Origin: a virus
Length of the DNA stretch: 46,217 nt
Virus record (IMG/VR): IMGVR_UViG_3300035583_000004
Span: 1-46,217 of that record
Direction: 5' to 3' (one strand)
The position numbers and the translations under genes were made by a program. Below the pieces are notes generated by a model, which made no database searches, had not been told where the DNA came from, and saw only the letters and a list, made by a program, of their open reading frames with translations. Positions 1 to 46,217 of the stretch are shown in pieces (within the stretch, counting starts at the first letter, position 1; each line of letters opens with the position of its first letter).

Positions 1-4
1 GACC

Positions 5-54
5 AGTGCAAATTATTTGCTTTTAAAATAGTGCAAATTATTTGCTTTTAAAAT
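5..54. repeat. 25-bp perfect tandem repeat with palindromic core
   Basis: Two identical 25-bp copies abut at 5-29 and 30-54. Each contains the 13-bp palindrome GCAAATTATTTGC (arms GCAAAT/ATTTGC around one T), followed by an A/T run holding a -10-like TAAAAT (24-29 and 49-54). No -35 element is spaced correctly for sigma70. The pair sits directly in front of the first late gene, so a repeated regulator-binding site or phage-specific late promoter is the likely role (inference). A terminal-redundancy or packaging signal is an alternative. Confidence 0.75.
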
Positions 55-76
55 GGGGAGATTGGATAATCGAACC

Positions 77-727
77 ATGAGCGAGAAGAAAACATCAATT
101 GCAGCAAAGAAAAAGACCAGAGGAATTCCTGCCAAATTGATGGCCGGGTCACTTGAGTTGAAGGAGAAGCACGAAAAAGATTCTGCCATAGCCAGAGTAG
201 AGACAACGATCGCGCTTCAAAAAAAGGTTGTTGCGTCAATCGCCAAACGCCGCGCCCGCATCGAGGATCGTCTGAACGGCTTGCGTGAAAAGTATGGAGA
301 AGAGATTCCGTACCTGCCAGAAATGACGAACGGCTCGCTTGATGAGCTCGAAGAAGAACTAAGAACGATGGCGGATGAAGGAAGCAAACAGATCGCATTG
401 GTGCGACAGATTCGTCGCAATGCAGGGCTAACAAACTGGCAGCGAGTGCAACTTGCCCGAATGACGAACGGTGTCACCCCATTGGCGATCCTCATTTCGA
501 TTGCCGCAGACGAAGGCGAAGACATCGACAACCGAATCAAAGCCGCAACCGCCGCAGCACCATACGTGCATAAGAAAATGCCGACGGTGATTGAAGGCGG
601 AGACAAGCCGATAAAGTTCGTTGGCATGACACTCGACCCTGCATCACTGAGCCAGCTACCAGACGAACAATTATTTGCGATGGTCGAAATGCTCAGAGAG
701 CAAGGGCTGGTTGTTTCTGAACAATGA
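77..727 (+). CDS. Putative terminase small subunit
   Basis: A 216-residue protein that ends in an ATGA overlap with the large terminase, the usual place of the small subunit, which binds phage DNA and starts packaging. It has a Lys-rich N-terminus, a long charged helical middle, and the segment NRIKAATAAAPYVHKKMP near residues 155-172. That segment is a motif often seen in phage proteins beside terminases. The start at 77 is chosen because MSEKK looks like a natural N-terminus. An in-frame ATG at 53 abuts the tandem repeat and has no ribosome site. No catalytic motif is expected or seen. The role rests on position and that one motif, so it is moderately sure. Confidence 0.6.
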   Translation: MSEKKTSIAAKKKTRGIPAKLMAGSLELKEKHEKDSAIARVETTIALQKKVVASIAKRRARIEDRLNGLREKYGEEIPYLPEMTNGSLDELEEELRTMADEGSKQIALVRQIRRNAGLTNWQRVQLARMTNGVTPLAILISIAADEGEDIDNRIKAATAAAPYVHKKMPTVIEGGDKPIKFVGMTLDPASLSQLPDEQLFAMVEMLREQGLVVSEQ

Positions 728-2064
728 TAGTCCGCGAACAAGCTGCCGACATTGCGCGCCTGATCATCGGCGAATACAATCGCCGCCAGCGCGTCAAACT
801 CCTCCTTGGGCAATCAGGAACGCTTGCCAACGACCCAAGCCATCCGCTTGGCGGCCTGCTTCTCAAGAAAGCACGATACAAAGTCTACCACGGAGGACGC
901 GGGGGTGCAAAGTCGTGGGGCGTTGCAGACGCACTCGTCATTCGTGCGGCAACTGGCAGAGAACTCATCCTCTGCACCCGCGAATATCAAAACTCGATCG
1001 CCGACTCCGTTCATCGTGTAATCAAAAACGTGATTGAAAAGATGGGTCTCGGATTCATGTTCGAGATCACGGAGAAGTCAATCAGGTGTCTGTCAACAGG
1101 GTCTGAATTCATCTTCAAAGGTCTGAAGATGGATCCCGACGGCATCAAGTCAACCGAAGGCGTGACGATCGCATGGGTTGAAGAAGCACATAAGGTTTCT
1201 GAGGCATCATGGGAAACATTGCTACCGACGATCCGCAAAGACGGGTCTGAAGTTTGGATCACATTGAATCCAGACGATTACACAGACCCAACCTATCAAA
1301 GATTTGTTGTCAACCCTCCATTGGGCGCAATTGTTCATCAGGTGAACTTTGACAGCAATCCGCATTTCCCCGTCGAGCTTGAAGGCGAACGACAAGAGGC
1401 GTTGCGCAAAATTTCCATTGCGACAAATGAGACCGAGCGCGCAAGGGCGCAAGAGAAATACAACAACATCTGGCTTGGCAAGCCGAAGCGTCAAAGTGAA
1501 GCGTTGATATTCAAAGGCAAGTTCATCATTGAAGAGTTTGACGGCAAGCTGTGGGAGAAAGCAGACAGAGTGTTTCAGGGTGCTGACTTTGGTTTCGCCA
1601 ATGACCCGAATGCTGTCACAAGATCGTTCATCCTTGACAACAAGCTCTACATCGAATATGAAGCTGGCGGTGTCGGAATTGACATCGATGAAATGCCAGA
1701 CCTTTACAGGATGATTCCTGACATTGAAAGGTGGTCAATAAAAGCTGACAGCGCACGCCCAGAGACGATCAGCTATCTGAAAAAGAAGGGCTTCAAGATC
1801 AGCGCGGCAGACAAATGGAAAGGGTGCGTTGAAGACGGCATAGCACACATGGGCGGATTTGATTTGATCATCATTCACCCTCGCTGCAGAGAAACGGCGA
1901 ATGAGTTCGAGAATTATTCTTACAAGGTTGACTCGAAAACAAGCGAGGTGCTTCCGATCATCGTTGACGCATTCAATCACTACATTGACAGCATCAGATA
2001 TGCATTGGACGGTTACATAACGAAAAAGGGCGGTCTGTCAACTTGGCGCAAGCTTGGAAAATGA
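724..2064 (+). CDS. Terminase large subunit (ATPase and nuclease)
   Basis: The packaging motor, which pumps DNA into the prohead and cuts it. The 446 residues carry a Walker A GGRGGAKS (57-64), a Walker B VTIAWVEEAH (147-156) ending in the catalytic Glu, and a coupling motif WITLNP (178-183). The C-terminal RNase-H-like nuclease has acidic residues in GADFGFANDP (287-296), ADSARPE (341-347) and DAFNHYIDSIRYAL (415-428). This matches the PBSX/terminase_3 type. Length is normal and every motif is intact. Translation is coupled to the upstream gene through ATGA at 724-727. Confidence 0.95.
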   Translation: MIVREQAADIARLIIGEYNRRQRVKLLLGQSGTLANDPSHPLGGLLLKKARYKVYHGGRGGAKSWGVADALVIRAATGRELILCTREYQNSIADSVHRVIKNVIEKMGLGFMFEITEKSIRCLSTGSEFIFKGLKMDPDGIKSTEGVTIAWVEEAHKVSEASWETLLPTIRKDGSEVWITLNPDDYTDPTYQRFVVNPPLGAIVHQVNFDSNPHFPVELEGERQEALRKISIATNETERARAQEKYNNIWLGKPKRQSEALIFKGKFIIEEFDGKLWEKADRVFQGADFGFANDPNAVTRSFILDNKLYIEYEAGGVGIDIDEMPDLYRMIPDIERWSIKADSARPETISYLKKKGFKISAADKWKGCVEDGIAHMGGFDLIIIHPRCRETANEFENYSYKVDSKTSEVLPIIVDAFNHYIDSIRYALDGYITKKGGLSTWRKLGK

Positions 2065-2198
2065 GCGTGCTTTATGAACTTGCCGCGAAGAAGGGGGCTT
2101 GCTTTTTTCTCGATGATGCTGCATAATTTGCGACAGTTGCTCGAGAGCCGCACGGATTGCTCCAGCGTTCTGTAGGACAAGTTCTGACGGATGCCATA
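2065..2198. other. Intergenic stretch between terminase and portal
   Basis: About 220 bases separate the two packaging genes, unusual in an operon where most genes overlap. The first 134 show no coding frame with a ribosome site. A GGGGGC tract followed by CTTTTTT (near 2093-2108) is not preceded by a clear stem. The rest holds a tiny reading frame and two hairpins, listed separately. Confidence 0.6.
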
Positions 2199-2285
2199 AT
2201 GGTTATGGCGCGGCTGGCACCCCCGAGCGCCGGCTCGAGTGATAGGCCTGTCTTTGGCAGGCCGCCCCTAATTCAAAGGCGATGA
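2199..2285 (+). CDS. Possible 28-residue leader peptide before portal
   Basis: A short frame starting MVMARLAPPSAGSSDR and ending IQRR. Its TGA directly abuts the portal ATG, which would couple portal translation to it. There is no strong ribosome site in front, and the two hairpins at 2224-2263 lie inside it. It may only be fortuitous, but the abutting stop and start are suggestive. No family is recognised. Confidence 0.25.
   Translation: MVMARLAPPSAGSSDRPVFGRPPLIQRR
2224..2263 (+). promoter_or_regulatory. Two adjacent hairpins upstream of the portal gene
   Basis: CGAGC/GCTCG (2224-2228 with 2233-2237, loop GCCG) is followed by GGCCTG/CAGGCC (2245-2250 with 2258-2263, 7-base loop). Neither is followed by a T-run, so they are unlikely to be intrinsic terminators. 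They lie just before the portal ribosome site (AAAGG near 2275) and could affect mRNA processing or translation (inference). Confidence 0.45.
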
Positions 2286-4139
2286 ATGGCAACTTCACGA
2301 AGCATACACCGTGTAGTGAACAAAGCAAAAACCGCTGATTCAAAGATCCGCGCCAAGGCAGCAAAGTCTTCCAAGCAAACTCACGACAGCTTCGTAAATT
2401 TCGGGATGAAACTTGGCATGGGAGCAGACAACCCCATGTCAACTTCGTCTTACGGATTCAATCCTGTTTCGCGGATCCGCACTCTGATGGAGTGGATCCA
2501 CAGAGGGTCGTGGATCGGCGGAGTCGCCGTAGACATCATCGCTGAAGACATGACTCGTGAGGGGGTTGACCTTGACGGCGAGATTGACCCGAAGGACATT
2601 CAGAGACTCCATCGTGCCGCAGCCCGTCTGAACATATGGCAGGGGTTGCGAGACAACACAGCTTGGTCTCGCCTTTATGGCGGCAGCATCGCGGTGATGT
2701 TGGTTGACGGCCAGAAGGCCGACACGCCTTTGAATCTCAACGCAATCGGCAAAGGGCAATTCAAAGGTCTGTTGATTTTGGATCGTTGGATGGTGGAGCC
2801 TTCATTGTCTGACCTGGTGACCGAATTCGGGCCACACCTCGGCCTCCCGAAATTCTACACCGTGACAGCCGACGCTCCTGCCTTGCCGCGCATGCGCATT
2901 CATCACAGTCGCGTGATTCGCCAAGAAGGTATCCGCCTTCCATATTGGCAGAAGCTGCAAGAGAACTTCTGGGGTATTTCTGTTCTCGAGCGCATCTATG
3001 ATCGTCTGGTTGCGTTCGATTCCGCGACACAAGGCGCTGCTCAGCTCGTTCACAAGGCTTACGTCCGCACCTACAAGATCGAGGGGATGCGAGAGATCAT
3101 TGCAGAAGGCGGAACCGGAAAAGACGGGGCTGCATTGAACGGCCTCCTTCAATATACAGAATTCCTGCGTCGCTTCCAAGGCATCGAAGGCTTGACCTTG
3201 ATGGACAAAGAAGATGAATTTGAAGGCATCGTGGCCAACCCTTTCTCCGGTCTCAGCGAAGTGCTCATCCAATTTGGCCAGCAATTGTCTGGCGCACTGC
3301 AAGTCCCTTTGGTGCGGATGTTTGGACAATCCCCTGCGGGATTCAGCACAGGGGACGCAGACCTTCGCAACTATTATGACGGCGTGAATCAGAAGCAAGA
3401 GTCTGAACTGGGCGAAGGGGCGAATCTCATTTACCGGGTGATGGCGGCATCAGAAGGCATTTTGCTGCCAGACGACTTTGTTGTGTCGTTCCGCTCTCTG
3501 TGGCAATTGAGCGACAAAGAGAAATCGGAGATCGCGCAGACAGACGCAACAACAATCACGACAGCCGAGGGTGGTGGCTTGATCGACCTTTCAACGGCGC
3601 TCAAGGAACTTAAACAGTCTTCGCGCGCCACGGGTCGCTTCACCAACATCACATCTGAGATGATCAAAGATGCCGAAGGGCAAATGGCTCCAAGCGGCGA
3701 GGCAGCGATGAAGGAAGACGACACAAATGTCGTCTCCAAACCGGACACACCAGTTGTCGCCAAAGATCATTTGACACATGCCGCTGGCGTGCTTATTTTC
3801 TGTGGCAATAAATTCTTGGTTCTGCGCAGATCGCAAACAGGTCTGCTGCCCGGTGTTTGGGATTTGCCGGGCGGCCGCATCGAGCAAGGCGAAACACCGT
3901 CGCAAGCCGCCTTCCGCGAGTGTGATGAAGAGATCGGCTACATCCCGCACATCGTTCGTCAAATTGATCGCTCTGAAAATGGAGGTGTTGAATATGTGAC
4001 ATTCATCGCCGACGAGCCTTCGACATTTGACCCGAACATGAACACAGAACACGATCAATATGAGTGGGTGACCATTGAGAAGGCTCTGGAGAAACAATTG
4101 CATCCCGTCCTGCGCAGCCTCCTGAGGAGACTGTCATGA
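2286..4139 (+). CDS. Portal protein fused to a C-terminal Nudix hydrolase
   Basis: Residues 1 to about 475 are a DUF1073-type portal, the dodecameric ring at the DNA-entry vertex. Signs are the NPMSTSSYGFNP region, the MEWIHRGSWIGGVAVDIIAED helix, and PLVRMFGQSPAGFSTGDADL near 341-360. After a linker (about 476-495) comes a complete Nudix domain (496-617). Its box fits GX5EX7REUXEEXGU: G530, E536, R544-E545, E548-E549, G551. Nudix enzymes cleave nucleoside diphosphates linked to another group. In DUF1073 proteins this C-terminal slot can instead hold the Acb1 anti-CBASS phosphoesterase (established knowledge), so a Nudix here suggests a different nucleotide target (inference). The ribosome site AAAGG lies 7 bases before the ATG. 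No frameshift is seen at the junction. Confidence 0.9.
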   Translation: MATSRSIHRVVNKAKTADSKIRAKAAKSSKQTHDSFVNFGMKLGMGADNPMSTSSYGFNPVSRIRTLMEWIHRGSWIGGVAVDIIAEDMTREGVDLDGEIDPKDIQRLHRAAARLNIWQGLRDNTAWSRLYGGSIAVMLVDGQKADTPLNLNAIGKGQFKGLLILDRWMVEPSLSDLVTEFGPHLGLPKFYTVTADAPALPRMRIHHSRVIRQEGIRLPYWQKLQENFWGISVLERIYDRLVAFDSATQGAAQLVHKAYVRTYKIEGMREIIAEGGTGKDGAALNGLLQYTEFLRRFQGIEGLTLMDKEDEFEGIVANPFSGLSEVLIQFGQQLSGALQVPLVRMFGQSPAGFSTGDADLRNYYDGVNQKQESELGEGANLIYRVMAASEGILLPDDFVVSFRSLWQLSDKEKSEIAQTDATTITTAEGGGLIDLSTALKELKQSSRATGRFTNITSEMIKDAEGQMAPSGEAAMKEDDTNVVSKPDTPVVAKDHLTHAAGVLIFCGNKFLVLRRSQTGLLPGVWDLPGGRIEQGETPSQAAFRECDEEIGYIPHIVRQIDRSENGGVEYVTFIADEPSTFDPNMNTEHDQYEWVTIEKALEKQLHPVLRSLLRRLS

Positions 4140-4327
4140 TATATGAATTGTTGGCCTTGTTTTTGGGAAGCTTGGTCTTCGCAGCGGCTTGTGTGATGAC
4201 AAAGAAAATTAGGATAATGCCTGCATCAGATCGCAAAGACGATTTGGAAGAGGTGATCGCTTTGTTGTTCGATATTGGAATTTTGGCGATCGGCATTTCA
4301 ACTTATTTATTGTTGGTGGCGAGATGA
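4136..4327 (+). CDS. Small two-helix membrane protein
   Basis: A 63-residue protein overlapping the portal stop by ATGA. It has two hydrophobic stretches, about residues 3-22 and 41-61, joined by a basic/acidic loop (KKIRIMPASDRKDDLEE), so a hairpin inner-membrane protein is likely. No family is recognised. A membrane protein between portal and head-assembly genes is not a standard virion component. It fits with the other exported or membrane proteins encoded nearby. Confidence 0.65.
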   Translation: MIYELLALFLGSLVFAAACVMTKKIRIMPASDRKDDLEEVIALLFDIGILAIGISTYLLLVAR

Positions 4328-4362
4328 ACAGAAGAAACTTTCTCAAGGGAATTGTGCTGTGA
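4324..4362 (+). other. 12-codon frame resembling a Tat-signal start
   Basis: The frame MNRRNFLKGIVL starts in an ATGA overlap with the membrane protein's stop and ends in a GTGA overlap with the next gene's start. The RRNFLK sequence matches the twin-arginine motif, but a stop follows at once. It is probably only a coupling element or chance. No function is claimed. Confidence 0.2.
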
Positions 4363-5138
4363 CCCAAGTCGCTCAATCAACAACCCTACAGCGTCGCGCC
4401 AACTTCCGGAAGGCGCAGACTCGCTTCACAAAGAGTCGCCGGACAGAGATTGACTATGCGCGCAAGCTGCGCAGCATCGCCCGTCAAGTTGGTGTGATCG
4501 TTTCTGGATTTGCACCGAACGGTGTCGTGCAAGATCAGCCGATGCTTGTTGGTGCGTTGAATCGTTATGCCGAAATGATCGTTCCATGGGCGAAGACCGT
4601 CGCCTCACGCATGCTGTATGACATTCAGCGCCGCGATGAGGCGATGTGGAAAGAAATGGGCGATGAGATCGGCCGCAACTTGAAACGCGAAATTGAGAAC
4701 GCGCCTTTGGGTCGCATGATGTCAGAAGCTCTGGAACAACAAGTTACGTTGATCGCCTCTCTTCCGCGTGAAGCGGCTCGTCGCGTGCAGGACATCACCC
4801 TGCTCATGTTGTCTGACAGCACCCGCTCTTCTGAGTTGCGCGATGAAATAATGCGCACGGGCGAGGTAACAAAGTCGAGAGCGAATCTTATTGCTCGGAC
4901 AGAGGTTGCTCGCACGGCAACTGAGCTTACCAAAGCACGTTCAGAGGCCGCAGGGGTGACACATTACATCTGGCGCACTTCTGGGGACACAGATGTACGC
5001 GAGTCGCACAAGAAGATGAACGGAAAGACCTTCGCCTTCAACGCGCCTCCAGAAGTCGAGCCAGGGAAACATTATCATGCCGGGCAGTTTCCGAACTGCC
5101 GTTGCTATTGCGAGCCAATCGTTCCGGAGGAAGAATGA
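4359..5138 (+). CDS. Minor head morphogenesis protein (Mu gpF/SPP1 gp7-like)
   Basis: A 259-residue protein with the C-terminal phage_Mu_F signature. It has LIARTEVARTATELTKARSEA, then YIWRTSGDTDVRESHKKMNG, and the Cys/His end HYHAGQFPNCRCYCEPIVP. Members sit inside the head near the portal and help assembly or DNA delivery. The GTG start at 4359 is chosen because AAGGGA lies 8 bases upstream and it overlaps the preceding mini-frame stop. A longer frame from 4275 would run far into the membrane-protein gene. Its place after the portal is standard. Confidence 0.85.
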   Translation: MTQVAQSTTLQRRANFRKAQTRFTKSRRTEIDYARKLRSIARQVGVIVSGFAPNGVVQDQPMLVGALNRYAEMIVPWAKTVASRMLYDIQRRDEAMWKEMGDEIGRNLKREIENAPLGRMMSEALEQQVTLIASLPREAARRVQDITLLMLSDSTRSSELRDEIMRTGEVTKSRANLIARTEVARTATELTKARSEAAGVTHYIWRTSGDTDVRESHKKMNGKTFAFNAPPEVEPGKHYHAGQFPNCRCYCEPIVPEEE

Positions 5139-5719
5139 GCAAACACATACACGTACACGTTGGCGGACGGAAGACGAGAGACACCGACAAGATCGCCATC
5201 AACAAAAGGCAAGCCCTATTGTTATTTTATCAAGCAGGATTTGTGTCAGAGAAGCAGATGAGTGAGGCCAACAAATTGTTGTCCACTTTGAAGATGCCTT
5301 CATCCGGCTACTATTACCCAGACGAAGTGCGCAAATTGATAGAGAAAAATAAAGGCGCGACATCCAACGACTCCGAAGAATCCGAAGCCTACATCAAAGG
5401 CAACAAGGACGCGATGGCTGGCAAGCCAAAGGATCCTGCTTTCAATCCGGGCGGAACAAAGAAGCCTGCCGTCTGCTTGCAGTATGCCGAGGGCTATCAG
5501 CAAGGTGTTGGCGACAAGAAGCGCAGAACGAAAGACTCTTTCCCAACGTCAATCTCCATTCGCGACCGCAAGTATGTGTCATCTGGAAAACTGCGCAAGG
5601 GCGACGATGGCGGACAGCAAGCTGGCTTCGAGGAGCTTGACCCGAGTGGCGCGAGGACAGGTCGCATGATTTGGTTGACCACTGCGGGCAAGGTGGTCAA
5701 TGAGACCCGAACCAAGTGA
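5135..5719 (+). CDS. Hypothetical protein with N-terminal IHVHV motif
   Basis: A 194-residue basic, hydrophilic protein starting MSKHIHVHVGG. The start overlaps the Mu-F gene by ATGA and has GGAGGAAG in front. The same His-alternating start recurs in the 14210 gene and inside the DUF2213 protein at 9829. The middle (SEAYIKGNKDAMAGKPKDPAF) looks helical, and residues from about 140 look beta-rich with a TTAGKVV end. No enzyme motif is visible. Position in the head operon suggests a virion or assembly role (inference). Confidence 0.6.
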   Translation: MSKHIHVHVGGRKTRDTDKIAINKRQALLLFYQAGFVSEKQMSEANKLLSTLKMPSSGYYYPDEVRKLIEKNKGATSNDSEESEAYIKGNKDAMAGKPKDPAFNPGGTKKPAVCLQYAEGYQQGVGDKKRRTKDSFPTSISIRDRKYVSSGKLRKGDDGGQQAGFEELDPSGARTGRMIWLTTAGKVVNETRTK

Positions 5720-5933
5720 CAACCGGGATTCGCGCATAATGGCTTTGCAAGCACATCAGGGACGAGCAGCCGTCAACAAGGGCGACGCATCCACAATGAC
5801 CAAAACGTATTACAGCGGATTCGTGAAAGACAACGACGCTCGAAAGATGGAGTTGGCGGGTTGGAAGACGACAAGCGACCTGAAGCATTCGGACGGTTCG
5901 TTGGAAGTGACTTTTGTGAAGGGAACAAAGTGA
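5700..5933 (+). CDS. Small hypothetical protein
   Basis: A 77-residue protein with C-terminal sequence ARKMELAGWKTTSDLKHSDG. The ATG at 5700 has AAGGTGG five bases upstream, inside the end of the preceding gene. Later in-frame ATGs at 5739 and 5796 have weaker ribosome sites. It is joined to the next gene by a GTGA overlap. No family is recognised. Confidence 0.5.
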   Translation: MRPEPSDNRDSRIMALQAHQGRAAVNKGDASTMTKTYYSGFVKDNDARKMELAGWKTTSDLKHSDGSLEVTFVKGTK

Positions 5934-6391
5934 CAATTCAGAAAGAACCTTGTGCGCGCGGCGGCGACGTGACCTTGACAGGCTTGGTGATTTTGGTGAC
6001 TGCGCTCTGTGTTGCCGCTTCTCATTGGTGGCCGACACACAACGACGCTTCCAAAGCCGTGATGAAAGAGGCGCTTGATAAAGCAACCACCGAAATCCAT
6101 CCGCAGATGGAAGTCGCCGACACAGCCGAACTTCGCGCCAAGGGATTGCGTGGACACGCGCCATTGGACGACTTGCACGGGCTGGTGTTGAAATTCGAGA
6201 AGCCTTCGGTGCAGTGCATCTGGAACAGAGGTGTCAGCTTCCCGGTGGACGCAGGGTTCTATGGCGAGGATGGCAGGCTGTTTGGCGGCGTGACCATGAA
6301 GGCGAATGAAGACATCCGCATTTGCACGAAACAGCCTGTGTTGTCAATTGTTGAAATGCGGGGTGGATGGTTTAAGGAGCATTTAAGATGA
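5930..6391 (+). CDS. Membrane-anchored DUF192-like protein
   Basis: A 153-residue protein with one hydrophobic segment (VTLTGLVILVTALCVAAS, about 15-32), so an N-terminal anchor or signal. The remainder follows the DUF192 pattern: GLRG, then LDDLHGLVLKFEK, CIWNRGVSFPVDAGFYGEDG, and a C-terminal EMRGGWF. DUF192 proteins are small beta folds, often exported, of unknown biochemical role. The GTG at 5930 is preferred because of the GTGA overlap and AAGGGA six bases before. Finding this domain in a phage head operon is unusual. The family assignment is from the pattern only. Confidence 0.65.
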   Translation: MTIQKEPCARGGDVTLTGLVILVTALCVAASHWWPTHNDASKAVMKEALDKATTEIHPQMEVADTAELRAKGLRGHAPLDDLHGLVLKFEKPSVQCIWNRGVSFPVDAGFYGEDGRLFGGVTMKANEDIRICTKQPVLSIVEMRGGWFKEHLR

Positions 6392-7077
6392 AAGGAGCTG
6401 TGATGGGGAAAGTTGAAAAAGTTATCAAGCGACTTGGGTTGGTGTTCTTCCTGTTTTTCCCTTTGTTGGTTGGCGTATTCGCCTTCAGCAACCCTGCGCA
6501 CGCTTGGCAGTTGTGGACTTCCAAGGGGGTTGAAGATGTAGTCCGCTCGAACAGCGAAGGATTCCGCCACACCTATTCGATGGGGTTGAGGATGCCAACG
6601 GCATCTATGGTTCCTGCCGCAACAGACATGATCGTCATGCGCGGAATAACCGGGAAGGTGATGCGCATCACGCGGGTGCAGGTGTCTGGCGACGTATCGA
6701 CGGCCACTTCTATTGATTTGTTTCTGATGAAGCGTTGGACACCAAACGTTGGCGGAACATCGGCTGTCGTGCCGGGCAACATCGTCCCGTATGATCCGGT
6801 CAACACCGCCACTGCGAGTGCGGTGTTTTATACCTACACCTCTAATCCGACTTCTCTTGGCACAGGAGGAATTGTCCGCACAGATGAATATCCTATGTCT
6901 CCGGATGTCAACGGCTATCCTGCGCAGCCTTTGATCTGGGATTTTGGAACGCGCAACTCAGAGATGCCAATGCTTCGTTCAGCCTCAGACACTCTGACCC
7001 TCAACTTCGGCGGCAACTCTGCTCCGGCAGGACTTGTCCTTTATATGGACGTTGAATGGACGGAGGACGTGCAATGA
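6388..7077 (+). CDS. Sec-exported beta-rich protein, paralogue A
   Basis: A 229-residue protein with an N-terminal signal peptide: basic KVEKVIKRLG, a hydrophobic core, and a likely cut AHA|WQ after residue 39. The C-terminal half aligns by eye with the protein at 8872. Both have VGGTS followed by VV, then T(A/S)NPT, a WDFG, a Leu-Arg, an APAG or FPAG turn and a final VEW-(T/I)-E. Two starts are possible: 6388 (ATGA overlap, AAGGAG 8 bases up) and 6403 (AAAGGAG 5 bases up). The mature protein would reach the periplasm. No known fold is recognised. Confidence 0.7.
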   Translation: MKGAVMGKVEKVIKRLGLVFFLFFPLLVGVFAFSNPAHAWQLWTSKGVEDVVRSNSEGFRHTYSMGLRMPTASMVPAATDMIVMRGITGKVMRITRVQVSGDVSTATSIDLFLMKRWTPNVGGTSAVVPGNIVPYDPVNTATASAVFYTYTSNPTSLGTGGIVRTDEYPMSPDVNGYPAQPLIWDFGTRNSEMPMLRSASDTLTLNFGGNSAPAGLVLYMDVEWTEDVQ

Positions 7078-7595
7078 AAACTTTCATCGGTCTCATCGCA
7101 TTGGCGCTTCTGGCGGGATGCGCTTCGCACAAACCAGACCCTGTTAAGCCTTGTCCATTTGTAAGCACTATAACTGGGCAGCACTTTTGTTATCCAAACG
7201 CGGACTTTAATCGCCCGGCAAAAGAGCCTCACGCCGAAGCCCCTTCGTCAGTTCTGGATTCTGAATCGCAGCACCTTGACGGCATCTTGCCGTTTGAAGA
7301 AAAAATCACTTTCCAAAAGAACAGCGCGGCTGTGAACGAGAAGATGATGAAGCGGTTGAACGCCATGACAAGCATGATGCTGATGGAGCCAAAATATAAC
7401 ATCAACGTGATCGGTGTCTCAAGCACGCGCGAGCAACCGGGTGTTGCCAAGCGGCGAGCCGAAGTGGTGATCATGGTGCTGAAGGAAGGCGGCGTTGATG
7501 AGAAGCGCATTCGTAGCACTTGGTTCAGGGTCAAGCCAGACACCTTGAACAGCGCAGACAGCTTGCGCAAAGTGATGTTGACCAACGCCCGTTAA
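7074..7595 (+). CDS. OmpA-like lipoprotein
   Basis: A 173-residue protein with a lipoprotein signal and lipobox LLAGC (Cys16), so it is probably lipidated and membrane-attached in the periplasm. Residues about 76-155 resemble the OmpA C-terminal domain: ITFQKNSAAVNEKMMKRL, then INVIGVSSTREQPGVAKRRA, then KEGGVDEKRI. That domain usually binds peptidoglycan. The normal GHTD Asp is replaced (GVSS), while the Arg of the RRAE segment is kept, so binding may be altered. The start is an ATGA overlap with the preceding exported-protein gene, preceded by GGAGG. Use in lysis, superinfection exclusion or envelope remodelling is open. Confidence 0.75.
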   Translation: MKTFIGLIALALLAGCASHKPDPVKPCPFVSTITGQHFCYPNADFNRPAKEPHAEAPSSVLDSESQHLDGILPFEEKITFQKNSAAVNEKMMKRLNAMTSMMLMEPKYNINVIGVSSTREQPGVAKRRAEVVIMVLKEGGVDEKRIRSTWFRVKPDTLNSADSLRKVMLTNAR

Positions 7596-7605
7596 GGATC
7601 GGAAA

Positions 7606-8601
7606 ATGCCAATTAAAGAGTTTAATAAAAAGCAATTGTCACTTGTATCTTTATTTGCAGGCGCAGGCGGTATGGATATAGGCTTTGAAAAGGCTGGATT
7701 TAAAACGGTATGGGCAAACGAATACGACAAAACCATAGCCCCTTCTTATCAAAAATACTTTCCAAAAACTAAGTTTGATGGGCGTTCAATCCGCGATATT
7801 CCCGATGCTGATTTTCCTGAAACAGTTACAGGAGTGATAGGTGGGCCGCCGTGTCAATCATGGTCACAAGCAGGTGCGCGTCGCGGCATTGAAGACCCTA
7901 GAGGAGAGTTATTTTTTGAGTACCTGCGCGTAATTAAACGCACAAAGCCTACGTTCTTTGTTGCTGAAAATGTCCACGGCTTAATTCATGCTCGCAACAT
8001 GGAATCGTTTAAACAAATAATAAAACTGTTTGAGAGCGAAGGTTATATCGTTAGCTGGAAGTTACTAAAAGCCAGTGATTACGGTGTTCCTCAAGATAGG
8101 CAGCGCGTATTTATCGTGGGCTACCATCAATCACTAAATAAAACTTTTAAGTTCCCTGAGCCGCTTAAAGCTAAAACAACATTGCGGGGTGCGATTGGTG
8201 ATTTAGCTAAATTGGAAATTGGTGCTACTAAAAAGGTAAAAAACCATGAGTTTATGGATAGTGGATATTCACCTATATTCATGTCAAGAAATCGCGTGAG
8301 GGGTTGGGATGAGCAGTCATATACAATTTTAGCTACTGATAGACATATACCTTTTCACCCACAAGCCCCTAAAATGGTGAAGGTAGAAGGACAGAAATTG
8401 CGAGAATTCGCACATGGTCACGAAAGTAAGTATAGGCGCTTAACCATCCGTGAATGCGCGAGGATTCAGACATTCCCTGATAATTATGAGTTTGTTTATA
8501 CGCACATGCGTAATGCCTACAAGATGATAGGAAATGCTGTGCCTGTTGATTTGGCGTATTGGGTAGCTAAAACCATTAAAGAGGATTTGGGGTTGAAATG
8601 A
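7606..8601 (+). CDS. DNA (cytosine-5) methyltransferase, M.HaeIII-like
   Basis: A complete 331-residue C5-methylase that transfers methyl from S-adenosylmethionine to cytosine. Motif I is LFAGAGGMDIGF (16-27), motif IV GGPPCQSWSQAG with catalytic Cys83, motif VI AENV (120-123), motif VIII QDRQR (163-167), and motifs IX/X RRLTIRECARIQTFPD and MIGNAVPV near the end. The stretch IFMSRNRVRGWDE and the HPQAP block resemble M.HaeIII as I remember it, so GGCC is the likely target (inference). The gene is visibly richer in A/T and TTA/AAA codons than its neighbours, which suggests recent transfer. The ribosome site AAGG lies in GGATCGGAAA. Confidence 0.93.
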   Translation: MPIKEFNKKQLSLVSLFAGAGGMDIGFEKAGFKTVWANEYDKTIAPSYQKYFPKTKFDGRSIRDIPDADFPETVTGVIGGPPCQSWSQAGARRGIEDPRGELFFEYLRVIKRTKPTFFVAENVHGLIHARNMESFKQIIKLFESEGYIVSWKLLKASDYGVPQDRQRVFIVGYHQSLNKTFKFPEPLKAKTTLRGAIGDLAKLEIGATKKVKNHEFMDSGYSPIFMSRNRVRGWDEQSYTILATDRHIPFHPQAPKMVKVEGQKLREFAHGHESKYRRLTIRECARIQTFPDNYEFVYTHMRNAYKMIGNAVPVDLAYWVAKTIKEDLGLK

Positions 8602-8773
8602 CGGAAACAAAAAACCAACGCAGACCGATTTTGGCAGAGCTTTTGAGTGGGAGGTTGGATGTTCTATAGGTCGCCAAACTGGTGCGCCAGTAATACCAAG
8701 TGCATTTTCAAAAGTGGCTGAAACCGCTTATGGAAAAATGAATGAAAAACAAAATAGGGAGTTAAATATATAA
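8598..8773 (+). pseudogene. Restriction-endonuclease N-terminal remnant (HaeIII-family-like)
   Basis: An ATG at 8598 overlaps the methylase stop (ATGA), as in a restriction-modification operon. The zero frame (MTETKNQRRPILAELL) ends at 8669. A -1 shift at A AAA AAC (8609-8615) gives PTQTDFGRAFEWEVG, SIGRQTGAP and VAETAYGKMNEKQN, open to TAA at 8773. The GRAFE start and the helical AETAY segment resemble the beginning of RE_HaeIII-type enzymes. The whole joined product is only about 58 residues and lacks any catalytic core. It is either a frameshifted and truncated gene, or a short protein made by programmed slippage. Codon use matches the methylase. Confidence 0.6.
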
Positions 8774-8795
8774 TTCTCAAAAGTAGTAGCTCCAC

Positions 8796-8853
8796 CCCTC
8801 CTCACCGTCGTGAGACCTCGGGAGGGATTTGATTAACTTAACGCCGTGAGGCG
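8796..8853 (+). promoter_or_regulatory. Structured 5' leader of exported paralogue B
   Basis: CTCAC-CGTC-GTGAG (8801-8814) is flanked by an outer CCCTC/GAGGG pair (8796-8800 with 8822-8826). It is followed by CGCC-GTGA-GGCG (8842-8853), whose loop is a GNRA type. No T-run follows, so termination is unlikely. The leader ends in AAAGGA before the ATG at 8872. It may protect the mRNA or mark the right end of the methylase insertion (inference). Confidence 0.4.
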
Positions 8854-8871
8854 CTAGAGAAAGGAAAGACC

Positions 8872-9825
8872 ATGAAGAAACTGCTCCACAAAATGGCAGT
8901 GGCTCTGATCGGAGTTTTGATCGCCGCACCTGCTTTTGCCCAAACGTACCCTGTCACCAATCCGACCTACATTCCACAGGCGGTGATGGCGGCGACCACT
9001 TACACCTCCACAGGCTTTACGACTGCTTACCAGATCAACGGTGTCACCACTCTGGACATCGGCATCACAGGGACTTTCACAGTTCTGTCCGCTCAAGTCC
9101 AGGTTACAGAGTCGCGCGGAACCAGCCCAACTTGGATCACACTTCCGGTTGATTCGGCAGATGGTGACCGATACGCTTCCATCACAGCAACAGGTAGCTA
9201 CCGCGTCAATGTGTCCGGCTACGCTCAGGCGCGTCTGAACATTGTCACCCTGACAGGCACCAATGTCATCGTTGGCTATTCTGGCGGGGTTGGCGCAGGG
9301 GTTTCTGGAACGTACAACGTTAACAAGCACACGTACAACGCCAGCGTCACGGCCTTGGTTCCTGCTGCATCTGCAACCGACATCCTGACCATCAGCGGCT
9401 CGGCAACGACCCTCGTCAAAGTCACCCATCTGGAGTGCGGAGGCCAAGCAACCTCGTCCGGCTCCAAGCTGATCCAACTGCAACAGCGTATCGCGTCAGA
9501 CGTTGGCGGAACTTCCTCTGTGGTGGCGGCGAATGCGTCTGACCTGTCCGACCCGGCACCAACAGCGGTGGTGACCTCGTTCACGGCAAACCCGACCGTT
9601 GGAACGGCAGCGTCCGGAGTGTTGCGCGTTGGCATCCTGAGCCTGCCTGCTTCCACGGCGGTTGGAACGCTTCCTCTTAGCTGGGACTTTGGCGCTCAAT
9701 CGCGCACTACCACTAAGGAAGTTGTTCTGCGCGGAACGAATCAGGTTCTGGCAATTCACGGTGCAGGTGCCAGCTTCCCAGCAGGATCCACGGTGAACTG
9801 TTCTGTCGAGTGGATCGAGGAATAA
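8872..9825 (+). CDS. Sec-exported beta-rich protein, paralogue B
   Basis: A 317-residue protein with a textbook signal peptide (MKKLLHK, hydrophobic core, cut AFA|QT after residue 23). The mature part is Thr/Val/Ser-rich and probably all beta. Its last ~115 residues match the protein at 6388 (VGGTSSVVAANAS, FTANPTVG, LPLSWDFGAQ, SVEWIEE), so the two are duplicated genes separated by the lipoprotein and methylase. The start has AAAGGA six bases upstream. Proteins assembled into a virion are normally cytoplasmic, so a signal peptide here is odd. Either it is secreted on its own, or the 'signal' serves another purpose. Confidence 0.7.
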   Translation: MKKLLHKMAVALIGVLIAAPAFAQTYPVTNPTYIPQAVMAATTYTSTGFTTAYQINGVTTLDIGITGTFTVLSAQVQVTESRGTSPTWITLPVDSADGDRYASITATGSYRVNVSGYAQARLNIVTLTGTNVIVGYSGGVGAGVSGTYNVNKHTYNASVTALVPAASATDILTISGSATTLVKVTHLECGGQATSSGSKLIQLQQRIASDVGGTSSVVAANASDLSDPAPTAVVTSFTANPTVGTAASGVLRVGILSLPASTAVGTLPLSWDFGAQSRTTTKEVVLRGTNQVLAIHGAGASFPAGSTVNCSVEWIEE

Positions 9826-9828
9826 GTC

Positions 9829-11202
9829 GTGGCGAAGCTCTTCTTCACAACAGAGAAGCTCGGGCCAAAACAGAGCATGACTCCGGAAGGCTATTTGCTC
9901 TGTGAGGACGTGCCGATCGCCCGAACAGGTGAAATGATTTACGGAGCCGTCGAATTGATGAATGACGACGAGTCCTATGTCATTCAACCAAAAGACGGAG
10001 AAGAGACAGTCCGCATAAACCGCGAGCCAGAAGAAGTTTTCCGCCCAGAAACTATTGCCAGCTTCAATGGCAAGTCGGTGACAGACGATCACCCCGAGTC
10101 CGGCGAAGTCAGCCCGGAAACTTGGAAGGAATTGACTGTCGGTGTGATCCAGCACACCCGCCAAGGCATCGGTCATCTATCCGACTTGCTGTTTGCGGAT
10201 TTGCTGATCACTCGACCAGACGCGATCGAGGCAGTGCGCACAGGAAAGCGCGAGGTCAGTTGTGGTTATCAAGCGGACTATGAAGACACAGGCAATGGAA
10301 CCGGGCGGCAAAAGAATATCATCGGGAATCACGTAGCGTTAGTCGAGTCTGGTCGCTGTGGCTGGCGTTGCGCTATTGGCGACCATCAACCAAAACAGAA
10401 GGAGAATCAAACCATGAAAATGAGTCCGAAGCAATGGCTCGACAAAGCCCTCAAAGCTCTGAAGTCGAAAGACGAAGGAGCTTTGTCCGAACTTGCCGAG
10501 ACAGCACCAGAAATGAAGACAGGCGATGACGACTTGCCTGACGACCAACACATCCACGTCCATCTGTCTGAGTCTGGCGCAGCCAAAACTGGCGACGAAG
10601 ACTTTGTGTCTCGTCAAGAGCATGAAGCACACGCCGCTGGTAATGCCGCAGAACATCAAGAATTCCGCGATGCCATCTCTGCCATCAAAGAGCACATCGG
10701 CATGAATGATGCCGACCCAGACCTGAAAGAAACTGAAGGCCAGTTGGAAATCGAAGCCCCTGTCGGCACAGGTGACAAAGCGCGCAAGGCAAATGACTCC
10801 GCTTACATGGCCGACAGCTTCCAAAGCACGATCGCCACGGCAGAAATCATCGCGCCCGGAATGCGTGTTCCAACATTCGACAAGGCTGCAAGTCCTGTTC
10901 AGACACTGAAGAAGGTGTGCGGCCATCGTCGCACAGCACTTGACTTGGCTTACGCTGCACCTGCCACTCGCGGCCTCGTGGAAGATGTGCTAGGCGGCAA
11001 GGCACTGGACACCAAGGCCATGTCCTGCGACCAAGTCCGCACGGTGTTCAACGCTGTCGGCGCGTTGGTGCGCAAGGCCAATAACGACGGCAACAAGGGT
11101 GATGGTTACGCGGCTCAAGCAACAGATGCCAAAAAGCCATTGATGAAGTCTGTCAAAGACATCAGCAAACTTTGGCAAGAGCAAAACGGTCAAAAAGCAT
11201 AA
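9829..11202 (+). CDS. DUF2213 head maturation protease with scaffold domain
   Basis: A 457-residue protein. Residues 1-185 match the DUF2213 phage family (MTPEGYLLCEDVPIARTG at the start). This family is thought to be a prohead protease with a His/Ser pair; candidates are His88 in TDDHPESG and Ser144 in EVSCGYQADY, with His168 nearby. From about 195 onward the protein is Lys/Glu/Ala-rich and helical, as expected for a scaffold. A central DDQHIHVHLSESG repeats the IHVHV motif of two other genes. The GTG start at 9829 has GAGG eight bases upstream. It lies directly before the decoration and capsid genes, the usual place for protease/scaffold. Confidence 0.8.
   Translation: MAKLFFTTEKLGPKQSMTPEGYLLCEDVPIARTGEMIYGAVELMNDDESYVIQPKDGEETVRINREPEEVFRPETIASFNGKSVTDDHPESGEVSPETWKELTVGVIQHTRQGIGHLSDLLFADLLITRPDAIEAVRTGKREVSCGYQADYEDTGNGTGRQKNIIGNHVALVESGRCGWRCAIGDHQPKQKENQTMKMSPKQWLDKALKALKSKDEGALSELAETAPEMKTGDDDLPDDQHIHVHLSESGAAKTGDEDFVSRQEHEAHAAGNAAEHQEFRDAISAIKEHIGMNDADPDLKETEGQLEIEAPVGTGDKARKANDSAYMADSFQSTIATAEIIAPGMRVPTFDKAASPVQTLKKVCGHRRTALDLAYAAPATRGLVEDVLGGKALDTKAMSCDQVRTVFNAVGALVRKANNDGNKGDGYAAQATDAKKPLMKSVKDISKLWQEQNGQKA
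10414..11202 (+). CDS. Nested scaffold protein from an internal start
   Basis: Within the protease gene and in the same frame, AAGGAGAATCAAACC directly precedes the ATG for MKMSPKQWLDKALKAL. The site is almost identical to the one used by the next gene at 11225. It would give a separate 262-residue scaffold equal to the protease C-terminus, as with lambda C/Nu3. The ribosome site and the domain border coincide, so I consider it likely real. Confidence 0.65.
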   Translation: MKMSPKQWLDKALKALKSKDEGALSELAETAPEMKTGDDDLPDDQHIHVHLSESGAAKTGDEDFVSRQEHEAHAAGNAAEHQEFRDAISAIKEHIGMNDADPDLKETEGQLEIEAPVGTGDKARKANDSAYMADSFQSTIATAEIIAPGMRVPTFDKAASPVQTLKKVCGHRRTALDLAYAAPATRGLVEDVLGGKALDTKAMSCDQVRTVFNAVGALVRKANNDGNKGDGYAAQATDAKKPLMKSVKDISKLWQEQNGQKA

Positions 11203-11224
11203 GCGCACACAAGGAGAATCAAAC

Positions 11225-11752
11225 ATGAGTTCAGCATATCAGTTTCGCATGGCAGGGGGATTCCCAGGTGCAATCAACCGTAGCCATCCTGTTTCTGTCG
11301 TACCGGAGCCAATTGACTCTGTGACCCCGCCGACGTTGTACGGCCAACCCGTGCTGATCAATCAAGCGGCGGACGCAGGCCAATACATGGTTCGCCCGTT
11401 CGTCACGGGTGACAGCGCGCAGCAACCTTGGGGTTTCACGGTTCGCCCATTCCCGATTCAAGCGTCCTCCACCACCAACAATGGCGCGGCGACAATCGGC
11501 GGCGCAACCCCTCCAGCGACTGGTGTCATCGACATCATGCGCTCTGGCTACATGACCGTGAATTTGCCAGCCGGAGGCTCTCCTCAAAAGGGTCAGCAAG
11601 TTTATGTGCGTGTCGCGGCCTCGGCCACAATTCACGTCATGGGCGCGGTTGAAGCTGCTTCCGACGGCGGCAACACGGTGGCGCTGACTGGCGCTGTATT
11701 TAACGGCAGTGCTGACGCAAACGGCAACGTCGAAATTGCATTCAACATCTAA
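11225..11752 (+). CDS. Head decoration / cement protein
   Basis: A 175-residue protein, Gly/Ala/Pro-rich and beta-like, placed between scaffold and major capsid protein, where phages of this type encode a small capsid-stabilising protein. The sequence begins MSSAYQFRMAGGFPGAINR and includes GDSAQQPWGFTVRPFP. No catalytic motif is present. The ribosome site is AAGGAG nine bases before the ATG. The call comes from position and composition. Confidence 0.7.
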   Translation: MSSAYQFRMAGGFPGAINRSHPVSVVPEPIDSVTPPTLYGQPVLINQAADAGQYMVRPFVTGDSAQQPWGFTVRPFPIQASSTTNNGAATIGGATPPATGVIDIMRSGYMTVNLPAGGSPQKGQQVYVRVAASATIHVMGAVEAASDGGNTVALTGAVFNGSADANGNVEIAFNI

Positions 11753-11767
11753 GAGAGGTGACCGCAC

Positions 11768-12826
11768 ATGTTAACTTTTGATAGTCGCGTCGTAGACGCA
11801 AAAGGAACACAGGCTGGAGCCATGTTCAATCGCCCATTGATGACCCGCGACGGTAAGACCGTTGACTCCACGGGCGCATTCTTGGTCGGCGAGCTTGAGC
11901 GCCTTGACCAGACAATGAACCCTCCGTTGGCCTCAGTCACTTATCCGCGCGACATCGATCTGCGCGAAGACGTGACCATGGCCGATGAGGTGTCCAGCTT
12001 CACCACCTCTGCCTTTGCTTCTGCTGGCGGACTTGGCAGCAACGGCATCGCCAGCGGCAAGGCATGGATGGGCAAGGTCACCAACCAAACAACTGGTGTT
12101 GACATCGACATCGATAAGACCCCAAACCCCTTGACCATCTGGGGCATGGAAGTTAAGTACACCATCCCTGAATTGGAAAGCGCAGCCCGTTTGGGTCGTC
12201 CTGTTGACCAACAGAAGTATGAAGCCATGCAACTGAAGCATCAGATGGACATTGATGCGATGGTTTACATCGGCGACACCGACCAGAACGCAACAGGTCT
12301 GTGCAACAACGCTTTGATCACCCCTGCGGCTTTGCCAAATGGTGTTTCTGGCTCCAGCAGATGGGCGACAAAGTCTCCGGACGAGATTCTGGCTGACGTG
12401 AACCTGATGTTGGTGACCACTTGGCAGAATTCCGCCTTGGCCGTTATGCCAGACCGCTTGCTGTTGCCTCCTGTTCAGTTCGGTTACATCGCCACTCAGA
12501 AGGTGTCGCAAGCAGGCAATGTTTCCATCCTGAAGTACATCCTGGAAAATAACATCCTGACCACATCCGGCATGGGCAAGTTGCAAATCTTCCCTGTGAA
12601 GTGGCTGATTGGCGCTGGCTCTGGCGGCACACTCGGCACAGCAGGGACTGTGGATCGCGCAGTGGTCTACCTGAAGGAATACAGCCGGGTGCGTTTCCCG
12701 ATGACATTGTTGCAGCGCACTCCGATTCAGTATGAGTCGCTGTATCACAAAACGACATACTTCTGCCGTTTGGGTCGTGTCGAAATCGTGTACACCCAGA
12801 CCATCGGTTATTACGACGGCCTGTAA
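11768..12826 (+). CDS. Major capsid protein (DUF2184-like)
   Basis: A 352-residue protein of the DUF2184 type, which forms the icosahedral shell. Recognisable parts are TYPRDIDLREDVTMADEVSS near 58-77, TPNPLTIWGMEVKYTIPELE, the long helix QQKYEAMQLKHQMDIDAMVYIGD, and the C-terminal end HKTTYFCRLGRVEIVYTQTI. AGAGGTG is upstream. A strong hairpin follows its stop, a common arrangement for a very highly expressed capsid gene. Confidence 0.88.
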   Translation: MLTFDSRVVDAKGTQAGAMFNRPLMTRDGKTVDSTGAFLVGELERLDQTMNPPLASVTYPRDIDLREDVTMADEVSSFTTSAFASAGGLGSNGIASGKAWMGKVTNQTTGVDIDIDKTPNPLTIWGMEVKYTIPELESAARLGRPVDQQKYEAMQLKHQMDIDAMVYIGDTDQNATGLCNNALITPAALPNGVSGSSRWATKSPDEILADVNLMLVTTWQNSALAVMPDRLLLPPVQFGYIATQKVSQAGNVSILKYILENNILTTSGMGKLQIFPVKWLIGAGSGGTLGTAGTVDRAVVYLKEYSRVRFPMTLLQRTPIQYESLYHKTTYFCRLGRVEIVYTQTIGYYDGL

Positions 12827-12836
12827 CCAAAGCTGA

Positions 12837-12860
12837 GAGCGAGACCAAGCGGTCTCGCTC
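12837..12860 (+). terminator. Strong hairpin after the capsid gene
   Basis: A perfect 10-bp stem GAGCGAGACC/GGTCTCGCTC with a 4-base AAGC loop begins 10 bases after the capsid stop. There is no T-run behind it, so it is more probably an mRNA-protecting or processing hairpin, or a weak partial terminator, than an intrinsic terminator. Confidence 0.65.
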
Positions 12861-12883
12861 CACAAACCAAAAGGAGACACAGC

Positions 12884-13240
12884 ATGATAAAAAAACAAGA
12901 TGGCGCGCCAGAAGAAACAGTGACAATGGTGCTGGACAAGCCAGTTCACATCTTCGTAAGCGGAGAGGAAGGGCATCACCGCAAAGAATTTGAACCGGGC
13001 ATCCAGGAAATTCCTATCAGCCTTTCAAATCACCCGCACATGACCGCGCGCGGAGCGAGGATTTATGATGTCAAGAAGATCGCCAAAGACGCTGAGTTGA
13101 TTGCTGCCAAGATAAAGCGTGATGCTACAATTTCCGAGGCTCGCTCCAAGCTGGCCGCAGCGGTTGAAGCCAAGGACGAAAAGGCGGCTAAGAGCGCACA
13201 AGAAACGCTGAACAAGTTGCTTGAAGAAGAAAAGAAGTAA
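12884..13240 (+). CDS. Hypothetical head/neck protein
   Basis: A 118-residue protein. The N-terminal half looks beta-rich (VHIFVSGEEGHHRKEFEPG). The C-terminal half is an Ala/Lys/Glu helix likely to form a coiled coil (KLAAAVEAKDEKAAKSAQET). The ribosome site is AAAAGGAG. Position between capsid and head-tail connector suggests a head accessory protein. No family is recognised. Confidence 0.6.
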   Translation: MIKKQDGAPEETVTMVLDKPVHIFVSGEEGHHRKEFEPGIQEIPISLSNHPHMTARGARIYDVKKIAKDAELIAAKIKRDATISEARSKLAAAVEAKDEKAAKSAQETLNKLLEEEKK

Positions 13241-13246
13241 GTCCAA

Positions 13247-13717
13247 ATGGCCTTTACTGTCGCAGACTTCAGAGCCAATTTTCCGGAATTCGCTGACGCG
13301 GCGGTTTATCCTCCGTCGTTGGTGAATTACTGGGTGATGAACGCTGGTCTGATGCTCAACGCCTCTCGCTGGGGAACATGGTTGGATCTTGCGACACAAC
13401 TCATGGCTGCACACAACATTGTGCTTGAAGCACGAGCAATTGCCGAAAGCGTGAATGGCGAAACTCCGGGCGTGACGACTGGTGCGGTGGTCAGCAAGGG
13501 CGTTGACAAGGTGTCGATCAGCTTCGATGTTGGCTCTTCAACTGAAGAAAAGGCGGGGCATTATAACACCACCATTTACGGAACTCGTTTTTGGAAGATG
13601 ACGAGGAAAGTCGGTGCTGGCCCAATTCAATTAGGATACGAGACAGGCATCGACCCGTTGAGTTCTGCGAATGCGTGGCCTGGCCCATGGTCTGTTCTTC
13701 CGAATCCGTCGAGTTGA
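13247..13717 (+). CDS. Head-tail connector protein, DUF4054-like
   Basis: A 156-residue protein that begins MAFTVADFRANFPEFADAAVYP, the typical DUF4054 opening. It is followed by LDLATQLMAAHNIVLEA and a C-terminal YGTRFWKMTRKVGAGPI. Members sit in the neck, acting as head-completion adaptors below the portal. Order (capsid, DUF4054, completion proteins, terminator, sheath) agrees with related contractile phages. Confidence 0.8.
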   Translation: MAFTVADFRANFPEFADAAVYPPSLVNYWVMNAGLMLNASRWGTWLDLATQLMAAHNIVLEARAIAESVNGETPGVTTGAVVSKGVDKVSISFDVGSSTEEKAGHYNTTIYGTRFWKMTRKVGAGPIQLGYETGIDPLSSANAWPGPWSVLPNPSS

Positions 13718-13721
13718 TATC

Positions 13722-14210
13722 ATGAAGAATGCCGCCAAATTGATCAAGAACAACTACGCGAAACTGCGACAAAAGTTTCACGCGATGGCTTTGCAGGACG
13801 TTCTGATCGGGATTCCTTCAGACAAGGCAGCACGCAAGGAAGAGGGGGGCGAGTTGAACAACGCAACCATCGGCTATATCATGGAACACGGCGCGCCAGA
13901 GATGAACATCCCTGCTCGCCCGCATTTGATTCCGGGTGTGGAGGCCGTGACAGAAAAGATGGCCAAAGCGTTGGGCGCAGCGGCGAAGGCCTCTTTGCTT
14001 GGCGACCCGACAGCCGTTGGGAAAGCATTAAATCGAGTTGGGCTGATCGGGCAGAACAGCGTGAAGGCGATGATAAATGCTGGCCCACCGCCAATGCTCG
14101 CTGCCGGAACATTGGCAGCAAGGCATCGCAGAGGGCGGACAGGAACGAAGCCTCTGATTGACACAGGCCAATACCGCAATTCAATAACGTATGTTTTAAG
14201 GAGTAAGTGA
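13722..14210 (+). CDS. Neck / virion morphogenesis protein (HK97 gp10-like)
   Basis: A 162-residue protein with QDVLIGIPSDKAARKEEGG, then MEHGAPEMNIPARPHLIPG, and a C-terminal KPLIDTGQYRNSITYVLRS. The same order (a 'pip' core, NIPARPF-like segment, then LIDTGQ) is typical of phage head-tail completion proteins of the gpG/gp10 kind. The ATG at 13722 is chosen because it begins four bases after the preceding stop. Its ribosome site is weak. Confidence 0.7.
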   Translation: MKNAAKLIKNNYAKLRQKFHAMALQDVLIGIPSDKAARKEEGGELNNATIGYIMEHGAPEMNIPARPHLIPGVEAVTEKMAKALGAAAKASLLGDPTAVGKALNRVGLIGQNSVKAMINAGPPPMLAAGTLAARHRRGRTGTKPLIDTGQYRNSITYVLRSK

Positions 14211-14434
14211 TGAGCAAGCAAATTCACATTCATGTACACACTGGTGATTCTGCGGATCCAAAAATAGAATCAGCCAAACGCGAAGCTGTGGCGGCAATTG
14301 AGACAGCCGTTCAAAAATGCGCGTATCTGAAAAACGCTCTCAAAGATTCAGAAGACCGTTCGCAAGTCCAGGGTGTTATTGCCGACCTGAAGCACAGCTT
14401 GGGGAAGATCGAACAAGAAGTGTTGAGCGCCTAA
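14210..14434 (+). CDS. Small helical protein with IHIHVH start
   Basis: A 74-residue protein starting MSKQIHIHVHTGDS, then entirely helical with charged heptads. AAGGAG lies six bases before this ATG, which overlaps the preceding stop (TGATG). The His-alternating start is shared with the 5135 gene and the DUF2213 middle. A neck or chaperone role is only inferred from position. Confidence 0.55.
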   Translation: MSKQIHIHVHTGDSADPKIESAKREAVAAIETAVQKCAYLKNALKDSEDRSQVQGVIADLKHSLGKIEQEVLSA

Positions 14435-14435
14435 C

Positions 14436-14822
14436 ATGGCAATGGGCATCGCAAATCAGGTCGTGCTAGACCCATACTTGGCGGACAAGTTCACCGTCAC
14501 GCGCCGCGCTGAGGTGGTGAATCCTGCCAACGGAAGAAGTGCGACCAATGACACGGTGACACCGAACGTTGTTGGCGTGGTTACAATGGCAGAGGACGAA
14601 TCCTTGTTGCGGGAACAGTTCCCTGAATACCAATATGCAACGCGCATCTTGAGCATCATCACCAAGTTCAGAATGCAAACGGCGGTTGACGGGTATCAAC
14701 CGGACAAGGTTACATGGCGGGGCGATGACTACATTGTCATCCGGATTGATCCGTATCCGCAATATGGTGGGCTGTATGAGACCATTTGCTCATCAATAGG
14801 CAGAGCAGACAAATCAATATGA
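14436..14822 (+). CDS. Head-tail completion protein
   Basis: A 128-residue protein with mixed alpha/beta pattern. It has YLADKFTVTRRAEVVNPANG near the start and VTWRGDDYIVIRIDPYPQYG near the end, resembling small head-closure or neck proteins that wrap a beta-barrel around a single DNA path. No enzyme motif. Assignment is mainly by place in the neck gene order. Confidence 0.6.
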   Translation: MAMGIANQVVLDPYLADKFTVTRRAEVVNPANGRSATNDTVTPNVVGVVTMAEDESLLREQFPEYQYATRILSIITKFRMQTAVDGYQPDKVTWRGDDYIVIRIDPYPQYGGLYETICSSIGRADKSI

Positions 14823-14841
14823 CAAAAAGAAGAGGTGAAGT

Positions 14842-15576
14842 GTGAACGACAGCACAACAGCAGGGCTCCTGGTTCAGACCTTTCCTCCCCATGTGGCGGA
14901 CAAGCTGGATCAGACCTTTGTGCTTGGACAGTCCACGCTGACGCTGGCGAATTCGCTAGACGACGACGACCTGTTTGACTTCTTTCATGTCCTCATTGTC
15001 GGGCTGACAGCATTGCCCGGTGACGTGGTGTTGCCTCGCTGGCAACCAGAGCCACCGAACATCCCCTCCGCAGCACCCAATTGGTGCGGCTTTGGAATTG
15101 ACAGTTATGAGGCTGATTTATTTCCGGCAGAAGTGATGCGAGCAGACGGTACTTTCGAGATGCACTTGCACGAGAAGTTCAGCGTACTGTTCTCATTCTA
15201 CGGAGCGAACGCAGGCGCATACGCCAGAATGATTCGGGACGGCATCAAGCTGTCTCAGAACTACGAAGTTCTGCAGATGAACAACATGGGGATTGTCGAA
15301 GGCGGCGAAGTGCGCATGATCCCAAGCCTGCTCAAAGAAAGATGGTTGCGCCGCGCAGACGTTGCCTTCACCTTCAAGAGACAAGTTGTTCGCGGCTTCC
15401 CAGTTGTCCCAATGACCGGGGTGAGTGTGTCGATAGACAATGGAGCTTACACCGAGAATGTGGATTTTAATTCTGCGCAAGTTTTGAGGCCGATTGAGGT
15501 TGTAAATTTCGTACCACGCGTGAGGGCGGACTTGCTTGGTCTGACTCTCGTTTTAGATTCATCAGTTATCCAATAA
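14842..15576 (+). CDS. Neck terminator / tail-completion protein
   Basis: A 244-residue protein directly before the sheath gene, the normal site of the tail terminator in this phage group. Central signs are PNWCGFGIDSYEADLFP and MHLHEKFSVLFSFYGANAG. The GTG start has AGAGGTGAA in front. The C-terminus (LLGLTLVLDSSVIQ) carries the LL-G-x-x-F/L-VL-D-S-S peptide also found at the ends of the 21945 and 23792 proteins. A related TFVLGQSTL occurs near residue 26. Confidence 0.65.
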   Translation: MNDSTTAGLLVQTFPPHVADKLDQTFVLGQSTLTLANSLDDDDLFDFFHVLIVGLTALPGDVVLPRWQPEPPNIPSAAPNWCGFGIDSYEADLFPAEVMRADGTFEMHLHEKFSVLFSFYGANAGAYARMIRDGIKLSQNYEVLQMNNMGIVEGGEVRMIPSLLKERWLRRADVAFTFKRQVVRGFPVVPMTGVSVSIDNGAYTENVDFNSAQVLRPIEVVNFVPRVRADLLGLTLVLDSSVIQ

Positions 15577-15586
15577 AGGAGCAATC

Positions 15587-17071
15587 ATGGGCAGCAATCT
15601 TCCTATTTCGCGTCTGGTGCCTGTCAGCGTAAATCTGGCACCCAGCCCCGCTCAAGGGCAGAACATCAGCGACCTGTTGGTGTTGGGGTCAACCGCAACC
15701 ATCGATGTGGTACAGCGCATCTCCATCTACTCCAGCTTGTCTGCGGTGGCCTCTGAATTTGCCAGCAACACCCCTGAGTATTTGGCGGCGGTTGCTTGGT
15801 TCGGCCAAAGCCCGCAACCGAACCAAATCAAAATCGGGCGTTGGGTTAAAACCAATTCTTCCGGACAACTCATCGGCGCTCCAGTTTCCGCCGCGAACCA
15901 GCTCATGGCAGTGTGGAGTGCCATCACCAACGGATCATTCAAGGTCACGGTGGACGGCGGCGTTCAACAGTCTGTCACAGGGCTGAACTTCTCGGCAGCA
16001 GCGACCATGGCCGCAGTTGCTGTGATCATCCAAGCCGCGATCACGGGCGCGACCGTAACATGGGACACATTCGATCAGAATTTTATTTTCACCAGCAACA
16101 CCAGCACGCCGGGGGTGTCGGCAGTTTCTTTCCTGACAGCCGGAGCTTCCGGAACGGACATCTCCGGCTTGCTTGGCGGATTGACGGCAACCGCTGCTTA
16201 TCTTGCTCCGTCCACAGCGGCGGAGACAGCCTTGACTGCCGTGCAGTTGTTTGACAACCAATTCGGTCAGCAGTTCTATGCCGTTGTAATTCCGGAAGCA
16301 GCGAGCAATGATCACTTGGCTGTTGCGGCCTACGTGGAAGCAGCGACCAACAAGCATTGCTACGGAGTCGGAACAACCGATGCGAACGCGATCGTTTCTT
16401 CGGCCACCTCCGACATCGCATACTTGCTGAAGCAGCTCGCGTACAAGAAGACCTTCGTGCAGTATTCCAGCACCTCTGTTTATGCGATTGCTTCATTGCT
16501 CGGGCGCATTCTGACCGTCAATTATCAGGGCAATAATACGGTTATCACGCTGATGTACAAGCAAGAGCCGGGAATTGCGGCGGAGAGCTTGAGCGCAACT
16601 CAGTTGGCCGCACTGGAAGCAAAAAATTGCAACGTGTTCGTGGCATACAACAACAACACTGCGATCATCGAACCTGGAATCGCGGCCTCCGGCGACTTCA
16701 TAGATACAGTCATCGGGATTGACGTTTTGGCCTTGGCGATTCAGACGGCTGTTTACAATCTGCTCTATTCCAGCACGACAAAGATTCCGCAGACTGACGC
16801 AGGCAACAATATCATCCTGACCGCCATCGAACAGACCTGCGCTCAATTTGCGCAGGACAGCCTGCTGGCTCCGGGAACGTGGACGACGGCGGGATTTGGC
16901 GGGCTGAACCAAGGCGACTTTTTGCCTAAAGGTTACTACGTCTACGCCCCACCAGTTTCGCTGCAAGCTTCTGCTGACCGCGCAGCGCGCAGGTCTGTGA
17001 CTTTCCAAGTTGCCGCGAAACTGGCTGGAGCGATCCACACAGTATCCGTGCTCATCAACGTAAACCGCTAA
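15587..17071 (+). CDS. Tail sheath protein (DUF3383-like)
   Basis: A 494-residue contractile sheath subunit, which drives genome delivery by contracting around the tube. DUF3383 features are LPISRLVPVSVNLAPSPAQG at the start, FASNTPEYLAAVAWFGQSP, QIKIGRWV, and a C-terminal AARRSVTFQVAAKLAGAIHT block followed by the VSVLINVNR beta strand that links neighbouring subunits. AAAGGAG precedes the ATG. Length is normal for the family. Confidence 0.92.
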   Translation: MGSNLPISRLVPVSVNLAPSPAQGQNISDLLVLGSTATIDVVQRISIYSSLSAVASEFASNTPEYLAAVAWFGQSPQPNQIKIGRWVKTNSSGQLIGAPVSAANQLMAVWSAITNGSFKVTVDGGVQQSVTGLNFSAAATMAAVAVIIQAAITGATVTWDTFDQNFIFTSNTSTPGVSAVSFLTAGASGTDISGLLGGLTATAAYLAPSTAAETALTAVQLFDNQFGQQFYAVVIPEAASNDHLAVAAYVEAATNKHCYGVGTTDANAIVSSATSDIAYLLKQLAYKKTFVQYSSTSVYAIASLLGRILTVNYQGNNTVITLMYKQEPGIAAESLSATQLAALEAKNCNVFVAYNNNTAIIEPGIAASGDFIDTVIGIDVLALAIQTAVYNLLYSSTTKIPQTDAGNNIILTAIEQTCAQFAQDSLLAPGTWTTAGFGGLNQGDFLPKGYYVYAPPVSLQASADRAARRSVTFQVAAKLAGAIHTVSVLINVNR

Positions 17072-17081
17072 GGAGTAGCTC

Positions 17082-17525
17082 ATGTCAACCTATTCGTTTC
17101 TAGATGTAAAGTGTTCGATTGTCGGACTCGGCATCAACGCCAACTTGGCCGCTGGCGCTTCTGCTGCCGAAGAAGGCATCACGATCACAGCGTCCGAGGC
17201 AGTCAACACCATGACCGTCGGCGCAGACGGCGAAGGCATGCACTCATTGCATGCCAACAAGTCCGGTGTGGCAACAATTCGCCTTCTCAAAACGTCCCCG
17301 ATCAATGCTCTGCTTGCCCAAGCATATGCAGTGCAAACGGCGAGCGGTGCGGCGCATGGTAACAATCAGATCACCCTTTCAAACTCTCAGACACAAGACC
17401 TGATCTCTTGCCGCCAATGCGCATTCCAAAAAGCGCCTGACCTGACCTATGCAAAAGAGGGCGGGATCAACGAATGGATCTTTGATGTCATCAAGATTGA
17501 CCGCGCACTTGGGAGCAACGTCTGA
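17082..17525 (+). CDS. Tail tube protein (DUF3277-like)
   Basis: A 147-residue protein following the sheath, beginning MSTYSFLDVKCSIVGLG. It has VGADGEGMHSLHANKSGVAT and a closing AKEGGINEWIFDVIKIDRALG typical of DUF3277 tubes. It forms the rigid inner tail tube. It overlaps the next gene by one base (TGATGG). Confidence 0.9.
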   Translation: MSTYSFLDVKCSIVGLGINANLAAGASAAEEGITITASEAVNTMTVGADGEGMHSLHANKSGVATIRLLKTSPINALLAQAYAVQTASGAAHGNNQITLSNSQTQDLISCRQCAFQKAPDLTYAKEGGINEWIFDVIKIDRALGSNV

Positions 17526-17920
17526 TGGAACTTGAATTGAAAGGAAATCTGTTCCGCACGGGTGAGTTGGATGCCTTCGACCAACTTCACATTGCCCGCA
17601 AACTCAGTTATGGGCTCATCCCGCTTGACGGGGTGACCCGGAAGGGCAACGAGGGGAAAGACAAACAACTCCTCACCTTGCTGATGTTCAGCAAGATGGA
17701 CGACTCAGATGCCGACTACGTGATGAAGAAGTGCCTGAGCACAGTCCTCCTTCAGCAAGGCGAGACGTGGGTTAAGGTGGTCAAGGGCGACTCGCTCATG
17801 TTCGGCGAACTCATTTCTTTGGCTGATATGCTGAAACTGTCCTTGGCGGTGATTGAAGAAAATCTCGGCGATTTTTTTCGTACCGCCCTTTCAGGCTTGG
17901 AGCGGGAAGCCAAAGCGTGA
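17525..17920 (+). CDS. Tail assembly chaperone, G-like
   Basis: A 131-residue protein in the usual place between tail tube and tape measure. It resembles phage tail assembly chaperones (GLIPLDGVTRKGNEGKDKQL, then DADYVMKKCLSTVL). The chaperone coats the tape measure during tail assembly. A run of seven T at 17872-17878 lies in the zero frame as T TTT TTT (codons Phe-Phe). A -1 slip there would fuse it to the next frame (see 17917). Confidence 0.8.
   Translation: MELELKGNLFRTGELDAFDQLHIARKLSYGLIPLDGVTRKGNEGKDKQLLTLLMFSKMDDSDADYVMKKCLSTVLLQQGETWVKVVKGDSLMFGELISLADMLKLSLAVIEENLGDFFRTALSGLEREAKA
17872..17878 (+). promoter_or_regulatory. Probable -1 frameshift site T TTT TTT
   Basis: Seven T in the exact X XXY YYZ register of the chaperone reading frame. 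After a -1 slip the next codons (TCG TAC CGC) read on without a stop into the 17917 frame. Programmed slippage at this spot is the rule in tail chaperone pairs of many phages. Confidence 0.75.
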
Positions 17921-18090
17921 AGCTGGTTTCCATGGAGTCAGGCGAGGACTGGCTCATGCGCCCAGTGTTGAGAGGGCTGTGTAAGTTTGAATCGTTACTT
18001 GAAGGGCGGGTTAAGTTGATTCATATTGCTAAGATGAATGAGGCTCTGGATGTTGAATATGAAAACCAAAGGCGAATGACATCGAAATGA
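17917..18090 (+). CDS. Tail assembly chaperone, T-like part (DUF6889-like)
   Basis: A 57-residue frame with WLMRPVLRGLCKFESLLEG and IHIAKMNEALDVEYEN, matching the small C-terminal partner of tail chaperones. It can be read on its own from a GTG (GTGA overlap with 17918-17920). It can also be read as the end of a -1 frameshift product: the frame is open back to 17878 with no stop. That product would have 118 residues from the first frame plus 70 here (188 total). It overlaps the tape-measure start by ATGA at 18087. Confidence 0.8.
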   Translation: MKLVSMESGEDWLMRPVLRGLCKFESLLEGRVKLIHIAKMNEALDVEYENQRRMTSK

Positions 18091-19376
18091 CAGGGCACTC
18101 AGAAATTCTGCAAGAGTATTTGGTCAGCATTGGCTACAAGGTCAATGACAAAGCTGCCAAAGCCATTGAGCACAACCTCGGTAAGACAGGGAAAGCTGTC
18201 ATGGGGGTTGGTGCTGCCGCGGCAACCATGGTTGCTGCCGTGGCTGCTGCCGAAGTGGCGTTCGCTTACTCCATGCGCCAGATGTACTTCTCGTCCGAGC
18301 TTGCGAAATCCTCCGTCAAGAATTTGGAGTCGACGGAATTTGCCGGAGAGAGGATAGGCATCGGTGCGGACACGATGGGCAAGGCTGTCCACGATCTTGC
18401 ACAGACCATCCGCTTGAATCCCGGGATGCAATCCTTTCTTGAGCAAATGGGTGTGAAAGTCACCGGGCGGGACATGAGTGATGTCATGGTTGACACCGTG
18501 AAAGCAATCGACAAACTGAGCCACGGGAAAGAATATGTTGGCGCTCAAATCGCCGAGCAGTTTGGGCTAGACCCAGACACCTACCACCAATTGCTCGCGC
18601 ACATGGGCGAGTTTGAAAAGGCAAAGCGCGATGCAATGGCAACATATAAGGAGCTTGGATTCGATCCGGATTCCGCAGCGAACAAGAAAGCCCTGAAAGA
18701 ATTCGCTGCCAACATGGACGCGATCCAACTCCAATTCAAGTTGCTTGGCGAAGCGTTCTTGCTTTTTGCGAATGGGCCATTCAAAGAGTTCGCAGGCAAG
18801 CTCAAAGACGAAATTAAAGACCTGATTTCCCTGATGGGCGGAAAGAAGTCTGCAGGTGATGTCATCAAGGACACCGAGACTCGAATCGAGGACACCGTTG
18901 GAATCGCACCGAGGTCGAAGCTTAAAACCTTGCTGAGGGGGTCATCAAATGAATTAGATGCTTTTACGAGCCGGATCACAAGGCCAAAAGCCAATGAGCC
19001 GATACCGATCACCTATACCCCGCACGGCGAGCAGATGTTAGCCCAGAGAGCCTCCGAAGCCGCGCCTGATCAGGTGTATAATGCGATGATTAAAAGCGGC
19101 GCGACCAAAGAGCAAGCTGCCGAAGTCAGGAGTCGTGTTCAACAGGCAGTCTCTCTCCAAGCTCAGAAACCTTTGAGCGCCGCAAACACCCAAGCGACCC
19201 TCGGCGCGAATGGCGGGGCGGCAATTAACGTTACACAGAACAACGAATTTCACGTGCATGAAAGCAAGGACACGAACAAGACCGCCAGCCAAGTTGGTGA
19301 CCGTGTGAATAGCGGATTGCGCAATGAGATCAAGTCTGCAACACGCAATTATGGGTCAGGACAAAAGGTAGACTGA
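18087..19376 (+). CDS. Tail tape measure protein
   Basis: A 429-residue protein, largely helical, with a hydrophobic Ala/Val stretch at about 36-60 (VMGVGAAAATMVAAVAAAEV) that may form transmembrane helices during ejection. The C-terminal segment INVTQNNEFHVHESKDTNKTA is typical of tape-measure ends. Placement after the chaperones supports the call. It is short for a tape measure: at about 1.5 angstrom per residue it predicts a tail near 64 nm (inference). There is no lysozyme domain. Confidence 0.85.
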   Translation: MTGHSEILQEYLVSIGYKVNDKAAKAIEHNLGKTGKAVMGVGAAAATMVAAVAAAEVAFAYSMRQMYFSSELAKSSVKNLESTEFAGERIGIGADTMGKAVHDLAQTIRLNPGMQSFLEQMGVKVTGRDMSDVMVDTVKAIDKLSHGKEYVGAQIAEQFGLDPDTYHQLLAHMGEFEKAKRDAMATYKELGFDPDSAANKKALKEFAANMDAIQLQFKLLGEAFLLFANGPFKEFAGKLKDEIKDLISLMGGKKSAGDVIKDTETRIEDTVGIAPRSKLKTLLRGSSNELDAFTSRITRPKANEPIPITYTPHGEQMLAQRASEAAPDQVYNAMIKSGATKEQAAEVRSRVQQAVSLQAQKPLSAANTQATLGANGGAAINVTQNNEFHVHESKDTNKTASQVGDRVNSGLRNEIKSATRNYGSGQKVD

Positions 19377-19942
19377 TGAGTGACCTGACAGGACAAATCA
19401 CCAGAATAGTCGCCGGAGCCGCCGTTGCTTCGGAGATGTTCATGCGCCCTGCGCGCGGTATATTCCCTGTAGGGCAATCAACCTATTTGATTCCACAAAC
19501 CACGATTGAAGAAAGGCACCACGATTCCCTCACGATCACCAGCCATCCGGTGGAGGTTGGCTCGAGTGTCTCTGACCACTCTTTCATGCAGCCATTCGAG
19601 TTGACCGTGAAGTACGGATGGTCAGTCAGCCCGACAATAGGTCTGGCAAACATCGCAGTCAACACCGACATCAATTCGCTATATGAGCAACTGCGCACTT
19701 GGCAAACTGAAAGCACCCTGCTGACAGTGCTGACAGGAAAGCGCCCATACACAAACATGCTGATTCAGGATATGTCCGTGGAGACAACAAAGGACACTGC
19801 GAATTCCTTGATCGCTGAGATCCATTTCAAGCAATTGATAATTGCCTACGCAACAACAGTGGCCGGAGCACCAACAAGTTCCCAGGCCAACCCATCGGAC
19901 ACCGCCAAGCCTGTTGATCGCGGCGCTGTGCTGGTTAAATGA
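19376..19942 (+). CDS. Dit-like baseplate protein
   Basis: A 188-residue protein after the tape measure. GIFPVGQSTYLIPQTTIEERHHDSL near 29-53, with ITSHPVEVGSSVSDHSF, is characteristic of Dit-like N-domains in contractile phages. It is expected to form the ring joining tail tube and hub. ATG overlaps the tape-measure stop by one base (TGATG). Confidence 0.75.
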   Translation: MSDLTGQITRIVAGAAVASEMFMRPARGIFPVGQSTYLIPQTTIEERHHDSLTITSHPVEVGSSVSDHSFMQPFELTVKYGWSVSPTIGLANIAVNTDINSLYEQLRTWQTESTLLTVLTGKRPYTNMLIQDMSVETTKDTANSLIAEIHFKQLIIAYATTVAGAPTSSQANPSDTAKPVDRGAVLVK

Positions 19943-19943
19943 T

Positions 19944-20255
19944 ATGAGCATCCGCTACGAAATCCCTCTGATCGCGCAATCCCAGTCCTTCAAGGTGGCA
20001 CTTGCGGGTGTCAGCTATTTGATGACCCTCCATTGGTGCAATGCTTCGGCATCTTGGATGCTGGACGTGGCGAGTTCTTCGGGGACGCTTCTTGTTGGAA
20101 GCATCCCATTGGTGGCCGGAACTGACCTTCTAGCCCCTTACGCCTACATGAATTTTGGAGGAGCGTTGACTTGCGCAACAGACAGTGATGCTGACGCGAT
20201 TCCGACGTATGCGAATTTGGGATCGCAGAGCCATTTGTATTTTGCAACACCATGA
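19944..20255 (+). CDS. Baseplate plug-like protein
   Basis: A 103-residue beta protein (YEIPLIAQSQSFKVALAG, SYLMTLHWCNASASWMLDV, PLVAGTDLLAPYAY) of the small hub-plug type described for simple contractile cyanophage baseplates. The ATG at 19944 is chosen over a longer frame because it starts two bases after the preceding stop. It overlaps the hub gene by ATGA. Confidence 0.7.
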   Translation: MSIRYEIPLIAQSQSFKVALAGVSYLMTLHWCNASASWMLDVASSSGTLLVGSIPLVAGTDLLAPYAYMNFGGALTCATDSDADAIPTYANLGSQSHLYFATP

Positions 20256-21178
20256 GCGGCCAATTCGGAAGATTTTGTAAGCTGTATGTGACCGGGGCTT
20301 CTGGCGACGGTCTCGAATTGTCGCAATTCCGGATAACCTTTCACGTCCACCAAAACGACTTCGAGTCCCCAAATCACGCTGAGATAAAAGTTTACAATCT
20401 AACTCGTGAAACAATGAATCAAATCCAAAAGGAATTCAGCTCTGTTCATCTGGAGGCCGGATATGTTGGCGGGAATCACGGAACGATTTTCCAAGGGACA
20501 ATCAGCCAACTGCGCATCGGAAGAGAAAACAACCTCGATAACTTCATGGATATCTTGGCGCATGACGGAGACAGCATTTACAATGACTCATTCATCTCAG
20601 CGAGCGTGGAAAAAGGCGCAACGCTCAAACAAAGGGTTGAAGTAATAACCTCGCAAATGGGAATTGGATTTTCTGCCACACCGTCTCCGGCAAATCCGAA
20701 GTACATCGTCGGTGCTCTGCGTGGAAAAGTCTTATTCGGTCTTCCTCGCTCTGAGCTTCGCAACATAGCTTCTTCCTGCGACAGCTCTTGGTCAATTCAA
20801 GATGGCAAGATTCAGATGATAGAAACGTCTGGCTATCTTCCCGGCGAAGCGGTTGAGTTGAGCGCCTTAACAGGTCTCACCGGAGTCCCTGTTCAAACGG
20901 ATCAAGGGGTCGTTTTGCAATGCTTGCTCAACCAGAAAATACGCATAGGGTCTTTGATCGACCTGAAGAACGCGGACATCAGCAACACGGAAATCAACAA
21001 TCTGGTCGGATACAGCCGCTATAAGGGGATTGTCCACTTCGCTCCTCTCGCACCTGACGGGAAATATCGCGTGCTGGTGGCAGAGCACAATGGGGACACC
21101 CGTGGAAATGACTGGAACACGGAGATTACGGCCTTGGCTGTAGATTCCTCAGGCAGCGTTATATTGGCGGCTCCATGA
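20252..21178 (+). CDS. Baseplate hub protein (gpD/gp44-like)
   Basis: A 308-residue protein located between plug and spike, where the hub subunit is encoded. Beta-rich N-terminal part with FRITFHVHQNDFESPNHAEIKVYNL and GYVGGNHGTIFQGTISQ is typical of hub proteins. The trimeric hub connects the tube to the spike. ATGA overlaps exist at both ends, indicating tight coupling. Confidence 0.75.
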   Translation: MSGQFGRFCKLYVTGASGDGLELSQFRITFHVHQNDFESPNHAEIKVYNLTRETMNQIQKEFSSVHLEAGYVGGNHGTIFQGTISQLRIGRENNLDNFMDILAHDGDSIYNDSFISASVEKGATLKQRVEVITSQMGIGFSATPSPANPKYIVGALRGKVLFGLPRSELRNIASSCDSSWSIQDGKIQMIETSGYLPGEAVELSALTGLTGVPVQTDQGVVLQCLLNQKIRIGSLIDLKNADISNTEINNLVGYSRYKGIVHFAPLAPDGKYRVLVAEHNGDTRGNDWNTEITALAVDSSGSVILAAP

Positions 21179-21948
21179 GAAGAGAAGAGCGCGCCCAAGG
21201 TTTGAGTGAGCTTCTTCGGATGGCGATGTCTAGCCATCAGAGCGGGATGTGGACTGCTCTCCCGGCAACGGTTGTTTCTTACGACTCTGCCTCGCAGACT
21301 TGTATTGCTCAGACGATGGTGAAGATGCAACGCCGCCTGCAAAATCCGCAGACCGATTCTTCGGGCAAAAAAGTGTATTCAGTTGATGTGGACATCCCTC
21401 CTCTGCTGGATGTCCCTGTTCTATTCCCGAGTGGTGGAGGATTCACGCTGACCTTTCCGGTGGCAAAGGGGGACGAGCTGCTTGTGGTGTTCGCTTCGCG
21501 TTGCATAGACGCTTGGTGGAAGCTTGGTCGAGACCAGGATTCAAAAGGGAACGTTACTGGAAGGCCACAAATGGAATTGCGGATGCACGATCTGTCCGAT
21601 GGCTTCGCAATCCTTCAACCGCGCAGCCAAGTGCGCATGCTCAGCCCCGCCCCGTCCACAGCGTCAGCGCAACTGCGCTCTGACGACGGGCAAGCCGTGG
21701 TTGAGATTGCTGCAAACCACGTGGTGAACATAATCTGCGCTAACGCCAATGTTACCGCCACAAATACCGCAACTGTGAAAGCTCCGACGATCAAGTTGCA
21801 AAATGCTGGCTCTGCCCTGAAGAAATTGGTTACGGACACTTTCGTCACTCTGTTCAACAGCCACACCCACCCGGTTGCAGGAGCGAACACAACTGCCCCC
21901 ACACAACAATCCTCAGCAGACACAACTTCCGTGGTGAGCGCAGAATGA
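21175..21948 (+). CDS. Central spike protein (Gp138/gpV-like)
   Basis: A 257-residue protein with an OB-like N-terminal domain (TALPATVVSYDSASQTC; the PPLLDVPVLFPSGGGFTLTFPV block; GDELLVVFASRCIDAWW) as in Gp138. This is followed by a beta-helix and a tip segment FVTLFNSHTHPVAGANTT. The His-rich HTHP near the tip is common in spikes and can bind a metal. It pierces the outer membrane at contraction. Coupled by ATGA to hub and wedge genes. Confidence 0.85.
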   Translation: MRREERAQGLSELLRMAMSSHQSGMWTALPATVVSYDSASQTCIAQTMVKMQRRLQNPQTDSSGKKVYSVDVDIPPLLDVPVLFPSGGGFTLTFPVAKGDELLVVFASRCIDAWWKLGRDQDSKGNVTGRPQMELRMHDLSDGFAILQPRSQVRMLSPAPSTASAQLRSDDGQAVVEIAANHVVNIICANANVTATNTATVKAPTIKLQNAGSALKKLVTDTFVTLFNSHTHPVAGANTTAPTQQSSADTTSVVSAE

Positions 21949-22364
21949 TCAACCGCAAATTAACACCGACAGGCGATTACACCTTCGGAAAGGGCGCTGG
22001 GAACTTCTTGGTAAATAGCCCTGCCGCAGTTGCCCAAGCAGTTCAGACTCTTTTTGGACTTGTCCGAGGAGAGTGGTTCTTGGACATCCTCGCCGGGGTT
22101 CCGTACAACACCAAGATTCTCGGAGCCGGAACGAAAGGAACTTATGACGCTGCAATTCAATCAGCGATCTTGAGCGTTCAAGGTGTTCTTGGCATAGCTT
22201 CCTATTCAAGCTCGATTGACCCGAACACCCGGAAGGCGACGGTGGTCTGCACGATTGACACAATCTACGGTTCTGCCGCCTTCACCTCCACACAAAAGCC
22301 GTTCAACTATGCCCCCGCGCTGTTGGACACCACCTTCGTTTTAAACTCATCAACCTTATTGTGA
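21945..22364 (+). CDS. Baseplate wedge protein, gp25/gpW-like
   Basis: A 139-residue protein with EWFLDILAGVPYNTKILG, the usual core of gp25-like wedge proteins. It lies between spike and gpJ-like genes as expected. The C-terminus APALLDTTFVLNSSTLL repeats the LL-x-x-(S/T)-F-VL-(D/N)-S-S peptide seen at the ends of the 14842 and 23792 proteins. Confidence 0.8.
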   Translation: MINRKLTPTGDYTFGKGAGNFLVNSPAAVAQAVQTLFGLVRGEWFLDILAGVPYNTKILGAGTKGTYDAAIQSAILSVQGVLGIASYSSSIDPNTRKATVVCTIDTIYGSAAFTSTQKPFNYAPALLDTTFVLNSSTLL

Positions 22365-22368
22365 CGAC

Positions 22369-23790
22369 ATGGCCACCTATCCTCTAGCTACGCTTGCTCC
22401 GACAATAACCTCTGCCGGGATCACAGCGCCAACCTACAACGACATCCTGCAGAGCCTGATTGCGAGTTTCCAAGCAATCTATGGAGCGGACATCGTGGTG
22501 TCAGCCGATTCCCAGGATGGGCAGATGCTCGCCGTTTATGCTAAAGCCATTTACGACCAGAATCAAGCCATCATCACAACTTACAATTCGATGTCTCCTT
22601 ATTACGCGCAAGGGGCGCAGTTGTCAAGTCTCGTAAAGCTGAGTGCGATAACGCGCAATGTACCCACAAATTCAACAGCTATCGGCAACGTGGTCGGGAA
22701 TTCTGGTGCGACAATCATAGGCGGGGTGGTGAAGGACGTAAGCGGGAACTTGTGGAACCTTCCAGCCGTCGTCACGATACCCAATAGCGGAATAATTGCC
22801 GTTACCGTGACCGCCCAACAGGTCGGATCAATCCCGGCGCAAATAGGGGACATAAGCAGCATCTACAACCCGCAGTTTGGTTGGTCAGCGTTCAGCAACA
22901 CTTCCTCTGCAACACAGGGCGCTCCTGTGGAGTCTGACGCGGCATTGCGCAGAAGGCAGGCGATTTCATCTTCGCTGCCAGCCCTCAGCATATTGGCCGC
23001 AATATACGCCGCCATTGGGAATGTGTCTGGGGTAACACGCTGGTTCGTGTATGAAAATGCAACCAACGCTGTTGACTCCAACGGCCTCCCTCCGCACTCG
23101 TTCTGCGCGGTGGTTGAAGGCGGGACGACGACGACAGTGGCAACAGCCATACAATCACGCAAGCCGCCCGGCATCCAGAGCTTCGGAACCACGGCGGTGA
23201 ATTTGCTTGACCAGTTCAACTTGCCTGTCACAATCAATTACACCGCATTGAGCTATGTGGAAGTATTTGTCTTAACAACGATCCAATCGTTAACTGGATA
23301 CACCGCAGCAATTGGAACAGAGTTGATTGCTGCGATTTCAAGTTTCATCAACTCGCTGACAATAGGCGAGGGGGCTTATTATTCGCAAATCAATGCGGCG
23401 GCATCTTTGATAGGCATTCCAGACGGGCAAACATTTTACATCCAGTCGCTCTATATGGGCAGCACCGGATTCACAGGTCGAATAGACAACGGCACAATTG
23501 GCATTGCAGGAAACACTCTCACCGTGAGCGCCATGGCGACAGGGTCTGCTCCAATTAAATTCGACGGATCGATGACCGTGTTTGGGGTCGGGATGACATC
23601 TGTTTTGATAACGGGACAGTCCAGCGGAGTTCCTGGAGGAGCAGGGGTTTATACTGTTGGTGGGGCGGCGCAAAACGTGGCAGCAGAATCAATGGTCGGA
23701 GCGACAGGGGCAGGCGTGGCGAACATAGCTGTTCCATACAACTCCGCAGCACAATGCCCGATTGCCAACGTTCAATTGGTGGTGCACTAA
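22369..23790 (+). CDS. Baseplate J-like wedge protein with inserted beta domain
   Basis: A 473-residue protein. Residues 1-364 follow gpJ: FQAIYGADIVVSADSQDGQML, APVESDAALRRRQAIS, and the TTTVATAIQSRKPPGIQSFG block. Residues about 365-450 are an inserted Gly/Thr/Val domain (GTIGIAGNTLTVSAMATG, then GGAGVYTVGGAAQNVAAES) like a small beta module seen scattered in many phage structural proteins. The gpJ end (NIAVPYNSAAQCPIANVQL) resumes after it. The wedge forms the arms of the baseplate. Confidence 0.85.
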   Translation: MATYPLATLAPTITSAGITAPTYNDILQSLIASFQAIYGADIVVSADSQDGQMLAVYAKAIYDQNQAIITTYNSMSPYYAQGAQLSSLVKLSAITRNVPTNSTAIGNVVGNSGATIIGGVVKDVSGNLWNLPAVVTIPNSGIIAVTVTAQQVGSIPAQIGDISSIYNPQFGWSAFSNTSSATQGAPVESDAALRRRQAISSSLPALSILAAIYAAIGNVSGVTRWFVYENATNAVDSNGLPPHSFCAVVEGGTTTTVATAIQSRKPPGIQSFGTTAVNLLDQFNLPVTINYTALSYVEVFVLTTIQSLTGYTAAIGTELIAAISSFINSLTIGEGAYYSQINAAASLIGIPDGQTFYIQSLYMGSTGFTGRIDNGTIGIAGNTLTVSAMATGSAPIKFDGSMTVFGVGMTSVLITGQSSGVPGGAGVYTVGGAAQNVAAESMVGATGAGVANIAVPYNSAAQCPIANVQLVVH

Positions 23791-23791
23791 T

Positions 23792-24424
23792 ATGAATTCT
23801 GCTCAAACTTATTTAGACCTAATCCCTAGTCAGAACAGGGCGCAGCCGAAATTCACCGCGATGATGACAGCGTTGGTGCAGCCTTTCGTTGATGGCCAAA
23901 GTGTATTGGCAGGGATGCCAAGTCTATTCGACATTGATTCCGCTGTCGGGGTTCAACTTGATGTCGTTGGGCAATGGGTCGGAATATCGCGCAACCTTTC
24001 AACTCCTATCAACACTTACTTCGCTTGGGACACAGCAGGGGTTGGTTGGGATCAAGGCGCGTGGAAAAGACCTTCAGACCCTATCGTTGGGCTGGTTGTT
24101 CTGGATGACACCCATTTCAGAGCAGTGCTGAAAGCCAAGGCGTTGAACAACCACTGGGACGGAGATGCTGCTGACGCTTACGCCATCATGAACGCCACCT
24201 TTTCGGTTTTTGGATATTCGATTGGCATCGAAGATTATGGAAATTTAACAATGGGGCTTTTGCTGATCGGATTGACCCCGCCAGACGACACGCTGTTGGC
24301 ACTTTTCAATTCAGGGCTGCTTGATATTCGCCCGGTGGGGGTGCAAATTGTCAACCGAACTTATTTAAACGCGCCCGCATTATTAGGCTCATCTTTTGTT
24401 TTAGACGCATCACAACTCGCATAA
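23792..24424 (+). CDS. Baseplate/tail protein, DUF2612-like
   Basis: A 210-residue protein with GVQLDVVGQWVGISRNLSTP and FAWDTAGVGWDQGAWKRP, the hallmark of DUF2612, which links the baseplate to the fibres (gpI-like position). The ATG at 23792 is used because it follows the gpJ stop by one base. Its C-terminus APALLGSSFVLDASQLA shares the recurring tail peptide with two other proteins. Its DNA also keeps GTTTTAGAC-GCATCA. Confidence 0.8.
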   Translation: MNSAQTYLDLIPSQNRAQPKFTAMMTALVQPFVDGQSVLAGMPSLFDIDSAVGVQLDVVGQWVGISRNLSTPINTYFAWDTAGVGWDQGAWKRPSDPIVGLVVLDDTHFRAVLKAKALNNHWDGDAADAYAIMNATFSVFGYSIGIEDYGNLTMGLLLIGLTPPDDTLLALFNSGLLDIRPVGVQIVNRTYLNAPALLGSSFVLDASQLA

Positions 24425-24437
24425 AGGAGAAGGCAAC

Positions 24438-25670
24438 ATGAAACTGAATCGTTTTGTAATCTGGATGGCGCTGGTCGCCATGGTTGGGGTGCAGACATCT
24501 GCTCTGGCTGGGCCATTCATTCCAGGACAGGTGCTGACGGCTGCGCAACTTAACTCAGTTGTTGACAGCAAAACAACCAACGCAGCGGCTGCAATAACTG
24601 GTGGCACGATCACAGGCACAACTATTGACGGGTCTGCCATAGGATCCGTCACCCCTGCTCCGGGTGTATTTACAACGGCGAACACGAACAACCTGTCCTC
24701 GCTTGGCTATTCCGAAGAACTTTCAGCAGCAGTCGGGGCAGCAGCGTCCAGTGCTGGGGTGGCGGTTAAGACCTCGCGCGGTACGCTTTCTGTTCCGTCG
24801 GCAACTTTGAGCGGAGACCGTTTCGGCCGTTATGCATTCTGGGGCTATGGAAGTTCGGCGGGAGCATATGCCGCGTCAATTGACGCTGTTGCCTATGGGA
24901 ACTTCAACGACAATAACTTCCCGTCACTGTTCAGGTTCAATTTGGCCGTTGAAGGCTCCTCCACACCAGTTGTCGCAGCCACTTTGAACGCTTCTGGCGT
25001 TCTGTCCGCGGCCAGTGTTGCTGCAACCAACCAATACACTGGAACGTTCTCAGATGGTGTCGTGGTTGATTACGTCACAGGAAACGGCAGAATAAGCGTT
25101 GGTGCGAGCGATACCATCACTCTTTATGCCAACGGAGTTGCCAACACCGCCCTTGCGCAGTTTTCTGCTAGCGGCTTGACTTTGCTTCCGTCTTTGGGGA
25201 ACGGCACATTGTTTGCTTCTGCGGTGAATCCGTCGTCTGGAATTGTAGCCACAGCAACCAATAACAGCGCTCCGGCTGGATACGTCGGGGAATACACATC
25301 GTCCAGCGTAGCTTCGACCACAATATCCTTGGCAACTGCGTCTTCTGTAAGCATAACGAGCTTGTCATTGGCTGCTGGTGAATGGGATGTGTCCGGCACT
25401 TGCGCCTTCCAAACCGCAGGAACGACGACTGTGACGGGAACGGTGTGCGGAATTTCAACCACAGTCAACCTGTTCGGTGCTGACGGAACCTACACCCGCG
25501 ACACCTTCGCAACGGTGACACCCGGCGCAGTTGAATGGGCGGACAAGCCAACTCCTGTCGTTCAACTGAAGTTGTCCTCTCCAACAACCGTTTATCTGGT
25601 TGGCCAATCCACTTTCGGGGTGTCCACCCAAACGGCTGGCGGGTTCATTCGCGCCCGTCGCCCGCGCTAG
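24438..25670 (+). CDS. Tail fibre-like protein with signal peptide
   Basis: A 410-residue protein. Its N-terminus is a clear Sec-like signal (MKLNRFVIWMALVAMVGVQT, likely cut ALA|GP after 24). It continues PFIPGQVLTAAQLNSVVDSK, the standard fibre start that binds the baseplate. The rest is Ser/Thr/Gly-rich beta sequence ending RARRPR. AAAGGAG is 9 bases up. Fibres are normally assembled in the cytoplasm, so the signal-like start is odd. It may instead be an attachment helix or denote an exported host-surface protein. Confidence 0.7.
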   Translation: MKLNRFVIWMALVAMVGVQTSALAGPFIPGQVLTAAQLNSVVDSKTTNAAAAITGGTITGTTIDGSAIGSVTPAPGVFTTANTNNLSSLGYSEELSAAVGAAASSAGVAVKTSRGTLSVPSATLSGDRFGRYAFWGYGSSAGAYAASIDAVAYGNFNDNNFPSLFRFNLAVEGSSTPVVAATLNASGVLSAASVAATNQYTGTFSDGVVVDYVTGNGRISVGASDTITLYANGVANTALAQFSASGLTLLPSLGNGTLFASAVNPSSGIVATATNNSAPAGYVGEYTSSSVASTTISLATASSVSITSLSLAAGEWDVSGTCAFQTAGTTTVTGTVCGISTTVNLFGADGTYTRDTFATVTPGAVEWADKPTPVVQLKLSSPTTVYLVGQSTFGVSTQTAGGFIRARRPR

Positions 25671-25679
25671 GAGCTTTTC

Positions 25680-25853
25680 ATGACGACGAGATACGTGCTG
25701 CAAAACACAGATGGTGCGCTAGAACTGCACCTTTGTTCAGCGGAAGAGGATATTCCTCTTCCTGAAGGTGCGGTCAAGCTGACCCAAGCGGAATACGATT
25801 CAATCGCGTTGGGCAGGGCAACGTTGGTCAAAGGAAAAGTCAAAACATTGTGA
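25680..25853 (+). CDS. Small fibre-associated protein
   Basis: A 57-residue protein, MTTRYVLQNTDGALELHLCS at the start and KGKVKTL at the end. AGGAG lies seven bases before the ATG. Between two fibre genes it is likely a small chaperone or accessory of the fibre (inference). The gene contains a 9-bp perfect inverted repeat GGAAGAGGA-TAT-TCCTCTTCC (25742-25762). Confidence 0.6.
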   Translation: MTTRYVLQNTDGALELHLCSAEEDIPLPEGAVKLTQAEYDSIALGRATLVKGKVKTL

Positions 25854-25871
25854 CCAAATTAGGAGAAGAAC

Positions 25872-27776
25872 ATGTCCGGAACTAATGAGATCCTCCCATA
25901 TGCCGCTGGCGGTGGAGCCAATGTGCTGTCGCAGGCTCTCTATGCTGTGTTGGCAGAGAGAACAAATGGCGCACAGACAGGAACTGCCGTGTCGGCAAAT
26001 TTCAACAAGGCGATGCGCCAAGCAACTTTTGTCGCTGCAGCTATAACTGGTTGGCTAGCAGCCCAAAATGTCAATGTTCCGGATGACGGAAACTTAACCA
26101 CCATCGTGAACAACTTCCTTGCCCAGATTCCGGGAAAGGTTGTAGCCAGCGTTGCGGCGTTGCGCGCCTTGCCGAAAGGTGGGTCAGGGAATGCTTTAGT
26201 TCTTGGTTATTCCAACCTGAACGACGGTGGAGGAGGGGAATACTACTGCGACGCAGCAGATTTAACTTCTGTAGACAACGGTGGGACGATAATTGTCGCC
26301 GCCGATGGAGGTCGCTGGAAGTTGATATGGGATGGCCTTTTGACACCAGAAGCATTTGGCACCAAGGGCGACGGGACAACCGATGACACAGCAGCAATCA
26401 ACGCATGCTTGGCTGCTGCGGCTGCTCATGTCAACCAGAACATCAGTGACCAAAATCAACGTCGGCGTTATGTCCCGGTTTGGTTTGTGGACGCTGTCTA
26501 CAAGATCACCTCACAGATCGTCGTTCCTGCTGGCGTGCAGATCGTCTGCGACGGCGGAATAATCCTCAATGCTTTAGCAAGCACCACAACGCCTGCTTTG
26601 CTTTTTAATGCAGGGTCGCACTGCAAGCTCCTTGTAGTAAATGCAGCCGGGGGAAGTGGTGCTCAATTCGGAAATGTCGTCGCAGGGGCGGGGCAATACT
26701 GCGACATGCTGATCGGAAAGGTGCGAATTCTTGGGGCAGGAACAACTGCTTCAATCCTCGGTGTGCGAATTGTCGGTTCTCGCTTTGATATCGAAGATCT
26801 CGAGGTCAACGGGGGCAATGTCGGAATTGACTTGGGCGATGGAACAACCAACGGAGCACGGTTGGTCAATTGCGGCACACTCAAAGTGACCCAGCCTGCC
26901 ACGGGCATACGTTTTGGTTCTAACTGCGAGCATATCTCCATAAACAACTTCACCATCGACACCCCAAGTGTTGTAGGGATTTCGGCAGACGGATCGAGGA
27001 GTCTACGCGCGCGCGGAATTATTTTCGGAGATGATGGAGCCGCCTTCGCACCTTGTTCTTCTGGATATGCAGTTATTCTCGGGAATACTTCGGCTGTGTC
27101 CGACATCAGCCTGGATGTCACCGTCAACAATACAGCTAATGTAGATAACGTCGTTGGAACAGCGATCAAAATAAGCAACTGCGGCCAATCAAATATCACT
27201 GTCAACGCAAGCAGCGCCACGCTCTCTACAGGCAATGCCCATCGCTTAAAAAACGGTGTTGAATATGGGGCGGGTGTCGGGATAGGAGTTTCGGTTCAGC
27301 ACACAATTAGTCAATCTATTGTTCCGACAGTTGGTTCAGCAGCAGGGAACAACTCGCAGACAGGGTCGGGAATACCAGCAGGAACGATTATCGACTTTTC
27401 AGGAGTCTCTGCCCCTCCGGGTTTTTTAATTTGCCCGGGCGCACCTGCTAACATTAGTCGCACCACTTATTCCGCACTGTTCGCTGCCATCGGCACGGCA
27501 TGGGGCATAGGCGATGGAGCGACAACCTTCGGCATCCCGTGGTTCCCGGCGGATTATGCGGCGGTGCAGGCAAATGCCAACGTGGGTACGGCGACAATCG
27601 GACAGGTGATAGCGCACACACATACGATGAATAGTATTATTTCGGAAATAGCGGGCGCAGCGTTGCCCAATTTCCTTGCTTCAGGAACAGTAGGGGCGCA
27701 GCCAACAACAGGATCAACAGGCGGCACCGCCAACCTCGCCGCCGGAGTCCGCGTCCTGAAATGCGTTAAGATATAG
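25872..27776 (+). CDS. Tailspike/fibre with beta-helix and collar domain
   Basis: A 634-residue receptor-binding protein. The N-terminal 110 residues are the virion attachment part (MSGTNEILPYAAGGGANVLS). The centre from about 155 (TPEAFGTKGDGTTDDTAAIN) is a pectate-lyase-type beta-helix entry motif, as in polysaccharide-degrading tailspikes. The C-terminus has a phage tail-collar domain (PAGTIIDFSGVSAPPGFLIC, then HTHTMNS and a final VRVLKCVKI). Depolymerase activity against a host capsule or O-antigen is possible but not shown. Confidence 0.82.
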   Translation: MSGTNEILPYAAGGGANVLSQALYAVLAERTNGAQTGTAVSANFNKAMRQATFVAAAITGWLAAQNVNVPDDGNLTTIVNNFLAQIPGKVVASVAALRALPKGGSGNALVLGYSNLNDGGGGEYYCDAADLTSVDNGGTIIVAADGGRWKLIWDGLLTPEAFGTKGDGTTDDTAAINACLAAAAAHVNQNISDQNQRRRYVPVWFVDAVYKITSQIVVPAGVQIVCDGGIILNALASTTTPALLFNAGSHCKLLVVNAAGGSGAQFGNVVAGAGQYCDMLIGKVRILGAGTTASILGVRIVGSRFDIEDLEVNGGNVGIDLGDGTTNGARLVNCGTLKVTQPATGIRFGSNCEHISINNFTIDTPSVVGISADGSRSLRARGIIFGDDGAAFAPCSSGYAVILGNTSAVSDISLDVTVNNTANVDNVVGTAIKISNCGQSNITVNASSATLSTGNAHRLKNGVEYGAGVGIGVSVQHTISQSIVPTVGSAAGNNSQTGSGIPAGTIIDFSGVSAPPGFLICPGAPANISRTTYSALFAAIGTAWGIGDGATTFGIPWFPADYAAVQANANVGTATIGQVIAHTHTMNSIISEIAGAALPNFLASGTVGAQPTTGSTGGTANLAAGVRVLKCVKI

Positions 27777-27789
27777 ATTTAGGAGACAC

Positions 27790-28176
27790 ATGGAAATAGC
27801 CCTTGATTCACACAATCTTGTTTCCAGCCTTATTGGGATTCTCATCCTGATCATAGGTTGGTTCCTCCGTCATAAGGATGCAACGCAAGAGACTGAAATT
27901 GCGCAGATGAAAAAAGAGCACAAGGAGGAGATGCAAAAATTATGGGATCTCCACCACAAGGACGCGAGTGACCTAAAAGACTTCCAGCTAAAAGTGTCCC
28001 AAGAACATTACACCATCAACGTGATTGATCAGAAATTTGACCGCATGAATTCTGTTATGGAACGAGGTTTCGAGGGGTTAGGTGATAAACTAGACCGTCT
28101 GAATACCGTGCTGCTTGGACGGGCTTTAGATTTACTTGAAAAGAAAGAAGGGTCGCAGTATGATCAACGACTTTGA
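27790..28176 (+). CDS. Membrane protein with coiled coil (XhlA-like)
   Basis: A 128-residue protein with one N-terminal transmembrane helix (LVSSLIGILILIIGWFL, about 10-26) and then a long charged coiled coil (ETEIAQMKKEHKEEMQKLW onward). It starts the lysis cassette and overlaps the endolysin by 17 bases. It could be a holin accessory of the XhlA type. TTAGGAG precedes the ATG. Confidence 0.55.
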   Translation: MEIALDSHNLVSSLIGILILIIGWFLRHKDATQETEIAQMKKEHKEEMQKLWDLHHKDASDLKDFQLKVSQEHYTINVIDQKFDRMNSVMERGFEGLGDKLDRLNTVLLGRALDLLEKKEGSQYDQRL

Positions 28177-28678
28177 GAAAGCCATTTCAATTGTTCTGGA
28201 GGAAGAAGGGGGCTATGTTAACGACCCAAAGGATCCGGGGGGCGAGACCAACTACGGGATCACAACCAAGGTTTTGCAACGCGCTATTGCTGAAGGGCTG
28301 TTGCCGACTGTCGCGGTGAAGGATCTAACCCCCTTCCATGCAAAGATAATTTACAAGGCGTGGTATTGGGACACCATCAAGGGTGACCAGCTTCCTTGGC
28401 CGTTGTGTCTGTTTGTCCTTGACGCTTCGGTGAATCAAGGGTGTGACGCAGCTTCCGGATTCGCCACACAGAAAATGTTGCAGAAGGTGTGCGGTGTTCC
28501 GCAAGATGGGATTCTTGGTACGCAGACGACGCAGGCGGCCTCGAAGGGCGGAGCCTTCATGTGCCAACAGTTCATGGCGCGTCGCGCATTGCGCTACACA
28601 GGATCCAGAAATTTCGATTTGTACGGCGCGGGATGGCTGACGCGTCTTTTTAGTGTAACGATGAAAGGAGCAAAATAA
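28160..28678 (+). CDS. Endolysin, GH108 muramidase
   Basis: A 172-residue cell-wall hydrolase. The start EEEGGYVNDPKDPGGETNYG is the GH108 signature (catalytic Glu in the EGG, about residue 16). The C-terminal half contains a peptidoglycan-binding-3 segment (GVPQDGILGTQTTQ). It cleaves the glycan strand at lysis and has no signal peptide, so it needs a holin. The ATG at 28160 has GAAGGG in front. Confidence 0.92.
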   Translation: MINDFEKAISIVLEEEGGYVNDPKDPGGETNYGITTKVLQRAIAEGLLPTVAVKDLTPFHAKIIYKAWYWDTIKGDQLPWPLCLFVLDASVNQGCDAASGFATQKMLQKVCGVPQDGILGTQTTQAASKGGAFMCQQFMARRALRYTGSRNFDLYGAGWLTRLFSVTMKGAK

Positions 28679-28983
28679 TGGATAAACTTTTAACCTTGAA
28701 TGCGGTGTACTTCCTTCTGCTTGGGCTGTTTGGCGTGTTCATGCACGCCGAAAGAGCGTGGGAAGACGGGCGCATCGAAAAGCTCTTCGACTGGTTTATT
28801 ATCAACCCGAAGGCGACGGTCAAAGCCACCACTACTTCCTTCGGGTTGATCATCGCGGCCATAGCAAGCGGCAACCTGATCAGCGTGACCGATCCAGTTC
28901 AAGTTGTGGCGGCCTTCATGTTGACCTATGGGTGTGACAGCTATTTCAACAATGTCAACCCGCCGAAGAAGGAGGCGCAATGA
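28678..28983 (+). CDS. Holin-like membrane protein
   Basis: A 101-residue protein with two or three hydrophobic stretches, about residues 10-22 (VYFLLLGLFGVFM) and 54-90 (FGLIIAAIASG ... VVAAFMLTYG), between endolysin and spanins. The position and topology suit a holin that releases the endolysin. ATG overlaps the endolysin stop by one base. Confidence 0.65.
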   Translation: MDKLLTLNAVYFLLLGLFGVFMHAERAWEDGRIEKLFDWFIINPKATVKATTTSFGLIIAAIASGNLISVTDPVQVVAAFMLTYGCDSYFNNVNPPKKEAQ

Positions 28984-29474
28984 ATCCGATAGTTGCAAAA
29001 TGGTTGGCTGTTGGATTATTTCTGATCTTGGTAGCGTTTGCCGGGGCAACAGGATCCTATTTCTTTTTCGTTCCGAGCCTCAAAGATCAAGTGACTTCCG
29101 CCAAGGCCGCGGTTGCACAAAAAGACGCTGACTTGTCAGCAATGTTTGCAGAACAACTAAAGGAGAGGCAGTATGTTGCAAATCAGACCCACACTTGGTA
29201 CGTTGACGCTATTAGGCGCATTAAGCATGACAATGCAGGGGTGCTCGTGCGAGCCGCGAGTGGTGTATCAGCCGCAACCGTTGCCGATAGTGTTCAAGGA
29301 ATTGATGGAGCCGTCGGGCAACTACGACCTGATGCTGGAGGAACAGCCAACCTCGACACCATCTTCTACCAAGGAAAGTCAGTCGCAGACCGACTCGTCT
29401 TCTGCAAAAAAGATGCCATAGCCCTGACCGCTTTCCAGAGTTTGACCAATCGGAGCAATTTGCCGATTCAATGA
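28980..29474 (+). CDS. Inner-membrane spanin (Rz-like)
   Basis: A 164-residue protein with an N-terminal transmembrane helix (AKWLAVGLFLILVAFAGAT) followed by a coiled coil (SAKAAVAQKDADLSAMFAEQ). It spans the periplasm and fuses the membranes with its outer-membrane partner nested in the +1 frame. It ends next to the late terminator. ATGA overlap with the holin gene. Confidence 0.8.
   Translation: MNPIVAKWLAVGLFLILVAFAGATGSYFFFVPSLKDQVTSAKAAVAQKDADLSAMFAEQLKERQYVANQTHTWYVDAIRRIKHDNAGVLVRAASGVSAATVADSVQGIDGAVGQLRPDAGGTANLDTIFYQGKSVADRLVFCKKDAIALTAFQSLTNRSNLPIQ
29173..29421 (+). CDS. Outer-membrane spanin lipoprotein (Rz1-like), nested
   Basis: An 82-residue frame fully inside the Rz-like gene, with AAAGGAGAGGCAGT in front of its ATG. 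It has a signal sequence and a lipobox-like MQGC at Cys24, then RVVYQPQPLPIVFKEL. Complete embedding in Rz is a known arrangement. This pair indicates a Gram-negative host. Confidence 0.78.
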   Translation: MLQIRPTLGTLTLLGALSMTMQGCSCEPRVVYQPQPLPIVFKELMEPSGNYDLMLEEQPTSTPSSTKESQSQTDSSSAKKMP

Positions 29475-29477
29475 TGC

Positions 29478-29512
29478 ATCGGCAACCTCTTTCGAGAAGG
29501 TTGCCGATTTTT
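29478..29512 (+). terminator. Rho-independent terminator of late operon
   Basis: An 11-bp perfect stem ATCGGCAACCT/AGGTTGCCGAT (29478-29488 with 29498-29508), a 9-base loop and a run of five T (29508-29512). It lies just after the spanin stop, where + and - strand genes converge. An alternative stem overlaps it (TTGCCGAT at 29460-29467 with ATCGGCAA at 29478-29485). Confidence 0.88.
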
Positions 29513-29574
29513 CACCAAACCACAGCAACAGCCGTTTCAACTCGTCTTTGTGCAATATGGCTGGCTTCAACATA

Positions 29575-29835
29575 TCACATCTCCGTCCATTCATATTCAA
29601 TCCAGACCCGAGTTCCCATCGTCACCAAATAATAAAAGATCAAATGGAGCGAAATGCAGCATGACAAAGCCAATTCGACAGCATGGTAAAGTGAATCATT
29701 AAGTTGCTCGGCTGTCAGCACCTGTTCGGCGTGGAACGGAACCCACGTCAGAAAATCTGCGCCCGAAAGGAACGCCCCAAAAATTCCGAAAAATAAAGCG
29801 ATGTGTCTCATTTTAATTCTCCTGATGTATCTCAT
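29575..29835 (-). CDS. Small membrane protein at the 3' end of the early operon
   Basis: Two hydrophobic segments (ALFFGIFGAFLSGADFL and ISLHLIFYYLVTMG) in 86 residues. The first ATG (29835) overlaps the preceding stop and has AGGAGAATTGAA in front. A second in-frame ATG (29811) has AGGAGAATTAAA and the next codons repeat, so start and ribosome site are duplicated. Probably an inner-membrane protein. No family is recognised. Confidence 0.6.
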   Translation of the reverse strand: MRYIRRIKMRHIALFFGIFGAFLSGADFLTWVPFHAEQVLTAEQLNDSLYHAVELALSCCISLHLIFYYLVTMGTRVWIEYEWTEM

Positions 29836-30071
29836 TTCAATTCTCCTGTGGTGATGGCCAATATGGTCGCAATAAATTTGCGGCAGACAACTTCACTCTC
29901 CCAAATGAGCATGCGCGAAGAGTGTGGAGGAGGCTCAACCATCCAGGTCAAAAATCCTTCTTCCGCCTGCTGCTCATTGCACTCACAGGTGTATCGCGGG
30001 CATGGGAATTCTATTCCCGCAAGCTTGAAGGTCTTCTTGGGCGAAGGTGCCGCGCCAACTGAGTTTGTCAT
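29832..30071 (-). CDS. Hypothetical Cys-containing protein
   Basis: A 79-residue protein, with CPRYTCECNEQQAEEGFLTW in the middle that could hold a metal or be disulfide-linked. Strong ribosome site (AAGGAGAATTT). It is coupled to the 29575 gene by ATGA. No family is recognised. Confidence 0.6.
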   Translation of the reverse strand: MTNSVGAAPSPKKTFKLAGIEFPCPRYTCECNEQQAEEGFLTWMVEPPPHSSRMLIWESEVVCRKFIATILAITTGELK

Positions 30072-30080
30072 AAATTCTCC

Positions 30081-30203
30081 TTAATTAAAGTAGCCGTTTC
30101 CCTGATTAGCTCCGGCTTGAAGCTTGCGAATCCCACGCCGGAAAAGCCGCTTGCAAGACCTTTCTATACTTGGCGGCGAAAGGTCTTCAGCCATCAGGAA
30201 CAT
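30081..30203 (-). CDS. Possible 40-residue basic protein
   Basis: Frame from ATG at 30203 (MFLMAEDLSPPSIERS) to TAA, followed closely by the ribosome site of the next gene. A basic segment CKRLFRRGIRKLQ is present. The ribosome site is weak (AGAG), so this is a tentative call. A second in-frame ATG lies at codon 4. Confidence 0.35.
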   Translation of the reverse strand: MFLMAEDLSPPSIERSCKRLFRRGIRKLQAGANQGNGYFN

Positions 30204-30246
30204 CTCTAGAGGTGGCGAGCCTCTGTTTATAAGGGCGGGATTGCCG

Positions 30247-30582
30247 CTAGTGTTTGTTTGGAAAAGTGAACTGGCTTTGGCTCAGCATCTTCATCAACAG
30301 ATCGGACGACTTCGTTCCACCCGCCCCACGGTTCATCATCTGCTGGCGCAGCATGTCGTGCTGTCCAAGAGCGCGGCCAACATGCAATGCGAAGATGGTC
30401 GACTCCATGAAAATGGACTTGCTCTCGTCATCCATAAGAGCCAGCATCCCTTTTATCCTTTCCTGCAGATCCGGGGGTGTGTGCTTCTCCATGATCTCAA
30501 GATCACGCACAATTTCTGTTTTGCGAACAGGATCGTCTGCCGCGCTCGTTTCCGCATTTGTTGTTTTTGCTTCGTCGTTCAT
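30247..30582 (-). CDS. Hypothetical hydrophilic protein
   Basis: A 111-residue helical, acidic then Met-rich protein (ERIKGMLALMDDESKS, later MLRQQMMNRGAGG). The ATG at 30582 overlaps the preceding membrane-protein stop (ATGA), with GAGG 8 bases up. No family is recognised. Confidence 0.55.
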   Translation of the reverse strand: MNDEAKTTNAETSAADDPVRKTEIVRDLEIMEKHTPPDLQERIKGMLALMDDESKSIFMESTIFALHVGRALGQHDMLRQQMMNRGAGGTKSSDLLMKMLSQSQFTFPNKH

Positions 30583-30722
30583 CCCAAAGCCCTCGTTAAA
30601 ATTAAACCAATAATAACCAACCAAAAGACCAGCCATTGTGCTGTTGAATATTCCGCTTCCATGCGACGAATTCTTTCGTCTTCATTCACCCTCCTGATGT
30701 GTGCCGCCCAATCTCCTTGCAT
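30579..30722 (-). CDS. Small single-helix membrane protein
   Basis: A 47-residue protein: charged N-terminal half (MQGDWAAHIRRVNEDERIRR) then a hydrophobic helix (WLVFWLVIIGLILT). AAAAGGAGG lies four bases before the ATG and is an excellent ribosome site. It ends in an ATGA overlap with the next gene. Confidence 0.65.
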   Translation of the reverse strand: MQGDWAAHIRRVNEDERIRRMEAEYSTAQWLVFWLVIIGLILTRALG

Positions 30723-30828
30723 ATTGCCTCCTTTTAAAAATAATTGGTGTCAACGAACGTGCATTATCAAAATTACCGCTTGCTACCATTTCTCTAATGT
30801 CATCCCAAACATCACCAGCCTCCGCCAT
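30682..30828 (-). CDS. Possible 48-residue protein overlapping the next gene
   Basis: The frame starts MAEAGDVWDDIREMVASG. AGGGGG lies about 8 bases before ATG 30828. Its last 41 bases overlap the 30579 gene and contain that gene's ribosome site. The N-terminal half looks like a helix pair. The overlap is long, so this is less certain. Confidence 0.4.
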   Translation of the reverse strand: MAEAGDVWDDIREMVASGNFDNARSLTPIIFKRRQYARRLGGTHQEGE

Positions 30829-30851
30829 CCGCGCACCCCCTGGTCAAAATC

Positions 30852-31094
30852 CTAACGGCGCAGGTGCACTGTAATTCCCGGCCTCGGGTGAGTGATGATC
30901 CCAATGCGCTGAGGCTCTTTTTCTTTCTTCACCCGTCTGTTGATTCCCTTATTATAGAGTTGCGCCTTAACCGCGCCGACGGTTCTATTCATCAACTTGG
31001 CGATGGTTTTTGAATCTCCTGGATGAAGAGCATACAAATTGGCAAGGAGTTTGTTGTCTTCCGGAGGCCAATGCTTGAGGTGTTTGGTTGTCAT
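30852..31094 (-). CDS. Small Myb/SANT-like helix-turn-helix protein
   Basis: An 80-residue protein with HWPPEDNKLLANLYALHPGD and TIAKLMNRTVGAVKAQLYNK, a three-helix DNA-binding pattern (Trp, Glu-Asp, spaced Leu). The same domain lies at the C-terminus of the 37384 protein. Both proteins also end with a PG(I/V)T(V/I)H peptide. GGAGGG is 7 bases before the ATG at 31094. It may be a regulator (inference). Confidence 0.65.
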   Translation of the reverse strand: MTTKHLKHWPPEDNKLLANLYALHPGDSKTIAKLMNRTVGAVKAQLYNKGINRRVKKEKEPQRIGIITHPRPGITVHLRR

Positions 31095-31096
31095 GG

Positions 31097-31297
31097 TTAG
31101 CCCTCCAGTCGGCAAGTAAGGTGTCGGTCGAGAGCGAAGCCCGTCTCGCGCAGGAGCCTTTCGCAAGTTCCGCATCTTAATTGCTTCGGGGAATTAAAGA
31201 ACTCCTTCTGCAGATCACCGACGGTCATGTGCCCAAACTCTTTGATGTGTTGTCCGCAGTATGCCGAAGGCTCAATGCGAGGGAAGTGGACTTTCAT
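31097..31297 (-). CDS. Small zinc-binding-like protein
   Basis: A 66-residue protein with CGQH (Cys14, His17) and CGTC (Cys42, Cys45), a possible metal site. AAAGGGGA is upstream, and the ATG overlaps the preceding stop (ATGA). No family is recognised. Confidence 0.6.
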   Translation of the reverse strand: MKVHFPRIEPSAYCGQHIKEFGHMTVGDLQKEFFNSPKQLRCGTCERLLRETGFALDRHLTCRLEG

Positions 31298-31479
31298 TTT
31301 ATCCCCTTTGCTTTTGCTTCAGCAGCGTCATTTTCTTCTTTCAATTCGACTCTTGCAAGGCGAATCCTGCGCGCTTGCTCGAAGATGTCAATCGGCTTAA
31401 AATCATCCCACGCGCTCAAGTCGTGGCGACACTCTCCGCGACCAACGTTGAAGAAAGGGCTGACAGGGCTGTGTGGCAT
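31294..31479 (-). CDS. Small hypothetical protein, first gene of a sub-operon
   Basis: A 61-residue protein (MPHSPVSPFFNVGRGECRHD), C-terminal half helical and charged. GGAG is 8 bases before the ATG. A sigma70-like promoter lies at 31528-31556. No family is recognised. Confidence 0.6.
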   Translation of the reverse strand: MPHSPVSPFFNVGRGECRHDLSAWDDFKPIDIFEQARRIRLARVELKEENDAAEAKAKGIK

Positions 31480-31527
31480 TTTCGCTTCTCCGTTCTAAAG
31501 TTTCCTGCCTTGTTCGGCAGTGGAGGA

Positions 31528-31556
31528 ATTATGCCTCGGCAAATTCGATAAAGCAA
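31528..31556 (-). promoter_or_regulatory. Sigma70-like promoter for the small-gene block
   Basis: On the - strand TTGCTT (31556-31551), exactly 17 bases, then CATAAT (31533-31528). A CTGCC/GGCAG hairpin (31505-31520) follows in the leader before the ribosome site of the 31479 start. It lies in a 116-base gap between the helicase and the small genes. Confidence 0.6.
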
Positions 31557-31595
31557 GCTCTTTGGAACTTTTATTTTTCGCGTCGAAACAACCAG

Positions 31596-33392
31596 TTAAA
31601 GCAATTCAAGCACCTTGTCGCCCGTTATGATGTCTGCAATGCTCTTTTTGTTTCGCAGCACGGCCAGCGTTTTTTCTTCAATTGAATTCTCCGCCACAAA
31701 ATCTAAATACACAACGTCTTCTTCCTGTCCGATGCGGTGCGCCCTGTCTTCTGACTGAAGACGGTCGTACAAAGAAAATGTGTTGCTGAAATAGCACACG
31801 ACGCTCGCCGCCGTCAATGTGATGCCAACGCCGCCAGACTGTTGCTGGCCGATGAACACTTGTGCGTCGCCATTTTGGAAATCTTCTTTGGCTTGCTCAC
31901 GTTCGTCTGTTGAGCGTCTGCCGTCATAACGAACACAGTTCAACCCAGCCTTTTTCAACGCCGCATAAATGTCATCTAGTTCAACGTGGAACCGCGCCCA
32001 CACAATCACCTTTTTCTCTTGCTCTTTCACAACGCGCTCTACGGTCTCCGCCAGAAGCTCAATCTTCGGAGACCCGCCTTCGATGCGAACAGGCTCTTTG
32101 CTTCCAGGAGGAAGATAATAGCCCGATGCGATTTGCGCCAGCTTGCTCAGCGCGACCAACTTGTTCGCCACAGGCAAGGCCTGGTTAAGCAACATCATGC
32201 GACTCTCTTCCTTCATCAAGTCGTATGCTTTGCGTTGCGCAGTTGTAAGATCATAAAAAATGGTCTTATAAATCTTCTTCGGCAGGTCAAGGCATTCCGA
32301 CTTGAGCACGCGGAACGAGTGCGGCGCGATCAACTTTTCAAGCTTGTCGAGGTTCCTGAATCTTGGCTTGCCATCTTTGTCCCTTTGAATTATCTGCGGC
32401 AGCCTTCTTGGATCCATTTTTGCAGACACGAGCCGGGTGTGTGCGGCGACCTTGTTGTCAATCACGGCCATTGCTTGCAGACACAGAGTTTTGTTTCTGC
32501 TTGGCGCATCAGAGAACGCCTCTCTAAGCGATTGGTTGATCGAGGGAAGCGAGTCATAATTTCCGCACTCACATGCCGACACAAGGTTGGCCGCGCCACC
32601 GATCAACTCTTCCCTTCCGTTTTTCAACAATATGCTCTGAACACGAATCGCATTTTCTGATATCGTTTCTCTGTCGCCTGCGCTCATCTTCGTTTTATCT
32701 TTGATGATGTGCTGAAGCAGACCGTGTTCCGGCGGCAACATTTCTGCGTATTCAGCCTTGAAAGCATAATAGCTTGTCGTCTCAAGAATTTCCTCGTCAA
32801 GGAACATGAATTGACTGAACAGATCGAATGGGCTGTTGCTCACTGGTGTGCCATTCATTATGCGCCGATAACGAGCGTGTTTTTTCAGCTTTCTTAAAAG
32901 GGCTTTGGTGCGCTGCGCGGATGGACTCTTGATCATCGTGCTTTCGTCACCAACGATCATCAGCTTGTTGCAAGCCATGCAAAATCTCAGCGCAAATGCA
33001 AGCCCTTTTTCTGTCTGAAGGGCTTCCCAATTCATCGTCAGGACGCGGAGTTCAGAACTGTCTGGCGATTCAAATAGCGCCTCCAGCTTGGCTTTTGTCG
33101 TCTTATTTTGCGTTGCCTTCCAAGCGGCTGAACGCCATCTCACATGATCAGGCATGTGCTTTGGAAGTTCGATATTCGTCCAGTTGGTGTGTACTCCATT
33201 GGGTGCGAATACGATCGCGCCGTCAACCTCTGATTCAGACCAAAGGTCTGCAATGTTGTCGATGATGATCTTTGACTTGCCCGTTCCCATCTCCGCCAGC
33301 AAAGCGAAGAAGAACGAGCGCCCAAATTTATTCAGGCACTCAATTTGATGTCTGTATGGATGTGTTTTATACTTTCCGCTCGGCAATAACAT
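31596..33392 (-). CDS. SNF2-family DNA helicase/translocase
   Basis: A 598-residue protein with both RecA-like domains. Motif I is GTGKSK (36-41), motif II GDES (148-151), then GTPVSNSPFDLFSQF. The C-terminal domain has YDGRRSTDEREQAKEDFQNG, QQSGGVGITLTAAS and DRAHRIGQ. It uses ATP to move along DNA, probably in replication or repair with its neighbours. The ATG at 33392 is chosen because of AAAGGA six bases before. It overlaps the VRR-NUC gene by 26 bases. Confidence 0.9.
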   Translation of the reverse strand: MLLPSGKYKTHPYRHQIECLNKFGRSFFFALLAEMGTGKSKIIIDNIADLWSESEVDGAIVFAPNGVHTNWTNIELPKHMPDHVRWRSAAWKATQNKTTKAKLEALFESPDSSELRVLTMNWEALQTEKGLAFALRFCMACNKLMIVGDESTMIKSPSAQRTKALLRKLKKHARYRRIMNGTPVSNSPFDLFSQFMFLDEEILETTSYYAFKAEYAEMLPPEHGLLQHIIKDKTKMSAGDRETISENAIRVQSILLKNGREELIGGAANLVSACECGNYDSLPSINQSLREAFSDAPSRNKTLCLQAMAVIDNKVAAHTRLVSAKMDPRRLPQIIQRDKDGKPRFRNLDKLEKLIAPHSFRVLKSECLDLPKKIYKTIFYDLTTAQRKAYDLMKEESRMMLLNQALPVANKLVALSKLAQIASGYYLPPGSKEPVRIEGGSPKIELLAETVERVVKEQEKKVIVWARFHVELDDIYAALKKAGLNCVRYDGRRSTDEREQAKEDFQNGDAQVFIGQQQSGGVGITLTAASVVCYFSNTFSLYDRLQSEDRAHRIGQEEDVVYLDFVAENSIEEKTLAVLRNKKSIADIITGDKVLELL

Positions 33393-33810
33393 CCGCGATC
33401 CTTTCCCAGTGACCTTTATTTCTGACAGGCACGGTGGCGTGCCAAAGTGCGATGCTAGCCAATTCGCCAACCGTCATCTCGTTGATGTCGTCCGCAAAAG
33501 AACCCCCGATAAGCATCCTGTTCTTTCCTGTGTCAATGTATACATAAGCAAGCCCTCCAGAATTCATCTGACGCTTTATCCAGTTCTTCTGATCTTGACT
33601 CAGCTTGTGATTAGAACCGAACAACGGGGTCGTTGCGCGCTTCGGTTCTTTGGGTGCTTTTATTTCAATGTGGAATTCAACACCGCTGAAACAACCGTTG
33701 GTGTCTGGCCAGCCGCCCACGACAACATTTTCAACACGATCCAGCCTGCGGTTAATTCGTGATCCGACAAGATTATTCTTCAGCGTTTTGAATGCGCTGG
33801 TCTCGCTCAT
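33367..33810 (-). CDS. VRR-NUC nuclease
   Basis: A 147-residue PD-(D/E)XK-fold nuclease: GGWPDTNGC, then FHIEIKAPKEPK (Glu-x-Lys), then KLSQDQKNWIKRQMNSGG. VRR-NUC enzymes act on DNA structures such as junctions and often pair with SNF2 helicases in phages, as here. ATGA overlap with the polymerase gene and GAGG in front decide the start at 33810. Confidence 0.85.
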   Translation of the reverse strand: MSETSAFKTLKNNLVGSRINRRLDRVENVVVGGWPDTNGCFSGVEFHIEIKAPKEPKRATTPLFGSNHKLSQDQKNWIKRQMNSGGLAYVYIDTGKNRMLIGGSFADDINEMTVGELASIALWHATVPVRNKGHWERIADVIAERKV

Positions 33811-36569
33811 TTGTCCATCCTCTTCCATTTCTGAATGAACAAATAACGAATGCCATTGTAGAATGTCGCTCTGACCATCAGATGAGCGCCCACGGGAACA
33901 TTCTCCAGAAGGTCTTTACCGATGGCTTGATAATCCCAACGGCTGATGCGGCCTCCAATTGTTCCTGTGTCATCGCGCAGCCGAATGTCAACAAATTCTC
34001 GTGGCCCGCCTTCAACTTTGCCGCCGCGCTTTTTGACGTTCACCTCTTCGTTGTGGTCTCTGGCATTTTTGTAAATCAATTCCCCAAGCACGACACGTTG
34101 TTCTTTGTGTGGAATCCCTTCTTTCAACTCATCAACTTTCCACAGCTTGCCTGAAATATTGTGCGCAGCAGGATTCGCATACACGTCGCCATAAAGTGTC
34201 TGGAACGGAAAGATGTTAGAAAATATGTTGGTGGCAGAATTAACGGCTTTAAACATTTTCGGATCAATCTTTCCGGCTGATCTTTGTTCAATTGCTTTCT
34301 TGGCTTTGCTTTCCCCGAGGCCATGCAGGTTCAAAAACCCTCCGTAAAGAATCCCGTCCTTCGCACACCAATTCATTTCTGACTTTTCAATATCGAAAGG
34401 AACGTAGTTTATCCCTTCCTTGACCATTTCGCGCAACAACTCGATCGCGCTGTCTTCGTCCTTGGCATTGCGCAGATTGGCTGCGGCAAATTCCATCAGG
34501 TGATGAGCTTTCAAATAGGCCGTCCAATAGCTGATGATGGCGTAGCTGTAGGTGTGAGCCTTGTTCATTTGCCATGCGCCCATGGCATTGATCATCCCCC
34601 AAGTCGCCCTTGCCTCTTTTTCTTCGATGCCTTGGCTGGCCGCGCCTTCCTTGAACCTCTCCCAGTATTTGTCGAAAAACTCTTTGCCCATGCTCTTGGA
34701 CATGGCCTTGCGAATGGTGCTTGTTTCCTTCCAATCAAACTTGCCGATATTTTTTACAATGGCCAGTGTCTGTTCTTGATAAACAGGAAGGCCATATGTT
34801 TCGCTCATGTATGATTCAACAAGCGGATGGATTGATTCGTATGGCTCGCCCTTTTTTCTTTTCACATATTTTTCTGTAACACCGCCGCCCAATGGGCCAG
34901 GACGAGCAAGTGCCGTCACAGCATCAATTTCGACAATGCTTTTGAAATCAATATCGCGTGAGATTGTGCGAAGAGCGTTTCCTTCAAATTGAAAGATGCC
35001 GCACAATCTTTGTTGGTTGAACACATCATATGTTGCAGGGTCATCGAGTGGCAATCCATACCAATCAATGTTCAGACCAGAGTCTTCAAGCACGCCCAAT
35101 GTTCGCAGACCGAGCACGTCAATTTTGAGAAGCCCAAGTTCTTCAGCAGACTCCTTGTCGATGTGCGCGATTCCTTTGTCGTCAACTGTTGCGTAATTTG
35201 TGACAGGCTCGTTGCTGACCAGAAGGCCAGCGGCATGCACACCAGTGTGAGAGGCATGACCTTCTAATGCAGCAGCCTTCATGACGGCAGGATATCCTGC
35301 TACAAGAAGCTTGCCCGGATCCGTTTGTGTCAAGGTGTCCTCGAGACAATTATTGGCGCGAGCGTCTGCTGAAGAACGTTCAATCATCGCAACCTTGACC
35401 GCGCCAGTCGCTGCTGGCGGTATGTTCAGAGCTTTGCACACCCTGCTCAGGGCGCTCTTCGGTCTGTAAACAGACAAGGTTCCGATGTGTGCGGCGTTTT
35501 CAATCCCATATTTGGCGGCCATATAATCAAACACCATATGACGCTTGTTGTCGGGAAAGTCCAGATCGATGTCTGGAAGGTCGCTACGCGAAACGTCAAT
35601 AAACCGCTCGAAGAATAACTTTGGAGGAATCGGATTCACCTCCGTGATTCGTGTCAACCAACAAACAAGAGAGCCTGCGCTGCTGCCGCGACTCGGGCCG
35701 ACCAGCATGTGTTGTTTGGCATAACAAACCATGTCTGCAACAATCAAAAAATAAGAAACGAAATCCTTGCTCTCTATCAACTCCAATTCGTATTTGAGTC
35801 GGGTCTCATATTCTTCCGTCCATTTTCTTTCCATTCTGCGGAACTTTATCCCCTCGCGGCACAACGCCTCGAGATCGCCTTTCGCACGGATCATTGGGGC
35901 GCGTGGCAGCTCAATCGCGGAACAGGATTGAGCAATATCGTGAGCAGCACCCTGTCCTTCCAGTTCCGCCAAAATGTGCTGCGGGGTTGGCTTTTCATTG
36001 CGGCCGATGAGTTGGAATGTCTCTTTGTCTTCTGGCTTTGTGTAGGCGTTATCAGAAACGCCAACCAAATGCAACCCGTTGCGTTCTGCGATGCCGCGCT
36101 TCTGCAAGGCCAACACGCGGCTGGCCGGAGAAATGTCCACAACAGCACCAACGGATGTCAGAAACTCTTCGTCAACAAGGTCGCCAGCAAACTTGATGAT
36201 GTTGATGCTCATCTTGCGAACGTCAGAACGGCGCAGCGCAGGTGTGTTGCCACGCTTGCCGGGCATCGGCTGCTGATAGGTCTTTGACACCCAGCGATAA
36301 AGTTCTTGCAAGCCTGCAAGGTTCTTGGCCAAGAACCACATACAAGGGAAGCTGTCTTCCTCGTCCGTCACCACAAGCTCGACACCCAACAACGGCTGAA
36401 TGCCAGCGGCCTTGCACGCTTTGAACCAGCGCACGTGACCCCATGTGCTTTGCTTGTCAACGATGCCAGCATGCGTGCAGCCTTGTTCCTTCAGACACGC
36501 AATGACTTTGTTCATCGGCGCGAAAGTGTCGCCGAAGCTGTATTCAGTTCTGATGCGGAGTTGGATCAC
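33807..36569 (-). CDS. DNA polymerase III alpha-like (family C) polymerase
   Basis: A 920-residue replicative polymerase. It has GPSRGSSAGS (291-300), PDIDLDFPDNKRH (332 onward) with catalytic Asp, and LLKIDVLGLRTL (about 481-492) with the third Asp, followed by fingers and an OB-like C-terminus. The N-terminal PHP domain keeps its fold signs (TEYSFGDTF, AGIQPLLGVEL) but the metal His residues are lost (Arg-Ile-Arg in place of His-x-His, VDK for TDH). PHP activity is therefore unlikely. The GTG at 36569 overlaps the 36566 gene stop (GTGA). Proofreading is presumably supplied by the DnaQ gene upstream. Confidence 0.93.
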   Translation of the reverse strand: MIQLRIRTEYSFGDTFAPMNKVIACLKEQGCTHAGIVDKQSTWGHVRWFKACKAAGIQPLLGVELVVTDEEDSFPCMWFLAKNLAGLQELYRWVSKTYQQPMPGKRGNTPALRRSDVRKMSINIIKFAGDLVDEEFLTSVGAVVDISPASRVLALQKRGIAERNGLHLVGVSDNAYTKPEDKETFQLIGRNEKPTPQHILAELEGQGAAHDIAQSCSAIELPRAPMIRAKGDLEALCREGIKFRRMERKWTEEYETRLKYELELIESKDFVSYFLIVADMVCYAKQHMLVGPSRGSSAGSLVCWLTRITEVNPIPPKLFFERFIDVSRSDLPDIDLDFPDNKRHMVFDYMAAKYGIENAAHIGTLSVYRPKSALSRVCKALNIPPAATGAVKVAMIERSSADARANNCLEDTLTQTDPGKLLVAGYPAVMKAAALEGHASHTGVHAAGLLVSNEPVTNYATVDDKGIAHIDKESAEELGLLKIDVLGLRTLGVLEDSGLNIDWYGLPLDDPATYDVFNQQRLCGIFQFEGNALRTISRDIDFKSIVEIDAVTALARPGPLGGGVTEKYVKRKKGEPYESIHPLVESYMSETYGLPVYQEQTLAIVKNIGKFDWKETSTIRKAMSKSMGKEFFDKYWERFKEGAASQGIEEKEARATWGMINAMGAWQMNKAHTYSYAIISYWTAYLKAHHLMEFAAANLRNAKDEDSAIELLREMVKEGINYVPFDIEKSEMNWCAKDGILYGGFLNLHGLGESKAKKAIEQRSAGKIDPKMFKAVNSATNIFSNIFPFQTLYGDVYANPAAHNISGKLWKVDELKEGIPHKEQRVVLGELIYKNARDHNEEVNVKKRGGKVEGGPREFVDIRLRDDTGTIGGRISRWDYQAIGKDLLENVPVGAHLMVRATFYNGIRYLFIQKWKRMDK

Positions 36570-36850
36570 GAATGCGCGCCCTCCGGTTCGACCACAGGAT
36601 CCTTTTCGACGATGAACGCGTGCGCAGTTTCCTTTTCTGCTCCGTAGCAACCCGCCTCGCAACTGTGACAGAATGAAAATGGGGGTGTCATATCTTTGCA
36701 CTCGTGCCTCTTGGCGGGCTTGCAGTTGCCGATGTTGCCTTGATTGCATGGCATCAAATCGTCAAGCCCACAGCCACATGAGCCTCCACCAAGCCCGTCG
36801 AATCCATTCTGTTCAAGCCATACACTTATAATTTTGCGAACGTCCATCAT
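36566..36850 (-). CDS. Cys-rich small protein
   Basis: A 94-residue protein with about ten Cys: CGCGLDDLMPC, then NCKP, then FCHSCEAGCYG. It resembles small phage proteins starting MDVRKIISVWLEQNGFDGL that carry one or two zinc sites. GGGGAG is six bases before the first of two adjacent ATGs, and the exonuclease stop lies between them. It sits between exonuclease and polymerase. Confidence 0.65.
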   Translation of the reverse strand: MMDVRKIISVWLEQNGFDGLGGGSCGCGLDDLMPCNQGNIGNCKPAKRHECKDMTPPFSFCHSCEAGCYGAEKETAHAFIVEKDPVVEPEGAHS

Positions 36851-37374
36851 GCTGTTCTCCCCTTCATAACAATCTCCGCCAATGCGCGAACGTCGTCCAA
36901 CGCCCGGTGGGTCTGGGCAAGTTTCTGTCCTGTGACGATTTCGTACAACTCTGTCAACTTCAGCCGCCTGCCCTTGCGGTGAAAGTTCTCCTGCACAGTA
37001 CACAACGCCTCTGCAGGCCACGGGAAGCCAGTCCGCGCACAACGCTCAAGCTCAACTTCAATCATGCCTTTGTCGAATGGCGCGTTGTGCGCAATGAACG
37101 TGTCCGCGCCGCCGAAGGCAGCTTCAATCTCACCAAGCAACTCGCGGAACTTAGGCTTGCCAACAATCATTTCATTCGTGATGCCTGTGATCTTGGTTAT
37201 TTCAGGCGTGATCTCGCACTCAGGGTCGATGAGCCATTCGCGCTCAGAGACGATCTTGCCGCCATCAATTCGCATGACAGCGAGTTCAATGATGCGAGGC
37301 TGCTTGTTGATGTCCGCCGCTCGCGGCATGAGCAGCCCTGTTGTTTCTGTGTCAACAATAATTTCAATGGCCAT
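36847..37374 (-). CDS. DnaQ-like 3'-5' exonuclease
   Basis: A 175-residue DEDDh exonuclease: DTETTG (8-13), then a Glu-rich middle, HNAPFDKGM (Asp of motif II), and HRALDDVRALAEI (His and Asp of motif III). It resembles the epsilon subunit of DNA polymerase III and probably proofreads for the polymerase encoded downstream. GAGGGG precedes the ATG. Confidence 0.9.
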   Translation of the reverse strand: MAIEIIVDTETTGLLMPRAADINKQPRIIELAVMRIDGGKIVSEREWLIDPECEITPEITKITGITNEMIVGKPKFRELLGEIEAAFGGADTFIAHNAPFDKGMIEVELERCARTGFPWPAEALCTVQENFHRKGRRLKLTELYEIVTGQKLAQTHRALDDVRALAEIVMKGRTA

Positions 37375-37383
37375 TCTGGCCCC

Positions 37384-38127
37384 TCAAAGCAGTCTGTGAA
37401 TCGTTACGCCCGGCTTCTGCGAGATGCGCTCTTCCGGCTTGTCAAGCTTCAATCCAAGGTTGTTCAACTTGGAATAAATAGCCCCGGCGCAATGCCCTGT
37501 TTTCTCCGCCATTTCCTTTGTGTCTGCTCCGGCCTCGAACAGCTCAACCAAGGTGTCTGTCTGCCCCTTCGTCCATGGCATGCGCTTTTTCGGAGAGTCC
37601 AATTCTCCAGCAGTGAAGGAAATCGGCTTAGTCAGAACGGGCGACTTGTTGTAAGCGTCCGAGTCGTGAATCTTGACAACTTCGGCGTTGATTCCGACTC
37701 TTCTGTACATTTTCACAACATCTTCGCGGTCATCGTAAGCGCAATGAATGTCGCTTATTGAACAAGAAGTCATGAGCATGGAAAGTTGCCAGCTTTTTAG
37801 CACGACAGATGGTCTGTGGTCGCTTTCGCCACGCATGTAAAGTTCTTTGAACGGAACTCTATGGCGCTCAAGCCATTTAAGCGTTTCGCTGCGGAACCGT
37901 TCCGGGCGCGACGTGAAAATCACAATGTCGTCAAACCACCCTTGGAACAAATGGGCATTGCGGAGTTCGTCTTTGTAAGACAGAGCATGATACACCGCAT
38001 AGCGTTTGTCCGGATCAGATTGCGACCAATCGATAAATCTGATGCGCCACTCATCGTCCGCTATGCAATTGTCAAGGTCGAGGATTCTGATTTTGTTTCT
38101 GATTTTGTTTCTGATTTTGCTTGTCAT
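37384..38127 (-). CDS. HAD phosphatase fused to a Myb/SANT-like domain
   Basis: A 247-residue protein. Residues 1-155 are a HAD-type phosphatase like the 3'-phosphatase of phage polynucleotide kinases: ILDLDNCIADD (Asp17, Asp19), IFTSRPERFR, and HCAYDDREDVV. Residues about 183-228 (MPWTKGQTDTLVELFEAGAD) are a three-helix DNA-binding domain also found in the 30852 protein. Its N-terminus is a triple 12-bp repeat reading KIRNKIRNKIRI. AAGGGTGG is upstream of ATG 38127. DNA-end processing is a reasonable guess. Confidence 0.75.
   Translation of the reverse strand: MTSKIRNKIRNKIRILDLDNCIADDEWRIRFIDWSQSDPDKRYAVYHALSYKDELRNAHLFQGWFDDIVIFTSRPERFRSETLKWLERHRVPFKELYMRGESDHRPSVVLKSWQLSMLMTSCSISDIHCAYDDREDVVKMYRRVGINAEVVKIHDSDAYNKSPVLTKPISFTAGELDSPKKRMPWTKGQTDTLVELFEAGADTKEMAEKTGHCAGAIYSKLNNLGLKLDKPEERISQKPGVTIHRLL
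38086..38121. repeat. Three 12-bp tandem copies
   Basis: TCTGATTTTGTT is repeated three times (the third differs at one base) in the start of the HAD gene. On the - strand this encodes KIRN repeats. A site of slippage variation is possible. Confidence 0.75.
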
Positions 38128-38128
38128 T

Positions 38129-38203
38129 TCATTTCCACCCTTTATATTCACGGAATTCTTGTTCTGTTGCGACAGACACGACGCGAAGGTCTTCTGGCTT
38201 CAC
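38129..38203 (-). CDS. 24-residue frame with strong ribosome site
   Basis: GTG start with AAAAAGGAGAAAGG upstream. It reads MKPEDLRVVSVATEQEF and ends one base before the HAD start. It may couple or regulate translation of that gene. No family is recognised. Confidence 0.4.
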   Translation of the reverse strand: MKPEDLRVVSVATEQEFREYKGWK

Positions 38204-38244
38204 TTTTTATTCCTTTCTCCTTTTTGTCTTTATTTTAAAAGTTC

Positions 38245-38535
38245 TTAGTTGGTCGGCACCAATTCGCCTCCAATAGGGTCTTTTGGAACCCCAAATTCTT
38301 GAAGGCTCTTCGGGCTAACCATGCAGCGGCAACTGTCGAAATTGACACTCTTGAATCTGATCCAACCGTTTGTTTTTCTTTGGATGCGCCCGCAATTTCT
38401 GAAGACGGCCTTTTTGCTGCCGAGACACCAGCCAACGCTGATCTTGATCGTGTTGTTAAACTGCACCCCGTCTGACAAAAAGAATTCTTTCTCAAGGCTT
38501 TCGACAGCCTTGTTCAGTCATTCTTCACGATTCAT
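38245..38535 (-). pseudogene. Gene with in-frame TGA at codon 6
   Basis: The ATG at 38535 is in an ATGA overlap with the HNH gene and has GGAGAGGG upstream, so it is clearly the natural start. The frame reads MNREE, TGA (38518-38520), then LNKAVESLEKEFFLSDG and on to TAA at 38245, 90 more residues without a stop. With Trp for TGA, MNREEWLNKAVESL resembles the start of phage SprT-like proteins (uncertain). The rest is Cys/Trp-containing. TGA is a real stop elsewhere in this genome, so this is a nonsense mutation, readthrough (TGAC is a leaky context), or reinitiation at the CTG that follows. Confidence 0.6.
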
Positions 38536-38885
38536 TTTGTCACCCTCTCCTTTTTGTCAGACGCAAGATTTTCAACACAATCATTCTTCACCATGCAGTC
38601 TCTGTGATAGACGGCAGAAGGAAGTTCACCGATGAATGCCTCCCAAACAAGATGGCTGATTTGCACCTTCTTTTTGGTGCCGTCTCCGTATATGCAAACA
38701 CCAAGATTGTTGTCCTTGTTGTTCATCCGAAAGCCCTTGAGCGCCTTGCCCTTGAGCTTTCGGATGGAACCATTTTTGCCGAGAACCTCTCTGTCAAGAG
38801 AGCGCACCCGGCCTTGATTGCTGACTTCATAACTGTCTTCGTAACCGATGACAGGCTTCCAGATTTCAGCCGCGCTCGGTTCCAC
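38532..38885 (-). CDS. NUMOD4/HNH endonuclease
   Basis: A 117-residue protein. NUMOD4-like part EIWKPVIGYEDSYEVSNQGR (7-26) is followed by an HNH_3-type part: ISHLVWEAFIG (His78), YHRDCMVKND (His94) and VENL (105-108). Such proteins are free-standing or homing endonucleases. The GTG at 38885 is used, with AAGGG upstream and five bases after the preceding start-frame's end. Confidence 0.75.
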   Translation of the reverse strand: MEPSAAEIWKPVIGYEDSYEVSNQGRVRSLDREVLGKNGSIRKLKGKALKGFRMNNKDNNLGVCIYGDGTKKKVQISHLVWEAFIGELPSAVYHRDCMVKNDCVENLASDKKERVTK

Positions 38886-38887
38886 GA

Positions 38888-39349
38888 TCACCCTTTCACA
38901 ACAGAGAAGTTCAGATCGCGGAACTTTGCCTTGCCGTTTGCTTTCAGGATCAAGCGGAACGTGCCGTGCTTGCAATCCGGCAAGCCAAGAGCCGAGAATG
39001 CTTTGCGCACACTGCCGAATTCTTCATCCGCGGCCTTTCCGTTCGGTGCTATTCCTTTGGCGCGGACTGCCGTGCGTTCTTTGCGGGCAGCGACCACCGA
39101 CTTGTCCAACCAGCTTTCTGCCGTGCTGGCAGAGCGCGTGCTGCTTGGCAGCTTTGCGCTCGACTTGGTTGGGGCGACGACAGTTGGCCTCGCTGCAGGA
39201 GCGTTGGCCTCGCGCGCTGCAGGAGCGTTGGCCTTGCGCGCTGCAGCCAATTGTTTTTCACCAGCACCACGGGTGCTGAACTTCTTGATGCTCTTGCCTG
39301 TCAGCAGGTTATATTCTGCGACCATTTCTTTCGTTGTCATGTTTTTCAT
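38888..39349 (-). CDS. Basic, Ala-rich DNA-associated-like protein, paralogue 1
   Basis: A 153-residue protein with N-terminal MVAEYNLLTGKSIKKFSTRG, an Ala/Lys-rich linker with near-24-bp DNA repeats (39185-39250, ANAPAAR units), and a C-terminal VRKAFSALGLPDCKHGTFRL. Both ends match the 39728 protein. The N-terminal pattern resembles that of DUF3489-type basic phage proteins. ATG 39349 has GGAG eight bases before. Probably DNA- or RNA-binding (inference). Confidence 0.65.
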   Translation of the reverse strand: MKNMTTKEMVAEYNLLTGKSIKKFSTRGAGEKQLAAARKANAPAAREANAPAARPTVVAPTKSSAKLPSSTRSASTAESWLDKSVVAARKERTAVRAKGIAPNGKAADEEFGSVRKAFSALGLPDCKHGTFRLILKANGKAKFRDLNFSVVKG

Positions 39350-39364
39350 TTTCAATTCTCCGCT

Positions 39365-39451
39365 CTAAAGTTGTCCGGTTTCAATCAACCGTGAAGCAAT
39401 TATGAACTCATTTCGTTCAATGAGCAGCATCTTTGTGAACTTTTTATTCAT
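39365..39451 (-). CDS. Possible 28-residue protein
   Basis: Frame MNKKFTKMLLIERNEFIIAS starting two bases after the zinc-ribbon stop (TGACCATG), so coupled translation is possible. There is no own ribosome site. No family is recognised. Confidence 0.4.
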   Translation of the reverse strand: MNKKFTKMLLIERNEFIIASRLIETGQL

Positions 39452-39453
39452 GG

Positions 39454-39726
39454 TCAGAAACAATGAGTTGGTGAATGTCGCTCTGTGTGACGCTGTTCTG
39501 CATGAGGACTTTCGTAACAAAACCCGCTGCCGCGTCGATGCGGGAAATGATAGCCTCCGCACCTGCACATCGGCTTGTGTCCAATCTCATTCTTCATTCT
39601 CCATTTGTCGATGTGCCATTTCTTTCCGCCACAGCTTCTGCAAGCCGGAATCCGTTCATATTGTTCCGGCTTGAGCCGCAGTGTTCGCCGCGCTTCGCAT
39701 CGAGAACATCTACACCGCCAGCACAC
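39454..39726 (-). CDS. Zinc-ribbon protein
   Basis: A 90-residue Cys-rich protein: CWRCRCSRCEARRTL, then ACRSCGGKKW, then MCRCGGYHFPHRRGSGFC. This order is common in small phage zinc-ribbon proteins. The GTG at 39726 follows the preceding TAA (TAAGGTG) and is chosen because the Cys motif begins at once. Probable nucleic-acid binding. Confidence 0.7.
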   Translation of the reverse strand: MCWRCRCSRCEARRTLRLKPEQYERIPACRSCGGKKWHIDKWRMKNEIGHKPMCRCGGYHFPHRRGSGFCYESPHAEQRHTERHSPTHCF

Positions 39727-39727
39727 C

Positions 39728-40147
39728 TTACTTGATGTGAACGAAATTGAATGACTTGCCTTCGTGCTCGAATGCTGCCTCTCCTTCTGCATACAACTTA
39801 AGCCGGAACCTGCCGTGCTTTTGCACGGGCAGTTCAAGCTTCTCGAACGCCTCTTTCACACCGCGATACGGAACACCCTCGCATGTTATGCGCTGCTTGA
39901 AGTTTTTCTTTTCACCAACGGTCTTTTTGGATTTTGCAGACACTTTGTTTTTGCTCACAGCAGAACGTGCAGGCAAGGTTGTTCCCGGATTGGTCGTGGT
40001 GTGTGCCGTGTTGTGGATGCCACCTTGTTTATTTTGCTTGGCCTTCACGATTGCCTTTTCACCAGCAGCGACGGTGCTGAACTGTGTTTTGTTTGCTGCC
40101 ATGATGCTGTTATATTCGCCAACAACTTCTTTCATTGTGCGCGCCAT
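39728..40147 (-). CDS. Basic DNA-associated-like protein, paralogue 2
   Basis: A 139-residue protein. N-terminal MKEVVGEYNSIMAANKTQFS and C-terminal VKEAFEKLELPVQKHGRFRL match the 38888 protein, so the two arose by duplication. The Lys-rich linker (KNKVSAKSKKTVGEKK) suggests nucleic-acid binding. AAGGAGAAGCAA is in front of the ATG. Confidence 0.65.
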   Translation of the reverse strand: MARTMKEVVGEYNSIMAANKTQFSTVAAGEKAIVKAKQNKQGGIHNTAHTTTNPGTTLPARSAVSKNKVSAKSKKTVGEKKNFKQRITCEGVPYRGVKEAFEKLELPVQKHGRFRLKLYAEGEAAFEHEGKSFNFVHIK

Positions 40148-40212
40148 TTGCTTCTCCTTGTGTTATGATTTTATGTAATTGGAATAGTCGCTGTTATTTT
40201 TGATCAAACGTC

Positions 40213-40329
40213 TTACAACAGAAAGGCCGTGCGGTCTAGCTTTTCGCGACCTTGCGCTTCGATGATCCGCGCTTGCGGAAAGACATTCGCCGCTATCAAC
40301 CCGGCAAGCCCTGCCCCGATTATCTTCAT
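40213..40329 (-). pseudogene. Truncated FAD/NAD-binding oxidoreductase N-terminus
   Basis: A 38-residue frame with a good ribosome site (TGGAGAAATAA). It reads MKIIGAGLAGLIAANVFPQA then RIIEAQ, exactly the beta-alpha-beta dinucleotide fold (GxGxxG, ending in the acidic Glu). It stops after AFLL. Longer phage proteins of this kind continue after a similar ALLRFR segment. It looks like the stub of a full-length enzyme, although its start signals are intact. Confidence 0.6.
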
Positions 40330-40354
40330 TTATTTCTCCATTATAAATACCAAC

Positions 40355-40385
40355 AGGAAAGAAGAGACAAAGCCTCTTCTTTCCT
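40355..40385 (-). terminator. Hairpin between two early genes
   Basis: Perfect 12-bp arms AGGAAAGAAGAG/CTCTTCTTTCCT (40355-40366 with 40374-40385) and a 7-base loop. No T-run follows on the - strand, but TTTT follows on the + strand. It may be a processing or bidirectional hairpin. Confidence 0.6.
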
Positions 40386-40393
40386 TTTAAGGC

Positions 40394-40603
40394 TTATTCA
40401 GCAGGTTGCGCCTTGTCAACGGCAGACTGGGCGGCATCCAGCTTTTTCTGGGAAGCTGCGACAGCCTTTGTTTGAGCACCGACGACCTTGTCATGAGCTT
40501 TCTTCGATTTGGCAACGGCATTGTCGTGAAAGCGGACGGTTGAGTCATGGTTGGACTTGGCGACTTTCAACTCGGCTTGCGCTGCTTGCAGTTTCTTTAA
40601 CAT
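40394..40603 (-). CDS. Small coiled-coil protein
   Basis: A 69-residue Ala/Lys/Gln helix (MLKKLQAAQAELKVAKSNHD through SQKKLDAAQSAVDKAQ) with regular heptads. TGGAGAAATAAA precedes the ATG. No family is recognised. Confidence 0.6.
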   Translation of the reverse strand: MLKKLQAAQAELKVAKSNHDSTVRFHDNAVAKSKKAHDKVVGAQTKAVAASQKKLDAAQSAVDKAQPAE

Positions 40604-40659
40604 TTTATTTCTCCATTTTGAGCGAAATTGCTCCGGTTTCGATTATGTCTCTGTGTGGC

Positions 40660-42810
40660 TCAAAAAGCAAGTTTTAAATTTGAAATTTGGTCTGGCGACA
40701 CAAAATCTTTTGTCTTTGAATAAACTGTGGTCATCCTTTCCGGGAATCTGTGAAGGCCGTCTTTGCGGCTGTTGTTTCTTACAAGGTGATATCCCTGCCT
40801 TATCATTGCGGGTTGCATCTTTGGCGCATATTCTTTAGAGCTTCCGCCCCCGGAAACAAGCACAGCCATTATCGCGTCACTTCTTACAAGGTCTGGCTCT
40901 CCCAATGAATTCAAGGCATCAATCAGCCAGTAGTCCCCTGCGAAAGAACTGCTGACAATGCTTTGGTGCGCTTGCGTCTTACGCTGGCCATTGCTTGCGT
41001 CAAATTCGCTGATGTCGCGCTGTTGCAAAAATGCGGCAACGTGTTCCGCTCCGCCTTCGTGATTAAACCAATGCCAAAGCACAGAGAAATATTCGCGCAC
41101 TTTTTCTGGTTCGTCTAGCCCCATTTCAATTTTGCTTGCCGCCTCAATCACATCATAGCGCCTGTCATCCGGCGGAATGTAAATGCCAGTCAGCATGTGA
41201 TTGGTTGTGACGATCACGCCACAATACATCTTCACCGAATATTTTTGGCCGTACTTTGGATTGATGGTTTGGTGATCTGGTGAACCTGCGATGAGAACTT
41301 TCATACGCTCGTTGAATGCCCACTTGCTCATGTCGTGCAGGTTGGCAGCTTCGCTCACTCGCACAAGAGTTGATGCGGCGTATTCGTTGAAGCCTGAGTC
41401 CAATATGCTTGGCTCGACGTTCGCAACGTTCCATGCGCCAATTGCAGGTATGCAGAATTCTACGGCTGTGTCTTTGCCGACACCCTGATCGCCAGCAATG
41501 AGCAAAGAAAAACGAGGCTTTTCTTCTGGCTTCTGCACGCGGTGCGCCATGTAGTCCAAAAATTGATCCGCGTCTCCAGGCTTATTGAACACCTTGCGAA
41601 CGTGATCCAAGAATGGCGTTGCTTGCTTTGCGTCGCCTGGTTCAATCGCAGGCCAGCGATAACTGTTGAACACAGCAGAACCTGCCTCCGCGATCAATTC
41701 ACCTTCACGACAATCGAATCCTTTTATATAGTCCCCGATCAAAGCCGGAGACTTGGTCATGCTGGTTGCCAGCATCGTTGCTTTCAAAAAATCGCTGGCC
41801 GGAATTAGCGAGCCATTGTGATTGACCTTCCCGACTGCGCAGTCAACAGCTTCCTTTATCCACATGCCTACAGTTGGGCGATAAACGAAATTATTTCCCG
41901 GCGCGAAATAGATGAAATTTTCAACAGGAACGACACCTGATTTTGGAGCCCAGCCATTCTCAATCGCAAGATGAACAATGCTGCCCATCGAAAGTTCTTT
42001 GCCTGAGGCTTTATCTTGCGAGATCTCGTAGAACGCTTCACGCATTATTTCATCGTGGTTCCGCCCTTTTTGGCCGCCATGCTTTTCAGACCACACAACG
42101 TATTCAGACCATGCTTCGTCGCTGCGCGCAAATTCCCTGCCGAGTATTATTCCGACATTCCTCCACAGATCTCTGTCGTCTGCAGGGATGCTTTCCAACA
42201 TCACCCGAACTTCTTCCAAGGAATATTTGCGCCTGGTGTGATCAACACCTTTTTTCCTGCCGCGAGTTTCTTTTTTGGCGGCCAGCAAATAAGGAGGGAG
42301 GTCGTCTGGCATAGAATTATTCAGCCAAGCATAAGCGCCCCCTGAGCGATGCTTGGAAGGCGGAGCAACTATATAGCCTCCGTCATTCCGCACATCGATG
42401 CCTTTGCCAAGTCTGTTCGAGCCTGTGCGCAACGCGGAATTGTACTTGAACAAAACATGCATGCCACCGGAGCCTGTCTTAGACATCAAGGTGTCTGGCT
42501 CACCATGCTCGGCAATCAACTCAGACCAACTCTCCGCACCACCTTTGTTCGGACCAACGTCGATGTCAATCACTGTCAAACCAGAGACTTTTCCTGTCAC
42601 TATGCCGATGTTGCATCCGGGTGAAGAGAAAAGCTCGTTCAGTTTTTCTGGATCCGTTGTTCCATCCTTCAAGCCGTTTTTTGTGGCGGGGTGCTTCCCT
42701 GCGTCCGGGCAGGACAAGCGACCACAAGTGCATTGGCCGTCCAAGTTGATTCCGTGAATTGGGAAAACGCGCCATCCGCGCGATGCGTATTGCTTTGCGA
42801 TTTCTAACAT
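40660..42810 (-). CDS. Primase-polymerase / superfamily 3 helicase
   Basis: A 716-residue replication protein. An N-terminal AEP-type bifunctional primase-polymerase has CTCGRLSCPDAGKHPA (zinc-like), VIDIDVG (about 81-87) with the catalytic DxD, GGMH (115-118) and GIDVRNDGGYIVAPP. A PriCT-like helix (SLEEVRVMLESIPADDRDLW) follows. The C-terminal ATPase (DUF5906-like) has Walker A GDQGVGKDT (440-448). It primes and unwinds phage DNA. ATG 42810 has AAAGGGG in front. Confidence 0.9.
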   Translation of the reverse strand: MLEIAKQYASRGWRVFPIHGINLDGQCTCGRLSCPDAGKHPATKNGLKDGTTDPEKLNELFSSPGCNIGIVTGKVSGLTVIDIDVGPNKGGAESWSELIAEHGEPDTLMSKTGSGGMHVLFKYNSALRTGSNRLGKGIDVRNDGGYIVAPPSKHRSGGAYAWLNNSMPDDLPPYLLAAKKETRGRKKGVDHTRRKYSLEEVRVMLESIPADDRDLWRNVGIILGREFARSDEAWSEYVVWSEKHGGQKGRNHDEIMREAFYEISQDKASGKELSMGSIVHLAIENGWAPKSGVVPVENFIYFAPGNNFVYRPTVGMWIKEAVDCAVGKVNHNGSLIPASDFLKATMLATSMTKSPALIGDYIKGFDCREGELIAEAGSAVFNSYRWPAIEPGDAKQATPFLDHVRKVFNKPGDADQFLDYMAHRVQKPEEKPRFSLLIAGDQGVGKDTAVEFCIPAIGAWNVANVEPSILDSGFNEYAASTLVRVSEAANLHDMSKWAFNERMKVLIAGSPDHQTINPKYGQKYSVKMYCGVIVTTNHMLTGIYIPPDDRRYDVIEAASKIEMGLDEPEKVREYFSVLWHWFNHEGGAEHVAAFLQQRDISEFDASNGQRKTQAHQSIVSSSFAGDYWLIDALNSLGEPDLVRSDAIMAVLVSGGGSSKEYAPKMQPAMIRQGYHLVRNNSRKDGLHRFPERMTTVYSKTKDFVSPDQISNLKLAF

Positions 42811-42842
42811 GCCGCCCCTTTGAATTGGACTGGGTGATTGCC

Positions 42843-42870
42843 CAAGCCCTCTCCGCAAAGAAAGGGCTTG
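42843..42870 (-). other. Intergenic hairpin upstream of the primase
   Basis: CAAGCCCT/AGGGCTTG (42843-42850 with 42863-42870), 12-base loop, between the 42883 gene and the primase start. There is no T-run on the - strand. Another of several U-less stems between early genes. Confidence 0.5.
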
Positions 42871-42882
42871 AACATTACACGA

Positions 42883-43665
42883 TCAGAATTTGTCGTTTGA
42901 TTCTGCTTCAGACGACGGAGGATTGGAAACAACAACTGTTCCGGCCGACACTTGCGCATGGAAGTCTTTGGCCGCCTTGTACAGCGCGCCGTCTGTCACT
43001 GGCTGGCCAGAATGGATCTCGTAGCCATACCATGTGCCTTTGTCGTTTTGTTCCTTCAGGCTGGTGAGCTCATAGACATGGCTGAAAGACGGAGGATTGA
43101 AAGTATTGCCCTTGCCGTCTTTCGACTGGACGCTTCGGATCATGCTCAACCAACGCTTGGACTTTTTGACTTGGGTGCTACTCATGCTGATTAAGGCAGG
43201 ATTGTAGCTTCCGTCGTCGTTCACGATCAGCACGTAGTGCATGCGTGTGTCTTTGAGGATGTTGCCTTCTTCGTTGACCAATTGACCCTTGTTGTCTTTT
43301 TTGATGCTTGGGTCTGTCTCGACCGAAACGACATCATGCGAGCCGCAAAAACCGCCGCCTTTTTCGCGCGGTTTCCATTCCAGATAACGGCGCTGGAACG
43401 CAACAGGAACAACATTGATGGACGCGGAGAGACCATTTGTGATTGTGTTAATGAAGAGGCCGGGCTTAGCCCCTTCCACCGTTTCGATTTGCGGCGACAG
43501 ACCTTGCAGGATCGCGAGGAACGGCAGCGCAAAGCTGTCTTTGCCCGCGCCTTCCAGACCAAGGCCTGCGTCTGCCGAGAAGTCCAAAACTTCGGTTGAG
43601 GGGAGATTGTTTTTTGCTGGCACGACTGATGCTGCTGGCTGCGCTGCTTTTTCTGGCTTGCTCAT
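42883..43665 (-). CDS. Conserved phage protein, possible ssDNA-binding protein
   Basis: A 260-residue protein: FALPFLAILQGLSPQIETVE, FQRRYLEWKPREKGGGFCGS, then SKRWLSMIRSVQSK, and a short acidic/aromatic tail (AESNDKF). The place next to the primase and the tail suggest a DNA-binding replication protein, but no diagnostic motif is visible. AAAAGGAAACATC lies before the ATG. Confidence 0.5.
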   Translation of the reverse strand: MSKPEKAAQPAASVVPAKNNLPSTEVLDFSADAGLGLEGAGKDSFALPFLAILQGLSPQIETVEGAKPGLFINTITNGLSASINVVPVAFQRRYLEWKPREKGGGFCGSHDVVSVETDPSIKKDNKGQLVNEEGNILKDTRMHYVLIVNDDGSYNPALISMSSTQVKKSKRWLSMIRSVQSKDGKGNTFNPPSFSHVYELTSLKEQNDKGTWYGYEIHSGQPVTDGALYKAAKDFHAQVSAGTVVVSNPPSSEAESNDKF

Positions 43666-43723
43666 GATGTTTCCTTTTGTTAAGTTAAAGTTTTGTCAAA
43701 CGTACTTTGCTTCTCTCCCTGCT

Positions 43724-44233
43724 TCAATTCTTGGGAGGCTTTACTTTTGTTGTCCACGTGGGGCGCGCGCCGAACATGTCCAAAGGAATGTCCACTTTGT
43801 TGGACAGACATTCCTTCAAAAATGCCTTGAGCGTTTGCGCGTGAACACTGCGGGAAAGTTCCGCTTCCACACCTTGCTCTTTCAACAACTGCAAGATTTC
43901 AATTGCGCGTTTGGATTCGCCTTTACCAAACTGCGCTTCAACCTCTGTTTTGATTATGCTGCCGAAGTTGTGTTCTTCCAGCCATGCGTAGGCCTGTTCG
44001 CGCTGTGGAGCCGGAATCGAAGCATAAACCTCTTGTTCCACAGTCAGTTTTTCGCCTGTGATCAGAGTCACACTCTCTAGCCCAATTTCCTGCATCATCA
44101 TCGGGATGGTTTCTTCCTTGACCATGCGGTGTTTCTCTTTGAGGGTTGAGACAACGCCTTCAGCTTCATCGATCTGGCGCTGCAGGTCAACCATCATGGC
44201 TGACATTTGCGAGATGCCGTTTAGGTCGGTCAC
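43724..44233 (-). CDS. Conserved phage hypothetical protein
   Basis: A 169-residue protein with a coiled-coil N-terminus (DLQRQIDEAEGVVSTLKEKH) and YAWLEEHNFGSIIKTEVEAQ in the middle. Similar proteins lie near phage replication genes, but the function is unknown. GTG start at 44233; ATG at 44209 is an alternative. Confidence 0.6.
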   Translation of the reverse strand: MTDLNGISQMSAMMVDLQRQIDEAEGVVSTLKEKHRMVKEETIPMMMQEIGLESVTLITGEKLTVEQEVYASIPAPQREQAYAWLEEHNFGSIIKTEVEAQFGKGESKRAIEILQLLKEQGVEAELSRSVHAQTLKAFLKECLSNKVDIPLDMFGARPTWTTKVKPPKN

Positions 44234-44235
44234 GG

Positions 44236-44352
44236 TTATTGTCTTTCAACGACTTGAACAACACGAACGCCTTCGCTATAGCAGTCGTCTGCGAGTGCTG
44301 CCTCAAAACAAACAGACGCGAGCAAAAACAAAACAACAGCAAAATATTTCAT
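44236..44352 (-). CDS. Tiny secreted peptide
   Basis: A 38-residue precursor: MKYFAVVLFLLASVCFEAAL is a Sec signal peptide with a cut after residue 21 (ALA|DD). The 17-residue mature peptide is DDCYSEGVRVVQVVERQ, with one Cys. The ribosome site AAAAAGGAGAAATTA is excellent. Small exported phage peptides can alter the host envelope. No family is recognised. Confidence 0.65.
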   Translation of the reverse strand: MKYFAVVLFLLASVCFEAALADDCYSEGVRVVQVVERQ

Positions 44353-44375
44353 TAATTTCTCCTTTTTAAATTGAA

Positions 44376-44735
44376 CTACAAAACGACTTTGATCTTGGAA
44401 TAGCGACCGATGGAACGATCCCATTTCAAGACATAAAACTTTCCGAACATGTTGCCAAGCATTCCAAAAACGGCTGCCATCACAGCGGGGTCGCCAATCG
44501 CCACGATGCTGTCGCCAGCACCATAATCGTATTGTCTGAGCCGTGTGCGCAGTTGCGTTATTAAGTCTCCGACTGCGTAGAATGATGTGTTTGCTGGCAA
44601 AAGCACAACCACCTCACCGTGCTCTGCAGCAGGAGCAACATTGACGACAGGAACAAATATGCCTGTTGCCTTGTCTTTCCGGGCAGGAATTTGCGGCACA
44701 TAAACTTTCGCCAAAGAAACCTCTTGTTCAGTCAT
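44376..44735 (-). CDS. Conserved phage hypothetical protein
   Basis: A 119-residue protein with HGEVVVLLPANTSFYAVGDL, LRQYDYGAGDSIVAIGDPAV and a C-terminal KFYVLKWDRSIGRYSKIKVV. It belongs to a common but uncharacterised phage family. The second of two ATGs (44735) is better spaced from CGGAGAG. Confidence 0.6.
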   Translation of the reverse strand: MTEQEVSLAKVYVPQIPARKDKATGIFVPVVNVAPAAEHGEVVVLLPANTSFYAVGDLITQLRTRLRQYDYGAGDSIVAIGDPAVMAAVFGMLGNMFGKFYVLKWDRSIGRYSKIKVVL

Positions 44736-44767
44736 CATCTCTCCGATATTAAATTCTTACGAAAGGC

Positions 44768-44807
44768 AATTCTCCGCTTGTTTTTTAGAAAAGGCAAGCG
44801 GAGAATT
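44768..44807 (-). terminator. Long hairpin between early genes
   Basis: Perfect 13-bp arms AATTCTCCGCTTG/CAAGCGGAGAATT (44768-44780 with 44795-44807) and a 14-base loop that can itself pair TTTT with AAAA. There is no clear T-run after it. It is a likely RNA-processing or attenuating stem between the 44818 and 44735 genes. Confidence 0.65.
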
Positions 44808-44817
44808 ATTGCTGGTG

Positions 44818-45171
44818 TCAATCTTCCACCCTGCGCCAGCCTTCCGGTGTATATTCGCGCTGACGGCGAATTTCGTATGTGCCAGCCGGAATTTGAATCG
44901 TCTCGTGGGTGTCAAAAGAGCGCAGATGCTCAAGCAGGGTTTCCGTTGCGTCCGCTGCCTCGACCACTTGCAAATAGCTTATCATCGGGTCGCCAGTTGT
45001 GAATAGGCTGACGCTCGGACGCTCTGCGATTACGTGATTGTGTCCCGTTTCGCTGTGGGCGACAACGAACACTCCTTTTTCTGCCAATAGTGGCTTTGCG
45101 TCTTTCGGCAGGGCGACGATGCGACGAATAAGCAGGTCACCTTGTGCTGCGCAATCTTTAAAAGTCTTCAT
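44818..45171 (-). CDS. Conserved phage hypothetical protein
   Basis: A 117-residue protein with GDLLIRRIVALPKDAKPL, VVAHSETGHNHVIAERPSV and a C-terminal YEIRRQREYTPEGWRRVED. It looks like a conserved small phage protein of unknown role. AAAAGGAGAATCAA precedes the ATG. Confidence 0.65.
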   Translation of the reverse strand: MKTFKDCAAQGDLLIRRIVALPKDAKPLLAEKGVFVVAHSETGHNHVIAERPSVSLFTTGDPMISYLQVVEAADATETLLEHLRSFDTHETIQIPAGTYEIRRQREYTPEGWRRVED

Positions 45172-45197
45172 TTGATTCTCCTTTTGTTGGTTGTTGA

Positions 45198-46217
45198 TCA
45201 GGTTCTAACTTCTGGCTGAAAATCTTTTGTTTCAAGCCCATAAGTCCAGGCGTTTGCTTCAATTGCGGTCTTCATGCTTCTTGGCACAGGCAGAACAAAG
45301 TCGCGCCCTGTTCCGCACTTCACTTGCAAAAATCTTTCCTTGCCGCTGTCCGGGATTTCGGCCTCAAGCAACGTTCCGATTTCTGGGTCTCCGTCTTCGT
45401 CTATTACTCTGGCGCTAAGTTCACGAAGCACATTTGCCCAGCCTACAATTTCGCAGGCGGCGCGGCGCTGCTCGATGTTGCTCCACGTTAATGCTTCCGA
45501 AGGCTTCGGTGGCGCGCCTGTCACCCATTCTTTAGGAATGGCAACGCCGTGCCAGTGGAATAATTCAAAGCCAACCCATGCGATTGACGCTCCGTTCTCG
45601 CAATGCAATCTGCCGTTGTTGTCGCGCCGAATTGTGGACGGGCGTTCGCACACCATCACGAAATGCTTATTAGACCATGAATAGCAGGCAGACGAATTGA
45701 TGTCTTCGTAAGCAGACGCTCTGTCCCATATTTCTTGTGGCAATTTAAGATTGCAAACATCCCGGAAGAATGTCACATATGCGCTGCCCCAGCCCCATCC
45801 GCCAACCCAGAACTGACCGCCTAACCATTTGTAATAATTTTCGCGGATGTGTTTTTTAATTCCACCCACGGCATCCTCCACGGCATCCTCCACGGCATCC
45901 TCCACGGCACCCTCCACAGCACCGCCCACGGCACGATGCACGGCACGATGCACGACACCGCCCACGGCACCGCGCACGGCACCGCCCACGGCATCACCCA
46001 CGGCACGACCCACGGCATCCTCCACGGCATCCTCCACGGCATCACGCACGGCACTCTCCACGGCATCATCCACGGCACCACGCACGGCACCGCCCACGGC
46101 ACCCTCCACGGCATCATCCACGGCACCGCCCACGGCACCGCCCACGGCACCATGCACGGCACCGCCCACGGCACAATGCACGGCACCGCCCACGGCACCG
46201 CCCACGGCACCCTCCAC
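45198..46217 (-). CDS. DUF6745-like protein with tetrapeptide repeats, 5' end missing
   Basis: At least 339 residues; the start lies beyond the window. The N-terminal ~115 residues are repeats of a Gly/Asp-Ala-Val unit (GAVGGAVHGAVGGAV). From about 118 the sequence is unique: RPSTIRRDNNGRLHCENGAS and WHGVAIPKEWVTG, then IEQRRAACEIVGWANVLREL, ending in AWTYGLETKDF. This resembles DUF6745, which often has an AV-rich repeat in front (from memory). Function unknown. The repeat DNA can expand or contract. Confidence 0.7.
   Translation of the reverse strand: MEGAVGGAVGGAVHCAVGGAVHGAVGGAVGGAVDDAVEGAVGGAVRGAVDDAVESAVRDAVEDAVEDAVGRAVGDAVGGAVRGAVGGVVHRAVHRAVGGAVEGAVEDAVEDAVEDAVGGIKKHIRENYYKWLGGQFWVGGWGWGSAYVTFFRDVCNLKLPQEIWDRASAYEDINSSACYSWSNKHFVMVCERPSTIRRDNNGRLHCENGASIAWVGFELFHWHGVAIPKEWVTGAPPKPSEALTWSNIEQRRAACEIVGWANVLRELSARVIDEDGDPEIGTLLEAEIPDSGKERFLQVKCGTGRDFVLPVPRSMKTAIEANAWTYGLETKDFQPEVRT
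45863..46217. repeat. 12-bp tandem repeat array, about 29 copies
   Basis: Imperfect copies of CCCACGGCACCG run to the window edge. Each unit keeps CACGGCA and varies at the other bases. They encode the Ala-Val tetrapeptide repeats on the - strand. The window ends inside the array, as expected if an assembly stopped in the repeat. Confidence 0.85.

Follow-up and report, generated by a model that had tools for sequence, protein, structure and literature searches.

The methylase gene and its genomic setting

The window analyzed here is the whole stretch of 46,217 bases, a viral record with genes for the terminase, the portal, head maturation, the major head protein, the tail and replication. On its plus strand, positions 7606-8601 contain an intact gene for an M.HaeIII-type DNA (cytosine-5) methyltransferase of 331 aa (PF00145, E 8e-93). 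In a PDB sequence search the best solved relative was M.HaeIII itself (1dct, E 5.9e-98), matching over the whole length. Motifs I, IV (PCQ), VI (ENV), VIII (QxRxR), IX and X of the C5 methyltransferases are all present and in order. In an alignment with 10 relatives the PCQ, ENV, QxRxR, IRECARIQ and GNAVP blocks are kept, as is the target-recognition stretch NRVRxWxE...HPQAPxM. This region resembles that of M.HaeIII, with NRVRGWDEQSYTILATDRHIPFHPQAPKM aligning to a stretch of 29 residues in 1dct. The methylase cassette has a G+C content of about 38-45%, against about 50-60% around it; together with the PF00145 and 1dct matches, this agrees with an earlier note on this DNA, which had described an AT-rich M.HaeIII-like methylase. 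The methylases found in the INPHARED phage collection are all at most 60% identical to it.

The gene is embedded in the head gene cluster. Its left neighbor (7056-7595, plus strand) is a phage lipoprotein-like gene with similarity to OmpA-like proteins, with a counterpart in a syntenic relative (L016:5471-5935), and its right neighbor (8872-9825, plus strand) is a head-cluster gene with a signal peptide that in L016 directly follows the lipoprotein. Both genomes share the order portal-NUDIX, head morphogenesis, signal-peptide gene, lipoprotein, homologue of the gene at 8872 and DUF2213-like gene. In L016 the last lipoprotein and the 8872 homologue are separated by 53 bases, with no methylase gene there. 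Since this syntenic relative keeps the same gene order without the methylase, the cassette is an addition to the window phage, a loss in L016 being less likely. The ends of the cassette showed no convincing repeats of the sort expected from a defined mechanism of insertion (just one imperfect pair of 12 nt, at 8704 and 8773), and neither a terminator nor a special structure found support in 8774-8875. A search for relatives by way of the head-maturation gene (9829-11202) found none.

Several other features of this genome deserve mention. The portal gene (2286-4139) carries a fused C-terminal NUDIX hydrolase domain (PF06381 and PF00293, E 2e-21), and the presence of the same fusion in L016 (L016:1504-3576, 42% identity) shows it to be conserved rather than an artefact of assembly. 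The two signal-peptide proteins of the head cluster (6388-7077 and 8872-9825) are alike in their C-terminal parts, both match L019:3646-4119 and neither has a PHROGs family. A replication block on the minus strand (37384-38151, 33807-36749 and 40660-42858) encodes a PNKP-like phosphatase, a DnaE-type polymerase and a Prim-Pol protein.

A truncated restriction gene behind the methylase

The stop codon of the methylase (TGA, 8599-8601) overlaps the ATG (8598-8600, plus strand) of a second reading frame. This ATGA overlap, already pointed out in the earlier note, is confirmed by the coordinates, and an identical one is found in a second viral contig (L010, see below). In its own frame this second gene (8598-8669, plus strand) runs for 23 codons to a TAG, and the product has no family match. 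The -1 frame (8615-8773, plus strand) reads PTQTDFGRAFEWEVGC... and corresponds to residues ~6-57 of an endonuclease of the RE_HaeIII family before ending at a TAA (8771-8773). The product would have 58 residues counting the six before the slip, 52 of them from the A-run onward, in accordance with the length of about 58 given in the earlier note.

The relationship to RE_HaeIII was recognized through the neighbors of related methylases, for which eight bacterial contigs with close methylases were used. The -1 frame is 63% identical over 57 residues to the restriction enzyme of Bartonella tamiae (L009:3989-4927), an intact protein of 312 aa (PF09556, RE_HaeIII, E 1.4e-56) that starts MTTSKQPTQTEFGRAFEWAVGCSMQSQTGA...SYGKMNEK. 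Its gene directly overlaps that of its methylase, which is 85% identical to the window methylase. A profile HMM of the intact restriction proteins matches the -1 frame at positions 5-57 of 311 (E 3.9e-10). Comparing the -1 product with RE_HaeIII-type enzymes was one of the checks proposed in the earlier note; the similarity is there, it is not due to chance, and the claim that a restriction enzyme start follows the heptamer is correct. The 58-aa fragment taken alone gave no real match in Pfam, NCBIfam or PDB sequence searches because it is so short, and a PDB match to a cytochrome trimer was rejected as a repeat artefact.

DNA similarity to the intact Bartonella gene stops at 8754 (blastn against L009 and L012), which places the right-hand breakpoint at 8755-8773. 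The profile found no further RE_HaeIII match in the reading frames of the window. Because the similarity ends here and nothing else in the window matches, the 3' four fifths of the gene, some 255 residues of the protein, have been lost. What remains ends at residue ~57, before the conserved core, and so falls short of the full domain of ~300 residues with its catalytic core. Type II restriction-modification (R-M) requires an active methylase and an active restriction enzyme with one target, and the latter is not encoded here. Of the two possibilities raised in the earlier note, the loss of a working restriction gene with retention of the protective methylase is the one supported by these data: the N terminus is truly that of RE_HaeIII, the remainder is gone and the methylase motifs are preserved.

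Copies of the cassette in other phages

A stretch of the window (7614-8697, plus strand) is shared with L010 (positions 122-1206), a 21 kb viral contig from another sample. By blastn and pairwise alignment, the methylase and the start of the restriction gene are 98.4% identical at the nucleotide level over 1,085 bases. The run of six A in the window is one of seven A in L010, whose restriction gene start is in frame (MTETKKPTQTDFGRAFEWAVGC...). There the gene is cut after ~34 codons, equivalent to 8697 in window numbering and earlier than the cut in the window. A gene for a family A DNA polymerase comes directly after it, the stop of the stub lying one base before the polymerase ATG. L027, from a further sample and assembly, repeats the run of seven A, the cut near codon 34 and the end of the cassette. 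The two right-hand breakpoints of the restriction gene, in the window and in L010, are different and could represent either independent or nested cuts. Outside the cassette, comparison of the whole L010 contig with the window gave a single weak helicase similarity (27%). Given 98.4% identity within the cassette and contigs that are otherwise essentially unrelated, the cassette has moved recently between unrelated phages. A third phage (L011) has a methylase that is 90% identical and no restriction gene at all. As a separate observation, an SNF2-type helicase of the L010 phage (L081:13423-15993) carries an intein-like insert (CVDSDTEYLSPTGW...) with a weak LAGLIDADG match (E 0.0026).

In a maximum-likelihood tree of the methylases, the window and L010 are sisters (98/87), followed by Bartonella, L011 and Sideroxydans. 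Both truncated copies, together with L011, fall within a clade of complete R-M systems, completeness referring here to those bacterial members whose contigs extend far enough. A donor nearer than the Sideroxydans contig L002 (77%) was not found among 399 genomes of its order. The restriction gene is often lost elsewhere in this family too. Viral contigs with a family methylase numbered 44, not all of them independent, and a complete restriction gene adjoins the methylase in seven; in one it is split by a frameshift, in one it is cut by the contig end, and one more is L010. The other 34 have none, 26 of these being contigs with 1 kb or more of sequence to either side. A contig classed as viral (L012/G003, IMGVR 2529293189_000001) contains the complete HaeIII-type R-M system of Bartonella tamiae. 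In a Rickettsia endosymbiont (L003:3948-4883) a HaeIII-type restriction gene is interrupted by stops into three pieces, and its close copies L004 and L005 are intact.

The methylase of the window is altered at otherwise conserved sites such as Q88 and G195; the position of Q88 is E, and once L, in nine of the other rows of the alignment. Between the methylases of the window and L010 there are 11 nonsynonymous and four synonymous changes, a dN/dS of 0.75, although raised ratios are common on short branches. For the more distant pairs with L011 or L009 the value is 0.04-0.06 (Fisher p 0.0004). In the window-L010 comparison, the changes in the window mostly depart from the family consensus. This ratio, together with the substitutions at conserved sites, suggests that the methylase itself may be drifting under relaxed constraint.

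The A AAA AAC heptamer

The second frame reads ACA AAA AAC at its codons 4-6, which puts the slippery heptamer A AAA AAC in phase at 8609-8615 (plus strand), just where the earlier note had located it. With its run of six A the remnant is out of frame past codon 5. The most likely explanation is the deletion of one A from a seven-A run in an already disposable gene, or else an error of base calling. The latter, which would mean that in the phage the stub is in frame, like that of L010, and that the truncation is the only real lesion, we regard as a possibility of the less likely kind. A run of six or seven A is a typical place for such errors, and the copy with 98.4% identity shows seven A in two assemblies; against this, 16 substitutions separate the window from that copy where the two align, and one real indel would then be no surprise.

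The earlier note had offered, as its other possibility, a short protein produced through programmed slippage. A -1 frameshift at this heptamer yielding a functional restriction fragment of 58 residues, for example a regulator of the methylase, now seems very improbable. As in the frameshift signals of dnaX and IS elements, the heptamer is of the canonical X XXY YYZ type and in the correct phase, and experiments on the M.HaeIII gene have demonstrated slippage past homopolymer runs (PMC3812077). Unlike in those systems, it comes without a stimulatory structure, conservation or a functional product after the slip. No stimulatory structure was found at the right distance, the RNA 3' of the heptamer folding no better than shuffled sequences (z-score 0.25). 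Nor was a conserved slip signal with an extended product found: L010 and L027 have seven A in frame and need no slip, and the sister copy would give a different peptide of 40 aa. Intact homologues, the Bartonella gene (L009) among them, have no A-run at this position. Such heptamers are also abundant, with 35 in frame in 27 plus-strand ORFs of the window, and A AAA AAC itself occurs in frame at 8238, within the methylase, and at 27248, in another ORF. The restriction residues, in turn, stop at about 57, short of the conserved core. The bypass measured in the M.HaeIII gene occurs at a low level (PMC3812077), for which reason traces of the 58-aa product would not prove a function. Programmed slippage is thus unsupported in the light of the in-frame copy with seven A, the Bartonella gene lacking the run, the z-score and the differing peptides. 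That the N-terminal stub was retained on purpose, as a methylase-coupled peptide or a translational bridge tuning the methylase or the next gene, with the A-run setting the frame, is hardly more plausible. We give least credence to phase variation, in which the A-run near the start would switch the restriction gene on and off. The run does differ between the two copies (six and seven A), and in a prophage-like contig (L071:3513-4500) a HaeIII-type restriction gene is in two frames, split around a run of seven A near codon 30. This run sits elsewhere in the gene, however, the intact Bartonella gene has none, and with the core missing in both phages no phase would restore the enzyme.

GGCC depletion

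GGCC occurs 135 times in the window against 208 expected and is the second most under-represented of the 256 tetramers. The depletion persists in a codon-shuffle control (106 against 141, z -4.0). In the relative without the methylase (L016, G405) GGCC is far rarer still (three against 23 expected) and GATC is found seven times against 61 expected; this poverty in both tetramers points strongly to restriction or to methyl-directed avoidance. GGCC is also the most depleted tetramer of the L012/G003 contig (30 against 79). Scarcity of GGCC is expected if the window and L016 phages meet GGCC restriction, and we take it as supporting but not decisive, given that avoidance of this tetramer has other possible causes and varies with G+C.

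Origin and role of the cassette

Taken together, the locus is very probably a cassette of phage cargo with an orphan HaeIII-type methylase, its restriction partner deleted down to an N-terminal stub, and it probably protects GGCC sites. This reading builds on the observed homology, deletion of the restriction gene, sister copy and empty site. The ancestor would have had a complete pair like those that Bartonella tamiae and Sideroxydans still have. Phages would have retained the methylase and lost the restriction gene through a large 3' deletion. The window phage would also have dropped one A from the seven-A run at codons 5-7, creating the A AAA AAC heptamer, a loss of no consequence in a restriction gene already dead or soon to be so; the order of these two lesions is conjectural. 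Presumably transcribed with the head genes, the methylase would methylate GGCC in replicating phage DNA, and the packaged DNA would then resist hosts that cut at this site.

Among known systems, the closest is the type II R-M of M.HaeIII/R.HaeIII (PF00145 and PF09556, GGCC), to whose methylase that of the window is a close relative over its whole length. The order methylase-restriction gene, overlapping or adjacent, is as in Bartonella tamiae (L009), Sideroxydans (L002) and Rickettsia (L005). Unlike in these systems, the restriction gene has only ~57 codons and a frameshift, so that no restriction enzyme is made, and it is located in a phage head operon. Phage genes (terminase, portal, capsid and tail) surround a methylase without a restriction enzyme, which is the situation of the orphan methyltransferases of phages. 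These include the HaeIII/BspRI-like methylase annotated in Wphi and P2-like phages, which likewise originated from type II R-M and lacks an active partner. A phage-borne methylase without a restriction enzyme shields the DNA of its phage from restriction enzymes of matching specificity (reviewed in PMC12707154), and the presumed role of the window methylase is the same. Most of the phage methylases in this analysis have no remnant of the restriction gene beside them, whereas the window and L010 keep a stub that documents their origin.

The locus is therefore of a known kind, an orphan phage methylase, and its value is that of a well-documented intermediate with the restriction stub still attached. 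It also illustrates that gene decay alone can produce a textbook slippery heptamer, a point of relevance to the automatic annotation of frameshifts. With the complete pair, two different cuts of the restriction gene and a phage lacking this gene in one tight clade, and with the syntenic phage without the cassette (L016) in addition, the formation of an orphan methylase has been caught midway.
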